Shown one piece after another: positions 1-64,000 of a stretch of DNA of 64,000 bases. How positions within the stretch are numbered: the first letter of the stretch is position 1; the number at the start of each line of letters is the position of its first letter. Origin of the DNA: Puniceicoccaceae bacterium K14 (lineage in GTDB: Bacteria > Verrucomicrobiota > Verrucomicrobiia > Opitutales > Opitutaceae). The position numbers and the translations under genes were made by a program. The stretch covers positions 1-64,000 of the forward strand of contig JAKYXN010000009.1 of NCBI GenBank assembly GCA_022538095.1, written 5' to 3'. The notes below the pieces were generated by a model. The model was not told the origin of the DNA, did no database searches, and saw only the letters and a program-made list of their open reading frames with translations.

Positions 1-33
1 TAAACGTAGCAACGTTCCGTTTCGATTTGAGAC

Positions 34-780
34 ATTCATAAAACATACCAAATCACAGCTCTAAAAAATAGACGCTCTACGACGGACGGTTACGTTATAG
101 TTCCTGTATACAATGAAATCGGTACTTTAGAAATTCTACTCGAATCTGTACGCGGCTCTGGAATAAGTCCACTGGAAGTGATCATAGTAGATGATTTCTC
201 TACGGACGGCACAAGGAACTATTTGGAGCTGAATTGGAGATCACACGCAGACCTTGTTGTTTATCACTCTGAAAATCTGGGAAAAGGGGCGGCAGTACGA
301 AGTGGCATAAAGGCAGCTAAAGGAGAGTATGTAATTATTCAAGATGCAGACAACGAGTATGACCCAAGCGAATACAGAAGCATGCTTAATGCGATTGCCT
401 CAGAAGACGTTGATATCGTATATGGCTCTCGATTCTTACATCCTGATGCCAAAATCACAACTCCATTCTGGCATCGTTTTGTCAACGAATGTTTAACGCG
501 TTTTTCGAACCTCTTTACGGGGCTAGAATTAACGGATATGGAAACTTGTTACAAACTGATCCCGAGCGAATGGTTGGATTCTATTGAGATTGAAGAAGAC
601 AGATTTGGGATTGAACCTGAGTTAACCGCTAAGCTAGCGGCCAGAGGGGCAAGAATAAAAGAAGTTCCTATTTCGTACAATCGCAGAAAATTCGAAGACG
701 GTAAGAAAATAGGGGTGATAGACGGATTCAGGGCTGTGTATGTTATTTTAAAATACGGGCTGAAATATATGGGGCGTTGA
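34..780 (+). CDS. Family 2 glycosyltransferase (dolichyl-phosphate-mannose-synthase-like), 5' end uncertain
   Basis: Cytoplasmic or membrane-associated GT-A glycosyltransferase. The reading frame gives VIVPVYNE followed by VDDFSTDGT, LGKGAAVRSG, the metal-binding region QDADNEYDP and YGSRF, the order seen in GT2 enzymes of the DPM1/polyprenyl-phosphate type. The frame is open from base 31, but the only standard start codon (GTG at 178) lies after the first beta strand (VIVPVYNE, about 94-117) and would remove part of the nucleotide-binding fold. No ATG, GTG or TTG exists in frame between 31 and 178, so an ATT start (34), an upstream frameshift or 5' damage must be considered. A different frame is open from the left edge to a TAA at 62-64. 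The family call is firm; the start and substrate are not. Confidence 0.7.
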   Translation: MHKTYQITALKNRRSTTDGYVIVPVYNEIGTLEILLESVRGSGISPLEVIIVDDFSTDGTRNYLELNWRSHADLVVYHSENLGKGAAVRSGIKAAKGEYVIIQDADNEYDPSEYRSMLNAIASEDVDIVYGSRFLHPDAKITTPFWHRFVNECLTRFSNLFTGLELTDMETCYKLIPSEWLDSIEIEEDRFGIEPELTAKLAARGARIKEVPISYNRRKFEDGKKIGVIDGFRAVYVILKYGLKYMGR

Positions 781-783
781 TTA

Positions 784-3396
784 CTACTTCCACAACGAAA
801 TAGCTTTCACCCTTTTTTCGTATAGTTGAGCGATTCGTTTTGCAGAAAAAAGTTTTTCAACTGTTGCTGCTGCCTGTTCTCCTAAGCCTTCTGCGAAGGT
901 TCTGTCAGCAAAAAGTCTTCTCATGTATTCGGCTGCATGACTAACATCCGCATTTGCCCAAATTTGGCCGATTTGATAAGGGCCTTGAGTCTTTTTGATC
1001 TTAACGAGTTCTAAGTAAACAGGGCATCCGTTCTCAGATGTTAAATATTCTGTGGTTGCGGACCATGCTGTAGAAATGACAGGCTTCTTTAGATACATCG
1101 CTTCTGCGACGCTTAAACCAAAACCTTCCGAACGGTGTAGCGATACGTAGGAATCGCAGCAGCTAAGTAGTTTGTATACATCTTCACGAGACAACGTCTT
1201 ATCGATTATGTATGCATTTCTAATGTCTTTTAACTCATTTAGTAGCTCATTATATGCGACTCGATTACGGTCGGCTGAGTGAGTTTTTATCACTAGTCCA
1301 ACATCGCTTTCGATCTCGCTTCCTGAGAACGCGATCCGAAAAGCATCTATGACCGCCTTGGGGTTCTTTCGTTCTTGGTAGCTATTTAAGTCGTAGATGA
1401 ATTCGAACAAAAATTTGTCTTTCGGAAGGTTAAACTGTTCTCGAAAATCACCTTGTGGGCGTTCGAATTCGATACAATGAGGCATCGTAATTACCGGTAA
1501 AGGAGACTTCGTTGCGATTGAATCACGTACAAAATTAGAAGGAACCCAGATTTCGTCAAAAGGCTTGAAATACTTTATCCAACTATCTGGGAATTCGGGC
1601 AGTTCCCAAGCCCAGTAAGCTATGTTATACCGAAGTTTCCGAAGGTCTTCTCCGTGATGGTGATCAATATCCAGGGATTGAGCGGGGTCTACATGAAATA
1701 AGTTTATTGGATACGGATTCTCCGACGACAATTCTTCTGAATATTTGTTCTTGCTCTGGCTTGCGAGGCAATTGAGCTTGCATGGCGTGAGATTGTAGCC
1801 GAGAGAGCTTTCTTTTAATGTTTTCGCAGATAAACGAGCTGATTCACCAATCCCCAAATTGCCTTCAAACCATCCGACAACATTTATGCCGATATTGCCG
1901 TAGCGTTTAATGAATTCAAAAATTGTAGGCGAAGTCGGATTGAGGGTGAAATCGAGAGCAAGTTCATCATTTAGCTTCAAGCCGTGAAGCCTGAGTCGTT
2001 GATTCTTGGACTGCTCGCGATATTTTTGTAAGCTATTTCGTATCTTTTGGGGGACTATGGTCGTATTCTTGAATATCCTCCCGAGGTAGGCATATGCATT
2101 GGTCTTACTTACACCTAATAGAGTGATTTCGAGGTAATTGTCTTCGCGTGATTTATATGGAACTGTATCGAGCTTTATCTCAAATTTTCCATCTTTGAGG
2201 GGATAGCACACGCGTTTTTCTAGGTTGTTAAACGAAACTAGAAGGCCAAGTTTTCCTTGTTCCTCCTCTTTTTCATCGGCAGGCGCAATATCGCCGAAAA
2301 GAGTAACGGACGTAGCGAGGACGCCTTTAGGTATTGTGAAGCTAGCCTTTTCGCGTATCCACAGGCCTTTACTCTCATCCTTTCCTAAGAAAAGACCATG
2401 GTAGTCGAAGAGCTTCTTGATGTTTGGAATAATGCCTTCGTATTCCTTTTTTTTGAGGTCTTCGTCAGAGAGTTCGTCTAAAGTTGAGTACCAGTGCCTT
2501 TCGCGATTGTCACTTCTCAATGAGGCAACTTCTAGTCCAGTGGGAGAAGGCGATTTTGTTAATGTAAGCCAACGTGGAAAGGCATCTTTGAAAAGCTTGA
2601 GATCAAACGCTTTGTAGTTGGATCTCAAATGACTCAAATAAAATTCAGGCCATTTGTAGCTAGCGAATTGAAGTATTTCTGACTTCCATTTTCTCTGCAA
2701 GAGCCTGAAGTTGCGTTCATTGTTGATGCTAGTTTTGCCGCGGGTTGAGCTTACCCAATGTTTGACGATACTTTCGTTGGAGACGAGTACTTTGAATCCT
2801 CTTCTAAGAAGCCTAAAGCAAAGATCAATGTCTTCACACCCGTTGACGTAGGCTTCATCTAGCTCTCCGATTTCTTGATACAAATCCTTGCGAATTGCAC
2901 AACAAGCGCCTGTAATTGCATGGACTTTGGTATATGGGTTTCTTTTTGGGTTTTGTGTGTTTGCACGGCGATGATGCTTAAGCTCTGTGTCCCAATCGAT
3001 ATACTGACCGGCGTGATCAATTTCACTGGTTTCAGCATTGTGTTGAATGTTTCCAATGATTCCCAAGTCTTCGAATTTATCGAACGCTCGGAGCATCGGC
3101 TCGAGCCATCCACTCAAGAGTTCTAGATCATTATTGAGAAGAAACAAGATTTCACCTTGGGCGGCCCGCGCTCCGACGTTGTTGGAATGTGAATAGCCTG
3201 AATTCGTGTCATTCCGAATGACACGAATGTTGCCCCGATTGAGAGTAAGCAACTTAGATCGGGTTTCTTCATCGCTTGCATCGTCAACAATGATGATTTC
3301 GTATTCAATGCCGGATACGGTTTTTTCGAGGCTCTCTATGCAAACTTTGGTAATGGGAAAATTACCATACACGGGAATGATAAAGGATACTCTCAT
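784..3396 (-). CDS. Large bifunctional glycosyltransferase, GT2 N-terminal plus GT4-like C-terminal domain
   Basis: 870-residue protein. Residues 1 to about 240 are a GT-A family 2 domain: SFIIPVYGNF at the start, IIVDDASDEE, LLNNDLEL as the DXD-type region, and an acceptor-side segment with GCEDIDLCFRLLRRG, typical of rhamnosyltransferase-like GT2 enzymes. A linker follows. The C-terminal third is a GT-B family 4 domain with the nucleotide-sugar site RSEGFGLSVAEAMY at about residues 755-768. The start overlaps the stop of the upstream 1138-residue gene by 4 bp (ATGA on the minus strand), so the two are almost certainly cotranslated. Likely role: assembly of a surface polysaccharide or protein glycan. 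Donor and acceptor cannot be told from sequence. Confidence 0.85.
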   Translation of the reverse strand: MRVSFIIPVYGNFPITKVCIESLEKTVSGIEYEIIIVDDASDEETRSKLLTLNRGNIRVIRNDTNSGYSHSNNVGARAAQGEILFLLNNDLELLSGWLEPMLRAFDKFEDLGIIGNIQHNAETSEIDHAGQYIDWDTELKHHRRANTQNPKRNPYTKVHAITGACCAIRKDLYQEIGELDEAYVNGCEDIDLCFRLLRRGFKVLVSNESIVKHWVSSTRGKTSINNERNFRLLQRKWKSEILQFASYKWPEFYLSHLRSNYKAFDLKLFKDAFPRWLTLTKSPSPTGLEVASLRSDNRERHWYSTLDELSDEDLKKKEYEGIIPNIKKLFDYHGLFLGKDESKGLWIREKASFTIPKGVLATSVTLFGDIAPADEKEEEQGKLGLLVSFNNLEKRVCYPLKDGKFEIKLDTVPYKSREDNYLEITLLGVSKTNAYAYLGRIFKNTTIVPQKIRNSLQKYREQSKNQRLRLHGLKLNDELALDFTLNPTSPTIFEFIKRYGNIGINVVGWFEGNLGIGESARLSAKTLKESSLGYNLTPCKLNCLASQSKNKYSEELSSENPYPINLFHVDPAQSLDIDHHHGEDLRKLRYNIAYWAWELPEFPDSWIKYFKPFDEIWVPSNFVRDSIATKSPLPVITMPHCIEFERPQGDFREQFNLPKDKFLFEFIYDLNSYQERKNPKAVIDAFRIAFSGSEIESDVGLVIKTHSADRNRVAYNELLNELKDIRNAYIIDKTLSREDVYKLLSCCDSYVSLHRSEGFGLSVAEAMYLKKPVISTAWSATTEYLTSENGCPVYLELVKIKKTQGPYQIGQIWANADVSHAAEYMRRLFADRTFAEGLGEQAAATVEKLFSAKRIAQLYEKRVKAISLWK

Positions 3397-6300
3397 TTCG
3401 TTGAATAACCTCTTGGTGGGAACGTAAAAGTGAAGTCTTCTCGCTGAAGCGTCAAATTACGGTTATAGTAAGGGTCGTTTTTAATAACATCAGCCCAGGT
3501 TGATTCCATGTGCTTTACCGCAACTTTGAATGCCTCTATTTTTTCAGGTGCGATATCATCTCCGCGGCTGGCAGATTCGAAGTGGTAGAGCTCTGCAAAC
3601 GGCGTGAAGAGGCAACGGTAGCCTTTTTGGCCTATCCTCAAGCAAAAATCAACATCACCAAAGGCATTTGGAACTTCGGTCTCATTGAGTCCCCCAACTT
3701 CTTTCCAAACGCTCCTTCTGAATGCCATGCAAGCTGCTGTAACTGCAGAGTAGTTGCCGACCAAGCACGCTCGGTGGATATAACCGTCATCGCTCTTATG
3801 AATTCGTTTAAAGGCTTCACTTGCGACCCCGCCGATTCCCATGACAATTCCGGCATGTTGGACGTGATTATGTGGATAGTATAGCTTAGCTCCGACGACA
3901 CCAATTTCTAAGCGAGAAGCGTGGCTTACGAGCTCATCAAGCCAATTTTCGTTAATGACGGTAATGTCGTTGTTTAGTAAGCAAACAACATCAGCGTCGC
4001 TGTGCTCGATTGCTTGGTTGTTGAGAGCGTTGAAGTTGAATTTACCTGGAACCTTTAAAACTTGAATTCTCGAAGATCGGATTTCCTCGAAGTAAGCGAG
4101 GGTTTTAGGTGAGGCTGATTCATTATCGGCGATAATAATTTCGTAATTCTGGTACTTGGTTTTCGTAGTTATACTTTCAATGCATTTTCTGAGGAGATCT
4201 TCTCTATCTCGAGTTGGGATGATGATTGAAACTTTAGGGGTGACTTCGGGTAAGGGGTAATCGGGCTTCCAGTAGAAACGCTCTACAGGTCGAAGCGTGA
4301 CTTGTAACCCCTTACGCTTGAAATGGCTCTTAAGCACTTTGCCTGCGGCTTGGTGGGCGTAGTCCTTTTCGTTTATGTCGGTAGCTGTTGAGCCTTCAAT
4401 AATTCGCCAGTGGTATAATACTTCGGGTATGTGAACGATCTGTGAAGGCTTGCAATGTTCTGACGCACGCAAAACGAGGTCCCAGTCTTGAGCACCTTCG
4501 AATCCTCTGCGAAAACCGCCAATTTTTTCGACGAGAGAACGCCGGTACACACCTAAATGGCTTACGAAATTTTGCCCGAGTAAGAGGTCCGGGTTCCAAT
4601 CTGACTTGAAGTGTGGAGATGAACGAGCCCCTTCTCGGTCGATTTTATCTTCATCGGAATAAATTATGTTAGCCTCAGGATGTTCTCTAACCGCATCGAC
4701 GACTCGTGCGAGCGCATGCTCGGGAAGTTCGTCATCGTGATCGAGCAGTGCTATGTATTGGCCTGTGGCAATTTTTAAGGCAGAATTTGAAGCTTCGCTG
4801 ATATGTCCGTTTTGCTCTCTGAAAACGACCTTAATTCTGTCATCAATTTTCGAGTACTGCTCTAATAATGGTTTGATGTGCGGTTTTGTAGAAGCGTCAT
4901 CTGCGATGCATAATTCCCAGTGAGTATAAACTTGGTTTATTATAGAATCGATCGCTTTTGAAAGCCAAACCTCTTCGACATTATAAACAGGAAGAACGAT
5001 GGAGATTACAGGTTGAGAGTCTTCGCTTTCGTTCCTTGTCCTGAAGTTTTCGATATATTCTGAGATAAGCGGTTGGAGCTTTTGGCAGAAGTCGGTGTAA
5101 TCTCGGTACGCAGGAGGAAGTTCTGGGGTGGGCTTGCTTGGCACTATTTCCGCTTTGTCCGCTTGTGTTTTGGTGGCGGAAGGATCGGAGTTTTCAGAAG
5201 GGAGTTGTTCTTCGCTTAGAACAGATGAATCGGTCCTCTTTTGGGAGTTTCTTAGTGGAGCTGTTAGCCTCCAAGAGAAGTGCTCTTTGATCTCTGCGAT
5301 TTCTTCTTCTAGTTTTGATTTTTCAAGCTCCAAAGAATCGATTGTCTGCTGAAGCGTTTTCTTGGCTTCTTCCGAAGCGAGGTATTCTTTGTGTCGATCT
5401 GATTGGAACGTTTGCAGCTGAGATTTTAATGAAGAAAGCTCAAGAGAGAGAGCTTGAGTTCTTTCTTTGTGGTTGGAAATTGATGCGTTTTTCGATCTTT
5501 CAAACGCAGTATTGTGAGACTGTAAGAAATTTATGATACGTTCCCGTTCGGTGAAATATTCAGTGCCGAGTGCACTGAGCTCTTGGAGACGGCTTAATGC
5601 AGCGCTTTGAATTGAATTTTCTCTCAATCTCCAATTTGCAGATTTTCCATTGTGAACGAGGGTGTAGAATTCAAGTAGTTTTTGCGTATTCGCTTCTATT
5701 GAAAAATGCTCCAGAGCGAAGGCCCTTCCAGATTGAGCTATTTCAGAGCCTAAGGATGGGTTCTTAATTAGTTGAATACATTTAGCCGCGATTTCCTCGG
5801 GAGAACCATTTTGTAAATGCAAGCAGTGAGTCGCATCTTTCATTCGAAGAACGACATTGGCCGCGGTTGCGATGACTGGTTTCTTGGCAGCGAGAAATTC
5901 GGGTAACTTGCTTGGAAGTCGGTAGCGATTGAATGCGTCTGGTTTGCCTGGTTGTACAAGAAAGTCAGCCATTGCCAAAATGACCGGAATATCTGCTTTA
6001 TCGATGATTCCGAGATCGATTGATATTTCGGAAATATCGAAGGCGAAACTGTCTTTGAATGATGGGTCCGAGGGGCCGGTCTTAAGGAGTTTTGTTTTAT
6101 ATCCAGCGTCGTTGAGAAATTTGACGGCCAAGTAGAGTGTTCGAATATCTTCGCGGTTGGAGCTGCTGATGCCACCAGTATAGGAGACGATGCGCTCGTC
6201 TTCTTTGAGACCTAACTCGGCTCTCTTGTTTAATGCTAGCTCTTCAATGTTATTGATGATTTCCAGGTTTGTCCCTGGGAAAAGCTCTAGCGTGGGTTTA

Positions 6301-6809
6301 TCTTTAGGAGCGAATTCGAATAAATCGCTTATTATCGCTGTGGTCGCGTCTGCAAGCGTGCAAAATGATTTCCACTTTATTGGGTGGGAGAGTTGATCGA
6401 TCCAATCGGGAAATCCCTCTGGTTTTTCCAGTTTTTCGAGTTCCTTGGCTGGTGAGCGATAAAAGCTCTCCATGATATGCGATTCATTATCTTCCAAATG
6501 AACGACTACCTTCGTATCGTGTTTGGAGCAATAGCTTTCGACGAATTTGCGAACGCCTTCACGAGGAGTCCATGCGTGCAATGTATCCGCAGGTTTTCCG
6601 TTAGGGAAATGATTTGGTATCGCTAAGACATCTCCATAAATCGCAGTTTGGAAATGACAAACGTCTTCTAGAAATTGAACGGTTTGTTTATTCTGGGGAA
6701 CGGCGACAATACAGCTATGACCTAGCTCGCTTAACCGATTGGCGAAGCCGGCAATATGAAGCATGCTGTTGGAGGTGAAGTCTCCGTAATTTGCGAATAA
6801 TATGTTCAC
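3393..6809 (-). CDS. Three-domain glycosyltransferase (GT4, coiled coil, two GT2 domains)
   Basis: 1138 residues. The N-terminal ~400 residues look like a GT-B (GT4) enzyme that starts directly with NILFANYGDF and ends with HFSIEANTQKLLEFY. A predicted coiled coil rich in Leu, Glu and Gln covers about 410-515. A Ser/Pro-rich linker follows, then two GT2 domains: one from about 600 (SIVLPVYNVEE, IADDAS, LLDHDDELP) and one from about 855 (VSIIIPTRDREDLL, IIADNES, CLLNNDI). Such GT2-GT2 tandems are known in O-antigen and capsule loci. It is first gene of a minus-strand pair with the 784-3396 gene. The flagellin genes are far away, but a role in glycan supply for flagellin is possible; that is inference only. 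Confidence 0.85.
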   Translation of the reverse strand: MNILFANYGDFTSNSMLHIAGFANRLSELGHSCIVAVPQNKQTVQFLEDVCHFQTAIYGDVLAIPNHFPNGKPADTLHAWTPREGVRKFVESYCSKHDTKVVVHLEDNESHIMESFYRSPAKELEKLEKPEGFPDWIDQLSHPIKWKSFCTLADATTAIISDLFEFAPKDKPTLELFPGTNLEIINNIEELALNKRAELGLKEDERIVSYTGGISSSNREDIRTLYLAVKFLNDAGYKTKLLKTGPSDPSFKDSFAFDISEISIDLGIIDKADIPVILAMADFLVQPGKPDAFNRYRLPSKLPEFLAAKKPVIATAANVVLRMKDATHCLHLQNGSPEEIAAKCIQLIKNPSLGSEIAQSGRAFALEHFSIEANTQKLLEFYTLVHNGKSANWRLRENSIQSAALSRLQELSALGTEYFTERERIINFLQSHNTAFERSKNASISNHKERTQALSLELSSLKSQLQTFQSDRHKEYLASEEAKKTLQQTIDSLELEKSKLEEEIAEIKEHFSWRLTAPLRNSQKRTDSSVLSEEQLPSENSDPSATKTQADKAEIVPSKPTPELPPAYRDYTDFCQKLQPLISEYIENFRTRNESEDSQPVISIVLPVYNVEEVWLSKAIDSIINQVYTHWELCIADDASTKPHIKPLLEQYSKIDDRIKVVFREQNGHISEASNSALKIATGQYIALLDHDDELPEHALARVVDAVREHPEANIIYSDEDKIDREGARSSPHFKSDWNPDLLLGQNFVSHLGVYRRSLVEKIGGFRRGFEGAQDWDLVLRASEHCKPSQIVHIPEVLYHWRIIEGSTATDINEKDYAHQAAGKVLKSHFKRKGLQVTLRPVERFYWKPDYPLPEVTPKVSIIIPTRDREDLLRKCIESITTKTKYQNYEIIIADNESASPKTLAYFEEIRSSRIQVLKVPGKFNFNALNNQAIEHSDADVVCLLNNDITVINENWLDELVSHASRLEIGVVGAKLYYPHNHVQHAGIVMGIGGVASEAFKRIHKSDDGYIHRACLVGNYSAVTAACMAFRRSVWKEVGGLNETEVPNAFGDVDFCLRIGQKGYRCLFTPFAELYHFESASRGDDIAPEKIEAFKVAVKHMESTWADVIKNDPYYNRNLTLQREDFTFTFPPRGYSTK

Positions 6810-6979
6810 GGAAAATTGGTTACAGAGCGAACGCCGCTCAGTCTACAGAAATCATAAGACGGCGGAAATCTTGTGGTCGAGGACGGGGACAAGCTTGCGG
6901 CAAAGCCATTTTGTTTTTCCTTAGTATGCAATACCTAATCGAACCCTGAGACCGGCCCTGATTGAAAGGTAGTGGTGTG

Positions 6980-7016
6980 TAAATCGCTTGTAAACGCTCA
7001 CTGATTTAGCGATTTA
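6980..7016. promoter_or_regulatory. Inverted repeat between divergent genes
   Basis: TAAATCGCT (6980-6988) and AGCGATTTA (7008-7016) form a perfect 9-bp inverted repeat with a 19-bp spacer, between the divergent starts of the glycosyltransferase pair (6809, minus) and the exported protein (7060, plus). It could be an operator or a short hairpin. There is no T-run, so a terminator is unlikely. Confidence 0.35.
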
Positions 7017-7059
7017 TTTACATCACATGACGCAAACGATCACTAAAACAACGGCCGCG

Positions 7060-8523
7060 ATGAAACAGATTTCTCTGTTCCTTGCTTTGGCGTATGTGTT
7101 GACATTTGTTTCAAATGCGAAGGCGAGCATATCTGGAGAAGCATTCTGGGGATCATTCGGTGAAGGTGCCGGAAGAGTGGAGTGCGTTATTTTCAAGAGC
7201 GAAGACGGTAGCCAGCTCATTGGTTATGATGAAGAAACGGAAACAGGCTTCTTCTCAACCAATGTTTCCTGGGATGACGAAGCCGATTTTTCATTCGAAG
7301 GTATTTCGATTAAAGAAAGTTCAACGGTCGCTAGTTCTGGGAGAGGTTTAGTTGGAGCAACTCTAAGCGCGAATGATACGCTATCTTCGCATATAGAAGG
7401 ATCGATTGGAGACGAGGATTTGGCTTTCCAAACCTTTGCTTCTAGTGAGGCCGTTTATTATGAATTTGATTTAATAGGTCAGCAACGATCTAGCCTTAAG
7501 GTTGTTTCTGGAGGTGAGGGGGTGGTCTATGTTTTGTTTGTCGACGAAGAAGGCTTAGCCTATGGAGGCGAGGTTCTCCGCGAAGAAGGAACAGATGATG
7601 TTTCGTTTTTAACTCCAGAAGGTGATGAATTTGTATTTGATCTGGATTCGATTAGTGGGTCATTTGAATTGGTCGATGGCTCAAACGGCGTGTTGGCAAA
7701 TGTTGCTACCGAAGTTGAAGAGCGGGAAGAAAACTGGGTTGAACAACTCTGGCTGACAGAGAGCAAATTAGCGAATCGCGGCAGCAGTGCAGTTCATTTT
7801 ATCATCGAAGGCGAAGGTACTGCTCAGATCGATATCGAAGCCTTGGTTTCAGTAGTGGATGCAAGTCCAGCGTGGCTGTTTTCTTATGATGTAACTATTG
7901 GTCTCTATCGCATGACGAGCCAAGATGAGTACGAATTACTTTTTGAATCCTCTTCATTAAACCGAGTGAAAATGAGTGATTACTCGTTGTTGGATTTGGA
8001 GGGTCTTTTAAACTGCCAGTTAGGAGAGGGAACCTACCTCGTGCAAATCTCTGGAATTTATGAAGCTCGTTCGGTTACTGAGGTGGAAGTTAGTTTCGAT
8101 GAAAAATCTCAGAAAAACGGTCTCCGAATCATCAATATGTCTACCTTATATATTGCAGGACAGGTTGAAGGGGAGCGCTCATTTGGTTTTCGTCTAGCGG
8201 GTGAAGCCGTTTCAAAGGCAGTCGTAAGAAATGTTGGACCTTCTTTGAGCTCTTTCGAAATTCCTTCTCACACGGTTGATCCGTTGATGGCGATTTCTCG
8301 GAACGGCACTAAAAGCTGGAAAAACGATGATTGGTGGCAAACAAGTACTCCTTCTCAATTAAGCACTACGATGCGTTCGTTGGGAGCATTTGATTTGGGA
8401 GACCAAAGCAAAGACGCCGCTGCAAAACTGACTTTGGAAGCGGGCGATTATGAAGTAACCCCCCAGGGGTCGCAAAAGGACTCAGCTTACGAATTAATAG
8501 AAATCTACTTCGACGAAGCGTAA
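7060..8523 (+). CDS. Exported protein of unknown function with verrucomicrobial-type C-terminal domain
   Basis: The ATG at 7060 gives a clean signal peptide (MKQISLFLALAYVLTFVSNA, cleavage near AKA-S); an in-frame ATG at 7027 would add 11 polar residues and is less likely. The mature protein is acidic and beta-rich in character, with no catalytic motif I recognise. The last ~125 residues (from YIAGQVEGERSF through RNVGPSLSSFEIP, KNDDWW and MRSLGAFDLG) resemble a domain I know from many secreted Verrucomicrobiota proteins, which typically reads 'RAVGPSL...NDNW...VGAF'. Its function is unknown; it is probably a cell-surface or periplasmic adhesion-type module. No operon partner: slyX lies convergently 10 bp downstream. 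Confidence 0.75.
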   Translation: MKQISLFLALAYVLTFVSNAKASISGEAFWGSFGEGAGRVECVIFKSEDGSQLIGYDEETETGFFSTNVSWDDEADFSFEGISIKESSTVASSGRGLVGATLSANDTLSSHIEGSIGDEDLAFQTFASSEAVYYEFDLIGQQRSSLKVVSGGEGVVYVLFVDEEGLAYGGEVLREEGTDDVSFLTPEGDEFVFDLDSISGSFELVDGSNGVLANVATEVEEREENWVEQLWLTESKLANRGSSAVHFIIEGEGTAQIDIEALVSVVDASPAWLFSYDVTIGLYRMTSQDEYELLFESSSLNRVKMSDYSLLDLEGLLNCQLGEGTYLVQISGIYEARSVTEVEVSFDEKSQKNGLRIINMSTLYIAGQVEGERSFGFRLAGEAVSKAVVRNVGPSLSSFEIPSHTVDPLMAISRNGTKSWKNDDWWQTSTPSQLSTTMRSLGAFDLGDQSKDAAAKLTLEAGDYEVTPQGSQKDSAYELIEIYFDEA

Positions 8524-8533
8524 TTCTAGGCGC

Positions 8534-8740
8534 TTAGTAATGCGGTGGTCTCTCGTCCTCGAGGCCTGTCTGTTGCATTTGGTTATCAGAATCTTCCTGA
8601 GCGTCTTCCAGTTTTTTGAGGCGAGCTTCTAGAGTATCGACGTGCTGCTGTAGTTTTAGAATGACTCTATCTTGTTCCTCGATGTGTCGTTCGATGAAGG
8701 CGATTTTGGTTTCAAGTTCCTGGGCGCTGCTCGGTTCCAT
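8534..8740 (-). CDS. slyX: SlyX-family protein
   Basis: A 68-residue coiled-coil protein (about residues 8-48) ending in ERPPHY. The combination of a short coiled coil and a C-terminal PPHY motif is the signature of SlyX. The biochemical role of SlyX is not established. It lies convergent to the exported-protein gene and divergent from the giant acidic gene, as a single-gene unit. Confidence 0.8.
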   Translation of the reverse strand: MEPSSAQELETKIAFIERHIEEQDRVILKLQQHVDTLEARLKKLEDAQEDSDNQMQQTGLEDERPPHY

Positions 8741-8794
8741 AATTCTAGAGGATATTACTCTTAAGATAACTAGGCGCTAGACTCTGTTCTGACG

Positions 8795-8821
8795 TAAAGC
8801 AATCGGGAAAACGGTCGATAA
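8795..8821 (+). promoter_or_regulatory. Candidate sigma-28 (FliA) promoter
   Basis: TAAA (8795-8798), a 15-nt spacer, then GTCGATAA (8814-8821). This matches the FliA consensus TAAA-N15-GCCGATAA at all but one position. The start point would fall near 8828, on the first possible ATG of the next gene, which favours the ATG at 8873 as the true start. A chance match somewhere in a window of this size is not negligible. Confidence 0.5.
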
Positions 8822-8872
8822 GTTATAATGGCGGAGATTCGAGCAAGTTCTCTGCCGTATAGGTACTACAGT

Positions 8873-11800
8873 ATGGCCGAGCAGGACCCTCAAGACTTCG
8901 AATTCGATATTTCTGATTTGGAGGTGGATGAGAACTCATCTTCCGCATCCAGACAGGACGCGCCTGCCCCAACCCAAGAGCCTCAAGCTGTTGAGGGCGA
9001 TATTGATTGGTCGTTGGGGGATTTAGATGTGCCTGTCGAAAGTCAGGCTCCCGTTCAGCCAGCTCCTCAGGCTCCGATCCAGCCTCCGCCTCCGCGTGAG
9101 CCGGCTACTCAGACGCCCCCGGCTGCTCAAAATTTTCCAGCAGGCACGACGAATTACCAGCAACCCGAACCTACTCCTCCTGTACAAGCGCCTCCGCCGC
9201 AACCCCAAGTTCCTCAAGATTACGGGGCTCCGCCAGTTACGCCCGCTAATGTGGGTGCAGAACCAAGGCGTAGCGTAAAGAGGGAAGGTTGGGACGATTT
9301 TGCCGACAATCTCGAGTCTCTCATTGATGAGGTTGAGTCGTTCGATGCATCGACTGCACAGGATGGCGACGCCTTGGATCAAATAGCGGATAAAATTGAG
9401 TATCAAGCAGCACAGCAACGAGCTGCTCGAGATCGTGAGGTTAGGAATGTTTCTAATAACCAACCACCGCCTCCAGCGCCGCCGGCCAATCCATTTCCGC
9501 AACAGCCGCCTCCGCCTCCGCAAGGTGCGCAGCCAATGCCTCAGCAGTCAGTTCCCACAGCTTCTCAAGCTCCGGGGCAGGCGCCGGTAGCGGCTCCGCG
9601 GCCGCAACCTCAGGCTCCGAATCAAAATTTTGCTCAATCGCCGGTTCAACCAAATTACCAACAACCAGCTCCGCAGCCTCCTCAATCTGTTCCACAGTAT
9701 GGGCAGACGCCGCCACCAATGGGGGCAGTTCCTCCTGCCCAGCCTCAGCCTAGCTATCCACCGCAACAGGGTTACCAGATGCCGCCGCAGGCGAATGTGC
9801 CTCCACAACAAGCTTATGCTCCCCCGGCTCAACCTATGCAGCCACCGGTTCAGTCGATGCAATCTCAACCTGGCCAGACTTTCGCTCAACAAGAAGATGG
9901 CTTGTCTGGCGATGATCCACAGTCGGGTTTGAATCAAGAAGAGCTGCCGCAAGAGGAAGACGAGCCCGAAGTAGATGAGGCTCTTGTTGAAGAGCTATTG
10001 GATTCGGAAGGAATTGAATCCGAACAAGCTGAAACTGAGCCCGAAATCGACGAAGGAATTGAAGAATCCTCTGAAGTAGAAATAGCGGATGGAAACACGG
10101 AGGCGATATCTGAAGATCTCACTTCTGAATTGGAAGAGACTGAAGACGCTTTTGATGATAACCGAGAAGCTTTACTCGAGGATGTCGACTCATTGGAGTC
10201 AGACAGCGAAGAAGTTGTTGCTGAAGATGAGCTTGCAGGAGAACTCGAGAACGAGTCTGCAGAAGAAAATTTACTACCGGAAGAAATTGAGAATATAACT
10301 GAGTCGGATTCGGAGCTGAGTGAGGAGGAAGTTGATAGCTCAGAAATCGCTGAGGACTCAGCAACCATCCAAGAGGACTCGGTTGAAGAGATCGAAGCTA
10401 TGGGATCAGATGTTGATCTCGATGATGATGTGCCGGGTGACAGTGTTCAGGGTAGCGACCCCGTGGACTCAATTGACGAGGATCAAGAGCCTGAGTTCGG
10501 GACTGAAGGTGATTTGATCGCAGATCGGGAGGACATCGATACGGATGACGAAGATGAGAGTGAAGTGTCCGAAGACGTTGATACAGAATCAGGTAATACG
10601 ATTGATCCGGAGTTGGTTGGTGAGGACCTTGCTAAAGAAGAGCCAGCTGAGCAGGATATCGAAGCGATTGCAGAAGGCGGTGTCGTTTCTGAGTCACATG
10701 AGGAGTCCGATGAAAATGAAACTTTAGATGAGATTGAAGCTGAAGGCGCGGAAGTAATTTCTGAAGAATCTGACTTAGAAGCTTCAGGGGAGTCCGAGGA
10801 AAGTGAGTCAATCGCAGCTGAGGATATCTTAGAGAAAATTGAGGAGCAGGAGGTAGAACCGGAAGAGGAATCGGCAAGTGCTGAAGATCTATCTGACGAA
10901 GATTCGTTGGCTGAGTCTCAGGAAAACCAGGACCCAGTTGCTGAATTGGTCCCAGAGATAGACGATACAGAACCTGTAGATGAAGAATCCTCGATTGAGG
11001 ATGAAATCGAACCTGTATCCATTGATTCTGAAGGGGATCTCGAAGAAGTTGATTCGAGCGAGGCAGAGGACGTTGCAGAGGTAGAGAATTTGGTCGAGAC
11101 TGGTGATGAAGAGCCGCTTGCTGATCTAGAGATAGAGGATGCCGAGCCGCTTTCGGAATCAGAAGAAATTGTCGCTGAAGAGGACGCCGAAGTGGAGGCT
11201 GTCGATTCTGATTTAGAGATGAGTGAATCAGAAGAGCCGGCTGCTGAAATCGAATCTTCTGAGGAAACTGTCGTTGAGGCAGTTGAAGAATCGTCTTCGG
11301 AGGAATTTAAAGAAGAAGTCGAGGACTTGATGGACTCAATTGAGATCCCCGACGAAGACGATGAAGAGGTTGTCGAAATGCCATCTGCGGATGATTTGCT
11401 TATGCAGGCGGGTAGCATTCTGAACGGAGATGATATCGATTCCGTAGAAGTCGTAGATGACGATAGTGATGATGCGGATATCTCGATGGAAATGCCTCCG
11501 ATTGAGGATGACGATGATGACGAAGAAGAACCGGCACCCGTATCTGGGAACGTTGCAGACCGAGCTGGTGATTTGCCTGAGCCTCCACCAGCGCCTGTTG
11601 CGATGGACGAGGACGGAGAAGATATTGGGGAGATCGAGGATATTGAAGACATTGAGATGGGCCAAGACGCCCTCGATGATCTGATCGAAGAAGTTGCCCA
11701 GGATGATGAAGAAGAGTCAACAGCTGGTTTGATGGTGTCTGAAGAGGACGAAGATCCGTTCGCTGTTGAAGAGAATGATTCTGCTGGAAACGATCCTTTT

Positions 11801-13189
11801 GCTTCAGATAGCGTTGATGATTTCAATATCGATGTAGAAGGAGAAGCAATCGATACGGACGATTTAGATATTTTAGTCGAAGATGAAAGTGAGCCTACCG
11901 AAGGCTCCGAAGAGACTGATTCTGATGAAGCAGGTGAGGACAAGCCTGAGAAAGAGAATTCTGAAGGAGAAAAATCAGAGGATGGTGAAAGCAAGCCTGA
12001 GAAAGTTGCTGCAACGAGTGGTGAAAAGGTAGTTGAGCTTCCAAAGACGCCATTGTGGAAGAAATTGGTAAAATCGATTCCAATGGCAGCGGCGATCGCA
12101 ATTGGCAGTTTGAGCTGGTTGAGCGTTACTTATAAGCAGGAGATCATAGAGCATTATTTGGGTTATGATGAAGACGGCTCACTTTTGAGTGACAGTATCC
12201 AGAAGGTTGCAGACCATATTTTGGCAGATTTTGATCATCGAGGTCTTTATCAGATGCAGAATGTTGAGAGCGATTTGCGTTTCGTTTCCGAAAACGAAAT
12301 TAGAATCAATGCTTTGTTGGCGGCGCAACTTAGGGAAGATTTGTATCAGTATGCTAGCGACAGTGAACTGCTTAGCGAATTGCCGGTTAAGGAAGAAGAT
12401 TTGGCCGAGTCCATTGAAACGGCGAAATCGATGTTTCCTGATTTGCTGGAACAGGCTCCCAAAAAGAAGTGGGACAATCTCTACAAGTTGGCCACTGAAA
12501 GAGGTGAGGTTTTGAAGATGCGTGTTATGTACCGTCTTTTGCGGGAGTCTTCAGAGTCCCCTTGGGCGTTGGACGGAGTCGAAGTAAGCGGTTACGATGA
12601 AGATCTCGTTTGGCCCGAGGGCCAACCCCGTGTAGCATTGGGAGAAGGTGCGTATGACATCGACGATAAAAAGACCAAGGAGATGATCAAAGACTATGCG
12701 ATTCAGGCTTCTGACTTTGTTGGCAATGTAGAAATGATGAAGGCCAGCGCGTATGGTGTCGCGATGGAAAAAGCCCGGGATGATGAACTCAAGCGTGGCG
12801 AGTTAATGGATGCTCTTTCTCAAGGGGCGTTCTTCGAAGGAATGGTTATTACAGGCGAATCATCTGAAGAAACAAACGAGGTTGTCATGATTATTACTGA
12901 GACAATGGAGGGCGGTTCATTAATTAAGGGCGTGTTCAAGATGAGAGATGGTTCGGAAGTGGCCAAGCATTTCACCGGAACGATTGGGTTCGAAAAAGAC
13001 GAAGATGACGTCGCTGGGAAAATTCGCGTGACGACAGTCGCATTTGACGACCTCGATAGAAACGTTGATGGGAGCTTGCCGAGTTTCTTTATGCCATCGA
13101 GCACGACTCGTTTGAGCCTGTATACAGACGGGGTCCGAGTAGAAGGGGACGCCAATAGCGTATCTCTCCGTTTAGCCAGAAATTTGTAG
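8873..13189 (+). CDS. Giant Pro/Gln-rich and acidic single-span membrane protein, function unknown
   Basis: About 1438 residues from the ATG at 8873, chosen because the sigma-28 box would place transcription at the earlier ATG (8828) and AGG lies 9 nt upstream of 8873. Layout, counting from the 8828 ATG: residues ~50-360 rich in Pro, Gln and Ala; ~365-1060 extremely acidic with Glu/Asp/Ser low complexity; a basic stretch (PLWKKLVKSIP); a hydrophobic segment at ~1085-1104; and a folded C-terminal domain of ~350 residues. A basic flank before the span suggests a cytoplasmic N-terminus and a periplasmic C-terminal domain. It resembles no family I can name; FimV-like scaffolds share only the general acidic architecture. 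The FliA-type promoter suggests a motility-linked role. Confidence 0.8.
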   Translation: MAEQDPQDFEFDISDLEVDENSSSASRQDAPAPTQEPQAVEGDIDWSLGDLDVPVESQAPVQPAPQAPIQPPPPREPATQTPPAAQNFPAGTTNYQQPEPTPPVQAPPPQPQVPQDYGAPPVTPANVGAEPRRSVKREGWDDFADNLESLIDEVESFDASTAQDGDALDQIADKIEYQAAQQRAARDREVRNVSNNQPPPPAPPANPFPQQPPPPPQGAQPMPQQSVPTASQAPGQAPVAAPRPQPQAPNQNFAQSPVQPNYQQPAPQPPQSVPQYGQTPPPMGAVPPAQPQPSYPPQQGYQMPPQANVPPQQAYAPPAQPMQPPVQSMQSQPGQTFAQQEDGLSGDDPQSGLNQEELPQEEDEPEVDEALVEELLDSEGIESEQAETEPEIDEGIEESSEVEIADGNTEAISEDLTSELEETEDAFDDNREALLEDVDSLESDSEEVVAEDELAGELENESAEENLLPEEIENITESDSELSEEEVDSSEIAEDSATIQEDSVEEIEAMGSDVDLDDDVPGDSVQGSDPVDSIDEDQEPEFGTEGDLIADREDIDTDDEDESEVSEDVDTESGNTIDPELVGEDLAKEEPAEQDIEAIAEGGVVSESHEESDENETLDEIEAEGAEVISEESDLEASGESEESESIAAEDILEKIEEQEVEPEEESASAEDLSDEDSLAESQENQDPVAELVPEIDDTEPVDEESSIEDEIEPVSIDSEGDLEEVDSSEAEDVAEVENLVETGDEEPLADLEIEDAEPLSESEEIVAEEDAEVEAVDSDLEMSESEEPAAEIESSEETVVEAVEESSSEEFKEEVEDLMDSIEIPDEDDEEVVEMPSADDLLMQAGSILNGDDIDSVEVVDDDSDDADISMEMPPIEDDDDDEEEPAPVSGNVADRAGDLPEPPPAPVAMDEDGEDIGEIEDIEDIEMGQDALDDLIEEVAQDDEEESTAGLMVSEEDEDPFAVEENDSAGNDPFASDSVDDFNIDVEGEAIDTDDLDILVEDESEPTEGSEETDSDEAGEDKPEKENSEGEKSEDGESKPEKVAATSGEKVVELPKTPLWKKLVKSIPMAAAIAIGSLSWLSVTYKQEIIEHYLGYDEDGSLLSDSIQKVADHILADFDHRGLYQMQNVESDLRFVSENEIRINALLAAQLREDLYQYASDSELLSELPVKEEDLAESIETAKSMFPDLLEQAPKKKWDNLYKLATERGEVLKMRVMYRLLRESSESPWALDGVEVSGYDEDLVWPEGQPRVALGEGAYDIDDKKTKEMIKDYAIQASDFVGNVEMMKASAYGVAMEKARDDELKRGELMDALSQGAFFEGMVITGESSEETNEVVMIITETMEGGSLIKGVFKMRDGSEVAKHFTGTIGFEKDEDDVAGKIRVTTVAFDDLDRNVDGSLPSFFMPSSTTRLSLYTDGVRVEGDANSVSLRLARNL

Positions 13190-13239
13190 GGACTTATAAG
13201 CTTTTCATTGATTGATGAATTCTCTTTAGAATCGTCCCG

Positions 13240-13698
13240 ATGAAACGGGATAAAAATTTCGACGCACTGCTCGAAAAAATGGACTTAAACTCCGCAACGA
13301 GGATTGTCTGGAAAAACTCGCTGGTAAAAGCAGATTCTTGCGGGATGGGTGTTGACTTAATAGAAGCTATTTCAGGCTCCTTTAAGTTTCCGTCGTCACT
13401 CGATGCGCTTTGTTACCTCGTGTCGGAAGACCCTATTTACGAAGGTCCTGATTCTTTTGCTTCTGTGTGGGAACGATTTGCAGAATTACATGATGATTCG
13501 AATTACGATCAGATGCAGCTCCTTCAATCTCTTGAATTGATTTTGATTTATATACGGGAACAAAGCATGAAAACTAAACTTAGCACTGTATTAGGATATC
13601 TTATTTGCAGTGAGGAGTTCGCTTATGGGTCTGCAGACAACCGAAAATTGGCAGAGGTTGTGAGGGCGATGCTTGATGATTTTGGCTTCGATGGATGA
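13240..13698 (+). CDS. Hypothetical protein
   Basis: 152 residues, soluble and probably helical, with no signal peptide or membrane segment and no motif I recognise (central VSEDPIYEGPDSFASVWERF). It lies 50 bp downstream of the giant acidic gene on the same strand with no terminator between, so they may be cotranscribed. I cannot assign a function. Confidence 0.6.
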   Translation: MKRDKNFDALLEKMDLNSATRIVWKNSLVKADSCGMGVDLIEAISGSFKFPSSLDALCYLVSEDPIYEGPDSFASVWERFAELHDDSNYDQMQLLQSLELILIYIREQSMKTKLSTVLGYLICSEEFAYGSADNRKLAEVVRAMLDDFGFDG

Positions 13699-13887
13699 TC
13701 TGTTTTTGTAAGTTGTTTATTAACAAATACAAATGCTGAAATTTGATTTTGTTCCTTTGTCGAAGCGACTTTTGAGAAAATAGAGTATATTTTCTATTCG
13801 CTAGAAAAAAGAGCGAAATTATGGCAAAATTTTGAGAAAAATCTTGCCCCAATGAAAGCCTACAATATTAATTCTACTCATAACTAA

Positions 13888-13966
13888 TTTTCCCGCTTAG
13901 CGGGAAATGGGGTAAAGAAGAAAACCAAGGTGAGTCGCTTAGGGGTAGGCGGCTCACCATTTTTTT
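13888..13966 (+). ncRNA. Candidate small RNA or attenuator with intrinsic terminator
   Basis: The 351-bp gene-free gap 13699-14049 holds two ordered structures. A perfect hairpin TTTCCCGC-TTA-GCGGGAAA lies at 13889-13907. After an A-rich single-stranded stretch comes a 10-bp stem GGTGAGTCGC / GCGGCTCACC (13929-13958, one G-U pair, 10-nt loop), followed by a T-run (13960-13966). This could be a stand-alone sRNA or a terminated leader ahead of phoH (ATG 84 bp beyond). A TACAAT box at 13861 is a possible -10, without a well-spaced -35. It matches no RNA family I recognise. Confidence 0.45.
13929..13966 (+). terminator. Intrinsic terminator upstream of phoH
   Basis: Ten-bp stem with a single G-U pair, ten-base loop, then seven T residues interrupted by nothing. 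It ends transcription entering from the 13240 gene or from the candidate small RNA. Confidence 0.75.
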
Positions 13967-14049
13967 GTATTGGTAATAATTGTTAAAATCCGCCTTTTCC
14001 TTTAGAAAATGTTCGACACATTTCTGAAGTGTATTAGCTTAAGAATTAC

Positions 14050-15540
14050 ATGGATCTAACGACCGTTTCCCAAGAAACTAAGTTACGACCGATTGCGGTT
14101 CAGAAAGCTAAGACTTACGTTCTAGACACGAATGTTTTGCTTCACGACCCCAGTTGCCTCTTCAAATTTGATGACAATAATTTGGTCATCCCAATAGAGG
14201 TTTTGGAGGAACTTGATTCAATCAAGATTGAGCATTCGAGCGCTCGAGGGGCAAATGCCCGTAGAGTGCATCGAATTCTTCGCGAGCTATTACCCGACAC
14301 CCGTTCTATGGAAGAAGGGGTAAAGCTTGAGAATGGCGGTTCCTTGACGGTGGTAATAAATAAGAACTTTGAAGATAGCTCTTCGCCTTTGGCGCGAAAG
14401 ATTGAAGGCTTGAAGCAAATTCTTGATTTCGAAAAGAAGGACAATCGAATTATTGCGACTGCTCTCTTTGTTCAGGAAAGCTACCCGCCGCCGGTAACTC
14501 TCGTTAGTAAAGATATCAATGTTCAGCTCAAGGCTCGTGCAGTTGGCTTGGAGGCTGAAGACTATCTTAACGATAAGGCCCCGGAAGAGCCAGACACAAA
14601 ATCTTATAGACGAATCACTGTATCTAAATACGAATTACAAAGATTTGCCTCTGAAGGCGAGTTTGAGCTTCAGCAGGAACTAGAGTACCCCTTGTACACC
14701 AACGAGTATGTGCTCTTGATTTCAGAAGAGGGGGGGACTATTCCCGCTCGTTACTACGATGACGGCGTATTGAGAAAGCTGATCGTCCCGGATTCGGTGA
14801 AAGCTCCGGGCGGGATTCCAATTCGCCCACGTAACCTTGAGCAATGTTTCTTCTTGGATGCTTTGTTAGATGACGAACTTTCGTTGGTTACCTGCTATGG
14901 AAAAGCGGGAACGGGTAAGACACTTCTATCTATAGTGAGTGCCATCTATTCGACGACGCAGTCGAATCCGCTATACGATGGCGTATCGATATCGCGTCCC
15001 GTGGTTGGTGTCGGTAAGGAAATTGGATTCTTGCCAGGTACCTTGGAGGAGAAAATGAACCCTTGGCTTCAACCGTATTATGATGCTCTTGAGGTCTTGC
15101 TGCCGGCTAAAATGCCCAAGGAGCCGCAGTTCGAAAACAAAAGGCAGCGCCGGAAAATGCGCGATAAGGAAGCAGAGGAAACAGCAGCCGGCAAGGGACC
15201 AGTTAAACCTTACGAGAAATTGTTGGAATCTGGCTTAGTCGAAATCGAAGCGCTTTGCTTTATTCGTGGGCGCTCAATTGCTCGTCGGTTCTTTATATTA
15301 GACGAAGCTCAGCAGTTAACTCCGCATGAGGTTAAGACCGTGATTACGCGTATTTCAGAAGGTTCGAAGATCGTGTTGATCGGAGACCCTGCACAGATCG
15401 ATAATCCCTACGTCGATTCAAGAAGTAATGGGCTCGTTTACTGTGCGAATCGCATGCGTGGACAAACGGTCGCCGCCCATGTTCAGTTAACTAAGGGTGA
15501 ACGCTCGATCTTAGCGGAGCTCGCAGCTGATCTACTCTGA
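14050..15540 (+). CDS. phoH2: PIN-PhoH fusion protein (PhoH2/YlaK-like RNase-ATPase)
   Basis: 496 residues. The N-terminal PIN nuclease domain begins at YVLDTNVLLHDP (about residues 24-35), with downstream acidic residues (VLEELDSIK, DNRIIATAL, VSKDIN) that form the metal site. The C-terminal PhoH ATPase carries Walker A GKAGTGKT (~284-291) and Walker B FFILDEAQ (~412-419), plus the late VLIGDPAQID motif. PIN-PhoH proteins are RNA-unwinding ribonucleases in the organisms where they were studied. A polar insert rich in Lys, Arg and Glu (about 360-385) lies between the ATPase motifs. Single-gene unit closed by its own terminator. Confidence 0.92.
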   Translation: MDLTTVSQETKLRPIAVQKAKTYVLDTNVLLHDPSCLFKFDDNNLVIPIEVLEELDSIKIEHSSARGANARRVHRILRELLPDTRSMEEGVKLENGGSLTVVINKNFEDSSSPLARKIEGLKQILDFEKKDNRIIATALFVQESYPPPVTLVSKDINVQLKARAVGLEAEDYLNDKAPEEPDTKSYRRITVSKYELQRFASEGEFELQQELEYPLYTNEYVLLISEEGGTIPARYYDDGVLRKLIVPDSVKAPGGIPIRPRNLEQCFFLDALLDDELSLVTCYGKAGTGKTLLSIVSAIYSTTQSNPLYDGVSISRPVVGVGKEIGFLPGTLEEKMNPWLQPYYDALEVLLPAKMPKEPQFENKRQRRKMRDKEAEETAAGKGPVKPYEKLLESGLVEIEALCFIRGRSIARRFFILDEAQQLTPHEVKTVITRISEGSKIVLIGDPAQIDNPYVDSRSNGLVYCANRMRGQTVAAHVQLTKGERSILAELAADLL

Positions 15541-15562
15541 GAGATTTCAGAACTTTTTCCAT

Positions 15563-15600
15563 GCTCCAATGCCTATCGCTTAAGGCGTTGGAGCGTTTTT
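15563..15600 (+). terminator. Intrinsic terminator of phoH
   Basis: GCTCCAATGCC (15563-15573) pairs with GGCGTTGGAGC (15584-15594) through one G-U pair, followed by GTTTTT. The stem overlaps the last codons of the convergent def gene. Confidence 0.85.
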
Positions 15601-16142
15601 ACTTTGCATTGGTTGATCGCCAATTGGATTTTCTTGATCGCTTTCTTTTTCATTCGGTCGATGAAAAGCACTCCATTTAGATGATCCACTTCGTGTTGGA
15701 TACAACGTCCTAGAAGGCCATTACATTCGATCACATGAGGAGTTCCATCCACGTCCTGATACTCACAGCGTATCCAGTCGGGGCGTTCCACGTCGCCACG
15801 GATGTGGGCAAACGACAAGCAACCTTCTTCGTAGCTGGTCGTTTTTTTATCTTTGATAAATTCGACCTTAGGGTTGCACATGCCCATTGGCATAAAGAGG
15901 TCGACTGGAGGAGTCGTTCCGTCTAGCTTGTATTCGAAATCGATTTCGCAGTCACGAAGGTCTACCACGCAGAATTGAATCGCCTTGCCGATTTGTTGAG
16001 CCGCTAGTCCGATGCCATTGGCCTCGATCATCGTTTCAACCATATCCTCGAAAAGGAGTTTAAGTTCTTCGTCAAAATTTTCGATGGGCTTGCCTTTTTC
16101 CAAAAGCACATCATCGCCGTATTGAACAATTTCCAGTGTCAT
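15573..16142 (-). CDS. def: Peptide deformylase
   Basis: 189 residues. Removes the formyl group from the initiator methionine of nascent proteins at the ribosome. All three metal-enzyme motifs are present: GIGLAAQQIG (motif 1), EEGCLSF (motif 2, Cys metal ligand) and QHEVDHLNG (motif 3, HExDH). The length is ordinary for bacterial deformylases. A short insert (residues ~75-90) precedes motif 2. It is transcribed alone, convergent to phoH and divergent from the membrane gene at 16223. The usual partner fmt is not adjacent. Confidence 0.95.
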   Translation of the reverse strand: MTLEIVQYGDDVLLEKGKPIENFDEELKLLFEDMVETMIEANGIGLAAQQIGKAIQFCVVDLRDCEIDFEYKLDGTTPPVDLFMPMGMCNPKVEFIKDKKTTSYEEGCLSFAHIRGDVERPDWIRCEYQDVDGTPHVIECNGLLGRCIQHEVDHLNGVLFIDRMKKKAIKKIQLAINQCKVKTLQRLKR

Positions 16143-16222
16143 AGGTCTTCTCTTTTGACCTAGCCAAAACGCCTGCTATGTCTAAGGCAAATTCTTTCTC
16201 TGAATCGGGGACATGATTGTCT

Positions 16223-17917
16223 ATGCTTGATAACAAACCAGAAAACAATAAATCGCTTTTTTTCACGATCACTTTGATCGTGATTGGCGCTGCGCTGGTT
16301 GCTTTAGGGTGGGCGATTCCGTCACGTTTTAAATCGATTCCACACGAGGTTTTACGAGATGCAGGGTCGGGCACGGAAACTATAGCGAGTGTCGCAGAAT
16401 CCTATTTGTTCGATGGCAATTCGGGCGTTTCGCAAGTTTTGGCGGAAGCCCTGACAGAATTAGAGATTCCGGTACCACAATCTATCGAATCGAGAGCAAA
16501 GTTGGTGGCGAGCGGTAATATTCCGTTATTTCACTGGGGCGTTTGGGATCCTTTTGTGAGTGGGGCTTTGGAGAATGTGCCTTTGGAGTCATATTCGAAT
16601 CAGCCGGGGGCAATTGGCATTGCTTTGTCGAAGGAGAATAGACAGGCGTTCAAGGAATACTTCGAGTTATCCAAGAGTCCCTTGGTCGAAGAGATTATGT
16701 CGACTGGAGAATTGGATACGTACCAACGTTTTTTTCCGGTTTACAGCTCGTCTGGTAGACCGCTTGAGGCCACTTTGTACATCGTGGCTCTCTTGGCCCA
16801 AAGCGACACTTTTAGCTTGAATGTGAGAAAGGACCTCCGGGTCGCAATTTGGTCCGCGAAAGCGGGAGATGGGACTGCCACGTTGGAAGATATTTATTTG
16901 GATGTATTTGGCTTAGGACGCTTGTTTAATTGGGGCCAATTGAAAACGCTGGTTGCCAATGTAGAAGACACCGAAGTTTTACATCAGCTTCGATACGTTT
17001 TCCACCGTTCTCCTGAAGCGACGAATCTCCTTTACGCAGCCTTAGCGTTGACGGAAGACCCAGAAGGCATGATGTCTTATCTAAAAAAGTTTGGCGATGA
17101 AGGTGTGGATACGCTTCGTACTGCTGTTATTTATGGGAAGGGAAGCGTCGAAATGCTTCTTCGCGAGCAATTGCCGATCGAAGGAATTGATAAATCTGCC
17201 AAAATCGCGACTTCTTGGAACACGCGTCTTTCTAATTTTAGCCTACAGAATAGAAATCTGTCCTTGGCAGCCAAATACACGTTGTTCTTTGTTGGATCGT
17301 TTTTCTGTTTCTGGGGAACGAGTCGTTTTGCTTGGTTTTACCGTGAACGCGACTCTGCGGCGTTGGCATATGCTCAACGATCTTTTGGTTCATTAACAGC
17401 GCTGCTAGTGCTCGTAATACTTAGCGAGCCGTATCTAGCAGGCGGACACACTTTCGAAGGTTATTCTTTTTCATTCGTTCTACCGGTCATCGCGCAAGTC
17501 GATGGCGAAACTCAAATTGTCGAAACTACACCCTCAACATCTATGGAAACAGCAACGCTCATATCCATCGCATTTTTCTTTCTGCTGCAGCTCCTCGTGT
17601 TCGTGATCTGCTTGTTAAAGGTGAGAGAAATAAACCGTAAACCAGTCACAGCTGAAACGAAGCTCAAGCTTATGGACAACGAAGAGAACCTATTCGACAC
17701 GGGTCTGTACGTTGGTATTGCGGGGACGTGTATTTCGCTCGTGCTTCAGGTGCTCGGAATGATTGAGGCCAATTTGATTTCAGCTTATTCGTCCAACTTA
17801 TTTGGCATCTTGTGTGTAGCGATTGTTAAGATACGAATTGTTCGCCCGTACAAAAATCGACTCATCCTTGAAAGCGGTGAAGCGTACGTAACGGCGAACG
17901 TGTTCAAGAAGGCTTAG
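16223..17917 (+). CDS. Multi-pass membrane protein with ExbB/MotA-like C-terminal region
   Basis: 564 residues from the ATG at 16223; a TTG two codons earlier is a poorer start. One hydrophobic segment near residues 10-35, a large extracytoplasmic domain of ~310 residues, then five hydrophobic segments in the C-terminal 200 residues. The last two (GLYVGIAGTCISLVLQVLGM and ISAYSSNLFGILCVA) recall the 'GLLGTV..GL' and 'LSxAL..T..GL' helices of ExbB/TolQ/MotA proton-channel subunits. It is followed 7 bp later by a gene whose N-terminus looks ExbD-like, which supports the motor idea. The similarity is visual and weak; the soluble domain is unknown to me. Confidence 0.6.
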   Translation: MLDNKPENNKSLFFTITLIVIGAALVALGWAIPSRFKSIPHEVLRDAGSGTETIASVAESYLFDGNSGVSQVLAEALTELEIPVPQSIESRAKLVASGNIPLFHWGVWDPFVSGALENVPLESYSNQPGAIGIALSKENRQAFKEYFELSKSPLVEEIMSTGELDTYQRFFPVYSSSGRPLEATLYIVALLAQSDTFSLNVRKDLRVAIWSAKAGDGTATLEDIYLDVFGLGRLFNWGQLKTLVANVEDTEVLHQLRYVFHRSPEATNLLYAALALTEDPEGMMSYLKKFGDEGVDTLRTAVIYGKGSVEMLLREQLPIEGIDKSAKIATSWNTRLSNFSLQNRNLSLAAKYTLFFVGSFFCFWGTSRFAWFYRERDSAALAYAQRSFGSLTALLVLVILSEPYLAGGHTFEGYSFSFVLPVIAQVDGETQIVETTPSTSMETATLISIAFFFLLQLLVFVICLLKVREINRKPVTAETKLKLMDNEENLFDTGLYVGIAGTCISLVLQVLGMIEANLISAYSSNLFGILCVAIVKIRIVRPYKNRLILESGEAYVTANVFKKA

Positions 17918-17924
17918 GCTACAA

Positions 17925-19382
17925 ATGAATAAGACCTTACTACTTATACTAGTCGACTTTCTGCTACTAACGCTCCTCTCAATGACGAAGTGGGATGAGC
18001 CGACGGAGACGAAGCCGGCTAGTGGCGAGACCGATGCTCAGCTAACAACAGCCACTGTTGCAGTAATGGATCAGGGCTTGTTGGATACTTTACAAAGCTC
18101 TTTGGAAGAGGAACGAGAGTTGCAGGAACTGGCTCTGCGCGAAACCAACGAAAAGTTGGAAGAGCTGTCTTCGGCGCAAGCGTTACTAGAGGAGCGCGAG
18201 TCCGCGATTCAAAAACTTGAGCAATCCCTAGAAGAAAAAGAAAAGACAGCTGCCGAGTTGGCAAACGATTCTGCTTCCCTCCAACAGACGGTTGCGCAAA
18301 CGAATGCGAAGTTAGAAACCTTGTCCGTAAACTATGAGGAAATGGCCTTGCAAGCTAAGCAGTCCAATGCTCAATCGCTTGCGCTGCAGGAAGAATTGAA
18401 AATTCGCATGGCAGAGGTCGAAGAGAAGGAAAAGGCCTTGCAAGTCGCCGAGGCTGCTCGGTTGAAATCCGAGCAAGTGGCCAAAGAGCTCGATCTTAAA
18501 GTAAAAGTATCCGAAGAAGAAAAACGCTTTTTGCGCGAAAATGTGGATACTCTTAAAGAAGAAATTACTGTTGTTCGCCAAGAGAAAGAAATAATCCAGG
18601 AACAAGCGGTAAAATTGGCTGATGGTGTAACTCAACTGGCAGAGCAGTCCGAGAGTTTACAGCAGGAGTTTCGGTCGAGTATTCCCATCAATGCGAACCA
18701 ATTATTCAATACCTTCCTCGAGAATCAGGTAGAAACAGTTTTTAGCAGCGTGCGAAATATTGGTGGGAGTTTAGAAGAGCAGCGCGAAGAAGCTAAGACG
18801 GTCGTTGTGACAGCAGGTGAGAAGAGCTATGCTCTAGTGCACATTGATCGGGCTCAATTGGGTGTCAATGCGAGGGCCTCTGGTTATCGCGGACTTATGG
18901 GGGAGATTCGTAGCAATACGGGAGCGCTTGTTGTGAGGGAATTAGATTTCCTTGAGATCGATCCACGTCTTGGAGCTATTGAGATATCTAGTGAACAACT
19001 CGAGTTACTTAATGTTGAGCGATACTTTACATCGATTGAGCCATTCAAGTTCAACGAAGCGGTCTTGGTCAATGCCCGGGGGAACTACTACGGAGAGATT
19101 GAGTTTAAGTTAGACGCTCGTACGCCTGGCTACGTGAAGATGAAGTCCAAGATCGTAAACCGTATGTTTGGCGAGTTCTCTCCTTCCAAGGGGGATTTGG
19201 TTCTTTCGAAAACCGGAGAATTGCTCGGCGTTATGGTTGATCGTGAACATTGTGTAATCGTAAGTGAGCTCCTTGTAGCCGATTCTCTTGGAATCGGAGC
19301 GCAATTTGATCGAGATGCTCTGAAGGATGTTGTTAGTTCCTTGAAGGATCGTTATTCAGATTTGCCGAGAATGGTGAGGTGA
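17925..19382 (+). CDS. Single-span protein with ExbD-like N-terminus, coiled coil and degenerate protease-like domain
   Basis: 485 residues. The N-terminus is a membrane span carrying an aspartate (ILVDFLLLTLLSM, Asp11), as in ExbD/TolR/MotB stators; I recall similar 'LLLILxDFLLL' starts in other Verrucomicrobiota proteins. A long Glu/Lys/Leu/Gln coiled coil covers about 60-245. The C-terminal ~215 residues include KGDLVLSKTGELLGVMVD, reminiscent of the strand pair around the active serine in trypsin-like proteases, but the GNSGG motif is absent, so any protease fold would be inactive. Translated with the upstream membrane gene (7-bp gap). A hairpin follows the gene. Confidence 0.6.
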   Translation: MNKTLLLILVDFLLLTLLSMTKWDEPTETKPASGETDAQLTTATVAVMDQGLLDTLQSSLEEERELQELALRETNEKLEELSSAQALLEERESAIQKLEQSLEEKEKTAAELANDSASLQQTVAQTNAKLETLSVNYEEMALQAKQSNAQSLALQEELKIRMAEVEEKEKALQVAEAARLKSEQVAKELDLKVKVSEEEKRFLRENVDTLKEEITVVRQEKEIIQEQAVKLADGVTQLAEQSESLQQEFRSSIPINANQLFNTFLENQVETVFSSVRNIGGSLEEQREEAKTVVVTAGEKSYALVHIDRAQLGVNARASGYRGLMGEIRSNTGALVVRELDFLEIDPRLGAIEISSEQLELLNVERYFTSIEPFKFNEAVLVNARGNYYGEIEFKLDARTPGYVKMKSKIVNRMFGEFSPSKGDLVLSKTGELLGVMVDREHCVIVSELLVADSLGIGAQFDRDALKDVVSSLKDRYSDLPRMVR

Positions 19383-19389
19383 ATTTTAG

Positions 19390-19405
19390 AGGACATTAGT
19401 GTCCT
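19390..19405. terminator. Hairpin between convergent genes
   Basis: AGGACA-TTAG-TGTCCT is a perfect 6-bp stem with a 4-nt loop between the convergent stops at 19382 and 19413. It lacks a T-run on either strand, so termination is only suggested by position. Confidence 0.35.
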
Positions 19406-19412
19406 AAGAGGC

Positions 19413-20081
19413 TTAAGGTTTACTGCGCTCAGGGAGCTGAGGCCCTACGAAAAGTTTGCTGCATAGCATTCCACCGATCTGGTTGTATTGGCTGTTCATT
19501 ACTAAGTTCGGAGGCCATTCTATCTCTGGGAGGTTTCTCGTTTGGGTGTTTGAGGTCACTTTGAATGCGGCATACAAAAAGGCGATAAATGAGCGTGAAA
19601 TGAATCGCATCGGTTGCTTCGGTGGAATTTCAAAGTCTGCATAGGACAAGAACCCAAGTGGGTTCAGCCAGCCGTTCGCGCTTCTGAGTAATGCGTTGCA
19701 GTCTTTTGTTGAGAAGCAATCGAGGATGAAGTGGAGACCGATAAAATCGAAATCGTTTTCTGGGAATTCTATGCCACGTATGTCTTGAGTAATTGAAGTA
19801 AAGTTGGCGGGGTTTACTGCAGGTTCTTTGTTTATTCGGATTATGCTTAACTCTAGCATGCGAGGGCTGCTATCAACGCTGACAACCTGACAATTGGGAA
19901 ACGCTTTCATTAGCTTGACTGCAAAGCGGCCATTTCCGTCTCCGACTAGTAAGGCTCGTGTAATCTCCCGGTTGATACTTTTTAGTCCGAATGATCGGGC
20001 CTTCTGGAGAGCATTTCCAAAAACGAATTTTTCGAAGAAGGAATAAGAGGGGGCGATGGTGTCGAATGAACGAAAAGTCAC
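19413..20081 (-). CDS. Class I SAM-dependent methyltransferase
   Basis: 222 residues with the Rossmann SAM site LLVGDGNGRFAVKL (motif I, about residues 44-57) and VVSVDSSPRMLELS (motif II acidic residue). DFIGLHFILDCF matches the post-II/motif III region. Its start overlaps the stop of the upstream UbiA-like gene by 4 bp (ATGA), so the two act together. A prenyltransferase-methyltransferase pair would suit modification of a lipid-soluble ring compound; that is inference. No specific substrate signature is visible. Confidence 0.75.
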   Translation of the reverse strand: MTFRSFDTIAPSYSFFEKFVFGNALQKARSFGLKSINREITRALLVGDGNGRFAVKLMKAFPNCQVVSVDSSPRMLELSIIRINKEPAVNPANFTSITQDIRGIEFPENDFDFIGLHFILDCFSTKDCNALLRSANGWLNPLGFLSYADFEIPPKQPMRFISRSFIAFLYAAFKVTSNTQTRNLPEIEWPPNLVMNSQYNQIGGMLCSKLFVGPQLPERSKP

Positions 20082-20893
20082 AGGGCAATTAATAAAAAGG
20101 GACTTAGTAAGGCGAGATCTGCTAGTGTTCGACGGGTATCAAGATGAATACGATCGCTTTTTTTCTGTAATAAGAAAAGCAGGGTAAATGAGAGAGTCGC
20201 TGCAAGAAATAGTTTAGGACTAAATATGAAATAGCTATAGATGGCGAGCACTTCGGTTATAACGAAGGTTGCTATGAGGCGTTTTTTGAGGGATTCGCAT
20301 TCTAAGCCAAGTCCTTCTTGGTGGCTTATGTCCAATTCTTTGTCCCAGTTGTGGATCAGAAGGCAGTTGACTAAAAAGAGGCCAAAGGGGACGGCGAAAA
20401 GAAAGATGTAGTCGAAATTTAAAGACCCGCTTTGTGGAATCGTGAAGAGTGTCGAACTTGCGGTGATCAGCAGTGCTGTTAGGATTGATTTTGGCCAGTT
20501 TTGCTTTGCCCCGAATATTTTGGCTTGCACGAGAAATGTAGCTATTAGGGAAGCGACGACTAGAATAAATCCTCGAGTCAGTTCCGCTGGCTCTAGTTTA
20601 ATGCGAGCTAATGTAAGGGAGCTTAAAAGAATTCCTAGCCAGATGCTTAAGTAGAGGTAGCGATGTTTTTTGTGAAAAAGATGACGCGTCGATTTCGTCT
20701 CTTTGTATCGGATTGAATCAATCCATCGATCTGCACTGTATCCAAGCCAAACCGACGCAAATATGAGAATACGGTGATGTATGTCTATCTTTGTTCCACT
20801 TGTCTCTGAGATAAGTTCTTGCCACGCTAGGGCGACAAGAGGCGCGTCAAGTGACAGTGTGGTGAGCCAGTGGATAGATCGAAGAGAAGGCAT
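20078..20893 (-). CDS. UbiA-like integral membrane protein
   Basis: 271 residues, with about seven to eight hydrophobic helices. SADRWIDSIRY (about 54-64) sits where UbiA prenyltransferases carry the first Asp-rich motif, and HNWDKELDISHQEG (about 175-190) is a candidate second Asp motif. Both are degenerate compared with the canonical NDxxDxxxD, so activity is uncertain. Start at the ATG ending at 20893; first gene of a two-gene minus-strand operon with the methyltransferase. Confidence 0.5.
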   Translation of the reverse strand: MPSLRSIHWLTTLSLDAPLVALAWQELISETSGTKIDIHHRILIFASVWLGYSADRWIDSIRYKETKSTRHLFHKKHRYLYLSIWLGILLSSLTLARIKLEPAELTRGFILVVASLIATFLVQAKIFGAKQNWPKSILTALLITASSTLFTIPQSGSLNFDYIFLFAVPFGLFLVNCLLIHNWDKELDISHQEGLGLECESLKKRLIATFVITEVLAIYSYFIFSPKLFLAATLSFTLLFLLQKKSDRIHLDTRRTLADLALLSPFLLIAL

Positions 20894-21010
20894 CGCTTAG
20901 ATGTATACAGTTTTTGGTGTTGCTTCTTGTTGTTGTAAAGAAACTTCCAAGGGCTTTATCGATCCTATTTAAAAGTTTGCTCGCGAAGGGGCGAAGCGTC
21001 AGTTTTCGCA

Positions 21011-22246
21011 ATGATGGGCGGTTCTTCGAAAAAGCCAAATATTGTTGTTGTGTTGACGAGTCAGTGGCGTGCCAGCGCTTGCGGCTATGCAGGCGATCCG
21101 AACGCGGTGACTCCCCATCTGGACTTGTTGGCTAAAGATGGGATTAACTTTTGCGAGGCGGTCACTCCGCATCCCTTTGGTGTTTTTGCAAGAGCGGCGT
21201 TCTTGACCGGACGGTTTTCGGAGTCCGTTGGTATCTACGATTATTATGATACATTGCCTGCAGACTCAGTCACTTTGGCTCATCGATTCGCTGAGGCTGG
21301 CTATCAGACGGCTTTCTTTGGGAAGTGGCAATTGTATGAGCGCGACCCGGAAGCGCCGGTTGTCGGAGAAGAGCATGCGAAGGTTGTTGTGCCAAAGGAA
21401 AGGCAAGGTGGGTTCGATTTTTGGGAGGGCTTTGAGTCTGGTTTCTTATTGAACGACTGTTTTTTTCATGGATCGCGTTTGCCGGAGCCGATCCGGATCG
21501 AAGGGTATCAAGCTGAGATTATTGCGAATCGTTTTTTGAGTTATCGCTCAGAGTGTGCAGATCCGAATAGACCGCTGTTTAGCGTGTTAAGTTTCGATTC
21601 GCCTCATCCGCCCTATGCGTCGCCAGCTAATGGGGTTGATCCGAAGGAGCCGGCATCGATCCATCTATTAGACAACGTTCCTAAAGACTCGATTATCGAG
21701 GAGACGGCGAAGCGGGAGCTATCTGGATACTACGCACACATTGAAGCGATGGATCGAGTTGTGGGGAAGTTAGTAGAAGAGCTTAAGCATTCAGGAGAGT
21801 GGGAAGACACTCTGTTTGTGTTTTCGTCGGTTCACGGAGATATGCACGGTTCTCACGGACATTTCAGGAAAGGATGGCCCTACGAAGAATCGATTCGTGT
21901 TCCGTTGCTTATGAATTGGGTAAACGGACTCCCAAGGTATGGCAGCGATATGTTAATTTCGCTTCTGGATTTGGGGCCCACTCTGCTTGGATTGGTAGAT
22001 GTAGGAGGTGATCCGGTGGCTTTTGACGGCTTGAACCTAAGCTCTGAGATTTTGGAGAAAAGGCGTGGACCAGATAGCCAACGTATTTCAATGCCGAGTG
22101 TCCCGCCGTTTGCGAAACAGTGTCCTTATCCTTGGGGTGGAAAGAGGAGTCGAGCGGGGATCCGCGGACAAAAAATGTCGGAAGCAGGAGATTCTTTCTT
22201 CCTCGAAACCCTATCGCCGACGGGATACCGAGCGCCGCTTAAGTGA
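21011..22246 (+). CDS. Sulfatase-fold protein lacking catalytic residues (pseudosulfatase)
   Basis: 411 residues of the alkaline phosphatase/sulfatase superfamily. The fold signature is clear: PNIVVVL at the start, ARAAFLTGR, QTAFFGKWQL, LFSVLSFDSPHPPY, VHGDMHGSHG and YEESIRVPLLM. However, the metal-binding Asp after the first strand is Ser17 (LTSQWR instead of TDxQR), the formylglycine Cys/Ser of CxPSR is Gly57 (G-V-F-A-R), and the Asp of the DHGD motif is Val274. Without these, hydrolysis by the known mechanism is not possible. There is no signal peptide, so the protein should be cytoplasmic. The frame is intact, suggesting a retained non-catalytic role rather than decay. Downstream is the flgB promoter. 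Confidence 0.85.
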   Translation: MMGGSSKKPNIVVVLTSQWRASACGYAGDPNAVTPHLDLLAKDGINFCEAVTPHPFGVFARAAFLTGRFSESVGIYDYYDTLPADSVTLAHRFAEAGYQTAFFGKWQLYERDPEAPVVGEEHAKVVVPKERQGGFDFWEGFESGFLLNDCFFHGSRLPEPIRIEGYQAEIIANRFLSYRSECADPNRPLFSVLSFDSPHPPYASPANGVDPKEPASIHLLDNVPKDSIIEETAKRELSGYYAHIEAMDRVVGKLVEELKHSGEWEDTLFVFSSVHGDMHGSHGHFRKGWPYEESIRVPLLMNWVNGLPRYGSDMLISLLDLGPTLLGLVDVGGDPVAFDGLNLSSEILEKRRGPDSQRISMPSVPPFAKQCPYPWGGKRSRAGIRGQKMSEAGDSFFLETLSPTGYRAPLK

Positions 22247-22253
22247 TAGGCAA
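22247..22253 (+). promoter_or_regulatory. TAGGCAA motif upstream of flgB sigma-54 promoter
   Basis: TAGGCAA about 97 bp before the -24 element. The same heptamer lies 65-90 bp upstream of the flgD and flgF sigma-54 promoters. This copy lacks a clear palindromic partner. Possible activator-binding half-site. Confidence 0.3.
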
Positions 22254-22348
22254 TTTATACCTCCGACCTCATTTTTGAAATCTTTAGAAACTTTTTTTAG
22301 TTTTTAAATCGTTGATATTCAATTATTTGAATTTGGTTTGGTTTTGCT

Positions 22349-22364
22349 GGGCATATTTTTTGCT
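22349..22364 (+). promoter_or_regulatory. Sigma-54 promoter of flgB operon
   Basis: GGCAT-N5-TTGCT with the -24 GG and -12 GC exactly 10 bp apart (GG at 22350-22351, GC at 22362-22363); only the T before GG differs from TGGCAC-N5-TTGCT. The start point predicted at about 22375 nearly coincides with the flgB ATG. Confidence 0.75.
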
Positions 22365-22375
22365 CTGTGCGAGGC

Positions 22376-22759
22376 ATGTTAGATGAAATTATGCAGCGCG
22401 AGAATTATACGATAGCGAAAAAGCTATTGGATATGGCTCATGCGAAGCATCAAGCGATAGCGGGGAATATCGCCAACGTGGAGACGCCAGGTTACAAGCG
22501 TCAGGACGTTGATCCTACTTTTGAGCAAGCGCTATCGAAGCTCGCCAAGACTGATAAGTTGGACGGCATCGAGAAGCTCAAGCCAACGTTAATGGTAGAT
22601 TATCAAACTCCAGCTGTTCGAGCGGATGGTAACAACGTCCAGCTCGATAAGGAGCTTTTGAACATGAATAAGAACGCGGTGCAGTACGATTACCTCACTT
22701 ACTACACGGCAAATTCTATGCAACGCCTCAAAACTGCGATTACGGGGCAAGTGAGCTAA
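22376..22759 (+). CDS. flgB: Flagellar proximal rod protein FlgB
   Basis: About 127 residues from ATG 22376. AGNIANVETPGYKRQDV is the conserved rod/hook N-terminal motif, and the C-terminal LLNMNKNAVQYDYLTYY is typical of FlgB. It forms the proximal rod with FlgC, FlgF and FliE in the periplasm. The GTG at 22367 lies upstream of the predicted transcription start, so ATG 22376 (leader of about one base) or ATG 22391 is the real start. First gene of the operon ending at fliK. Confidence 0.95.
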   Translation: MLDEIMQRENYTIAKKLLDMAHAKHQAIAGNIANVETPGYKRQDVDPTFEQALSKLAKTDKLDGIEKLKPTLMVDYQTPAVRADGNNVQLDKELLNMNKNAVQYDYLTYYTANSMQRLKTAITGQVS

Positions 22760-22788
22760 GGGCTAATTCCAACTGAAGGGAAAATACG

Positions 22789-23223
22789 ATGAACATAATG
22801 CCAGGACTAGATGCCACCTCTTCAGCGCTCCAAGCGGAGAAGGTTAGGCTTGATATAATCGGTCAAAATATCGCTAACGCGCATACAACCAGCGGACCGG
22901 ATGGAAAGCCTTATGCTCGACAAGTTGTATCCTTTGAGAGCGCGTTGATGGATCACGGAAAGAATTCCAGCGGCGACACGGTGTATGGGCAAGGCGTTGC
23001 GATTAGCAGTATTAGAGATGACAAAACTCCAGGCGCTATTGTCTACAATCCGGGTCATCCCGACGCGGACGAAAAGGGGATGGTTCAATTGCCCAACGTT
23101 AACGTGACTCACGAAATGGTGGATATGATCACTGCCTCTCGTTCCTACGAAGCGAACCTAGAAGTCGTGAAGACGGCCAAACAAATGGCGCAAAATGCTC
23201 TCCGAATCGGAAGAGGGCGCTAA
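22789..23223 (+). CDS. flgC: Flagellar proximal rod protein FlgC
   Basis: 144 residues. The N-terminal rod motif IGQNIANAHTTSGPDG and the C-terminal VNVTHEMVDMITASRSYEAN identify FlgC. These ends form the coiled-coil D0 domain of rod subunits exported by the flagellar type III apparatus. GAAGGGAAA just upstream supports the ATG at 22789. Sits between flgB and fliE, the usual order. Confidence 0.96.
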   Translation: MNIMPGLDATSSALQAEKVRLDIIGQNIANAHTTSGPDGKPYARQVVSFESALMDHGKNSSGDTVYGQGVAISSIRDDKTPGAIVYNPGHPDADEKGMVQLPNVNVTHEMVDMITASRSYEANLEVVKTAKQMAQNALRIGRGR

Positions 23224-23266
23224 GCCACAAAAAATTTTTGAACGAACCTAACCTCCTCGCACTACC

Positions 23267-23626
23267 ATGATCGGCTCAATTTCCCAATTATCTCCCCAAG
23301 CCTTGACGAATAATAATTCCGTTGAGCAGTTCGATGTTAATAAGCTGAAGACGCCTGACTCGGTTGAACTCAAGGATTTCGAAGGCCTTAAGCGTTCTGC
23401 CCCCAGTGAACCTTTTGGCAACGTTCTAGGTCAGTTGGTCAAAGATGTGGCGGAGAAGCAGCAAGTTGCAGAGGTCGAGACCAACAAGATGCTTCTTGGT
23501 GAAACAGATAATATTCATCAATCGATGATTGCCGTTCAGGAAGCAGGTTTGGCTTTTACCACACTCGTTGAAGTTCGCAACAAATTGGTGACTTCGTATC
23601 AAGAGCTCATGCGTATGCCGGTTTAA
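23267..23626 (+). CDS. fliE: Flagellar hook-basal body protein FliE
   Basis: 119 residues. The C-terminal half reads NIHQSMIAVQEAGLAFTTLV then VRNKLVTSYQELMRMPV, the FliE signature. FliE links the MS ring to the proximal rod and is the first export substrate. The N-terminal half is variable and polar. Located between flgC and fliF. Confidence 0.95.
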   Translation: MIGSISQLSPQALTNNNSVEQFDVNKLKTPDSVELKDFEGLKRSAPSEPFGNVLGQLVKDVAEKQQVAEVETNKMLLGETDNIHQSMIAVQEAGLAFTTLVEVRNKLVTSYQELMRMPV

Positions 23627-23657
23627 TCCTGAAAATTGATACGAGAGAATTACGCAA

Positions 23658-25232
23658 ATGTTAGACGGACTTACTAAACAATTTTCAGAACTCTGGAAGC
23701 CACTTGGCATAAACCAGAAAATATCACTCACTCTTGCAGCTGGACTGGTGGCGCTTTCCATGATCGCAATGTTTATTTGGGCGTCTAAGCCGGAGATGCA
23801 GCTACTCTACGGCGGTTTGTCCGATGGCGAAGCGGGCGAGATTTTATCAAAGCTAGAACAAAAGGGCTATTCGTCGGAGATGGGCAAGGGAGGCGGAGCA
23901 ATCTATGTCGATGCCAGTCAAGTGCATAAGATCCGGGCAGAGTTGGCGACGGAAGGTATTTTGCCAGGCGGTACTGGACCCGGGTTTGAGCTCTTCGATG
24001 CGGGCGGTTTTGGTATCAGTGATTTTGTACAACGGACAAATTTTCTTAGAGCGGTTCAAGGAGAACTCGCACGTACGATTGCCCAATTCAGTGGCGTCAA
24101 GGGCGCTCGTGTGATGGTCGTCATGCCGGAAAATAGAATTGTAGTTTCTAATGAAGGACGAGACCGACCGACCGCTTCTGTATTCGTGGATACGTCGGGT
24201 GGGTTAACACAAGCGAGCGTAAACGCGATTCGGCGTTTAGTCGCAAACGCTATCCAGGGACTCAATATCAATGATGTCGCTGTTGTTGATAGTTCAGGAA
24301 TCGACTGGACCGCTGAGATGCGAAGCGAGGGGATTACCGGAATATCCAACGAGGCCATACGTTTCCGTACGAAGTGGGAAAGCTATTTTACGACTAAAGT
24401 GCAAACAATGTTGGACAATGTGTTGGGCTCCAATCAGTCCGAAGTGCGCGTAGCTGTTGATATCGATACCTCGTCATCCGAAGTAACCGAGACGTCTTTT
24501 GATCCAGAAAGCCAAGTTGCTCGTTCAACCACGACTCGAGAGAACACGAATAATTCACGAGAAAACACAGGTGGAGGAGCGGGTGTAGGAATCGCTGCAA
24601 ATGTGGAAACGGCTGAGGGTGCAAACGGAAACCTTTCCGAGAGTAATGATAAGAATAAAGAAGTCGTTGCAAACTATGAAATATCTGGGGTAGTCAAAAA
24701 TCAGGTACAGGCTCCAGGTGGCATCCGTCGCATTACCGCTTCCCTGCTTGTCGCGAAACGTTACAGCGAAGAAGGGGGCGAGCAAGTTTTACAGCCACGT
24801 AATGAACAGGAGCTTAACGATTTGAGACAGATCGTTGTCAACGCTTTGGGTATTGATGTTTCAGGAGGGCTCGATCCTGCAGAGGTAGTAACTGTGCAAG
24901 AGATGGACTTCGCTCCAGATCCAATGGCTTACAAATTTGATGAGATGTCGAACTCTGTAGATATCTCTTACTACCTCGACATGGCAAAAGGCTTTGGGGG
25001 CATCGCTCTTGGAATTGGTGTGATCATTTTCTTTTTGAAAATGCTAAAGAGCAATCAGCCAGAAAAAATTTCCTTAGAAGTGCTTCAGCCAGAGCAGATG
25101 CTCAATTCGAAAAAGATGGAGGACACCAGTTCTGTTACACCTGATATGCTGAATGAGCTGATTAAGCAAAAACCTGCAAATATAGGTGTCTCACTCAAGG
25201 AGTGGGTCGGCGATATGGAGGGAGCTAAGTAA
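23658..25232 (+). CDS. fliF: Flagellar MS-ring protein FliF
   Basis: 524 residues, two membrane spans: ISLTLAAGLVALSMIAMFIW (about 20-45) and FGGIALGIGVIIFFLKML (about 450-470). Between them are ring-building domains with LYGGLSDGEAGEIL, GPGFELFD and the Asn/Ser-rich flexible region around 295-325. The C-terminal cytoplasmic tail binds FliG. The stop overlaps the fliG start by one base (TAATG), indicating translational coupling. Confidence 0.97.
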   Translation: MLDGLTKQFSELWKPLGINQKISLTLAAGLVALSMIAMFIWASKPEMQLLYGGLSDGEAGEILSKLEQKGYSSEMGKGGGAIYVDASQVHKIRAELATEGILPGGTGPGFELFDAGGFGISDFVQRTNFLRAVQGELARTIAQFSGVKGARVMVVMPENRIVVSNEGRDRPTASVFVDTSGGLTQASVNAIRRLVANAIQGLNINDVAVVDSSGIDWTAEMRSEGITGISNEAIRFRTKWESYFTTKVQTMLDNVLGSNQSEVRVAVDIDTSSSEVTETSFDPESQVARSTTTRENTNNSRENTGGGAGVGIAANVETAEGANGNLSESNDKNKEVVANYEISGVVKNQVQAPGGIRRITASLLVAKRYSEEGGEQVLQPRNEQELNDLRQIVVNALGIDVSGGLDPAEVVTVQEMDFAPDPMAYKFDEMSNSVDISYYLDMAKGFGGIALGIGVIIFFLKMLKSNQPEKISLEVLQPEQMLNSKKMEDTSSVTPDMLNELIKQKPANIGVSLKEWVGDMEGAK

Positions 25233-26251
25233 TGACAGTCGCTACTGAATCAGCTTATCGGTCCATGACTCGAGTTCAGAAGCTCGCGATCTTCCTCGTC
25301 GTGATTGGACCCGAGGCGGCGGCCTATCTTTTGAAGCAGTTCGATGACGACGAGATAGAAATCATCTGTAAGGAGATGACGAAGATCAATGCGATTGAAG
25401 ATGCGACGCAGAAACTTGCGGTGGAGGAGTTCTCCAGTGTGATTCTGTCTAGCTATGGTTCGCTTTTGGGGGGACCTCAATACACTCGCCAAGCCTTGGA
25501 AATAGCAAAAGGCGACTTCAAGGCGACGAGCATTTTAGAAAGAATTGCGCCTACAAGCAATTCGGCGGAAGTCATTAAAGAAATCGAACAGATGGAGCCT
25601 CGTCAGATCTTTAACATGATCAAGACGGAACAGGCTCAGACAATTTCATTCGTACTGTCATACTTAGAGAACGACAAGGCTGGGCCGATTTTGGGAATGT
25701 TCAATCAGGACATACGTGAAGAAGTGATCGAACGTCTGGGTATGATGGAGCCGACTTCCTTGGAATTGATTAACAAGGTAGCGAACTCGTTGAGCAAGAA
25801 TTTGGATACGAAGCAAAAGTCTACTATGAACAAAAGTGGTGGTGTTCGAATGGTTGCCGAGTTACTCAATACTTTGGACAAAGAAGACAGCAAGTCGATC
25901 TTGGCGAATATCGAAGAGCGCAACCCAACGCTGGGTGGCGAGATTCGCAAGAAGATGTTCAACTTCGACGACCTTATTCGCCTCGAGCTTCCAGACTTGC
26001 AGCGTATTATGCGCGAAGTGGATTCTGGTGACCTCACGATTGCCCTTAAGTCTGCATCTGATGCTCTACGCGACTTTATTTTGCAGGCCGTTTCCAAGAG
26101 AGCAGCCGAGACATTGAAGGAAGAACTAGAAATGATGGGCCCAGTAAAGCTTACGGAGGTAGAAGCAGCCCAAGAGAGAATTATCCAAGTGGTACGTCGT
26201 TTGGAAGAACAAGAGGAGATCAGCTTAGATGGTGGCAGCCAAACAGTCTAG
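25232..26251 (+). CDS. fliG: Flagellar motor switch protein FliG
   Basis: 339 residues. Three-domain C-ring protein that binds FliF through its N-terminus, FliM through its middle and the stator MotA through its C-terminus. Visible marks: RVQKLAIFLVVIGPEAAAYL near the start, the middle EMEPRQIF-like segment (QMEPRQIFN), and a C-terminal torque region with FNFDDLIRLELPDLQRIMRE and LRDFILQAVSKRAAE carrying charged residues. Overlaps fliF by 1 bp and fliH by 23 bp. Confidence 0.97.
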   Translation: MTVATESAYRSMTRVQKLAIFLVVIGPEAAAYLLKQFDDDEIEIICKEMTKINAIEDATQKLAVEEFSSVILSSYGSLLGGPQYTRQALEIAKGDFKATSILERIAPTSNSAEVIKEIEQMEPRQIFNMIKTEQAQTISFVLSYLENDKAGPILGMFNQDIREEVIERLGMMEPTSLELINKVANSLSKNLDTKQKSTMNKSGGVRMVAELLNTLDKEDSKSILANIEERNPTLGGEIRKKMFNFDDLIRLELPDLQRIMREVDSGDLTIALKSASDALRDFILQAVSKRAAETLKEELEMMGPVKLTEVEAAQERIIQVVRRLEEQEEISLDGGSQTV

Positions 26252-26819
26252 TATCGAGCTTCATTTGGGTGAGCCGCTGCAAAGCGTATCTATTTCTTAC
26301 GAGGGGGCTTCGCGCGTTGGTGCGTCGGATCATAAGGAGGCTGTCGACGGCGCTTATGAAAAGGGCTATAATGAAGCCAGTTCTCATTACAATCAACAGA
26401 TTTTGGATTTCAGGGCAGAGGTCAATGAGTTGCGTGAGCAATCCTTTGCAAATTTGGAAAATAAGTTTAACGCTATTGTAGAAGAAGCCCGTGAGGCATT
26501 GATGTCATTGACCTACGAATGCGTGACACGAATTTTAGGTGGTTTTGAAATGGAGCCGGAAGCAGTTTCCAAAATTGTGGATACAATGATCGAAGAATCG
26601 GGCTTGAACGAGGAATCGATGCAAATCCGAATGCATCCTGAGGACATAAAACTTCTGTCTGAATTGGATGAAGAAATGAAGGCGAAGCACCCTGGTTTAA
26701 GTTTCGAGGAGGATACGTCTTTGAGTCGAGGGGATTGTATTTTGAACAGTCGCTTTGGCAAGGTGGATGGATTGATGGCGACAAAAATCGGACGGCTTAA
26801 GGAGAGCTTCGGAGGGTAA
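26229..26819 (+). CDS. fliH: Flagellar export ATPase regulator FliH
   Basis: 196 residues. The Glu-rich helical middle (AYEKGYNEASSHYNQQ, the region of AxxxG repeats in FliH) and the C-terminal V-type stator-like part (MRMHPED-type QIRMHPEDIKLL, GDCILNSRFGKVDG) identify FliH. It inhibits and localises the FliI ATPase at the export gate. The ATG at 26229 lies inside fliG. Precedes fliI as usual. Confidence 0.9.
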   Translation: MVAAKQSSIELHLGEPLQSVSISYEGASRVGASDHKEAVDGAYEKGYNEASSHYNQQILDFRAEVNELREQSFANLENKFNAIVEEAREALMSLTYECVTRILGGFEMEPEAVSKIVDTMIEESGLNEESMQIRMHPEDIKLLSELDEEMKAKHPGLSFEEDTSLSRGDCILNSRFGKVDGLMATKIGRLKESFGG

Positions 26820-26822
26820 GCA

Positions 26823-28148
26823 ATGAAAAATCGTTTGTTACCAGATTGGGCCTCTGATATTGGATCTCGTGTGAGTACGCTAGAGAGCGTTTCGCGATTG
26901 GGCAAGGTTGCTCAGGTTACTGGATTGTTAATTGAATCGGAGGGGCCGCAAGCGTGTTTAGGGGATGTATGCGAAATTTCATCACCAGGTTCGAATTCCA
27001 AGATTACCGCAGAGGTCGTTGGTTTTCGTGATCATAGAATCTTATTGATGCCTCTCGAAGATATGGCAGGAGTTCATCCTGGCAGCGAGGTTAGTCTAGT
27101 AAAAGGGCTTAAGAAGGTTCCGTTTGGTCCCGATCTTTTGGGACGTGTTGTTGATGGAATGGGACGACCGATCGATGGCAAAGGACCTTTGCGCTATCGC
27201 TCAGAGCGAGGTGGAGCGACTAAAGTGCCGAATCCCTTGCTTAGGAAGCGGATTACAGAAAATTTTGAAACAGGAATAAAGTCGATAGACCTGTTTAGCC
27301 CGGTTGGCGTTGGGCAGCGTTTGGGTGTATTTGCCGGTAGCGGTGTTGGTAAGTCGACATTGATGGGAATGCTTGCCCGTGGCTCTGATGCTCAAATCAA
27401 CGTAATCGCTCTCGTGGGTGAACGTGGGCGTGAGTTGAGGGAGTTTATCGAAAAAGATTTAGGTGAAGAAGGTATGAAGCGTTCGGTCGTTGTAGTTGCA
27501 ACCTCGGATCAGTCCGCTTTATTGCGTCTGAGGTCGGCGAGCTTAGCGACTTCGATTGCAGAAGATTTTCGTGAGCAGGGGCAAAATGTATTGCTTATGA
27601 TGGATTCCGTTACTCGTTACGCAATGGCGCAGCGTGAGATTGGTTTGGCAGTGGGAGAGCCGCCAGCAAGCCGTGGTTATACGCCTTCAGTATTTTCGTT
27701 GCTGCCAAAACTGTTAGAGCGTTCTGGGAATTCGCAGGTGGGTTCCATAACGGCGTTTTATACAGTTCTCGTAGAGGGAGATGACTTAAATGACCCAGTA
27801 GCGGACGCAGTTCGCGGTATCTTGGATGGACATATCGTACTTTCTCGTTCGTTGGCTACGGCGAATCATTTCCCGGCGATCGATGTTTTGGAAAGTATTA
27901 GCCGTTTGCGTACTGATATATCTACGGAAGAAGAATTGCAGCTCGTCGGTCTAGTGCGCGATGCGCTGGCACTCTATCGAAAAAATGAAGATATCATAAA
28001 TTTGGGAGCCTATGCTTCAGGAACGAATCCAAAACTAGATTTCGCGATTCAAGTAAATGAACGCGTAATGGAATTTTTAAAACAAGGTCACTTGGATCAT
28101 ATAACTCGCCAGGAAACTCACCAACGCCTTCTTGAATTGGTATCATGA
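26823..28148 (+). CDS. fliI: Flagellum-specific export ATPase FliI
   Basis: 441 residues. Walker A GSGVGKS at about 172-178 in an F1-beta-like fold, Walker B VLLMMDSVTRYA, and the type III ATPase segment GEPPASRGYTPSVF. It energises flagellar protein export with FliH and FliJ. The stop overlaps the fliJ start by 4 bp (ATGA). Confidence 0.97.
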   Translation: MKNRLLPDWASDIGSRVSTLESVSRLGKVAQVTGLLIESEGPQACLGDVCEISSPGSNSKITAEVVGFRDHRILLMPLEDMAGVHPGSEVSLVKGLKKVPFGPDLLGRVVDGMGRPIDGKGPLRYRSERGGATKVPNPLLRKRITENFETGIKSIDLFSPVGVGQRLGVFAGSGVGKSTLMGMLARGSDAQINVIALVGERGRELREFIEKDLGEEGMKRSVVVVATSDQSALLRLRSASLATSIAEDFREQGQNVLLMMDSVTRYAMAQREIGLAVGEPPASRGYTPSVFSLLPKLLERSGNSQVGSITAFYTVLVEGDDLNDPVADAVRGILDGHIVLSRSLATANHFPAIDVLESISRLRTDISTEEELQLVGLVRDALALYRKNEDIINLGAYASGTNPKLDFAIQVNERVMEFLKQGHLDHITRQETHQRLLELVS

Positions 28149-28591
28149 AAAAGTTCAAATTCCAGTTAGAATCCTTAATGACTTTGAGGGAGAGAAATGA
28201 GCAGATCGCCCGTCAGGCATTAGCCGGAGTTTTGGGAGAAATAGAAGACGTTAAGCGCAACATTAATGAGCTGAAGGAGATGCGGAGTAGTGCGACAGAG
28301 CAATGGGTTTCAAGCACTCAAGAAGGCTTTAGTAACAAAGATCGTGTTGCCTTTGAATTTCAAATACAAAGTTTGGAGCAGCAAAGTTTAGCTCTTGAGC
28401 AGTCGCTGAAGAATTTTGAAACGAAACGCCAGCAGGCGTTTAAGCAGCTTGAGAAAGCGTCCCAAGAAAAGCGAATTGTAGAGAGAATGAAGGAAAAGCG
28501 ATTCTTGGAGTACACGCGCGAAGCGGAGAAGCAGGAAGCGAACGAAATCGAAGATATTTTTAACGCCCGACGAAAAGGAGTTTGGTCATGA
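28145..28591 (+). CDS. fliJ: Flagellar export chaperone FliJ
   Basis: 148 residues, almost entirely coiled coil with high Glu, Gln, Lys and Arg, starting KKFKFQLESLMTLRERNEQI, which is a typical FliJ opening. It forms the central stalk of the FliI hexamer. Its place after fliI and ATGA overlaps on both sides support the call. Confidence 0.9.
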   Translation: MKKFKFQLESLMTLRERNEQIARQALAGVLGEIEDVKRNINELKEMRSSATEQWVSSTQEGFSNKDRVAFEFQIQSLEQQSLALEQSLKNFETKRQQAFKQLEKASQEKRIVERMKEKRFLEYTREAEKQEANEIEDIFNARRKGVWS

Positions 28592-29199
28592 GTATGTTAT
28601 CTAAGCCATGGTTTTTAGCAGTTCTTGCGTTGGTGATGATGCTAGGAACTCAGTATGTCGCCCTCAAAATGTCATGGAGCGAATTATTTCCCCCGCCGCC
28701 GAAAGTAACGGTGATTAAGCGTGGCGATCCGTCTCCGTTGGAGTGGAGTTTTTCGAGCGAGGAAATCGATCGACTACGTGACGAACTAAATATGCGTATT
28801 GCCGAAGTGGAGGCAAAAGAGCAGGAGTTGGATCTTTACCAAGCACGGCTCAACTCGGATAGAGCTGAAATCGAGGATGTTAAGAATTCAGTTGAATTGA
28901 TGCGCCAAACGTTATTGAGCGAAGTAGTTAAGCTAGAAAGCTCGGAAGCGCGTAACCTTAAAACTTTATCTAAGACTTACAGTACACTGGAACCAGCTGC
29001 GACTGTAAGCATTTTTAGCGAGTTGGATGATGCCACGGTGGTAAAAATCCTCTTTTTCATGAAAAGCGACATCGTTGGATCCATTTTTCAGGAAATGGCT
29101 ACGGCGGGGGGGCAAGATGGGAAATTAGTGCAACGTGCTGCTAAGCTCTCAGATATGCTCAGACTATTCACCGATAACACAGCAGAAAAGAAAGCATAG
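28588..29199 (+). CDS. MotE-like protein (flagellar cluster, MgtE N-terminal-like domain)
   Basis: About 203 residues from ATG 28588, which has AGGAG 7 nt upstream; the stop of fliJ overlaps it (ATGA). One N-terminal span (MLSKPWFLAVLALVMMLGTQ), a coiled coil of ~75 residues, then LEPAATVSIFSELDDATVVKI, an MgtE-N-type helical repeat. This architecture and position between fliJ and fliK match MotE, a periplasmic stator chaperone in Gram-negative and some Gram-positive flagella. The name is by family resemblance. Confidence 0.75.
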   Translation: MSMLSKPWFLAVLALVMMLGTQYVALKMSWSELFPPPPKVTVIKRGDPSPLEWSFSSEEIDRLRDELNMRIAEVEAKEQELDLYQARLNSDRAEIEDVKNSVELMRQTLLSEVVKLESSEARNLKTLSKTYSTLEPAATVSIFSELDDATVVKILFFMKSDIVGSIFQEMATAGGQDGKLVQRAAKLSDMLRLFTDNTAEKKA

Positions 29200-29201
29200 A
29201 T

Positions 29202-31541
29202 ATGTCAATCGAACCAATCATCGCGAATAATAAAACGTATCAAGAATCTGATGTGCGCGGAAAGGACGCAGTGAGTAATCTCTTCTCAGGTGCGAGGTCT
29301 CAGGAAAAGTTTAACTCATACTGGGACGATGCGGTTGCTGCATCCGATAGTAGTAGCGATGATTTGGAATCGGAAAACCAAACTGATTCTGAGGAGGGTA
29401 AGGCATCGTCTCAAAGTCGAACAGAAAACGCTTTGAACTTCTCACAGGCTCCCGGATTTTCCGGAGGAAATTTTTCATTTTCTACTATGGCTTTTGGTAG
29501 AGATCAAATGTCCAATATGGTCGAGTTCGGTCGTATTGAAGAGCATTCAGAAGGTGGTCAAAGTGCGAATTTGATGACTTCGAATAAATCGATTGGAGAA
29601 AATGCGGAAGCTCGTATCGAGTCCATTGAAGACGAGGAGGGAGAAAGCGAAGAGGAAGAACCTGTATCCAAAACCGAAGAACGTCGTTCTCCAGTAGGAG
29701 TGAGCAAGGGGCAAGCCTTGATCGCGCAATCCGTTCGTACGAGCTCGGTCAACTCTCAATCGCAGAGCGAGACGATGCCTCAGAGTGAACTGGTTCCAGC
29801 TCAAGTAAAACCCACGAGCGAAGTGAAGTCTGCTTCAGCGATTGTATCGGAGAAGAATAGTGGCGTCGCAAAAAACGTATCTGCTCCGGCAGTTCAGCCC
29901 TCTCAGGCTACGGATTCGCCGCAAGTGGCAAATAATGCTGCAACGAATAGCGAACCCAATTTAACTCAACCTAAAAACTTAGAGTCAGCGAAACCGCCTG
30001 TTCAAACGGTGAACCAGGAATCTAAGCCAGTAGTCGAAGCGACTGTGAAACCTCTGGAAGGGGTAGCTAAAAACACCTTGGAGGCTGCTAATAACCTGCA
30101 TGGGAAGGCTGCAGATGCGGCGCGGACAAACAATGACGAGGCCAAACAACCGAATGGACAAAGCCTGACCTCGCAACAGCCTAAAGTGACTGAGGGAGCT
30201 AATAAGGTGCCACAAAATGCGACTGTGAATCCTGAGTCTCGAGATTCGTCTCAGACGGATGGTGAACAACTGGCAATCGATGCAGAGAAGGCAACGGCTG
30301 ATTTAAGTGCAGCCATGAAAAAGACTAAGCCTCAAGTAGCTAGCACTGGCGAAGCGAGGGCTTCTATCGCTTCGGAAAATTCGACTAATGCGAACACGCA
30401 AAGAGTGGCGTCTACAGAGACTTCACCGAGCAATGCGAAATTGCCTGATAGCTCTAGCGGAACATTGGGGACAAAGGAAAATTCTCAACTCGATGCAAAA
30501 ATCGAGTCGGCTCGTTTGAGCCAGGATTCAAACGAAGCCAAGAATACTTTGGCTCAACGTCAAAAGGCTAGTGGCGAAAGTACAGTCGCTTCTGCTGATG
30601 CTGCAACCAAGGCGGCAAATGCGAGCAAGGCAAGTGACGTAGGAGTTCACGCTCAGAATGTCTCGGCAATTAGAGATGTACGTTCGGTCGCGGTTCAGGC
30701 TGCAAGTAAATCCAATGTGCAGTCTAAGCCTGTATCCATAAATGGGGTTACATCGACGGCCGTTGCAGGTGGAGCGAGTGCGACTCAAGGAACCGGAGGA
30801 CTTAACCAGGCCGGAAGTGCTCAGGCTCAACAGCAGAGTTCTGGTCAAGGAGAGGGCAGTAAGCAGGAGTTTTCCGCAAACTTGAAGAACGCTCTAAACG
30901 GAGCGAAGGGAACGGAAAAATCGAACTCTGAAGGGAATCAAAATTTCAGCTTGAACGACGCAGGTTCATCCACGTCTACCCGTCGAAGTGACGCGGCTGC
31001 GAAGGCTCAAGGAACAAACTATGCGAGTAAATCTGCAGAGGAAGTGAAGGATATATATGCTGCGCTCTCACGCGGCATCGATCGCATGCTTTCGTCCAAG
31101 CAAGATACCATTAACGTGAAAATCAATTTCGATCAAGGCGGCTCGATTGCGATGAAGCTTTCGGTGGAGAATGGCCAGGTAAATACTTCTATGGATACGG
31201 ATCTCGCAGGCTTGGAAGAAGCGATTAAAGCGGGCTGGGATGACCTTTCCAAAGAATGGAATCAGAAGGGCTTGAAGCTTAATACTCCACAATTTGCCCA
31301 GAATGGATCCACTGCAAAAGATGGCGGGTTTGCATCCTTCGACCAAAGAGGTCAGGAGCAGACACAGAGTGCAGGAGATAGTGCTAACGAGAATTCAAAT
31401 AATAATCAAAGAAGTGGTTCTAACCAGCTGCGAAGAGGATCAGCGGGAACGAGAGGCCAGGATATCGCTAGCGGACAGGAGAGGGCTTCTCAGGCAAAGG
31501 AAAACACTAGCAGCGACTCAGAGCTGCGGACTTATGCCTAG
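29202..31541 (+). CDS. fliK: Flagellar hook-length control protein FliK
   Basis: 779 residues. A long Ser/Ala/Asn/Gln-rich N-terminal part, as expected for the molecular ruler, precedes the C-terminal substrate-switch domain around residues 615-700 (KINFDQGGSIAMKLSVENGQ, GLEEAIKAGWDDLSKEW, LNTPQFAQNG). The protein is longer than many FliK proteins (about 400 residues in enterics). Last gene of the flgB operon; a strong terminator lies 34 bp downstream. The call rests on the C-terminal domain, position and composition. Confidence 0.85.
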   Translation: MSIEPIIANNKTYQESDVRGKDAVSNLFSGARSQEKFNSYWDDAVAASDSSSDDLESENQTDSEEGKASSQSRTENALNFSQAPGFSGGNFSFSTMAFGRDQMSNMVEFGRIEEHSEGGQSANLMTSNKSIGENAEARIESIEDEEGESEEEEPVSKTEERRSPVGVSKGQALIAQSVRTSSVNSQSQSETMPQSELVPAQVKPTSEVKSASAIVSEKNSGVAKNVSAPAVQPSQATDSPQVANNAATNSEPNLTQPKNLESAKPPVQTVNQESKPVVEATVKPLEGVAKNTLEAANNLHGKAADAARTNNDEAKQPNGQSLTSQQPKVTEGANKVPQNATVNPESRDSSQTDGEQLAIDAEKATADLSAAMKKTKPQVASTGEARASIASENSTNANTQRVASTETSPSNAKLPDSSSGTLGTKENSQLDAKIESARLSQDSNEAKNTLAQRQKASGESTVASADAATKAANASKASDVGVHAQNVSAIRDVRSVAVQAASKSNVQSKPVSINGVTSTAVAGGASATQGTGGLNQAGSAQAQQQSSGQGEGSKQEFSANLKNALNGAKGTEKSNSEGNQNFSLNDAGSSTSTRRSDAAAKAQGTNYASKSAEEVKDIYAALSRGIDRMLSSKQDTINVKINFDQGGSIAMKLSVENGQVNTSMDTDLAGLEEAIKAGWDDLSKEWNQKGLKLNTPQFAQNGSTAKDGGFASFDQRGQEQTQSAGDSANENSNNNQRSGSNQLRRGSAGTRGQDIASGQERASQAKENTSSDSELRTYA

Positions 31542-31574
31542 TTGGTAGAATTTTTGTCGTATAGTAACCTAACC

Positions 31575-31624
31575 CAGACCTCGGCGGATCGTATTTTTCA
31601 GATCCTGCCGAGGTCTGTTTTTTT
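31575..31624 (+). terminator. Strong intrinsic terminator of the flgB-fliK operon
   Basis: A 16-17 bp stem, CAGACCTCGGCGGATC (31575-31590) against GATCCTGCCGAGGTCTG (31601-31617) with one mismatch, a ten-base loop and seven T residues. One of the clearest hairpins in the window. Confidence 0.93.
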
Positions 31625-31739
31625 GTGCCTACTCGCGACTTGTGGGGATCTCCGCTTGCTGAGTTTCGGAGGGTCTTTTTCGGTCTAAGGGGTGTTACGT
31701 TCGGTAAACTGAAATCCTGCAATTTGCCCGTTTCAACTC

Positions 31740-31760
31740 TTGCCTAGTGCCTCTAGGCAA
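31740..31760. promoter_or_regulatory. Palindrome upstream of flgD sigma-54 promoter
   Basis: TTGCCTAG-N5-CTAGGCAA is a perfect 8-bp inverted repeat about 82 bp before the -24 element of flgD, the usual place for a bacterial enhancer-binding-protein site. The right half TAGGCAA recurs upstream of flgB and flgF. The rest of the 372-bp gap 31542-31913 holds the fliK terminator, the flgD promoter and a TTATCGATAA palindrome (about 31890); no gene. Confidence 0.5.
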
Positions 31761-31841
31761 CAATTTCCAGAAGCGATAATTCGGTTTTAGGATTTTTTGT
31801 AAGCTGTTGATAGTTAATTGTATAAGTTTTTTAAATCGTTT

Positions 31842-31857
31842 TGGCATCAATGTTGCT
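31842..31857 (+). promoter_or_regulatory. Sigma-54 promoter of flgD operon
   Basis: TGGCAT-CAATG-TTGCT: GG and GC are 10 bp apart and only the last base of the -24 hexamer differs from TGGCAC-N5-TTGC. Predicted start near 31868, giving a leader of about 46 nt before flgD. Confidence 0.85.
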
Positions 31858-31913
31858 TAGTGATGGGTGCCTGCACCAAATGAGAAACGTTATCGATAAG
31901 CAAAATAGATATT

Positions 31914-32687
31914 ATGGAAGTAACTGATGTATTTAATTCTCAAACTGGACTCTGGGAAGCGGGTGAAGGCAAGGAGTTGCAAAGCTTTAGTGCGATAGGT
32001 GGAGTTGCGAATCCGACTACTTCTACAGAAGAGCGAGTTGAGCAAGAGGCTCTAGGTCAGGCGGAGTTTTTTAAGCTTCTGACGACGCAATTGGCGAATC
32101 AAGACCCTCTTGAGCCGATGGACGATACGCAGTTCATTGCGCAAATGGCCAATTTTAGTGCGTTGGAAATGCAGTCGGACCTGAATACAAATTTTAGTGA
32201 GTTTACTGAAGATCAGGAGTTTCTTGGAGCTCAATCGATGATTGGTAAGCAAGTAGACTTACTTCACGAAGGTCAATTTATCAGTGGGATCGCCGAAGGC
32301 GTTCGTAGGTCAGGAGATCAAATTGAGGTGATCGTAGATGGAAGCGCGTACACTGTGGATACAATTTCTTCGGTGGGGTCGTCTGTGGTTTCTAGCACGG
32401 AAAACTCTTCCTCCTCATCGAACGATGGAGAAGATAGCTCCACGGAAAATAATAGTGAGTCATCTGAATCAGGCTCATCTACGCCAGAGCCAACAGCGGA
32501 CAAGTCGAGCGACGTGATCCAGAGCGTCAGGCAAATAGCCAATGCAGTGAGCGATGGAGGTCCAACCTTGGATTCGTTTACAGCTACACGTAGTAGTAGC
32601 GTCAGCAACGGTGGGCCTTCGCTTGATGCGCTTGCATCTACGCGTAGCAACTACAGCACTGTGAGCAGCGGTGGGCCTTCATTTTAA
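31914..32687 (+). CDS. flgD: Flagellar hook-capping scaffold protein FlgD, with repeat tail
   Basis: 257 residues. FFKLLTTQLANQDPLEPMDD followed by QFIAQMANFSALEMQSDL is the FlgD signature. FlgD caps the growing hook. After the core, a Ser/Glu-rich acidic stretch (about 155-200) and a tail with three GGP-S/T-L/F units separated by TRS-containing segments (last ~45 residues) are not part of standard FlgD. The gene opens the second large operon and precedes flgE. Confidence 0.92.
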   Translation: MEVTDVFNSQTGLWEAGEGKELQSFSAIGGVANPTTSTEERVEQEALGQAEFFKLLTTQLANQDPLEPMDDTQFIAQMANFSALEMQSDLNTNFSEFTEDQEFLGAQSMIGKQVDLLHEGQFISGIAEGVRRSGDQIEVIVDGSAYTVDTISSVGSSVVSSTENSSSSSNDGEDSSTENNSESSESGSSTPEPTADKSSDVIQSVRQIANAVSDGGPTLDSFTATRSSSVSNGGPSLDALASTRSNYSTVSSGGPSF

Positions 32688-32745
32688 GCGAATTTCTAGC
32701 AATTACAAAATAAACGAATCACAACACAAATAAGGAAACAAGATT

Positions 32746-34299
32746 ATGGCATTCGGAGCACTCAGTAGTGGAATCAGTTCTCTCAAAAGTTTTTCAAAGG
32801 GAATGGAAGTCATTGGTAATAATATCGCCAATGTGAATACGACATCATACAAATCTTCATCGATTAAGTATTCGGAGACGTTTAACCAGGTTTTGAGACA
32901 GTCGGCGCCGAGCTCGGGAGAGGGGTCCAATGTGCAGGCTTCTCAGGTCGGACTTGGGGTGCAAGTTGAAGGCATTTCAGGGAATTTTGAACAAGGGGGA
33001 TTAAGTGCTACCGGTCAGCCAACTGATTTAGCGATATCAGGAGAAGGTTTCTTTAAAGTTGTTGATCCGAATGCTAACCAAGAGTTTGCAACTCGTGGGG
33101 GCGATTTTCGTATCGATGATAGGGGGTTTTTGGTGACGAGTGGTGGCTTGAATGTTCAAGGCTTCTCAGGTGGGTCAATCGGATACGAAGTTGATGTTGA
33201 TGAATCTGGAAACTGGACTTACTCGAAGAACTTAAATACGATTAGTGGAACGATTGCTCCGGATATGGAAACTGTGAACCATATCCAATTGGATTTTAAT
33301 AAAGGAGATGCCGGAGTAGTGGATGCTAATTCGACGAATCGAAATGCGATCGAATTTACTAACAACTTGATATCTAGGCAAGCGGATGGAGAAACGCCTG
33401 ATCTCGGAGATTGGGATGCTGCAATTACGGCATTCGATGCTGGGAATGATTTAGACGTTGATGCAGCCTACGGGCACCGTGTTGGAGGCCTTGTTTTTGG
33501 TGATGATGGAACTGGGGATACTCAAGTAACGGGAGTTACAGGTTGGCATGCGTTTGTTCAGGAAACTGTTGAGAATTTAAAGGATTTGCGTGACCAAAGT
33601 GAAGAAGGAAGTATCTCAGGGATAGTAACAGACTCTCAAATTGAAATTGCAGTTAGTAGTGATTTTTATTATACAATGGTCCAGGGTGTTACAGGTGCGA
33701 CTGACGCAACGGGTGAACTAGTGGACTCTAATTTGGATGGTAATGCCATAAAAAAATTGTTTTTGGGAGCAAATGGAGCGACTATACAAGACGCCAGCGA
33801 GTCTTCTTTGACATGGGATAGCACGAAAGACCCATTTGCAGAGATTGAAGCTGCTATAAGCCTGATGCCAACAGAGTTTTCTGAAGCAGAATCAGTTATT
33901 AAGTCTGAACGAGCAAATCAAGCTCCTGACCTTGCTCGTTTTGCGGTGGATACTGAAGGAACTATTACCTATTTCTTGGATAACGGAGATAGCTTTGTTC
34001 GTGGCCAAGTCGGTATTATCGATTTCAATGATAAAACAGCTTTGATTCGAGAAGGAAGCAACCTGTATTCGGGTTTTGACGCTGCTGGTGTAAAGAATTC
34101 TGAGACTAATGAAGGGCTTCAAACTGCTAGTAGCGGAAGTTTGGGTACGATACAACAGGGGGCTCTTGAGCTGTCAAATGTCGATCTCACTTCTGAATTT
34201 GCCAGTATGATCACGACTCAGCGTGGTTTCCAGGCGGGGTCTCGTATAATCACGGTTGCGGACGACATTCTGCAAGAAGTTGTGAATCTGAAACGATAA
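32746..34299 (+). CDS. flgE: Flagellar hook protein FlgE
   Basis: 517 residues. The N-terminal motif IGNNIANVNTTSYKSSSIKY and the C-terminal LTSEFASMITTQRGFQAGSR bracket a large insertion that forms the outer hook domains. AAGGAAAC 8 nt upstream of the ATG gives a fair ribosome-binding site. Hook subunit exported before the switch by FliK. Confidence 0.96.
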   Translation: MAFGALSSGISSLKSFSKGMEVIGNNIANVNTTSYKSSSIKYSETFNQVLRQSAPSSGEGSNVQASQVGLGVQVEGISGNFEQGGLSATGQPTDLAISGEGFFKVVDPNANQEFATRGGDFRIDDRGFLVTSGGLNVQGFSGGSIGYEVDVDESGNWTYSKNLNTISGTIAPDMETVNHIQLDFNKGDAGVVDANSTNRNAIEFTNNLISRQADGETPDLGDWDAAITAFDAGNDLDVDAAYGHRVGGLVFGDDGTGDTQVTGVTGWHAFVQETVENLKDLRDQSEEGSISGIVTDSQIEIAVSSDFYYTMVQGVTGATDATGELVDSNLDGNAIKKLFLGANGATIQDASESSLTWDSTKDPFAEIEAAISLMPTEFSEAESVIKSERANQAPDLARFAVDTEGTITYFLDNGDSFVRGQVGIIDFNDKTALIREGSNLYSGFDAAGVKNSETNEGLQTASSGSLGTIQQGALELSNVDLTSEFASMITTQRGFQAGSRIITVADDILQEVVNLKR

Positions 34300-34337
34300 T
34301 TTCTTTAAATCTTCCTAACCCATAAATCTTAAGAAAA

Positions 34338-34880
34338 ATGGCTGATGAAAATGAAGCTGCAGAAGCAGCACCCGCAGAGGCAAAGCCTGCAGGTGGCGGT
34401 GGTGGCGGTGGGATGATGCCTGCCTTGTTGATTATCGTGCTTATGCCGGTTGTCTCTTTTGCGATGTTCAAATTCCTCTTTATTCCTATGATTAAAGCGG
34501 AAATTCCGGAGCCGGGTGAAGACGCGCTTCATGATATCAAACCAGAAGATATCAATGTAGAACATGCGAGCGGAGACTTGGAATACAAAGTTGACCTGGA
34601 TCCGGTAACGGCAAATTTAAGAGGGACTGCTCAAACGCGTTTTATTCGTGTGGCCGCTGTGTTGCGCAGTGCAGATCCTGAACTGACTGATGTTGTTGAA
34701 AGTAACAAAGGTCGCATCAAAGAAGTTATTGGCAGTGTGATCGGTAGTAAGACATTGGCCGATCTTGAGAAGCCGGAAATCAGAAACGTGATGCGAAACC
34801 AAATGAAACAAGGGTTCGAGCACGTTCTTAAAAAGCCAATTATCGAAGAGATTGTCTTTGCTGAATTTGTAGTTCAATAA
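34338..34880 (+). CDS. fliL: Flagellar basal body-associated protein FliL
   Basis: 180 residues. A Glu/Ala-rich start, a run of seven glycines (about residues 20-28), one membrane span (MMPALLIIVLMPVVSFAMF) and a periplasmic domain with LRGTAQTRFIRVAAVL and GSVIGSKTLADLEKPE, matching FliL, which supports the stator ring. Precedes fliM as in many bacteria. Confidence 0.92.
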   Translation: MADENEAAEAAPAEAKPAGGGGGGGMMPALLIIVLMPVVSFAMFKFLFIPMIKAEIPEPGEDALHDIKPEDINVEHASGDLEYKVDLDPVTANLRGTAQTRFIRVAAVLRSADPELTDVVESNKGRIKEVIGSVIGSKTLADLEKPEIRNVMRNQMKQGFEHVLKKPIIEEIVFAEFVVQ

Positions 34881-34885
34881 TCACT

Positions 34886-35908
34886 ATGTCTGAAGAAGAG
34901 AATCAGGAAATGGAAGGGGAGCTTCTCGATCAAAGCGATATAGATGCTCTGATCTCAGAAGCTGTTGATGAGCCGGATGAGATTATCTACAACCCAGAAG
35001 GTGTTCGGATTGCAGCTCCTAAGGGAACGCGTATTGAACCGTATGATTTTCGCAACCCCATTTTCCTTTCTGAGGTAGAGCTTCGTCGAGTTCGTATTCG
35101 TCATGAAGAGTTTATTCGCTACCTCGCAGCTCGTCTTTCGATTTTTCTTCGCTTGGAGTATTCTTTGAAAATGTCACGTCTATCGACGCTGACGTATAGT
35201 AAATTTACTGAAACTATTCCGAACCCGGCACACGTCGTACTCTTTAAGGTGGAGCAATTGTTCGGTGTAGGCGTTATAGACATCAACCCACGGCTCGCAT
35301 TAACAATGGTCGATCGCATGCTCGGAGGCAAGGGGCATTCGGTTCAAGGAGAGCGTTACCTAACTGAGATCGAAGTTAATCTCGTAGATGATATCGTTTC
35401 GATTATGCTTGAAGAGTGGTGTCGTCAATGGACAGGTGAACAAGAATTGGATACGTCCATAATTGGGCACGAAAGCAATGGTCGATTCCTAGAGACGTCT
35501 CCTCCTGACGCGATCATGCTTGTTCTTACGATGGAAGCTGGAGTCGGTGATTGTTCGGAGCCGGTCCAGATTGGAATTCCTTATTATACTTTGGAGCCGA
35601 TCATCAAGCGTATGCACGATGATAAGGAGAAGGATTTGAGCCCCAACCTTGGAAATTCGGAAAAGGCTTGGAGTGAGTCATTTGACGAGATTGATATACC
35701 GGTGAAGGCAGAGTGGGATGCGGACGAGTTGACGGTTCAAGAAACGCTTTCTATTCGCCCGGGAGATGTGATTCGGTTTCCAAAGTCGGTATTAAACGAG
35801 ACACGACTTACGTTTTCTAACGTATGCAAATTTAAGGGCGACGTTGGTTTGGATAATAACCGCGTAGCTGTGAAAATTAGAGAAAAGCACAAAGAGGAAG
35901 AGAAATAA
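34886..35908 (+). CDS. fliM: Flagellar motor switch protein FliM
   Basis: 340 residues. An acidic N-terminus with LLDQSDIDALISEA (the CheY-binding EIDALL-like motif), the middle CheC-like domain, and the C-terminal SPOA domain (AEWDADELTVQETLSIRPGD). The presence of the CheY-binding motif implies chemotactic control although no che genes are in the window. Stop overlaps the fliN ATG by one base. Confidence 0.97.
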   Translation: MSEEENQEMEGELLDQSDIDALISEAVDEPDEIIYNPEGVRIAAPKGTRIEPYDFRNPIFLSEVELRRVRIRHEEFIRYLAARLSIFLRLEYSLKMSRLSTLTYSKFTETIPNPAHVVLFKVEQLFGVGVIDINPRLALTMVDRMLGGKGHSVQGERYLTEIEVNLVDDIVSIMLEEWCRQWTGEQELDTSIIGHESNGRFLETSPPDAIMLVLTMEAGVGDCSEPVQIGIPYYTLEPIIKRMHDDKEKDLSPNLGNSEKAWSESFDEIDIPVKAEWDADELTVQETLSIRPGDVIRFPKSVLNETRLTFSNVCKFKGDVGLDNNRVAVKIREKHKEEEK

Positions 35909-36162
35909 TGAGTGACCTTTTAGATCAACCAAAAGATTTAGGCCTGTTGATGGATGTCCGCGTAAAGCTGACGGTTCAACTGGGTTCTTGCAGGATGCCC
36001 ATGAAAGAAGTCATGGAGCTTGTGCCTGGATCGGTGATACAACTAAATCAAGAAGCGAAGGATCCTGTTGGTTTGTATGTAAATGATAAACTAATCGCCT
36101 ATGGCGAAGTAGTGGTTGTCGAAGATAACTTCGGAATCAAGATTACAGAAATGAGCGGTTAG
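35908..36162 (+). CDS. fliN: Flagellar motor switch protein FliN
   Basis: 84 residues, a short SPOA-domain protein: LLMDVRVKLTVQLGSCRMP then VIQLNQEAKDPVGLYVNDKL and YGEVVVVEDNFGIKITEM. Forms the base of the C ring with FliM. Start overlaps the fliM stop (TAATG). Confidence 0.97.
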   Translation: MSDLLDQPKDLGLLMDVRVKLTVQLGSCRMPMKEVMELVPGSVIQLNQEAKDPVGLYVNDKLIAYGEVVVVEDNFGIKITEMSG

Positions 36163-36176
36163 ACCCCAAACAATCA

Positions 36177-36680
36177 ATGCGCCACCTAGCTATTCCTGCA
36201 GTCTTCTTGCTCCTTTCCTATTCACTTCTGGGGCAAGAATCACAAGAAATTCCGCCCGAAGAACCCGTTCCTGAGACAGAGAACGTTGTGTATCCTAGAG
36301 GCGATGATCGTTCCGCCGATTCTTCAGACGTTCAGCCGATTAACGGTATGTTTGAAGATGATGGTTCAGTAGTCGGTATGGCGATTACGTTCCTAGGGTA
36401 CCTTATTATATTAGTCGGTTTTTTGGTAGCTGCTTGGTTTTTGTTCAAGCGAGGCGTCTTTCGCAAGCCATTCTCCAAGGTCGAGGGAAAACTCGAGATC
36501 AAGGAAAGTAAAATGCTTGGGAATCGACAGTTTCTCATGGTTGTTGAATACGAGGACAATAAAATTCTTTTAGGTGTAGGTCCTGGTAAGATAGATTATC
36601 TTACTTCTTTGAATACATATCGGGACGAGGGCTTCGAGCTTGAGCAAAATGTTCAAGAAAAAATCCAAGGCGGAAGATGA
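36177..36680 (+). CDS. fliO: Flagellar biosynthesis protein FliO
   Basis: 167 residues: signal-like N-terminus (MRHLAIPAVFLLLSYSLLG), a polar stretch, one span (VGMAITFLGYLIILVGFLVA) and a cytoplasmic tail with KEILGNRQ-like ESKMLGNRQFLMVVEY. FliO helps assemble the FliP ring. Overlaps fliP by 4 bp. Confidence 0.88.
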   Translation: MRHLAIPAVFLLLSYSLLGQESQEIPPEEPVPETENVVYPRGDDRSADSSDVQPINGMFEDDGSVVGMAITFLGYLIILVGFLVAAWFLFKRGVFRKPFSKVEGKLEIKESKMLGNRQFLMVVEYEDNKILLGVGPGKIDYLTSLNTYRDEGFELEQNVQEKIQGGR

Positions 36681-37423
36681 ATAAACGAATCGTATCCATA
36701 TTATTGTCCGTAATCGCATTTTTTGTTTTTGCGAACACAGTCTCTGCTCAAGGGCTTTCTTTAAATATGAATTTGGGAGACGGTCAAGAGGGGCAGGATG
36801 TCGGCACCGCAATTCAAATTCTATTGCTAATGACGCTCCTTACCTTGGGGCCGTCTATTGTCGTGATGATGACTAGCTTTACCCGTATCATAATTGTTTT
36901 AGGATTTGTGCGTACGGCATTGGGCGTTAACCAAGCCCCGGCGAATCAATTGATCGTAGGTCTTTCACTTATCATTACGTTCTTCATTATGCAACCGGTG
37001 CTCAATGATGTGAATACGAATGCATTGGAGCCGATGTTTGCTAAGGAAATTACAACACAAGAAGCGTTCGAACGAGGTAGTGGTCCGTTGAAGGACTTCA
37101 TGTTAAAGCAAACAAAGATTAGCGATGTTGAGTTCTTTCTCGATTTGTCAGGGATGGGGCCTACGGCAGAGAGCATGATCCCGATGAGAGTTGTGGTACC
37201 AGCTTTTGTGCTGAGTGAAATTCGTACTGCCTTTCAAATGGGCTTTTTGATTTTTCTCCCGTTTATCCTAATCGATTTTTTGGTGGGTACAACTTTGATG
37301 GCAATGGGGATGATGATGATGCCCCCTGTCATAATTTCGCTTCCCTTTAAATTGCTCCTCTTCGTCTTAGTCGATGGGTGGGCACTTATAATCAAATCAC
37401 TTGTACAAAGTTTTAATTTATGA
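36677..37423 (+). CDS. fliP: Flagellar export gate protein FliP
   Basis: 248 residues with a cleavable signal peptide (VIAFFVFANTVSAQG), four spans and the FliP signatures VVMMTSFTRIIIVLGFVRTA and FVLSEIRTAFQMGFLIFLPF. Core of the type III export gate. Overlaps fliO and fliQ by 4 bp each. Confidence 0.97.
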   Translation: MNKRIVSILLSVIAFFVFANTVSAQGLSLNMNLGDGQEGQDVGTAIQILLLMTLLTLGPSIVVMMTSFTRIIIVLGFVRTALGVNQAPANQLIVGLSLIITFFIMQPVLNDVNTNALEPMFAKEITTQEAFERGSGPLKDFMLKQTKISDVEFFLDLSGMGPTAESMIPMRVVVPAFVLSEIRTAFQMGFLIFLPFILIDFLVGTTLMAMGMMMMPPVIISLPFKLLLFVLVDGWALIIKSLVQSFNL

Positions 37424-37692
37424 ATCTAGAAACCGCGATAGAACTCTTTAGGCAGTCAATTATGAATGCATTGCTTTTGGTAACTCCGATCCTCGGGACA
37501 ACCATTGCAGTTGGCTTATCTGTTAGTTTGGGGCAAGCCGTAACCAGTATTCAAGAACAGACTCTTTCGTTTGCTCCAAAGCTGTTTGCTGTCGGTGGAG
37601 TGTTGATTGCTTCGTCCGCTTGGTTGATGAAGACGTTGATGAATTTCACGATCACTGTGTTTCAGAAAATTTCTGAAATCGGTCTTTACTAG
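37420..37692 (+). CDS. fliQ: Flagellar export gate protein FliQ
   Basis: 90 residues, two membrane spans, with VSLGQAVTSIQEQTLSFAPK between them, the FliQ signature. Part of the FliPQR helical gate. Overlaps fliP by 4 bp; 4 bp gap to fliR. Confidence 0.97.
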   Translation: MNLETAIELFRQSIMNALLLVTPILGTTIAVGLSVSLGQAVTSIQEQTLSFAPKLFAVGGVLIASSAWLMKTLMNFTITVFQKISEIGLY

Positions 37693-37696
37693 GCGT

Positions 37697-38458
37697 ATGG
37701 AGCTAGGCGCCATATTTGTCTTTATGTTGGTCTTGATGCGGATCACGGGCTTGATGCTCTTTGTTCCGCTTTTTGCTCATTCCTCCATTCCGGTGATTGC
37801 CCGGGTAGGATTTGCCTCTGCGTTTGCATTGATGGTTTTTCCGATGGTGGAGTTCGAATATGTGCTTCCTAACTCTTTGGGGTTGTTGATCTTATGGATG
37901 GCGAAGGAATTAATTGTAGGATTGTGCATGGGACTTGCTGTGCGAATGCTATTCTTTATGTTAGACCTTGCTGCCCATGTGCTTACCGTTGAAATCGGTT
38001 TGATGCCAGGAGCGGAATTTAACCCCAGTTCTGGTGGGTTTAATCCGTTGGGATCGATTATGTATTTTTTCGGGATGATGCTTTTCTTAATGGGAAGCGA
38101 ATACGATATTTTGCGAACATACATAAACAGCTACCAAGTCGCGCCAATTGGTTATTTGGGAGTAAACGCTTATTCTGCAGAAACGATTGTGCTACGATCG
38201 GTGGGAGTATTCAAAATAGGGATTTTGATTGCGGCGCCTGTGATCGCGGTGAATTTTTTGGTGAACCTCGTTTTTGCGGTTCTAGGGAAAGCGGTTCCTA
38301 AGCTGAATGTTTTTATACTGAGTTTTTCCGTCCGTATTATATGCGGGACTACGGTTCTCGCGTTTTCGATTGTTCTGATCGTGCAATACGTGATGAACTA
38401 CCTTCATGAAACCCCAGAGATGATGCTTCGATTCATCCCATTCCGACCCAGTTTCTAG
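37697..38458 (+). CDS. fliR: Flagellar export gate protein FliR
   Basis: 253 residues, about six spans. RITGLMLFVPLF near the N-terminus, ELIVGLCMGLAVRM and AVPKLNVFILSFSVRIICG are conserved in FliR. Single-copy subunit closing the FliPQR complex. Four bases separate it from flhB. Confidence 0.96.
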   Translation: MELGAIFVFMLVLMRITGLMLFVPLFAHSSIPVIARVGFASAFALMVFPMVEFEYVLPNSLGLLILWMAKELIVGLCMGLAVRMLFFMLDLAAHVLTVEIGLMPGAEFNPSSGGFNPLGSIMYFFGMMLFLMGSEYDILRTYINSYQVAPIGYLGVNAYSAETIVLRSVGVFKIGILIAAPVIAVNFLVNLVFAVLGKAVPKLNVFILSFSVRIICGTTVLAFSIVLIVQYVMNYLHETPEMMLRFIPFRPSF

Positions 38459-38461
38459 AAT

Positions 38462-39565
38462 ATGTCGGATGTAGATAAAGATTCGAAGACAGAGGATGCT
38501 TCCGGGAAGCGAGTTCAGGAAGAATTCGCAAAGGGGAATTTTGCGCAATCGCAGGAGGTTGGAGTTGCGATCACTTTAGCCGCTGCTCTTGGCGTAGTAG
38601 CTGTTTACGGAAGTGGGATCGTGAATAGTGTATTTGAGATCACGACATCTATATTTTCGAACTTGGGTAGTTTCGACATCAACGAAAACAATATTGAGCA
38701 CTGGTCTGCCCAAAGCTTCACCGCTTTAACAAAGATGGCAGGACCGTTCTTGGTGGGAGGAATGGCTGCAGGAATTTTATCAGGAGGTTTGCAGTCTAAG
38801 TTTCGCCTCACCCCTAAAGCTCTTAAATTTGGCGTAGATAAGTTGAATCCCGTAACTGGAGCAAAGCGACTTTTCGGTAAGGACGTGCTCGTCCGATTTG
38901 GGATTGATTTGCTGAAAATGGCGGCAATCAGCTGGGTTATGTACGGGGCTGTAAAGAAGATAACCAGCGATCCAATCTTCTTTGCAAGTATCGACTTTAA
39001 GCATATAGGTATATTCATTGTGGATACGATGATTTTCGTCTTGTGGCGATTGATTATCGCATTGGCGATTATTGCGGCAATTAGCTATATTTATCAGTCT
39101 AAGAAAAAGAAGGACGACCTCAAGATGACTAAGGAAGAGGTCAAGCAAGAGCGTAAGGACCAGGAAATGAGTCCTGAAGTCCGTAAGGCTCGTATGCAGA
39201 TGGCGGCTCGGCTGATGCAAACGCAAATGCTCGACGAGGTACCGAATGCAGATGTTGTCGTGACCAATCCAACTCACTATGCTGTGGCGATGAAGTATGA
39301 GCGGGGTGTCGACAACGCTCCAATGGTTTTGGCGAAGGGTGAGAACGCATTCGCGAAACGTATTAAAGAAGTCGCTCAAGCGAATGGCGTACCAATAGTG
39401 GAAAACAAAATTGTCGCTCGCATGATGTACAAATTTGGCAGAGTGGGGGATGCTATCCCCATGGAAATGTACCAATCCGTGGCTGAAATATTGGCCTTCG
39501 TGTACAAGGCTCACAGCTACTATTTCCACAAATTGAAAGCCCGTAGACAGGCTAAGAGAAGATAA
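38462..39565 (+). CDS. flhB: Flagellar export switch protein FlhB
   Basis: 367 residues. Four spans in the N-terminal half and a cytoplasmic C-terminal domain containing the autocleavage motif NPTH (in VVVTNPTHYAVAMKY, about residues 267-272). Cleavage at Asn-Pro, driven by FliK, changes export from hook to filament proteins. The C-terminus is basic (KLKARRQAKRR). All expected residues are present. Confidence 0.97.
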   Translation: MSDVDKDSKTEDASGKRVQEEFAKGNFAQSQEVGVAITLAAALGVVAVYGSGIVNSVFEITTSIFSNLGSFDINENNIEHWSAQSFTALTKMAGPFLVGGMAAGILSGGLQSKFRLTPKALKFGVDKLNPVTGAKRLFGKDVLVRFGIDLLKMAAISWVMYGAVKKITSDPIFFASIDFKHIGIFIVDTMIFVLWRLIIALAIIAAISYIYQSKKKKDDLKMTKEEVKQERKDQEMSPEVRKARMQMAARLMQTQMLDEVPNADVVVTNPTHYAVAMKYERGVDNAPMVLAKGENAFAKRIKEVAQANGVPIVENKIVARMMYKFGRVGDAIPMEMYQSVAEILAFVYKAHSYYFHKLKARRQAKRR

Positions 39566-39570
39566 TTTTT

Positions 39571-41769
39571 ATGGCGGAGAATACTTTATCAGGTAAGAGT
39601 CTTATATCGTATCTAAAAAGACCAGATATGGCGATCACCTTCGGTCTTTTCGGAACGGTGATGTTGTTGGTTTTGCCTCTACCTCCAGTACTTTTGGATG
39701 TTTTGTTGGCCGCCAGTATCGGTTCTGCCCTTCTGATCTTGTTGATAATTGTCTATGTAAAAGAGCCATCTGATTTTTCTGGATTCCCAACTGTTCTTCT
39801 TGGGTTAACCTTGTTCCGGCTCGGTTTGAACGTGGCTTCCACGCGACTTATTTTACTGGATGGCTACGCAGGACAGGTGATTGAGTCTTTTGGATCTTTT
39901 GTTGTAAGAAATAATTATTTGGTGGGTACGGTCGTATTCTTGGTGTTGGTAGCGATCAACTTTATGGTCATCACGAAGGGTGCGGGGCGCATCGCTGAAG
40001 TTTCTGCACGTTTTACCTTGGACGCAATGCCTGGTAAGCAAATGGCTATCGATGCTGAATTGAATGCGGGGCTGATTGATGAGGTCGAAGCGACGCAACG
40101 CAGAAGGAAAATTCAGCAGGAAGCGGATTTTTATGGCGCGATGGATGGTGCCAGTAAGTTCGTTAGAGGAGATGCTACTGCCGGGATAATGATAACGGCG
40201 ATCAACGTTTTAGGCGGGATCGGTATTGGTATGTTGCAACAAGGTATGTCGTTTAATCGTGCCTTGGAGACCTTTACGCTACTTTCGATTGGTGATGGTT
40301 TGGTGAGTCAGATACCTTCGATTATTATTTCGTTGGCAGCTGGTTTATTGGTTACTCGGACTTCAGGAGAGGGTAGCGAAAATCTTGGTGAGCATATCGG
40401 AGGACAGCTTACATCTTATCCCAAAGCGTTGGCGACTTTGTCGGTGATGTTAACTTTCTTTGGGTTTGTTCCTGGAATGCCAATGATTCCATTCATGATG
40501 ATGGCAGGGATTTTTGCGTTCGCTGCTTTTGTCGTGTTTAACACCCAAAAAAGAAAAGTTAAAGAAGAGGAGGAGGCTAATCTAGCTTCCGAGAATAGTG
40601 GCGGTGGCGAGGCTCCTTCACCCAATGAGGTTGCGGAGGGGAAAAGTTTGCCGACTGAGTTTGAAAAATTAATCGAAGTAGACGTGTTTGCATTAGAAAT
40701 AGGATACAATCTGTTGGGCCTTGCGGATAAGACACAAGGCGGAGATCTGTTGGAGCGAGTTACCGGAGTACGTAAGACTCTTGCCCGGGAGTTGGGTATT
40801 GTGATTCCCCCTGTGGCAGTGCGTGACAATATGGAATTAGAAGGGAACGAATATCGCTTCTTACTCCATAACAAGGAAGTTGGACGCTGTGAAATCGTAC
40901 CTCAGCGTTGGATGGCTATGAACGTTTCAGGAAGCGATGTGAAACTAAATGGCGTCCCTACAGTGGAACCTGTCTTTGGCATCGAAGCGATGTGGATTGA
41001 GGATAGCGAACGAAAGATGGCTGAGTTTAACGGCTATTCTGTCGTGGACGCGTCTTCAGTTGTGATTACTCATCTTTCCGAAGTCTTGAAGAATAACGCT
41101 CATCATTTGCTTAGTAGGCAAGATACGCAGCATTTGATCGACCACGTTCAGGATAAGAATCCAGCGCTTGTGTCCGAATTGTTGCCTGATCTTGTCACTG
41201 TCGGTGTGATACACCGTGTTTTTCAAAATCTTCTTAAGGAAAATGTGCCTGTTAAGAACCTCACTTTGATTTTGGAAAGTATAGGAGATTTTGCCCATAT
41301 CTCAAAGAATCCGGATGACCTTTCAGAGTACGTCAGAAGAAAAATTGGTGAATTTTTTGTAAGCGAATATGAAGCGGAAAAAGGTATTCTAAAGGCGATT
41401 ACAATGGATCCTCGTCTAGAGCAGTTGCTTTCAACTAAGATCCAAAGAACAAATACGGATTATACATTGTCACTAGATCCGAACTTGGCCCAGTACCTGC
41501 TACGTGAATTGGCAATTAAAGCAAACGACATGATTGAGAATGGATTATTGCCAGTTTTAGTAACCGCCGGGGAGATACGGTTCCCTTTTAAGAAGTTCTT
41601 TGATCCTTCGTTGCCTAAGCTCAATATCCTGAGCTACCAAGAATTACCTTCTAGCTCTGAGATCCGCAATCATGCGATTATTCTTTATCCAGACTTCGGT
41701 AATAACCAACAGGCGAATGCGATGGCTGAAAACGAGTCCGCTCCAGAGATGGCTCAGAGTCAGAACTAA
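39571..41769 (+). CDS. flhA: Flagellar export gate protein FlhA
   Basis: 732 residues. Eight N-terminal spans; the conserved FHIPEP-type segment around TKGAGRIAEVSARFTLDAMP GKQMAIDAE; and a long cytoplasmic C-terminal domain forming the nonameric ring that binds export chaperones. An acidic, Gly/Glu-rich linker (about residues 330-355) joins the halves. Follows flhB and precedes flhF, a common order. Confidence 0.97.
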   Translation: MAENTLSGKSLISYLKRPDMAITFGLFGTVMLLVLPLPPVLLDVLLAASIGSALLILLIIVYVKEPSDFSGFPTVLLGLTLFRLGLNVASTRLILLDGYAGQVIESFGSFVVRNNYLVGTVVFLVLVAINFMVITKGAGRIAEVSARFTLDAMPGKQMAIDAELNAGLIDEVEATQRRRKIQQEADFYGAMDGASKFVRGDATAGIMITAINVLGGIGIGMLQQGMSFNRALETFTLLSIGDGLVSQIPSIIISLAAGLLVTRTSGEGSENLGEHIGGQLTSYPKALATLSVMLTFFGFVPGMPMIPFMMMAGIFAFAAFVVFNTQKRKVKEEEEANLASENSGGGEAPSPNEVAEGKSLPTEFEKLIEVDVFALEIGYNLLGLADKTQGGDLLERVTGVRKTLARELGIVIPPVAVRDNMELEGNEYRFLLHNKEVGRCEIVPQRWMAMNVSGSDVKLNGVPTVEPVFGIEAMWIEDSERKMAEFNGYSVVDASSVVITHLSEVLKNNAHHLLSRQDTQHLIDHVQDKNPALVSELLPDLVTVGVIHRVFQNLLKENVPVKNLTLILESIGDFAHISKNPDDLSEYVRRKIGEFFVSEYEAEKGILKAITMDPRLEQLLSTKIQRTNTDYTLSLDPNLAQYLLRELAIKANDMIENGLLPVLVTAGEIRFPFKKFFDPSLPKLNILSYQELPSSSEIRNHAIILYPDFGNNQQANAMAENESAPEMAQSQN

Positions 41770-41798
41770 GACCAGATTTTTGAATTACGACAAGCGCA

Positions 41799-43100
41799 AT
41801 GGATACTTCGGATACAGTACAAGTTAAGATAACGGCAAATTCTGCCGATGAAGCGGTTAACCTTATCAAGGAACGCTTCGGTGATCAGGCGACGGTCATC
41901 AAGGTACAAAAATCCGAATCCGGTGGTTTGAAACGTTTGATGAGTAAGCCACGTTTAGAGGTTTTTGTAGCGGTTAAGAAAAGTGCATTGAACAAGGGGA
42001 AGCCGGCAGTGAAAAAGGCGGAAATGCCTAACGCCGAGCCTGCATCTCCTAAGGCAAGCGTTGAAAGCTCTGAGACGTTGCCGACGAATTCTGTAGATTC
42101 CGGTAAGAAACTTGAGGCACCCAAGAACCCAATCTCAAAATTATACTCGAAGTCGAGTGCCGCTCCATCGAACTATTTCGAAAGTTTGGAGGATGAAATT
42201 CCGAGTGAAATAAATCAACAGGCTGAAGAAGCTCCTTTAGGAACAGCGGCTAACCCTGTTCGTCGTGGAACTGTGGATGCGGTTTCTCGCGGAATTTCAA
42301 TGTTAAAGTCTGTCGGTTTTGACGAGACGTTGATTGAGCGCATTCGCTACGATATCGATTTCAAGAAAGTAGGGGAAAAAAGCCAGACTATGGATTTGTA
42401 CAGCCTCATTTGTGATTGGCTGCGACAAAATTTTCCGGATACGAAGGATTTTAAACGCGGTAAGCGTCGCGCTTTTATTGGAACGAGTTCGGTGGGCAAG
42501 ACGTCTGCTCTCTGCAAATCCTTAGCGTCGGACATTTTTTTGCATGGCTTGGAGCCAAATATTTTGAAAATTGATACGGATATTCCGAATACGAGTGATG
42601 CCTTGGAGGCGTTTTGCGATATTATGGGGCGCCCATTGGCTAGAAGTATAGATGAAGTCGAAAGCTCTTCCGATGAGCAGCCTCTCTATATCGATTTGCC
42701 CGGTTTTAATTTGACGGAAATGGACCGTGTCCAGGAGTACAAGCGTATGCTTGATGAGATGGAGGTCGACGAGCGTGTGTTGGTTGTAAATGCCTCTTAT
42801 GATTCCGACATGATTGCAGCGACTTTTAACATTGGGGTAACCCTGGGCGCTCAGTTTGCGGTATTTACTCATCTTGATGAGACCATAAAAATTGGAAAAC
42901 TTTGGAAGTATGCTTTGAACGGCCGGATTAAGCCGCTGTTCTTAAGTCACGGAACGAATCCAGCAGGGGACTACACCTTTGATTCGTTTAGTTATTTGTT
43001 AGGACGTTCGTTCCCACATGGACGTTCTATTATGTCATCCACGCGAAGAGAATCCGCAGCGAACGCGGTTGATCTCGAGAAAGGGGAGCTTGTAAGCTAA
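41799..43100 (+). CDS. flhF: FlhF-like SRP-family GTPase, divergent G motifs
   Basis: 433 residues. An N-terminal region with VQVKITANSADEAVNLIKER, typical for FlhF, a linker of ~130 residues, and a GTPase NG domain. G1 is GTSSVGKTS (about 228-236), but other motifs deviate: the DTYRIGA segment reads DTDIPNT, G3 is DLPGF rather than DTAGR, and G4 is THLDE instead of TKLDE. FlhF places flagella at a pole and recruits FliF. Position after flhA supports the name. Whether GTP hydrolysis is retained is uncertain. Confidence 0.85.
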   Translation: MDTSDTVQVKITANSADEAVNLIKERFGDQATVIKVQKSESGGLKRLMSKPRLEVFVAVKKSALNKGKPAVKKAEMPNAEPASPKASVESSETLPTNSVDSGKKLEAPKNPISKLYSKSSAAPSNYFESLEDEIPSEINQQAEEAPLGTAANPVRRGTVDAVSRGISMLKSVGFDETLIERIRYDIDFKKVGEKSQTMDLYSLICDWLRQNFPDTKDFKRGKRRAFIGTSSVGKTSALCKSLASDIFLHGLEPNILKIDTDIPNTSDALEAFCDIMGRPLARSIDEVESSSDEQPLYIDLPGFNLTEMDRVQEYKRMLDEMEVDERVLVVNASYDSDMIAATFNIGVTLGAQFAVFTHLDETIKIGKLWKYALNGRIKPLFLSHGTNPAGDYTFDSFSYLLGRSFPHGRSIMSSTRRESAANAVDLEKGELVS

Positions 43101-43102
43101 TT

Positions 43103-43366
43103 ATGAAATTTGCACTATTGTTAGGTGGATTTCTTGGCTTCGTAGCCATTTTTGCGACTGCTTTGGCGGTTGGCAAAAACCCAAGCAGAGCTCTCTTGGA
43201 AGCGAGTATGGGAAGTGCCATTGCTGGCCTTCTCTTTCGTTGGTGGGGGATGATTTGGATAAGGAATGTTAAGCAAATGCTCATGGAGAAGCAACAGGCA
43301 GCTATAGCAGCGATGGCCGAAGCTGAGGAGCGCAAGAAAAGAGATGCTAAAGAAATGGCGTCCTAA
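43103..43366 (+). CDS. Small membrane protein in place of flhG
   Basis: 87 residues with two hydrophobic segments (FALLLGGFLGFVAIFATALA, then ASMGSAIAGLLFRWWGMIW) and a basic, helical Lys/Glu/Ala tail. Lies 2 bp after flhF and 24 bp before fliA, where many bacteria have flhG. It has no P-loop and is not FlhG. Function unknown; probably a membrane-associated accessory of the flagellar operon. Confidence 0.7.
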   Translation: MKFALLLGGFLGFVAIFATALAVGKNPSRALLEASMGSAIAGLLFRWWGMIWIRNVKQMLMEKQQAAIAAMAEAEERKKRDAKEMAS

Positions 43367-43389
43367 CCCGTACTAGTACCTAAGAAACC

Positions 43390-44205
43390 ATGAACGATAC
43401 ATTTGCTAAGCCCGCGAAACGTGCGACAACAGCGGCAAAAAAGAAGGTCGCTAAAGCCTACGCATCAAGCGAGGATAAACCTGCAGTTCAACAAGAGGAG
43501 CTCTTTGATACCTATTTACCGTTGGTGAAGTCCATCGTAAATCGTATCAAGATGAACCTCCCTCCTCACATCGATGAGCAGGATCTTCACAGTGTGGGGA
43601 TCACGGGACTAATTAGTGCCCTGAAGAAATATGATCCCGAGCAAAAGAAGTCATTCGGCTCTTATGCCGCGATGCGTATCCGGGGCGCGATCTTGGACGA
43701 ATTGCGTCGCATGGACTGGATGCCAAGAAATGCCCGTACCAATTTCAAAAAACTGAGAAAGACAGTTGAGGAGCTTGAGCAAAAGCTCGGTCGTCCGGCG
43801 ACGGAAGAGGAAACTCGTCTCGAGCTTGGTTTGACGCATAAGGAGTACGAGCAATTGATGGCAGAAGTGCGGCCAATTACTTTCTTACCGCTTGATAACA
43901 CATCTTCTTCCTCTGGAGGTGGCGATGATTCGGAGTCGACTGACTTGTACGAAATCATTCCAGATGACAATATCACGCCGGTCACTTCGAAGATGGAAAA
44001 GGATGAGGTGACGCGTTTAGTTGCCGAGCGAATCAACCAGCTTCCGGATGTGCCACGCAAGGTTTTGGCGATGTATTATTTTCAGGATATGCGTTTGGCG
44101 GAAATCGCGGAAGTGTTCGGTTTGACCGAGTCTCGTATTTGTCAAATTCATTCCCAAGCGATCATTGGGCTTCGTAGTTACATCACTACAGTGATGCATA
44201 AGTAA
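43390..44205 (+). CDS. fliA: RNA polymerase sigma factor FliA (sigma-28)
   Basis: 271 residues. Lysine-rich N-terminus, then region 2 (YLPLVKSIVNRIK, YAAMRIRGAILDELRRMDW), region 3 (LEQKLGRPATEEETRLELGL) and region 4 (VLAMYYFQDMRLAEIAEVFG, ESRICQIHSQA). Directs late flagellar promoters of the TAAA-N15-GCCGATAA type, three of which are called here. Last gene of the flgD operon; no flgM is visible. Confidence 0.97.
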   Translation: MNDTFAKPAKRATTAAKKKVAKAYASSEDKPAVQQEELFDTYLPLVKSIVNRIKMNLPPHIDEQDLHSVGITGLISALKKYDPEQKKSFGSYAAMRIRGAILDELRRMDWMPRNARTNFKKLRKTVEELEQKLGRPATEEETRLELGLTHKEYEQLMAEVRPITFLPLDNTSSSSGGGDDSESTDLYEIIPDDNITPVTSKMEKDEVTRLVAERINQLPDVPRKVLAMYYFQDMRLAEIAEVFGLTESRICQIHSQAIIGLRSYITTVMHK

Positions 44206-44223
44206 TTTCCTTCATTTTGTAGG

Positions 44224-44250
44224 TAAAGTACTCTGCTGCGTGGACGATAA
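44224..44250 (+). promoter_or_regulatory. Sigma-28 (FliA) promoter of motAB
   Basis: TAAA (44224-44227), 15-nt spacer, GACGATAA (44243-44250). One mismatch to TAAA-N15-GCCGATAA. Start predicted near 44257, 9 bases before the motA ATG. Confidence 0.75.
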
Positions 44251-44265
44251 CTAAGGTCCAGAAGT

Positions 44266-45126
44266 ATGTTTGTAATAATTGGGTACATAATTGTCATTGG
44301 TTCAACTTTGGGCGCCTTCATAATGGCGGGCGGTCAGGTGGGCTTGTTAATACACATCACGGAGGTGATCGCCATCGGCGGGATCACGGCGGGTGTTGTC
44401 TTGGTATGTGCTCCGATGTCTATCTTGATACACACGATTCACGCGGTATTGGGCGTGTTCAAGGGAGGTGCCCCGGGGAAGGACGATTATTTGGACCTAC
44501 TTAAAATCCTTTACGAACTCTTTATGTTGGGACGCCGTAATGGGCTACTCGCCTTGGACGAGCATGTGAGCTCTCCGGAATCGAGTTCAATTTTTCAAAA
44601 CTATCCCAAGTTTGTGGGAGACAAGAATAAGGTAACATTTCTTTGTTCGGCACTCCGTCCAATTATTGACGGTAAGATAAAGCCAGATCAGTTAGAACCG
44701 CTTCTCAAAGCGGAAATCGATGCGAAGAAGCAGGCATCTCATGGACCGATCAATGTACTCCACCTTATTGGTGATTCCCTTCCTGGGATTGGGATCGTAG
44801 CGGCGGTTATGGGTATTATCTTAACGATGAGTGTGATTGACCAAGGAACTATGGTCATTGGCGCTAAAGTATCGGCAGCGTTGAGTGGTACCTTCTATGG
44901 AATTTTTGCGGCGTATGGGTTTGTTAACCCCCTTTGCAATTTGATCGTTTTCAACAACGAAGCCGAGGAATCGTATTATATCTGTATGTCGCGTTCGATT
45001 GGAGCATTTGCCCGTGGATTGGCGCCAATTATGGCAGTTGAATTGGCTCGACGTAGTTTGGAGGCCGACTTGGTTCCAGGTGCGGATGATTTGGAGAACA
45101 TTCTTAAGTCTACCGGAGGCGGTTGA
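44266..45126 (+). CDS. motA: Flagellar stator protein MotA
   Basis: 286 residues, four spans. The two conserved helices near GDSLPGIGIVAAVMGIILTM and ALSGTFYGIFAAYGFVNPL line the ion channel; a cytoplasmic loop of about 100 residues between spans 2 and 3 contacts FliG. Under a FliA promoter, separate from the flgD operon. Followed by motB 9 bp later. Confidence 0.96.
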   Translation: MFVIIGYIIVIGSTLGAFIMAGGQVGLLIHITEVIAIGGITAGVVLVCAPMSILIHTIHAVLGVFKGGAPGKDDYLDLLKILYELFMLGRRNGLLALDEHVSSPESSSIFQNYPKFVGDKNKVTFLCSALRPIIDGKIKPDQLEPLLKAEIDAKKQASHGPINVLHLIGDSLPGIGIVAAVMGIILTMSVIDQGTMVIGAKVSAALSGTFYGIFAAYGFVNPLCNLIVFNNEAEESYYICMSRSIGAFARGLAPIMAVELARRSLEADLVPGADDLENILKSTGGG

Positions 45127-45135
45127 TAAATAACG

Positions 45136-45894
45136 GTGAGCACGAATTTGCAGAATCTCGGCAAGCACCACGGTGGAGCGTGGAAGGTGGCGTATGCGGA
45201 CTTCGTGACCGCGATGATGGCTCTTTTCATGGTATTGTGGCTGACTTCGCAGGATGATGAGACTCGCAAGGAAATGGCGGACTTCTTCAAAGACCCTTAC
45301 AATACGCCTATGGAGAGTTCCATGGGCATGATGGAAAGCTCGGGCGAGGGCGATGGTGAATCCAATGCTGGGCAATCGAAAGGAAAAGCGGATATCGCTG
45401 ATGTGGAAATTCTTTACAGGATGGCCCAAGAATTCATGCGCTTGCTAAACGTTGACAATGTGGCTCCAGACGAGCGTCCAGTGGACATAGAAGTTGTTAG
45501 CGATGGGCTTCGAGTGACTTTATACAATCGCGATGCTTATCCATTCTTTGTCAAGGGTAGCACTCAGTTTACTGAATGGGGGACTTTTGTTATCGAAAAC
45601 ATGGCGTGGCTTTTGGAGCGACATGACTTTATGATCCGAATCGATGGGTATTCAGCTAGTGGGTTTGTCTCAAAGGACATGGATTACACGGAGTGGGAAT
45701 TGTCAACCGGTCGAGCGAATGCGACGCGGCGTTATTTGCAGTACTATCGTGTAACGCCGGAGCGCTTTACAAGTGTCACCGGTTACGGGAGCACCAAACC
45801 GTTGCCGCAAATAGAGCCTGAAGCGGAATCTAATAACCGAGTAGCAATCAGCCTTGTTTTAAACGAGAGTTTCAACAAGTATGACGGCATCTAG
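45136..45894 (+). CDS. motB: Flagellar stator protein MotB, divergent peptidoglycan-binding motif
   Basis: 252 residues with a GTG start. N-terminal HHGGAWKVAYADFVTAMMAL carries the essential channel aspartate (Asp22). The plug is followed by an OmpA-like domain, recognisable from the WELSTGRANATRRYL segment and VTGYGSTKPL, but the usual GHTDN motif is replaced by DGYSASG. Anchors the stator to the cell wall. Stator ion type cannot be told. Confidence 0.94.
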   Translation: MSTNLQNLGKHHGGAWKVAYADFVTAMMALFMVLWLTSQDDETRKEMADFFKDPYNTPMESSMGMMESSGEGDGESNAGQSKGKADIADVEILYRMAQEFMRLLNVDNVAPDERPVDIEVVSDGLRVTLYNRDAYPFFVKGSTQFTEWGTFVIENMAWLLERHDFMIRIDGYSASGFVSKDMDYTEWELSTGRANATRRYLQYYRVTPERFTSVTGYGSTKPLPQIEPEAESNNRVAISLVLNESFNKYDGI

Positions 45895-45905
45895 ACAAAA
45901 TCGAG

Positions 45906-46157
45906 ATGGATAGCTTTTTATCAGGTAGAGAACATTTGGGTGAAAAACCGAAAGCGAAGGAGCAACTTTCGCTGGCGCCTCAACCCTTGGATGCCTTGCA
46001 GGAATCGGATGTAGACGACTCATCGGAGTTAGCCGAAGTTTGCGGCGAATCTGGTACTAAAGTGCAGTACGTTAGTGAGGCGGGACGAGTTGTTAAGATC
46101 TTGGTTACCTGCAATTGCGGTCAAGTTACGGAAATCGACTGCAAGTACGAATTGTAG
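45906..46157 (+). CDS. Small Cys-containing protein downstream of motB
   Basis: 83 residues. Acidic N-terminal half; C-terminal part GRVVKILVTCNCGQVTEIDC carries three cysteines (CNC and a final C), with another (VCGES) earlier. The spacing suggests a small metal-binding or redox module, not a recognised family. Eleven bases behind motB and thus likely in the FliA-controlled transcript. Confidence 0.6.
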   Translation: MDSFLSGREHLGEKPKAKEQLSLAPQPLDALQESDVDDSSELAEVCGESGTKVQYVSEAGRVVKILVTCNCGQVTEIDCKYEL

Positions 46158-46179
46158 GTTATTATTAGCCGGATTAGGG

Positions 46180-46186
46180 TAGGCAA
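46180..46186 (+). promoter_or_regulatory. TAGGCAA motif upstream of flgF sigma-54 promoter
   Basis: TAGGCAA 61 bp before the -24 element. The 21 bases ending here keep a GCC in the left half as in the perfect flgD palindrome (31740-31760), so an imperfect version of the same site is possible. Confidence 0.3.
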
Positions 46187-46245
46187 AAATTGTCCATCGA
46201 TTGTTGCTTATTCTTAAGTATATGCAGATAAGTGATTTATGACTT

Positions 46246-46261
46246 TGGCATGTCTGTTGCT
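46246..46261 (+). promoter_or_regulatory. Sigma-54 promoter of flgF operon
   Basis: TGGCAT-GTCTG-TTGCT, nearly identical to the flgD promoter, with GG and GC 10 bp apart. Predicted start about 46272, three bases before the flgF ATG at 46275. Confidence 0.82.
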
Positions 46262-46274
46262 ATGTAACGGACAA

Positions 46275-47027
46275 ATGTTGAACGGAGTCTATCAAAACGC
46301 AGCGGCCATGACAGGATTAGAATCCTGGAATAATGGAATTGCCCAAAACCTTTCCCAGTCTATGGCTCCGGGGTATAAGCAAGCGTCTGTAAGTTTTGAA
46401 GGGAAGACGACTGGCTTGATGGCGTATCAGAGTGCAAATGGTAAAGCCGGTTTCGCTGAATCTGTGACTGCTACGTCACAGGCAACGACAGACTTTACGC
46501 AAGGGACGCTCCGTCATACAGGAGACGCTTTCGAATTCGCACTTGAAGAGGAAGGCTTCTTCGAGCTCCGCAGACCCGACGGCGAATTGGTTTACACGCG
46601 AGATGGGCAATTCCACGTTAACAATGAAGGGGAATTGGTGAGCAAACAGGGCTATCATGTGATGTCCGATACCCGTAACGAAATTACTTTGATCCCAGAC
46701 GGCGGCGAGCTGTCAGGGGAGCTTGATGGAACACTCAAGCAAAACGGTCAAACGATAGGAAAGATTGGCGTGCAAGTTGCGGCTGACCCTTCGCAGCTTG
46801 TTAGATCTCATGGAGGTTTCGCTCTTCCGGAGGATTCGGATATGGAGCTCTATCAAACCGAATCCAAAATTCGACAAGGCTACTTAGAGAGTAGCAATGT
46901 ATCTGCGACCAAAGAAATGGTCAATCTTATTAACGTATCGCGATCCTTTCAACTAAACCAACGTGCGATCAGCAACCACGATGACCTGCTCGGAAAAGCA
47001 ATTCGAAGCCTTGGCGGGAACACGTAG
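46275..47027 (+). CDS. flgF: Flagellar rod protein FlgF
   Basis: About 250 residues from ATG 46275. An in-frame ATG at 46239 lies upstream of the sigma-54 start point and would add 12 hydrophobic residues, so it is rejected. YQNAAAMTGLESWNNGIAQN is a weakly conserved rod N-terminus; DAFEFALEEEGFFELRRPDG and the C-terminal NVSATKEMVNLINVSRSFQL are typical of FlgF. Proximal rod component; its order before flgG supports FlgF. Confidence 0.88.
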   Translation: MLNGVYQNAAAMTGLESWNNGIAQNLSQSMAPGYKQASVSFEGKTTGLMAYQSANGKAGFAESVTATSQATTDFTQGTLRHTGDAFEFALEEEGFFELRRPDGELVYTRDGQFHVNNEGELVSKQGYHVMSDTRNEITLIPDGGELSGELDGTLKQNGQTIGKIGVQVAADPSQLVRSHGGFALPEDSDMELYQTESKIRQGYLESSNVSATKEMVNLINVSRSFQLNQRAISNHDDLLGKAIRSLGGNT

Positions 47028-47063
47028 TCAATTTTAAATTACTGAACACAAGAATATAGAGTT

Positions 47064-47843
47064 ATGAGTATTTCACTTTATTCAGCAGCCAGCGGTATGG
47101 AAAGTCAGCAGACGAACCTAAACGTAATATCGAACAACATCGCGAACGTTAACACCACTGGATTCAAAAAGAGCAAAGTAGAGTTTCAGGATATGTTCTA
47201 CCAGCAGAAGGCATCGGTAGGGGCAGATGCGGGAGGCAATATCCGTCCGACGGGTGTTCAGATTGGTAGCGGTACCCAAGTTGTCTCTACAGCGAAGGTA
47301 TTCACTCAGGGATCAGTAAATCAGACAGGCGAGAATATGGATTTAGCGATCGTGGGTGATGGCTTTTTCCAGGTGGATGACCCTAGTGGGGGAAATCTCT
47401 ATACGCGTGACGGAGCTCTCAAAGTGGGACCCGATGGTATTGTGGTGAATAGTCAAGGGATGACGTTGACCGGATTTCCACAAGTTCCCGCAGGAACAAC
47501 TGATATTTCATTTTCAGAAAGTGGAGAAGTTACGTTCTTGAGTGATGGGGCAATTGTTGGCACGGGTGAACTCGATCTTGCCAGATTTAGAAACCCGGCA
47601 GGCCTCCTTCCTATTGGAGGCAATTTGTTCCAAGAAACTGAGGCAAGTGGAACGCCTACGTTGGGAGACCCTGGAACCAATGGAGTGGGTACTATCCAAC
47701 AAGGTTACTTGGAGACTTCCAATGTAAATATCGTTGAAGAAATGGTTAATATGATTATGGCGCAACGAGCGTATGAAGTGAACTCGAAGTCGATTCAGAC
47801 ATCAGACTCTATGCTACAACAAATAGCCCAGATCAAACGATAA
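47064..47843 (+). CDS. flgG: Flagellar distal rod protein FlgG
   Basis: 259 residues, close to the usual FlgG length. NVISNNIANVNTTGFKKSKV, MDLAIVGDGFFQV, NLYTRDGALKVGPDG and the end NVNIVEEMVNMIMAQRAYEV are diagnostic. Forms the distal rod. Stop overlaps the flgA start. Confidence 0.97.
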   Translation: MSISLYSAASGMESQQTNLNVISNNIANVNTTGFKKSKVEFQDMFYQQKASVGADAGGNIRPTGVQIGSGTQVVSTAKVFTQGSVNQTGENMDLAIVGDGFFQVDDPSGGNLYTRDGALKVGPDGIVVNSQGMTLTGFPQVPAGTTDISFSESGEVTFLSDGAIVGTGELDLARFRNPAGLLPIGGNLFQETEASGTPTLGDPGTNGVGTIQQGYLETSNVNIVEEMVNMIMAQRAYEVNSKSIQTSDSMLQQIAQIKR

Positions 47844-48652
47844 TGAATAAAGTAATTGTATCCATTATTTTATTTTTTTCACCTGCAGGTGCGTCTTACT
47901 CTAGTTTAGACGCGATCTTGGCACCGCTTCCAGATCCTATTGTTCTCGCTGAGGACGTAGCGGTGAGCGAGGAATCGTACTCGGAAACCACTAAAGTAGT
48001 TGAGAAACCGTTTTTCCCAATTACGGCTGCTGATTTGAGAGAAGCAATTAGCAATGAGCTTTCGGACATAATGAGCCCTAGCACGGAACTAACTTTGATA
48101 CCGCTACGTACTCTTCCGGATCTTAGTAATCACTCAAAGCCATTTAGCCTCAGATTAATTTCGTACCCAGGGCGATTGTCTCGAGCCAATATGTTACTTC
48201 GTTTCCAAGTGGAGAACGAAAAAGGGTTGGTCGGTGAATATTCAGCTCCATTCAGAGCGCACCTTTATTCGAATGTCTTCTATATTCAGACGAACTTAAA
48301 AGCCGGAGAGATTGCAGCTGCTTCGGACTTAGAAGTTAGAAGGGCTGATCTATTGGTCGAATCTTCAGCAATCCCAGCAGACCCAAAACAACTCGAACGT
48401 CATGAATACAGTCGCAACCTTAATTCAGGGAGAGTTCTACAGTGGGCAGATCTTACCGAACGCTCGATTATAAAAAAAGGAGAAGTCGTGGAGGTTAATG
48501 CCAAGAGTGGTTTGTTAGCGATATCAACTCGGGCGATTGCGCGACAAAATGGAGTAGAAGGAGACTTTATTGTCTTGAGAAATTTGGACTCTAATAAGGA
48601 GTTTTCAGGATTAGTTGTATCTGAAAATAAAGTACAAGTTAAATTTAGATAA
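47843..48652 (+). CDS. flgA: Flagellar P-ring assembly chaperone FlgA
   Basis: 269 residues with a signal peptide (KVIVSIILFFSPAGA). The C-terminal SAF-like region (LKAGEIAAASDLEVRRADLL, LNSGRVLQWADL, KKGEVVEVNAKSGLLAIST) identifies FlgA, which helps FlgI assemble in the periplasm. Overlaps flgG and flgH by one base each. Confidence 0.92.
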   Translation: MNKVIVSIILFFSPAGASYSSLDAILAPLPDPIVLAEDVAVSEESYSETTKVVEKPFFPITAADLREAISNELSDIMSPSTELTLIPLRTLPDLSNHSKPFSLRLISYPGRLSRANMLLRFQVENEKGLVGEYSAPFRAHLYSNVFYIQTNLKAGEIAAASDLEVRRADLLVESSAIPADPKQLERHEYSRNLNSGRVLQWADLTERSIIKKGEVVEVNAKSGLLAISTRAIARQNGVEGDFIVLRNLDSNKEFSGLVVSENKVQVKFR

Positions 48653-49266
48653 TGAGAATTTTGAAGATACTACTTACGGTCGTTTTGGCTTTGGCCGCTC
48701 TTTCATCCGCCTATGCGACATCTTTGTGGAAATCAAAAGCGAACAGCGAAAAAAGTATGTTTGCTGATAGAAGAGCATCCAATGTCGGTGACATCCTGAT
48801 GGTGGTCATCTCCGAGTCTACTTCAATGGCGAAGCAGAGACAGAATGCATCTTCGAATAATAACAATAAGCAATTAGGCTTTGATGGGTTCTCAATTCCG
48901 TTTTTAGGGATAGGGAGTGGTAGTCAATTACCCAATGTTGAGTATGTTACGACCGATTCCTTCTCTGGAGATGGTAGCCTGTCGGATACAAGTAGCATCG
49001 ATTCGAACCTGGCAGTCATGGTCGTAGACAAGCTTCCCAATGGAAATTTGATTATAGAAGGTGCCAAGAAAGTGGATATGGGTGGGGAGGTTCAATATGC
49101 GATTGTTCGAGGAATCGTACGTGGAGACGATATCACAATGAGCAATACAGTTGATTCTTCGTATATCGCGAATGCTCAAGTGACCTTTATGTCGAAGGGA
49201 GAAATCGAAAAAAATCAAAAGAAAGGTCTCATTCCGAGGCTTTTGGATCCTTTAAATCTTTGGTGA
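48652..49266 (+). CDS. flgH: Flagellar L-ring protein FlgH without lipobox
   Basis: 204 residues. ADRRASNVGDILMVVISEST and KLPNGNLIIEGAKKVDMGGE are FlgH signatures. FlgH normally is an outer-membrane lipoprotein with an LxxC signal. Here the signal peptide LALAALSSAYATS carries no cysteine, so it should be a non-lipidated secreted protein. Presence of FlgH indicates an outer membrane. Confidence 0.94.
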   Translation: MRILKILLTVVLALAALSSAYATSLWKSKANSEKSMFADRRASNVGDILMVVISESTSMAKQRQNASSNNNNKQLGFDGFSIPFLGIGSGSQLPNVEYVTTDSFSGDGSLSDTSSIDSNLAVMVVDKLPNGNLIIEGAKKVDMGGEVQYAIVRGIVRGDDITMSNTVDSSYIANAQVTFMSKGEIEKNQKKGLIPRLLDPLNLW

Positions 49267-49292
49267 TCTTTTTAGTCATTAACCTGCACCTA

Positions 49293-50387
49293 GTGAAACG
49301 TTACTATACAGTTTTTTTTATTCTATTTGTCACCTCCGTGACTTATGCAACGCGCATAAAAGATTTGGCAATCCTTGAAGGGGGACGTGATAACCAGTTG
49401 ATCGGATATGGTATTGTCGTTGGCTTGTCTGGGGATGGGGATTCTGGCTCTGAGTTAACTATCAATAGCGTAGCCAACTCTTTGCAGCGATTTGGGATTA
49501 ATGTAGATCCTGAGGAACTGAAGTCAGATAATGTGGCCGCAGTTATGTTAACCGCAGACATCCCAGCGTTTTCTCGCGAAGGAACGCGTATCGATGTTAC
49601 CGTTTCATCAATGGGAGATGCAGAGAGTCTTCAGGGTGGGGTGCTTTTACAAACTCCACTTATTGGCGCGGACGGAGACGTTTACGCCGTCGCTCAGGGG
49701 CAAATCGCAGTAGGCGGATTTATCGGTGGCGGTGCCGGAGCAGGGGGAGCGACTGTACAGAAGAATCACCCTACGGTAGGAATCATCACTAACGGGGCGA
49801 TTGTGGAAAGAGAGATCCCGGCAAATGTTGCCGAGACAGGTCTTCTAAATTTTATTCTTTTGAACCCTGACTATACAACTGCTTCAAAAGTTAAGGAAGC
49901 GATCAATACAGTTTTTCCATCTAGTGCAATCGCATTGGACTCGACGGCCATTCGTGTGGCCATCCCCGAGATTTTCGATGGCAAAGAAGTCGATTTTATT
50001 TCTGCGATTGGAGCGATTAATGTGTCTCCGGATACGCCGGCTCGGATAGTAATAAACGAAAGAACGGGTACAATCGTAGCCACTGCTGGAGTACGTGTAT
50101 CCACGGTTGCGGTTAGTCATGGGGCCTTGACTATTACGGTGGAGAACAATCAAAACGTTTCCCAGCCGAACGCATTTAGCGAAGGAGGGGAAACCGAAGT
50201 GACGCCAACGCAAAACACTTCTGTGTCAGAATCAGTAGGACAATTTGCTATTGTAGAAGACTTTCCAACCATCAACGAAGTAATCGCTGCTCTCAACATG
50301 TTGGGGGTGACTACGCGAGAAATGATGTCTATTTTTCAGGCTATGAAGAGTGCTGGCGCACTTCAAGCTGAGTTGATAATTGAATAG
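49293..50387 (+). CDS. flgI: Flagellar P-ring protein FlgI
   Basis: About 364 residues from the GTG at 49293, preferred because it gives a proper signal peptide (KRYYTVFFILFVTSVTYA). A TTG at 49260 overlapping flgH would add 11 residues. RIKDLAILEGGRDNQLIGYG, GLSGDGDS and the end TTREMMSIFQAMKSAGALQA are typical FlgI. Forms the P ring around the rod in the periplasm. Confidence 0.95.
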   Translation: MKRYYTVFFILFVTSVTYATRIKDLAILEGGRDNQLIGYGIVVGLSGDGDSGSELTINSVANSLQRFGINVDPEELKSDNVAAVMLTADIPAFSREGTRIDVTVSSMGDAESLQGGVLLQTPLIGADGDVYAVAQGQIAVGGFIGGGAGAGGATVQKNHPTVGIITNGAIVEREIPANVAETGLLNFILLNPDYTTASKVKEAINTVFPSSAIALDSTAIRVAIPEIFDGKEVDFISAIGAINVSPDTPARIVINERTGTIVATAGVRVSTVAVSHGALTITVENNQNVSQPNAFSEGGETEVTPTQNTSVSESVGQFAIVEDFPTINEVIAALNMLGVTTREMMSIFQAMKSAGALQAELIIE

Positions 50388-50388
50388 T

Positions 50389-50718
50389 ATGGATATAGCA
50401 CCTACAGGTTTATCAGGAAGTGACGGAATGGCTTGGAAATCCGAAATGCTTACGGGCAATTTGGAGAAACAGCAGCAAGTCGATGAGCTGGCAAAGGAGT
50501 TTGAAAACATACTTGTAAGACAATTTTTGGACAAGGCATTAACCCCAATGGACAAGGACAGTGGAATGTTTGGGATGAAATCGAGTCCTATGTACGAACA
50601 TTTAGTAAAAGATACGCTGGCAAATAGCATTACAGGACAAAAGTCGCTTGGCTTTTCTTCGGTGTTGCAGACTCAGCTGCTAAATGAAGCTGATAATCTC
50701 AAAACGGATACGAAATAG
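50389..50718 (+). CDS. flgJ: Rod-binding protein FlgJ (N-terminal domain only)
   Basis: About 109 residues from ATG 50389, one base after the flgI stop. ELAKEFENILVRQFLDKAL and GMFGMKSSPMYEHLVKDTLA match the FlgJ rod-scaffold domain. The peptidoglycan hydrolase half found in enterics is missing, so a separate muramidase must open the wall. Follows flgI as usual. Confidence 0.88.
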   Translation: MDIAPTGLSGSDGMAWKSEMLTGNLEKQQQVDELAKEFENILVRQFLDKALTPMDKDSGMFGMKSSPMYEHLVKDTLANSITGQKSLGFSSVLQTQLLNEADNLKTDTK

Positions 50719-51228
50719 ATGAATACAGATCTTAACCAAGAAGACTGGGATCCATTACTGGAGCTCCTTCGAGAAGAAGTTCAAGAATACGGAGGCCTTT
50801 ACAATTTGCTGGAGCGTCAACAAAGGGAAGTCTTCGAACGTGCCCCTGAGTCTGTTATGTCCACCAACGAAGAGGTAGAGCATTATATGGGACAAATGGG
50901 ATTGCTTCGTGAACGCCGAGAAGAACAGGTTGTGCTCATGGCCAATCGATTCGGTTGTGACACGGATTTGTCTTTGTCGAACATGCTCGATTATTTTCCA
51001 GAATTTATTCGTCCCTTGCTTAAAGCATTGATCGATGAAATTAACGAAATGGTTCGCCGTACTCGCAGAAAAGCGAGGCAGAATTTCTTGTTGTTGTCCC
51101 GTACGATGGAGCTCACTCAAGAGGCAATTAGCTCTTTGCAGCCGGATAACTATACCAAGACGTATAGCCGCAAAGGCAAGGTGGGTATGACTGGCAAGAT
51201 GCCTACTCGATATAAGGCGTTTGTTTAG
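50719..51228 (+). CDS. flgN: FlgN-like chaperone for FlgK and FlgL
   Basis: 169 residues, fully helical by composition, with LLEREQQ-like LLERQQREVFERAPESVMST near the N-terminus and TRRKARQNFLLLSRTMELTQ in the C-terminal part. Position between flgJ and flgK fits FlgN, the cytoplasmic chaperone of hook-filament junction proteins. Identified by size, helical character and place. Confidence 0.75.
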   Translation: MNTDLNQEDWDPLLELLREEVQEYGGLYNLLERQQREVFERAPESVMSTNEEVEHYMGQMGLLRERREEQVVLMANRFGCDTDLSLSNMLDYFPEFIRPLLKALIDEINEMVRRTRRKARQNFLLLSRTMELTQEAISSLQPDNYTKTYSRKGKVGMTGKMPTRYKAFV

Positions 51229-51267
51229 GAGCTGTATTCGCAGTAACCGATTTAGCACGACGAAGAA

Positions 51268-52716
51268 ATGGGAAATATATTTGGAGATTTATCAAATGCG
51301 ACTAAGGCGTTAAACGCGCATCGCTTTGGTGTTACCACAGCTGGTAGCAATATCTCGAATGTAAATAACCCGGAGTACTCGCGCCAACAAGCAATCTTAG
51401 GTGATCGTGGCACGACCATGACTCTTGAAGGTCCTGTGAGCCTAGGAGTCGAAGTTTTAGGTTTTTCACAAACTAGAGACGCTGTATTAGATAAAGAACT
51501 TCTTCGTGAGACAAGCTTGAACAGTTCGTTGACTGCTAAGTCTGAAGCATTGCAAAAAGCCGAAGCGAGCACTGGGCAAGAAATTAGCCGAATCGGAGAC
51601 TCTGCGTTTGTGGATAGCGCGAGTGGATCGAGCTCTGGCGGGTTTGCTGAGGTTTTGAACGACTTTTTCAATAGCTTTCACGCTCTATCAGCGAATCCTT
51701 CTTCTGACGCGGAGAAAGAGGCATTGATGCAAGAAGCTGATATCCTCACCAATAATATGAATGTAACTGCTGAGAGATTCAGTGACTTGCAGGAAGATTT
51801 AACATTTCAAGTTGAAACGGATGTCGCGGAAGCGAATGCGTTGATCGCGCAGATTGCAGAATTGAATACGGAGATTGCTCGAGCGGAAGCGTCCCACGCT
51901 GGACAGGCTCTCTCGCTGAGAGATGAAAGACAGGGACGTTTGGAAGATTTGTCTGAGTTGGTTGAGATCCAGACCGAGGAGATAACTGGCAGCAGTGGAC
52001 AGATCCGAGTAACACTTTATCCGTCTGATGGTGGATACGCAGTGGATTTGGTAGAACATGGGCGCTATAGCACAATTGAATTTGATAACTCAGTTGAAGG
52101 ATCTCCCAAGTTTTTCCTTAGTGACTCTGACAATACTCAAGTTAAGATAGAGGGTGGGAGTGTCCATGGAGCATTGGAAGCTCGGGATGGAGCGATGGCT
52201 GATTACATGAATCAGTTAGACAACCTTGCAGAGCAGATAGTGACGGAAATCAATGCTTTGTACAGCGATAATGGTACATTCAGTAACTTCTTCTCGGATA
52301 CAGGAGGAGCGAACGAATTGACTGCTGCTGGAATAAGCCTCGATTCGACACTTTCTACAACCACTCTTCGTACAACAAATGACGCAAATCAGTTTAGTGG
52401 AGACAACGAGCTGATTCTAGCAATTGCGGAGCTAGACGAGGTGAAATTTTCCTCATTGGGAGAACGAACATTTAGCAGTTATTACCGTGCCACAGTTTCG
52501 GATCTGGCTGCAGAGGTATCGGCAGTCGACTCACAATTAGAGGATGAGCAGGTAGTTTTAGACCTTCTTCTACAACAACGAGATTCAGTGTCAGGTGTAT
52601 CCATTGACGAGGAAATGACTGATATGATGAAATTTCAGAGAGCTTATGAAGCTACAGGTAAGTTGATCGCTGCAATCGATGAAATGCTCGATGTTGTAAT
52701 AAATCGACTAATATAA
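51268..52716 (+). CDS. flgK: Hook-filament junction protein FlgK (HAP1)
   Basis: 482 residues. TAGSNISNVNNPEYSRQQAI at the N-terminus; LNDFFNSFHALSANPSSDAE; C-terminal EEMTDMMKFQRAYEATGKLI. These mark FlgK, a flagellin-like junction subunit. A small RBS-like GAAGAA precedes the ATG. Confidence 0.96.
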   Translation: MGNIFGDLSNATKALNAHRFGVTTAGSNISNVNNPEYSRQQAILGDRGTTMTLEGPVSLGVEVLGFSQTRDAVLDKELLRETSLNSSLTAKSEALQKAEASTGQEISRIGDSAFVDSASGSSSGGFAEVLNDFFNSFHALSANPSSDAEKEALMQEADILTNNMNVTAERFSDLQEDLTFQVETDVAEANALIAQIAELNTEIARAEASHAGQALSLRDERQGRLEDLSELVEIQTEEITGSSGQIRVTLYPSDGGYAVDLVEHGRYSTIEFDNSVEGSPKFFLSDSDNTQVKIEGGSVHGALEARDGAMADYMNQLDNLAEQIVTEINALYSDNGTFSNFFSDTGGANELTAAGISLDSTLSTTTLRTTNDANQFSGDNELILAIAELDEVKFSSLGERTFSSYYRATVSDLAAEVSAVDSQLEDEQVVLDLLLQQRDSVSGVSIDEEMTDMMKFQRAYEATGKLIAAIDEMLDVVINRLI

Positions 52717-52749
52717 GTATTGGTATCCAGAAATTAGTATTCCCACGCT

Positions 52750-53664
52750 ATGAGAGTTACAAATAACACTTTTCCTGATTCACTACTGCGTTATCTGCAG
52801 TCGTCGACCATGGAAATGAATACACTTTCTAACCAGGCAGCTAATGGTCAGCGTATCAACAAGCTCTCTGATGACTCCGCTTCTGCAAACCGAATCCTTG
52901 ATATGCAGGAGGAAAAGGGGCGCATAACTCAATACACGAGGAATTCGGAACGAGCTGAGAACATTAACAATACAACGATTTCTCAGCTGAATAACCTCCT
53001 TGCTACTTCTGAAAGAATCAATGAAATCGCGGTTCTTTCGAATGATTTGAAGGGTGAAGAGGGCTTGCAAGCGTATGCCGAGGAAGTCAATGAATTGATT
53101 GAGCACGCGTTGCAAAGCGTTAACTCGAGGTTCAATGGTGAATATATTTTTGGGGGTATTGCCAGTGGCAACCCACCGTTTGAAGTGAATACAGACGCCG
53201 ATGGACATATCGTAGAACCGGCAACAGGCGACGCTGTTACTTATGTCGGAGCTGAAGATGGCCCCTCATTCCATCTTTCAGAAACCGGAAAAGTCGAGCC
53301 GTTCACTGACGGAGATACGAACCGAAAATTTAGTGATTTCCTTAATCGAATGGTAGAGCTTCGCGATGCGTTGGAAAGCGGAAACTCCAATGCGGTAACT
53401 CAAACAATGCGTGAAGATCTCGAGGCTTCGGAGGATGACCTGATTTTTACATTGAGTCGTCAAGGTTCAGTTCAAATGCGTATCGATTTCGATAAGAATT
53501 TGAATGAGCAACGATTTTCGGACTTGGAATCCAATATTTCTGCGGAAGCGGATGTGGACATAGCCCAGGTTATGGTTATGTTAACGCAAGCGCAGACATC
53601 CTACCAGGCGACCTTGCAAAGTGCGGGACAGATTCTCAATTCTTCGCTCTTGGACTACGTCTAA
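52750..53664 (+). CDS. flgL: Hook-filament junction protein FlgL (HAP3)
   Basis: 304 residues. MRVTNNTFPDSLLRYLQSST with NQAANGQRINKLSDDSASAN at the N-terminus, GEYIFGGIASGNPPF in the middle, and C-terminal QAQTSYQATLQSAGQILNSS. Typical FlgL. Precedes fliW by 30 bp. Confidence 0.96.
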   Translation: MRVTNNTFPDSLLRYLQSSTMEMNTLSNQAANGQRINKLSDDSASANRILDMQEEKGRITQYTRNSERAENINNTTISQLNNLLATSERINEIAVLSNDLKGEEGLQAYAEEVNELIEHALQSVNSRFNGEYIFGGIASGNPPFEVNTDADGHIVEPATGDAVTYVGAEDGPSFHLSETGKVEPFTDGDTNRKFSDFLNRMVELRDALESGNSNAVTQTMREDLEASEDDLIFTLSRQGSVQMRIDFDKNLNEQRFSDLESNISAEADVDIAQVMVMLTQAQTSYQATLQSAGQILNSSLLDYV

Positions 53665-53694
53665 ATTCTAAAACGCCTTTATAAATATACGACA

Positions 53695-54144
53695 ATGAAA
53701 GTAGCAACAGAAACAAAAGAAAACGTAGAGCTTTGGTCGAGGCCGATGGAATTTTCCTTGCCCAAAGGGCTCATCGGACTGTCCGATGTTAACAAGTTTG
53801 AAATGCTGGTGAATGAGGAGGAGCTCCCGTTTATGTGGATACGAGGAATTGATCGTCATGAGCTCGGATTTGTCGTGATTGAGCCTTCCCAAATTTTGAA
53901 CGATTATATAATTGAAATAAGCGATGAAGATATTGCAGCGCTGGGGATTCAAGATTCTCAGGATGCGTTGGTCTTGAATATCGTAACGATTCCTAATGGA
54001 GAGTCATTGGAATCTGCTACTGTAAATTTGATTGGCCCGTTAGTTATAAACAAGAAGACGTTGGTTGGGAGACAGATAATTACCTGTAACTACCAAAAGT
54101 ATACGTCAAAGCACCCATTGTTGCAAAACAGCGTCAGTAACTAA
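53695..54144 (+). CDS. fliW: Flagellar assembly factor FliW (CsrA antagonist)
   Basis: 149 residues. FSLPKGLIGLSDVNKFEML, FVVIEPSQILNDYIIEIS and LVGRQIITCNYQKYTSKHPL match FliW. In Bacillus FliW binds both flagellin and CsrA and relieves CsrA repression of flagellin translation. Located directly before csrA and flagellin 1, the canonical neighbourhood. Confidence 0.95.
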   Translation: MKVATETKENVELWSRPMEFSLPKGLIGLSDVNKFEMLVNEEELPFMWIRGIDRHELGFVVIEPSQILNDYIIEISDEDIAALGIQDSQDALVLNIVTIPNGESLESATVNLIGPLVINKKTLVGRQIITCNYQKYTSKHPLLQNSVSN

Positions 54145-54171
54145 CGATTTAAATACCAAGGAAGGAATGCC

Positions 54172-54453
54172 ATGTTAATACTTTCACGTAAAGTAAATGA
54201 AGCGGTCGTTATCGCTGATAATATTGAAATAAAAATTACACGTGTTGAGGGGGACGTTGTACGTCTCGGAATCGATGCCCCGCGTTCAATCCCGATTGTG
54301 CGTAAGGAACTTTTTGAAGAACTGGAGAAAACGAATCGAGAAGCGGTAGTGTCGCCCAATGCTGCCCACAAAACTGCGGTCAAGCCCAAGCTCGCAGGAC
54401 TGGCGAAGAATTTTTCTTCTAAGAAAAAGGATAAGGAAGTCACCGGATCTTGA
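54172..54453 (+). CDS. csrA: Translational regulator CsrA with extended tail
   Basis: 93 residues; the core [20 protein letters not shown] with [20 protein letters not shown] is CsrA. About 30 extra residues at the C-terminus are Lys/Ala/Ser-rich; CsrA is usually 60-75 residues. Its own leader contains ACCAAGGAAGGAATG, two AGGA-type CsrA sites over the ribosome-binding site, so autoregulation is plausible. Binds GGA motifs in mRNA, here probably the flagellin leaders. Confidence 0.95.
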
Positions 54454-54497
54454 GTCGGATTCGGTTGTGTTTAAACAGCCAAAAATAAGGAGATAGT

Positions 54498-55406
54498 ATG
54501 GTTATCAATACGAATAGCGCAGCCGTAGACGCAGCGTCTACTTTAAATAGGACGAATGAAGCGATGCATCAATCGCTCACGCGATTGAGCTCAGGTATGA
54601 AAATTGTGAGGCCGGCGGACGATGCTGCTGGGCTCTCTATTTCAGAAAAACTTGAAGCCCAAAGTACACGTATCAATGCTGCTAGAGTGAATACGCAGAA
54701 CGCGGCATCTCTTGTGCAGACAGCAGACGGCTTTTTATCTAGCATGAATGGGATTTTGGATCGTATGAGTGAGTTGTCTATTCTTGCCAAAGACGCGACA
54801 AACAATTCATCTGATTTAGAATTGTATCGAGTGGAGTTTGATTCGCTCAAGGACCAACTCCGTGACATCGTCGGAAATGGAGACAATGGTACAGACTCGT
54901 TGCCTAATTGGAATACTTCTAACACAGAGCCGAGTGGTAAATTCAACGGAATTATCCTGTTCGGTGCTCGTGAGGATATGACATTTGTTGTTGGGACTTC
55001 GGGTGACCAAACGATGTCTATTGCCGAAACCAATTTACGCGAAGTAGGAGGAGCTTTCTCAGACATACTCTGGGATAGCGATGTGGGAGGGGATTCTGCT
55101 AGTGGTGGACAGGACAATATTGAAATCGATAGCCCTGACGCTGTCGAAGCGTTAAAGAATGCTCTAAATGTAGTTGCTTCTGAGCGTGCAAAGGTCGGTG
55201 CAGTTCAATCTCGCCTGGAAACAGTCAACGCTCAGCTAACAATTGAATCTGAGAATTTGGAAGCAGCGAATTCGCGTATCCGCGATGTGGATGTTGCAGA
55301 CGAATCGACAAAATTGGCTCGCAGCAATATCCTGATTCAATCCGGAACGGCTATGTTGCAACAAGCAAATTCTCTTCCAGAAAACGTTTTGCGCCTTTTA
55401 AGGTAG
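54498..55406 (+). CDS. fliC: Flagellin 1 (divergent)
   Basis: 302 residues. N-terminal MVINTNSAAVDAASTL, LTRLSSGMKIVRPADDAAGL; C-terminal DVDVADESTKLARSNILIQS and the end LPENVLRLLR. Complete D0/D1 ends, short middle. AAGGAG 7 nt before the ATG is a strong ribosome-binding site. Less like flagellins 2 and 3 than they are to each other (VRPADDAAGL versus VNPxDDAGGL; a longer central part with the insert NGDNGTDSLPNWNTSNTEPS). Cotranscribed with csrA, so exposed to different control. Confidence 0.95.
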   Translation: MVINTNSAAVDAASTLNRTNEAMHQSLTRLSSGMKIVRPADDAAGLSISEKLEAQSTRINAARVNTQNAASLVQTADGFLSSMNGILDRMSELSILAKDATNNSSDLELYRVEFDSLKDQLRDIVGNGDNGTDSLPNWNTSNTEPSGKFNGIILFGAREDMTFVVGTSGDQTMSIAETNLREVGGAFSDILWDSDVGGDSASGGQDNIEIDSPDAVEALKNALNVVASERAKVGAVQSRLETVNAQLTIESENLEAANSRIRDVDVADESTKLARSNILIQSGTAMLQQANSLPENVLRLLR

Positions 55407-55414
55407 TTCGGACC

Positions 55415-55945
55415 ATGCCATTTGCCGTTGATCGCTATTTGTCCAGTTTGTTGGCTTATACGCCAGCCCGGATAAGCCAAGTTCGAGATGTCGGAGATTT
55501 TATATGTTTGATTCATGTTCCGGCATCAGGTTCGGAAAAGGTGTTTAGTTTGCACGCCAACGATGGCGTTGTAACCTATACTCAAGCCGCGTTCAAACAA
55601 TCGGTTTCTGATTACGTGATGACCGGAGAAACCGCTAAGCCGGAGGTTGATGTTCTTCGATCTCAAATACGGGCAGATCACCCAGCTATTGCATACCTCA
55701 AAGAAGGTGTCGTTAAAAGTTGTGACGATTGCAGCGATGGCTCTGCTGGATTAGATTACTATTTGCTGATTTACCAATTTAAGGGTGAGTTGCAAACAGT
55801 GGAGTGTTGGGAACCTTTTGGTCGAGAGTGTTCTTCGTGGCACCATGTGATCAGCGGCTTTCAAACATTAGGTCAACAATTTGAAAGAGTCTCTACGAGC
55901 GGCTCAGAACTATCGAAGTTCGAATGTAGTGACAGTTTATTGTAG
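55415..55945 (+). CDS. Unknown protein cotranscribed with flagellin 1
   Basis: 176 residues, soluble, with no signal peptide. Eight bases after the flagellin stop. Contains CDDCSDG in the middle and a Trp/Cys-bearing ECWEPFGRECSSWHH; no recognised family. Position directly behind flagellin and absence of fliS in the window make a flagellin-related function (chaperone or modification) possible, but nothing in the sequence shows it. Confidence 0.7.
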   Translation: MPFAVDRYLSSLLAYTPARISQVRDVGDFICLIHVPASGSEKVFSLHANDGVVTYTQAAFKQSVSDYVMTGETAKPEVDVLRSQIRADHPAIAYLKEGVVKSCDDCSDGSAGLDYYLLIYQFKGELQTVECWEPFGRECSSWHHVISGFQTLGQQFERVSTSGSELSKFECSDSLL

Positions 55946-55947
55946 CA

Positions 55948-56151
55948 ATGAACCAATCATCTCCAAGAAAGCTTAAGGTTGGTAGGCGATTTCTGGGTGT
56001 TCGCTTCATCAATTGTATGACCTATGGTCGGCTATATATTAACGATACTGGAAATGGGTATTCAGGTCGTTGCCCCAAGTGTGGCAAATTGTATGAAATA
56101 CGTATTGGGGCTGAGGGTACGTCCGAGCGTATGTTCGCCGCGTACTGCTGA
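55948..56151 (+). CDS. Small zinc-ribbon-like protein
   Basis: 67 residues. GRCPKCGKLYEIRIG then a final FAAYC. Cys-x2-Cys with one later Cys is compatible with a metal-binding knuckle. Similar short proteins with CPKCGK...RIG...GT are known to me from Planctomycetes and Verrucomicrobia, without a function. Two bases after the 55415 gene; ends convergent to the NTPase gene. Confidence 0.65.
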   Translation: MNQSSPRKLKVGRRFLGVRFINCMTYGRLYINDTGNGYSGRCPKCGKLYEIRIGAEGTSERMFAAYC

Positions 56152-56165
56152 ATGTAACGTTAAGC

Positions 56166-58136
56166 CTAAACGAATGGGAAATCAAGCTGGTGCTTGATGT
56201 GCAGTATGTCTTTTGTCAGCTGTGCGATTCGAGCTTCTTGGTTTTGGGCGTTTTGATGAAGATTGTCGCGATCTTTTAGGAATTCTTCTAGTGTGATATC
56301 GTGTCCGCCGTTATAAGCCGACATAAGGCGACGATACTTTATCCAGCTAGGTATGAGAGCTAGGCCGATGCAAAGAGAGGCCAGTCCAGAAATAAAAGCG
56401 ATGTAATTGTAGGTGTTTGGCAGGGCATTGGATAGGCCAAAGAGAGTGATCGATAGAAGTGAGCAAACTAGGATATTCCTGCCGTTGTGTTTGGCTGCTG
56501 AGGTTTCTTCGTTATTAGGAATGTAGTCGAGTTTGCCCTTTTTTTCCAATTCGCGTATTCTATTTTCCGTTTCATTTAGTTTTCTGTTGAGGCGGTTCGC
56601 CTCATCCTTTGCTTGGTTTAGATGTTCGCTTAGCAGTGCTTTTTCTTCGACTATTTCTTCTAATCGCTTGTCCCAGAGCAATCCTGCTTTCTTCGATATT
56701 TCATCCGCTTGAGCGTGCCGCAAGTTGGATTCAACAAGGCTTAACGTATTGCGGATCCTTTCGGAGATGCGGTAGTGCTCTCTCTTGCTGACGAAATATT
56801 TTTCGTTGCCTTGGACAAATGCGCGGACGTTATCAGCTGTTTTTTCAAATGTAGCGTTGATTGATGCTGTATTCATCCACTGGAGAGGGGATAACAGAAG
56901 CAATTTGACGCGATCCGACTTATTGGGAACGCTTCTGATCAGGCGTGCGAGAGCCAATGAACTATTGATTTCGGCGATTCCGCGCTCCCCGCGTTTAGTG
57001 AGTTCTTCGCACAGATTGAGCTTGGCATTGCGCGTAAGACGGAAGGATTTGCCTTTGGCTCCTTCGAATAAGTGTGGAGCTTTTTCGTAAGCTTTTTCTA
57101 AGGTTGATCTACTCGTAGCAGAGTGGTAAATTGCTTTGGCTTCTTCAAGGTGGATTTCGTCTAAAGTAAGTAGAGGAATTAGAGTGGGTAGGCTGAACTT
57201 ATCGATGCCTTCCTCGATTGCAAACAAAGGAACGTCTTCCTTCAAACTGTTCGTTATTCTTTGAGGATAGCCCAAGCTTTCGGAGAATAGTAAGTTAGCT
57301 TTATATGGGGCGACTCCATTTGAGGTTAAGTAGTTGACTGCCGTCTCCATCTCGAATGGGAGGACTCTGTAGTCGCAAACGAATTCTTCCCACTCGTTCC
57401 ATCGGCTATCTTCGCGGCAATGATTATCTAGATCTACAGATTCTGTGAGGAAAATGATATTACGGCGATAGGGTCCTTTGCTGGCGGCGGGGATAACGTA
57501 ATCACGAATCCAATCAGTAACCATTGTGGATAGCTTATCCCAATAGCGGAGGCTGATTATGATTGCATCTGTTCCCAGTGATTGAAGCGGCAAGCAATCA
57601 AGAAACGCTTCTGCTAAGCTGTCGTACTTATTTTCTCCTAGTCCGACAGAAACTTGGATGTCTTCGCGAATAAACTCTGTTCGTCCTACGGAAGCTGCTG
57701 CGGCTTGATTAATATACGGCTTTTTATTAGTGGCAGTTGTGGAGCGAGAGATCAGAATAGAGTCGTCTGACTGAATGGGGTTCACCTTGCCACGCTGCGC
57801 CTCTGAGAGAGCATTTTTTATTTGCTCTTCTTTTTCTGGATTCTGTGGATATTTCAGGTGCTTGGAGCAAGCAGATATGAATTCCTGTGGTGTATCAATT
57901 TCTTCCTGCTCGGTTGGTTGAAGCCAAAGGACTTTGTTGTTTAGCATTACATCGCTATCTCGGAATTGGTCGATGAAAACGCTTTTACCAACACTCGATT
58001 CGCCCCAAATATTGAATACTTTTGCAAATTTAGGATCCAAGCCTTGTAAAGGCATTTGCTTGGCTAACTCTTGAGTCTCAAGTTCCCTTGGGATGAGTAT
58101 TCCAGCAGATGAGTTGTCTTGATCAATATTCTCCAT
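56166..58136 (-). CDS. P-loop NTPase with C-terminal membrane anchor (STAND/AAA-like)
   Basis: 656 residues. Walker A GESSVGKS (residues 45-52) in FNIWGESSVGKSVFIDQF; a likely Walker B in GTDAIIISLRYWD; helical region of ~200 residues with no clear repeats; a coiled coil at about 490-545; two spans at about 554-573 and 576-596; and a final coiled coil (~625-650). The organisation is that of a STAND-type signalling ATPase tied to the membrane. Function unknown: defence, stress or surface sensing are equally open. Single gene. Confidence 0.6.
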   Translation of the reverse strand: MENIDQDNSSAGILIPRELETQELAKQMPLQGLDPKFAKVFNIWGESSVGKSVFIDQFRDSDVMLNNKVLWLQPTEQEEIDTPQEFISACSKHLKYPQNPEKEEQIKNALSEAQRGKVNPIQSDDSILISRSTTATNKKPYINQAAAASVGRTEFIREDIQVSVGLGENKYDSLAEAFLDCLPLQSLGTDAIIISLRYWDKLSTMVTDWIRDYVIPAASKGPYRRNIIFLTESVDLDNHCREDSRWNEWEEFVCDYRVLPFEMETAVNYLTSNGVAPYKANLLFSESLGYPQRITNSLKEDVPLFAIEEGIDKFSLPTLIPLLTLDEIHLEEAKAIYHSATSRSTLEKAYEKAPHLFEGAKGKSFRLTRNAKLNLCEELTKRGERGIAEINSSLALARLIRSVPNKSDRVKLLLLSPLQWMNTASINATFEKTADNVRAFVQGNEKYFVSKREHYRISERIRNTLSLVESNLRHAQADEISKKAGLLWDKRLEEIVEEKALLSEHLNQAKDEANRLNRKLNETENRIRELEKKGKLDYIPNNEETSAAKHNGRNILVCSLLSITLFGLSNALPNTYNYIAFISGLASLCIGLALIPSWIKYRRLMSAYNGGHDITLEEFLKDRDNLHQNAQNQEARIAQLTKDILHIKHQLDFPFV

Positions 58137-58241
58137 GAATGGGAATGTGTTTTAAATGAGTACTATGGCTCATTTTAGTATCGGCTTAAATACTTAAAGC
58201 TTAAAAGAAGGGTCAAAATGAAGGGACAGCGGGTATAGAGT

Positions 58242-58320
58242 GCCAAAATGCATGAGGCCTTGGGGGGGCAATTCAGCTTGCCGGATCGCGGTTGGAGTGG
58301 CCTCAGCAAGCTGAGGCTTT
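58242..58320. repeat. Intergenic hairpins downstream of ATP-grasp gene
   Basis: GCCTCAGC-AA-GCTGAGGC (about 58302-58319) is a perfect 8-bp hairpin. AGCTTGC about 40 bp before pairs alternatively with GCAAGCT in the same place. No minus-strand T-run follows, so a classic terminator is unlikely; the 199-bp gap 58137-58335 has no gene. Confidence 0.4.
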
Positions 58321-58335
58321 CTAGAGAAGGTATCG

Positions 58336-59283
58336 TTAATAAAATATCGCTTCGCGGTAGCGCATCATTGTGAGATTTTCCGTCCAATCGTTTTTAGGTT
58401 CGATCGTTTCGTTGGCCATGTATTCTCGGCATAGCCAATGAATAAAGTGTCCGCCGGCTTGATGAGCGAGTGGGAAGCCGCCTCCAATACGTGGATTGAT
58501 TTCTATAAACTGGCAGCTGTTCGAAGATGCCTCGTAAAATGCCTGGATATTTACGGGGCCGACGAAGCCCTTGGCTGATTTTATTATCTTCTGTGTTTGT
58601 TGGATAAGAATTTCAACTCGCTCAGTTTCAGCCTGCATGACTTCTCCTTGCTCGACGAAAATTCTGCGGTGCGGGATGGTGCAGATACATTCCTCTTCAC
58701 GATTTATGTAGGCATTGACTGTGTATTCTATTCCTAGCGCTTTTTCTTGGACGAGTAGCCCATCTGTCATAGCGGGAACCGACTCGGTATTTACTATCTC
58801 GTAAATTGATTGCGATCCTGATCCAGATATCGGTTTTGCGATCGCGGGAAAAATCGGATGCTCTTGCCAGGCTTTGAGTGAATAGGTATTCGGACTTGGT
58901 ATTTGGTTTTCTTGGAAAAAAATTGCGGTATTGAGCTTGTTAAGGCTCATAGAGAGCATAGCCGAGGAGGAAATGATCAGTTTGATATTGGCATCCTTGA
59001 ATAAGGATCGGTGTGTATCAAGAATGTGAAGTTCAGAATGACGAGTGGGCAGAATTAGGCCAATGCCATTCTTGATGGAGTATTCGATGATCGTTTGTAT
59101 CCAGTAATCAGTATCGAAGTTGGGTAGAGCTATGTATTTGTCCGTGAATGTGAGGGCGGGAGCCTTAGGTCTTGTGTCGCTAACATGAAGAGTTGCTCCT
59201 AGTTCTAGGGCAGCCTGTTTTGCGATCTTGACTAGTGCGACTTTGTTTCCAGCTGAAAGTAGAAGGATGTTCTTGGGCTGCAT
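58336..59283 (-). CDS. ATP-grasp protein (CarB/PylC-like)
   Basis: 315 residues. Rossmann-like N-terminal domain (NILLLSAGNKVALVKIAKQA), ATP-grasp central lysine region FPAIAKPISGSGSQSIYEI with a glycine-rich loop, LLVQEKALGIEYTVNAYINR, and the metal-binding end FIEINPRIGGGFPLAHQAGG. Resembles carbamoyl-phosphate-synthase-large-like ligases that couple a carboxylate to an amine. Often found in polysaccharide and peptide pathways; here near flagellins. Substrate unknown. Confidence 0.8.
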   Translation of the reverse strand: MQPKNILLLSAGNKVALVKIAKQAALELGATLHVSDTRPKAPALTFTDKYIALPNFDTDYWIQTIIEYSIKNGIGLILPTRHSELHILDTHRSLFKDANIKLIISSSAMLSMSLNKLNTAIFFQENQIPSPNTYSLKAWQEHPIFPAIAKPISGSGSQSIYEIVNTESVPAMTDGLLVQEKALGIEYTVNAYINREEECICTIPHRRIFVEQGEVMQAETERVEILIQQTQKIIKSAKGFVGPVNIQAFYEASSNSCQFIEINPRIGGGFPLAHQAGGHFIHWLCREYMANETIEPKNDWTENLTMMRYREAIFY

Positions 59284-59326
59284 GGATAGAGAATTTCCTT
59301 TTGTAATCGATTTTTGGTAAAAAATG

Positions 59327-59390
59327 ACTGTAGGTCTCGCTGCTAGCGAGACATTATTTAAGTCGTCCTGCGAACAGCAGGACCTACAGT
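59327..59390. repeat. Cloverleaf-like inverted-repeat element
   Basis: Outer arms ACTGTAGG (59327-59334) and CCTACAGT (59383-59390) enclose two perfect hairpins: GTCTCGCT/AGCGAGAC (59334-59352) and GTCCTGC/GCAGGAC (59365-59383). A three-way junction is possible on either strand. Part of the gap 59284-59732 (449 bp), which also holds TCTCGC-N4-GCGAGA (59526-59541) and the flagellin terminator but no gene. Probably an intergenic REP-like repeat. Confidence 0.55.
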
Positions 59391-59671
59391 AGTAGTATGG
59401 GGTGGATAATCATGTTTTAGGGGGACTCTAAATAGTGTCACCTTGCTGTCGACGGATGCCTACTAGGCAAGCAACGAGATGGGATCAAAGCCAGCAGAAT
59501 TAAATTTCGGATCGTGAAATCCTGCTCTCGCCTTAGCGAGATCCAGTAAGCGGAGTGTGCCAAGGCAGGCCGACATGCTTTGACTGCGTCTCAAGTGTCG
59601 ATCTAAAATCTCGATATGCGGATCAAAGCGACAAAACATGATGCTAATTCTTAAGACCTAGATTTTTAATG

Positions 59672-59704
59672 AAAAAAAGTGGTTCCCCCGAAGAGGAACC
59701 ACTT
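59672..59704 (-). terminator. Intrinsic terminator of flagellin 2
   Basis: On the minus strand AAGTGGTTCC-N8-GGAACCACTT followed by seven T residues, 29 bp after the flagellin stop. Confidence 0.92.
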
Positions 59705-59732
59705 GCTAAGTCGTATAGTAATCCTACTAAGA

Positions 59733-60548
59733 TTAACCGAGTAGTCTTAGAGCGATTTGGCTCGAAGAATTCGCTTGTGTAAGCATGGAAGAACCAGCTT
59801 GAACAAGGATATTCGCACGTGCCAACTGAGTCGACTCTGATGCTACGTCCACGTCGATGATACGTGAGTTTGCAGCTTCGAGGTTTTCTTTGTTCGTAGT
59901 CAACATCTCAGATGCGAAGCTCAATCGGCTTGATTGAGCACCGTTGGTCGCACGAAGTGTCGCAACGTTCTCAATGGCGTCTGTGATATCGCTGAGGTCC
60001 GTATCAGTTAGTTCAGTAGTACCAAGAGTAAGATCGGTTCCCACTTGATTCTCTAGATCTGCCTGATCGATTGTAACGGATTGAGTACCATCTTCAGATG
60101 TATTTACCGTCAGAGAAGCAGCACTAGCTGCATCTGTGAACAATGACACTCCGTTGAAGGCCTCGCCTGTTACGGCATCTAACTGCGACTGAAGTTCTTG
60201 GAACTCCGTGTTGTAGTTTTCAATGTCAGTTGTGTTCTTAGTAACATCTTCACTCAAGGTCTTGAGTTCAGACATACGGTCCAAGATACCAGCGGCTGTT
60301 TGGAAACCACCATCTTGAGTTTGTAGGAACGACTGAGCATTCGCGATGTTTGTATTAACTGCTTCTGTACGTTTGATGGCTGCAGACATCTTCATAGATA
60401 CCGCAAGTCCACCCGCGTCATCCGCTGGGTTTACGATCTTGGAACCACTTGACAAGCGGTTCAAGCTCTTTTGCAACATTGAGTTGCTCGTATTGAGGTT
60501 GTTAGTAGCGACTGTTGCCGCTGAGTTGGTGTTTATTGTAACTGCCAT
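59733..60548 (-). CDS. Flagellin 2
   Basis: 271 residues, short flagellin without the D2/D3 hypervariable bulk: N-terminal VTINTNSAATVATNNL, LNRLSSGSKIVNPADDAGGL; C-terminal DVDVASESTQLARANILVQA and SSQIALRLLG. Good Shine-Dalgarno AAGGATG 7 nt upstream in a CAAGGAUG context typical of a CsrA site. Separate from the main flagellar cluster on the opposite strand. Its promoter was not found. Confidence 0.95.
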   Translation of the reverse strand: MAVTINTNSAATVATNNLNTSNSMLQKSLNRLSSGSKIVNPADDAGGLAVSMKMSAAIKRTEAVNTNIANAQSFLQTQDGGFQTAAGILDRMSELKTLSEDVTKNTTDIENYNTEFQELQSQLDAVTGEAFNGVSLFTDAASAASLTVNTSEDGTQSVTIDQADLENQVGTDLTLGTTELTDTDLSDITDAIENVATLRATNGAQSSRLSFASEMLTTNKENLEAANSRIIDVDVASESTQLARANILVQAGSSMLTQANSSSQIALRLLG

Positions 60549-60571
60549 TTTATATCATCCTTGATTTAAGC

Positions 60572-60589
60572 TGCGACATCCGTGCCGCA
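60572..60589 (-). promoter_or_regulatory. CsrA-type hairpin in flagellin 2 leader
   Basis: In the mRNA: TGCGGCA-CGGA-TGTCGCA, a 7-bp stem with one G-U pair and GGA in the loop, 24 nt upstream of the ATG. ACGGAUGU resembles the CsrA consensus ACARGGAUGU. A second site (CAAGGATG) is the Shine-Dalgarno itself. Confidence 0.6.
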
Positions 60590-60592
60590 CGT

Positions 60593-60637
60593 GTCTGAGA
60601 AAGCGTCAGACTGCGCCTCTCCTCCAATGGTGGAGGA
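60593..60637 (-). other. Two further hairpins in the flagellin 2 leader
   Basis: GTCTGA/TCAGAC (60593-60611) and TCCTCCA/TGGAGGA (60620-60637) lie in tandem upstream of the CsrA hairpin. They may structure or stabilise the leader. Confidence 0.4.
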
Positions 60638-61051
60638 AAATTGTATCGAGGCATCTCCTGGTGGGAGGGCTTCGAAGAAAATTCATTTTTAATCATGAGC
60701 TTCCTTGGTTGGTTGATTACATGGTCTTACAAAAAGCAAAGACGGGCTTTGCTTGAGTCCTATGAGTTTGCAAGGGGCGAGCTCATGGGATGAGACAGAA
60801 CCTTGGTTTTTCACTTCGCGAATATTTGAGTCCATATGTATTGATCTTTTGGTTTCGCTCTTAGAAGCCTATTCCTGTGGGCATGGTTGAGCCTTTTGTG
60901 GAATGGTGGGCCGTCTTGAACTTTAGTTAACCGTGAGATCAAGCGATGCACCCAGACGCAGTGTCTACGTTTCGCGCTCGACGTATTTTCGAGCGGGATG
61001 CGTGGGCGAGCAACAGAGCTCCGCCTTATGCAGTAATTATTTGCGTATGTG

Positions 61052-61098
61052 ATCATCCTTGATTCGGCAATTTTTGATTAACACCTCGTCCTTGAGGT
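61052..61098 (-). other. Second copy of a flagellin-type leader segment
   Basis: On the minus strand: hairpin ACCTC-AAGGAC-GAGGT (61083-61098) with GGA in the loop, then AATCAAGGATGAT (61052-61064), a 13-base exact copy of the flagellin 2 ribosome-binding region (60554-60566). No flagellin follows. The gap 60549-61425 (877 bp) also holds CGCTCGA/TCGAGCG (about 60975-60994) and hairpins near 61250-61310; I see no gene there. Confidence 0.45.
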
Positions 61099-61379
61099 TT
61101 TTAGAGTATCTCGTAAACACGATCGCTCCGGAGAAGCATATCGAACACAGTTAGTCCTAGGTTTAGCGTTTTGAGCTAAATTACTCATCGTGTAGAACTG
61201 ACTCGATCTTTGGTGGTAGCGTTACGATTTCTGCGTAGTATCTGAGTTCGACTTCCAACTAATATTAGGAAGTAGGTTCAGTGCCTACTGATTCGACTGA
61301 TGGAGAAATTCGTCTCCAACCTGAAGAATTTGAAACGCTGTAACTATGGATTGGTTACGACTATAGACTTTGGGAAAGC

Positions 61380-61404
61380 GCCCCCCGCCGCTAAACGGGG
61401 AGGC
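61380..61404 (-). terminator. Probable terminator of flagellin 3
   Basis: GC-rich 8-bp stem with one bulged A (61380-61387 against 61396-61404), loop of eight bases, followed on the minus strand by GCTTTCCC: only a short T-run. Lies 22 bp after the flagellin stop. Confidence 0.5.
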
Positions 61405-61425
61405 TCATGTCATATAGTAATATAA

Positions 61426-62241
61426 CTAACCCAAAAGTTGTAGTGCTACCTGCGAAGAAGAGTTCGCTTGTGTCAACATAGAGGCTCCTGCCTGTACGAG
61501 CACGTTATATCGTGCTAGCTTAGTCGATTCCTGAGCTACATCCACATCGATGATACGAGAGTTCGCTGCTTCGAGGTTTTCACCGTTTGTAGTGAGCATC
61601 TCTGATGCAAACGTGAGACGGTTCGACTGCGCGCCATTAGTGGCTCGTAGTGTAGCGAGGTCTTCGATGGCAGTTGTGATCTGGTCAATCGTTGGATCGT
61701 CTAGCGATGTCGCAGCAGTGCCTATGACATCGTCTAATTCCTCCGCTAGATTACCTTGCGTGATATTAACATCACCTTCACCTGCCTCGTTGGTCGCTAC
61801 ACCGAGTGTCGTAACTGTAGCTGCTGATGTGAATAGAGAAACATCATTGAATTTCTCTTCAGATATTTTCTCAAGCTGATCCTGGAGTTCGAGAAACTCG
61901 GTGTTGTAGTTGGCGATATCTGTGTCATTCTTAGTCACATCCTGACTGAGGATCTTGAGTTCTGAGATTCTATCTAGAACCTTAGAGGCGGTTTCGTAAG
62001 CGCCGTCTTGCGTTTGCAAGAACGATTGCGCATTCGCTATGTTTGTATTGACTGCTGCCGTACGATTGATCGTAGCTGTCAATTTCATAGACACCGCTAG
62101 TCCACCCGCATCATCGGATGGGTTTACGATCTTCATTCCACTAGACAGTCTATTGAGACTGTTCTGAAGCATGTTGTTGCTTCGCGATAGGTTATTGTTC
62201 GCAACCGTAGCTGCGCTATTGCTGTTTATTACTACTGACAT
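61426..62241 (-). CDS. Flagellin 3
   Basis: 271 residues from the ATG at 62241, preceded by AAGGAAG five bases upstream. An in-frame ATG at 62289 would add 16 residues translated from the leader hairpin and is rejected, since flagellins begin with the conserved VINSNSAATVANNNL. N-terminal LNRLSSGMKIVNPSDDAGGL and C-terminal DVDVAQESTKLARYNVLVQA. Closely related to flagellin 2 along the whole length: a recent duplication is likely. Transcribed from its own sigma-28 promoter. Confidence 0.95.
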   Translation of the reverse strand: MSVVINSNSAATVANNNLSRSNNMLQNSLNRLSSGMKIVNPSDDAGGLAVSMKLTATINRTAAVNTNIANAQSFLQTQDGAYETASKVLDRISELKILSQDVTKNDTDIANYNTEFLELQDQLEKISEEKFNDVSLFTSAATVTTLGVATNEAGEGDVNITQGNLAEELDDVIGTAATSLDDPTIDQITTAIEDLATLRATNGAQSNRLTFASEMLTTNGENLEAANSRIIDVDVAQESTKLARYNVLVQAGASMLTQANSSSQVALQLLG

Positions 62242-62263
62242 TTTAACTTCCTTGTTAATGTTT

Positions 62264-62279
62264 GCGACGTCCGTGTCGC
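62264..62279 (-). promoter_or_regulatory. CsrA-type hairpin in flagellin 3 leader
   Basis: In the mRNA: GCGAC-ACGGAC-GTCGC, a 5-bp stem with ACGGAC in the loop, 22 nt before the ATG. The Shine-Dalgarno context ACAAGGAAGT also resembles ACARGGAUGU. Same order as in flagellin 2. Confidence 0.6.
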
Positions 62280-62338
62280 GACGAGCCATTTTTTGGTGGT
62301 GTTGGCTGCACCGATAACGGGTTAAGTTATGCCTAGTA

Positions 62339-62364
62339 GTATCGGCCCTCTACGAAGAACTTTA
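62339..62364 (-). promoter_or_regulatory. Sigma-28 (FliA) promoter of flagellin 3
   Basis: On the minus strand TAAAG (TAAA at 62364-62361), a 14-nt spacer and GCCGATAC (62346-62339): 7 of 8 in the -10 element, spacing one short of the usual 15. Predicted leader of about 90 nt contains the CsrA hairpin. Confidence 0.75.
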
Positions 62365-62504
62365 GAGGAAAGCGCGTTTTTTTTGAGTTTATTCCGCAAG
62401 CCAATGAGTAAATTCCACATGAAACGTCTGAGTTTTAGACTCTAAGGTTGTTTCTTGTAGGATGCGATGTAGCTTAAAAAACTAAACCGAATCTATCACT
62501 GAAT

Positions 62505-64000
62505 ATGACAAAAGGAATAAGCGAGGAACCGAAAGCAGCAAATTTTCTTAAGCGTGTTTATGCACTACAAGCGGAAGGCAAGTTAAGCGAAGCGGCAGAA
62601 CTTTGCCAAAATTTTGTAGATGCAGAACAGCCTACACCTGATGCTCTCCATTTGTTGGGTACGCTCCTTTATCAATCTGGAAGTGCGCAAGATGCGATTT
62701 CGCGGATTGAGCAAGCGATCGAGCTGCAGCCGAACAACGCAGACTTTTATTCGGACCTTGCCTTGTGCTTACGCTCGCAGGGGAAGCGCCTCGAAGCACT
62801 GGCGGCCTTGGAAAAGGCAATTGAACTTGATGAACATCATTTGGCGGCACATTACAACTTGGGCGAAGAGTATGCTAATGTGGGAAGATTTGATGATGGC
62901 TTGAAGTCCACTTTGGAAGTGATTAAACAGCGTCCGAAGTTCGTTAACGCATGGATTAATGCAGGTATTTGTTTAAAGGAGAAAGGCGCTTTAAAGGAGG
63001 CGAAGCAGTATTTTGAAGAAGCCGTCGAGTTATCGCCAGAGTCTCCTGTTTCTTATTTTGCATTAGGTGAAATAGAGTTGGAGCTGGGCAATGAAGGAGC
63101 AGCGATTCCGCTTTTCCAATCTGCAATGCAGTATGGCTATGACAAAAAGGCTTGTTTGGAGTCATTGGTTGAAGCTTGTAAGGCTAAGGGAGAGTGGGAA
63201 GCTGCTAGAATAGCCTTGCTTGCTCTTAAAGAAATGGGAGTGACTGAGTCTAGTTTATTTCAAAACCTCGCTCTTATAGAAGAGCATTTGGGGAATGTGG
63301 ATGAAGCGGTTAAAGCTTATAAGGAAGCATTGAGTTTGAACCCACAAGACTGTGTGGTTATGTGTAGCTATTCGGATTTGTGTCGCCGTACCGGAAAACT
63401 TGATGAGGCCGTTGACTTGGCGGAGAAGAGTTACGAGCTCAATTCTAGTGATGAGAAGCTCCTAAATAATTTGGGGAATTGTTATCGGGCACAAGGGGCT
63501 TGGGGAAAAGCAATCAAGGCTTATGAAAAGGGGATTGTCTTAAAAGGAAGCGAAGAATCTGTTTTGCAAGGGAACTTGGCAGTCGTTTTACGAAAAACAA
63601 AGGACTCAGATGGGGCGAGAAATGCGTTTGAGGTAGCTTTGCAATTGGATCCTCTAAATGTTTCAGCGCTGATAAATTATGCAATTTTCTTGGCTGCCGA
63701 AGGTGAACTTGGACTGGCCTTTACAAATTTAGAGAGAGCGCTGGAGTTGGATGCGGACAATGTTGGGGCAATCCTAGCCTACGGGAAAGCGCTGGGTGAT
63801 GGCGGCGATCATGAAAATGCAGACGGTATGCTTAGGCTATCAGTGAAACTCGACCCATCTTTTGACTTTGCCTGGGTCAATCTAGCTGCCCTACAGAATT
63901 ATCGCGAAATTTCTAGCGAAGAAATTGTGGAAACGCACCGTGAAGCAGCTCAGGCGATTGCTCAAAGCTGTTCTCTCTCTCCTGAGATTGTGATCAATCC
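62505..64000 (+). CDS. TPR-repeat protein, probably a GT41-type protein glycosyltransferase (3' end outside window)
   Basis: Open from the ATG at 62505 to the right edge (498 codons seen). About a dozen tetratricopeptide repeats with the W-LG-A-Y-A-P pattern (for example ALEKAIELDEHHLAAHYNLG, FEEAVELSPESPVSYFALGE). The last visible residues, YREISSEEIVETHREAAQAI, look like the linker that precedes the GT41 (O-GlcNAc transferase/SPINDLY) domain, where the 'eeIfaeHrrwa' type motif occurs; the catalytic part would lie beyond the window. Adjacent to two flagellin genes, hence possibly a flagellin glycosyltransferase. Catalytic assignment is inference. Confidence 0.7.
   Translation, partial: MTKGISEEPKAANFLKRVYALQAEGKLSEAAELCQNFVDAEQPTPDALHLLGTLLYQSGSAQDAISRIEQAIELQPNNADFYSDLALCLRSQGKRLEALAALEKAIELDEHHLAAHYNLGEEYANVGRFDDGLKSTLEVIKQRPKFVNAWINAGICLKEKGALKEAKQYFEEAVELSPESPVSYFALGEIELELGNEGAAIPLFQSAMQYGYDKKACLESLVEACKAKGEWEAARIALLALKEMGVTESSLFQNLALIEEHLGNVDEAVKAYKEALSLNPQDCVVMCSYSDLCRRTGKLDEAVDLAEKSYELNSSDEKLLNNLGNCYRAQGAWGKAIKAYEKGIVLKGSEESVLQGNLAVVLRKTKDSDGARNAFEVALQLDPLNVSALINYAIFLAAEGELGLAFTNLERALELDADNVGAILAYGKALGDGGDHENADGMLRLSVKLDPSFDFAWVNLAALQNYREISSEEIVETHREAAQAIAQSCSLSPEIVIN

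Follow-up and report, generated by a model that had tools for sequence, protein, structure and literature searches.

CsrA-type hairpins and a predicted H-type pseudoknot in flagellin leaders of Verrucomicrobiota

The closest described counterparts of the leaders studied here are those of flaA in Campylobacter jejuni and hag in Bacillus subtilis. The C. jejuni flaA leader has two GGA hexaloops placed 21 nt apart, and both its repression by CsrA and the antagonism of FliW have been shown (PMC4894983). In both species, N55 is a key residue of CsrA for the binding of FliW (PMC7829508). The regulation proposed below is of this known kind.

We analyzed a window of 64,000 nucleotides from the genome of Puniceicoccaceae bacterium K14 (5.7 Mb, 97% complete, 358 contigs). 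The best named relatives of its flagellins are found in a Pelagicoccus MAG (78% identity), in Opitutales/Opitutaceae MAGs, and in Verrucomicrobiae bacterium DG1235; Pelagicoccus belongs to the Verrucomicrobiota. Two flagellin genes lie on the minus strand, at 59736-60548 and 61429-62241, and each encodes a protein of 271 aa matching PF00669 and PF00700. We set the start of the second one at 62241 by homology to its relatives and did not use the ATG of the longest open reading frame, at 62289. This ATG (62287-62289, minus strand) overlaps the 3' strand of the pseudoknot described below, and gene callers may pick it as the start. On the plus strand, 6-9 kb from these genes, are fliW (53695-54144; PF02623 with E 2.2e-33, best solved relative the FliW of 5dmb) and the adjacent csrA (54172-54453; PF02599), the single csrA found in the genome. 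Both partners of hag/flaA-type control are present in this genome, side by side. The pair is followed on the same strand by another flagellin (54498-55406), which does not have the leader.

The CsrA of the window has R44, which we take to be a functional residue, and N55. The two residues are kept in all 16 proteins that could be extracted (the window and 15 relatives), three of 19 loci having yielded no CsrA. The residue at position 51 is L in the CsrA of the window and I in most relatives; V or I is given for it in PMC7829508. The C-terminus is longer here, in a protein of 93 aa. The initial annotation of this locus had pointed out this tail, together with the diderm setting. Neither is new, since an extended C-terminus is ordinary for CsrA proteins that have FliW as a partner (PMC7652899, PMC7829508) and since a two-GGA leader with FliW control had already been shown in a diderm, for flaA of C. 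jejuni (PMC4894983).

The leaders of both minus-strand flagellins, hereafter the 60548 and 62241 leaders, have a CsrA-type hairpin, P3, followed by a smaller hairpin on the Shine-Dalgarno, P4. P3 is TGCGGC[ACGGAT]GTCGCA in the 60548 leader (60572-60589, minus strand) and GCGAC[ACGGAC]GTCGC in the 62241 leader (62264-62279, minus strand). P4, the predicted second CsrA site, is ATC[AAGGAT]GAT at 60554-60565 and TTAAC[AAGGAA]GTTAA at 62243-62258 (both minus strand), with GGA starting at 60560 and 62251, respectively. The GGA-to-GGA distance between P3 and P4 is 21 nt in both leaders. For both long leaders, the nested fold of minimum energy includes P3, and the small P4 hairpins can form (AUC[AAGGAU]GAU and UUAAC[AAGGAA]GUUAA). 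That of the 62241 leader forms in a 51-nt fold and is absent from a 96-nt fold, where its 3' strand pairs with the 5' end of the leader. A scan of the window for an A-N-GGA hairpin followed by a GGA and a start codon returned both flagellins and three other positions with weaker stems. Each leader has two predicted GGA sites at bridging distance, one of them on the Shine-Dalgarno, as in hag and flaA. From the sequence, control of both flagellins by CsrA and FliW through these putative sites is well supported. The initial annotation is thus right on several points: the coordinates of the hairpins exposing ACGGA, the second GGA within each Shine-Dalgarno, the hag-like logic of two predicted CsrA-type sites, and the nearby fliW-csrA pair. 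Taken as a whole, its interpretation is partly supported.

The folding z-scores of the two leaders are -2.23 and -1.05, which makes single-sequence folding weak evidence for these hairpins. Since folding alone proves nothing, we compared relatives. Flagellins were searched in 57 genomes, including that of the window, resulting in matches in 30 genomes and 78 fetched leaders. Group A comprises the flagellin leaders that are long enough, window pair included (n=61), and group B is a contrast set of 19 leaders, from the window flagellin beside csrA and from divergent paralogues in relatives. We found P3, as a GGA hairpin of at least 4 bp in the right place, in 53 of the 61 group-A leaders, compared with 10% of dinucleotide shuffles. 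In group B it was found in 2 of 19 leaders, and the strict pseudoknot (see below) in 0 of 19. The stem of P3 varies around a constant GGA loop, with 32 distinct 5-bp stems among 151 leaders, and two-sided changes were seen at all six counted pairs, the outermost of which is unpaired in 32 of 53 leaders. These compensatory changes, with the GGA loop kept, bear out the selection on the stem structure that had been suspected from the window alone. As to a loss of the stem in close relatives that keep their flagellins, the hairpin is retained in the 53 leaders above and lacking, by our descriptor, in the other 8.

In 133 of 151 leaders, 18-22 nt separate the two GGA, and P4 has a stem of at least 3 bp, mostly 3 bp, in 135 of 161. 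Named loci supplied 65 new leaders, of which 55 show P3 and 45 contain the strict pseudoknot. By eye, many P4 from a second order of this class read GUA[AAGGAA]UAC, with the same hexaloop on a different stem. Three leaders of Spartobacteria/Chthoniobacteraceae MAGs (L177, L183, and L191) have no P3 by the descriptor and carry ACAAGGAAGU at the Shine-Dalgarno, which suggests a variant that is reduced or of another form. The P3 stem has 5-6 pairs in many leaders; ligands obtained by SELEX mostly have four pairs or fewer (PMC7652899), and we counted this difference against the reading of P3 as a CsrA site. One could suppose that these hairpins stabilize the mRNA or serve as ribosome standby structures that bind no CsrA, since leaders rich in GC form folds easily, the ordinary Shine-Dalgarno accounts for one GGA, and the other could resemble it by chance. 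We regard this as very unlikely: the GGA in the P3 loop is constant while its stem changes, the spacing fits bridging by CsrA, and the leader co-occurs with csrA (see below).

The initial annotation missed what lies upstream of P3, namely a conserved pseudoknot, a hairpin called P1 (with a third GGA in some relatives), and a sigma-28-like promoter in front of the 62241 flagellin. The predicted pseudoknot is of the H type and stands directly 5' of P3: the loop of a hairpin, P2, pairs with a strand further 3', which in most cases stops 4-6 nt short of P3. In the 62241 leader (62284-62312, minus strand), where the descriptor, the alignment, and the swap test described below all point to it, P2 is formed by GGTG (62312-62309) and CACC (62301-62298), and the loop AGCCA (62307-62303) pairs with TGGCT (62288-62284), or, in RNA letters, GGUG[C AGCCA A]CACC with UGGCU. 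In the 60548 leader (60593-60616, minus strand), it was identified from the descriptor and the sequence, with P2 formed by GCG (60616-60614) and CGC (60605-60603) and the loop GTCTGA (60611-60606) pairing with TCAGAC (60598-60593), that is GCG[CA GUCUGA]CGC with UCAGAC. Wobble pairs can lengthen this P2 by drawing in the final bases of P1.

A loose search for pseudoknots was dropped because it did not separate real leaders from shuffled ones (28.0 vs 24.5, sd 6.7). It was replaced by a descriptor bound to the geometry and by a test of cognate against swapped strands. As these were chosen after reading the leaders, the count made with the strict descriptor on the first set is not blind; the named loci and the second order came later. 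In this first set, 40 of the 53 P3-bearing leaders have the strict pseudoknot, as do 22 of the 27 P3-bearing genomes, compared with 19% of shuffles; 13 of the 53 leaders were missed.

The whole structure was then assessed in an alignment, A2, of 53 of 62 group-A leaders. The nine left out (L046, L054, L059, L060, L085-L088, and L092) were too short or unlike the others, and their exclusion favours structure in the figures that follow. Over P2, the knot, P3, and P4, 79.1% of the cells are paired, compared with 66.6% in shuffled alignments and 32-45% in slid ones. Of 19 pairs, 18 show two-sided changes (12.4 on average in shuffles), and the covariation score is 0.377, against 0.171 for shuffles. 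The count of pair types over the whole structure is weaker, as 29 of 500 shuffles reach it. Fifteen columns are invariant or nearly so, one in P2 and the rest at P3 and P4. These results show that the structure of the leaders is under evolutionary constraint. For the pseudoknot alone the picture in this MAFFT alignment is blurred: 70.2% of cells are paired at the true register and 59.2% one column off (-1), and neither the counts of changed pairs nor those of pair types exceed the shuffles.

Because of this blurred register, we used the cognate/swap test, in which each P2 loop is scored against its own downstream strand and against those of other leaders. For the 52 leaders of the first set, the cognate score is 14.5 and the swapped one 9.4, a difference reached by 0 of 2000 permutations. 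For the named loci, where a covariance model holding no pseudoknot served to align 94 distinct leaders, the scores are 14.8 and 10.1 (again 0 of 2000). In the second order of the class, with 23 leaders, the difference is smaller (12.8 for cognate and 11.6 for swapped strands, 3 of 5000 permutations), and the letters of the knot vary much less there than in the window's family. Either helix can also be drawn nested, and in both window leaders the nested fold of lowest energy contains the helix between loop and strand and lacks P2, as would be expected of two mutually exclusive hairpins that switch the access to P3 and never make a pseudoknot. Such a switch is unlikely, given that the loop lengths of most leaders fit one H-type knot (L1 of 1-2 nt, L2 of 0, L3 of 4-10) and that, among 96 leaders preselected for carrying the strict knot, a rough energy estimate with an assumed fixed penalty of 9.6 kcal/mol puts the knotted form below the nested one in 81. 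A loop that pairs with a downstream strand, pairs that co-vary, and fitting loop lengths make the H-type pseudoknot a predicted part of the flagellin leaders, with weaker evidence when the knot is taken alone.

Upstream of the pseudoknot, the P1 hairpin is ATAAC/GTTAT in the 62241 leader (62314-62330, minus strand), from its sequence and its pairing over 53 leaders, and TTTTCCTCCA/TGGAGGAGAG in the 60548 leader (60617-60640, minus strand), from sequence and fold. In the 53 leaders, 75.2% of the P1 cells are paired, compared with 59.9% in shuffles. Neither P1 loop of the window has a GGA, and P1 was rejected as a third CsrA site there. An A-N-GGA is present in P1 of 7 of 25 leaders outside the window's family (about 1.5% in shuffles) and of 4 of 114 leaders in this family and the named set (0.9% in shuffles), so a third site may be ancestral or may have been gained several times. 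P1 exposes ACGGA or AAGGA in L059, L061, L062, L064, L082, L087, L090, and L201, and some leaders have up to three GGA hairpins. Further upstream of the 62241 flagellin is the pattern TAAAGTT, 11 nt, GCCGATA (62340-62364, minus strand), which we take to be a near-consensus sigma-28 promoter. Similar patterns were found in 10 of the 61 group-A leaders, compared with 0.24% of shuffles, and in 0 of the 19 group-B leaders.

To describe the distribution of the leader, we used a covariance model, R1, built without the knot. In the genome of the window, where 150 of 484 first-look candidates were scored, only the two flagellin leaders match at E<=0.01 (E 5.1e-12 and 2.5e-7). The third-best match (54068-54174, plus strand), with a non-significant E of 4.9, ends exactly at the start codon of csrA. 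The Shine-Dalgarno of csrA is CAAGGAAGG, which is partly common to two relatives (L106 and L112), and autoregulation of CsrA at this leader is possible. Among 132 genomes of the order, 17 have R1 matches at E<=0.01; stricter filters were used here and 31 candidates were scored in each genome, which makes misses likely. By position or translation, 34 of the 36 matches precede flagellins. One of the other two (G129) stands before an ORF of 98 aa, with a flagellin match 424 bases further, and the other (G019, E 0.006) was not accepted, as no recognisable gene, and hence no flagellin, lies downstream.

In a sample of 387 genomes of the phylum, with 10 candidates scored per genome, 25 had matches. 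Weak matches in G243 and G255 were not accepted, since no recognisable flagellin follows them. In G449, from another class of the phylum, a match (L238, E 7.6e-4) precedes a flagellin-like ORF and includes GGC[AAGGAU]GCC and ATCAAGGAAGAAAT; by this genome, the leader element may reach beyond the class. In the second order of the class, 13 of 117 genomes had matches (45 in total, up to 8 per genome), and 23 distinct leaders from 15 loci precede proteins that look like flagellins by eye. The place of the leader is before flagellins.

Three genomes of this second order (G544, G575, and G609) have 7-8 matches each, so that CsrA might be titrated by their flagellin leaders. Titration of CsrA is known for the leader of flaA in C. 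jejuni (PMC4894983), and genomes with matches often have 2-4 of them, with up to 8 in one. It is conceivable, if rather unlikely, that the leader is mainly a sponge, in which several flagellin leaders titrate CsrA off other messages and self-repression is secondary; P4, placed on the Shine-Dalgarno, would be needless in a pure sponge.

Small riboswitches of the preQ1 and SAM/SAH types use pseudoknots (PMC11625349, PMC7367207), and the knot could in principle be a metabolite aptamer gating the access of CsrA or of the ribosome. We consider this extremely improbable. Rfam 15 gave no match over the curated threshold in the window and none at E<=1 in the leader loci of 20 relatives; the weak matches in 60450-62500 (DUF2815 RNA with E 4.6, sR12 with E 9.6) are at chance level and were rejected. 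In addition, the pairs of the knot vary freely in the window's family, and 34 of 36 order-sample matches are at flagellins.

The order sample also shows that the leader co-occurs with csrA-fliW. Of these 132 genomes, 27 have csrA, 25 have fliW, and 42 have a match to Flagellin_N. The motif is present in 16 of the 25 genomes with flagellin and csrA, compared with 1 of the 17 with flagellin and without csrA (Fisher p 0.0003, uncorrected for kinship). Nine of those 25 genomes have no match to the model. The exception is G053, a MAG of 250 contigs where the motif was found and neither csrA nor fliW was seen; two genomes of its genus have both.

Many relatives retain the shape of the leader with different letters, so the folded leader probably does act in the control of flagellum production. 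We think it likely that these leaders are structured elements controlling flagellin translation, with a CsrA dimer on P3 and P4, relief by FliW, and the pseudoknot as architecture. A late promoter of the sigma-28 type would produce a leader of about 90 nt, folding as P1, the H-type pseudoknot (P2 and the pairing of its loop with the strand), P3, and P4. The CsrA dimer would hold P3 with one RNA surface and P4 with the other, after a bridge of some 21 nt, and this bridging would hide the ribosome site and repress translation. Once the hook is complete and flagellin is exported, freed FliW would bind the CsrA helix that includes N55 and translation would start. Bridging with FliW relief is the most likely mechanism because it is that of flaA in C. 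jejuni and hag in B. subtilis (PMC4894983, PMC7652899). In the window's family, the shape of the pseudoknot is kept with little of its sequence, which speaks for an architectural or protective role and against a ligand pocket. The pseudoknot would most likely be an architectural wall that sets P3 beside a rigid helix; it would also prevent mispairing of the strand that precedes P3 and may protect the 5' end.

More tentatively, the leader could be a new family of cis-regulatory RNA in Verrucomicrobiota, in which the H-type pseudoknot is combined with the CsrA hairpins into a single composite platform. The knot would then be active and not a passive spacer, folding with P3 or presenting it (in some families also P1, with the third GGA), and the loading of CsrA or the relief by FliW would depend on it. 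We think this possible, though not probable. If the control proposed here is true, CsrA-FliW control of flagellin, known from Bacillus and Campylobacter, extends to Verrucomicrobiota. As the knot keeps its shape and its letters drift in the window's family, compensatory mutants can separate structure from sequence, and whether the architecture of the RNA tunes bridging by CsrA is thus directly testable.

Several known systems resemble these leaders in part. Like that of flaA in C. jejuni, they belong to a diderm and have two GGA stem-loops (SL1 and SL2 there) 21 nt apart, with FliW as the antagonist there and, by prediction, here (PMC4894983). In C. jejuni fliW is not beside csrA, whereas in the window it is. 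The term pseudoknot occurs 0 times in the flaA paper (PMC4894983), and the window leaders, compared with it by description, have a predicted one. They share with hag of B. subtilis two CsrA sites (predicted here), one of them on the Shine-Dalgarno, and presumably the relief by FliW (PMC7652899). B. subtilis is a monoderm, unlike the host of the window, and the likeness to its hag leader is again one of description. We know of no pseudoknot in the latter. The glgC leader of E. coli also has a hairpin as anchor, from which a CsrA dimer bridges to the Shine-Dalgarno, as we predict here; it differs in that it precedes another gene and in that E. coli CsrA is controlled by small RNAs and not by FliW (PMC7652899). 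The preQ1 and SAM/SAH riboswitches likewise have a pseudoknot in a 5' leader (PMC11625349, PMC7367207), whereas no conserved aptamer letters were seen in the window's family, and no Rfam match over threshold was found here. Among the matches listed from Rfam and the open-licence PMC literature, we found no description of a pseudoknot together with CsrA hairpins. Compared with these systems, what appears to be new is a conserved, predicted pseudoknot joined to CsrA hairpins across two orders of one class.
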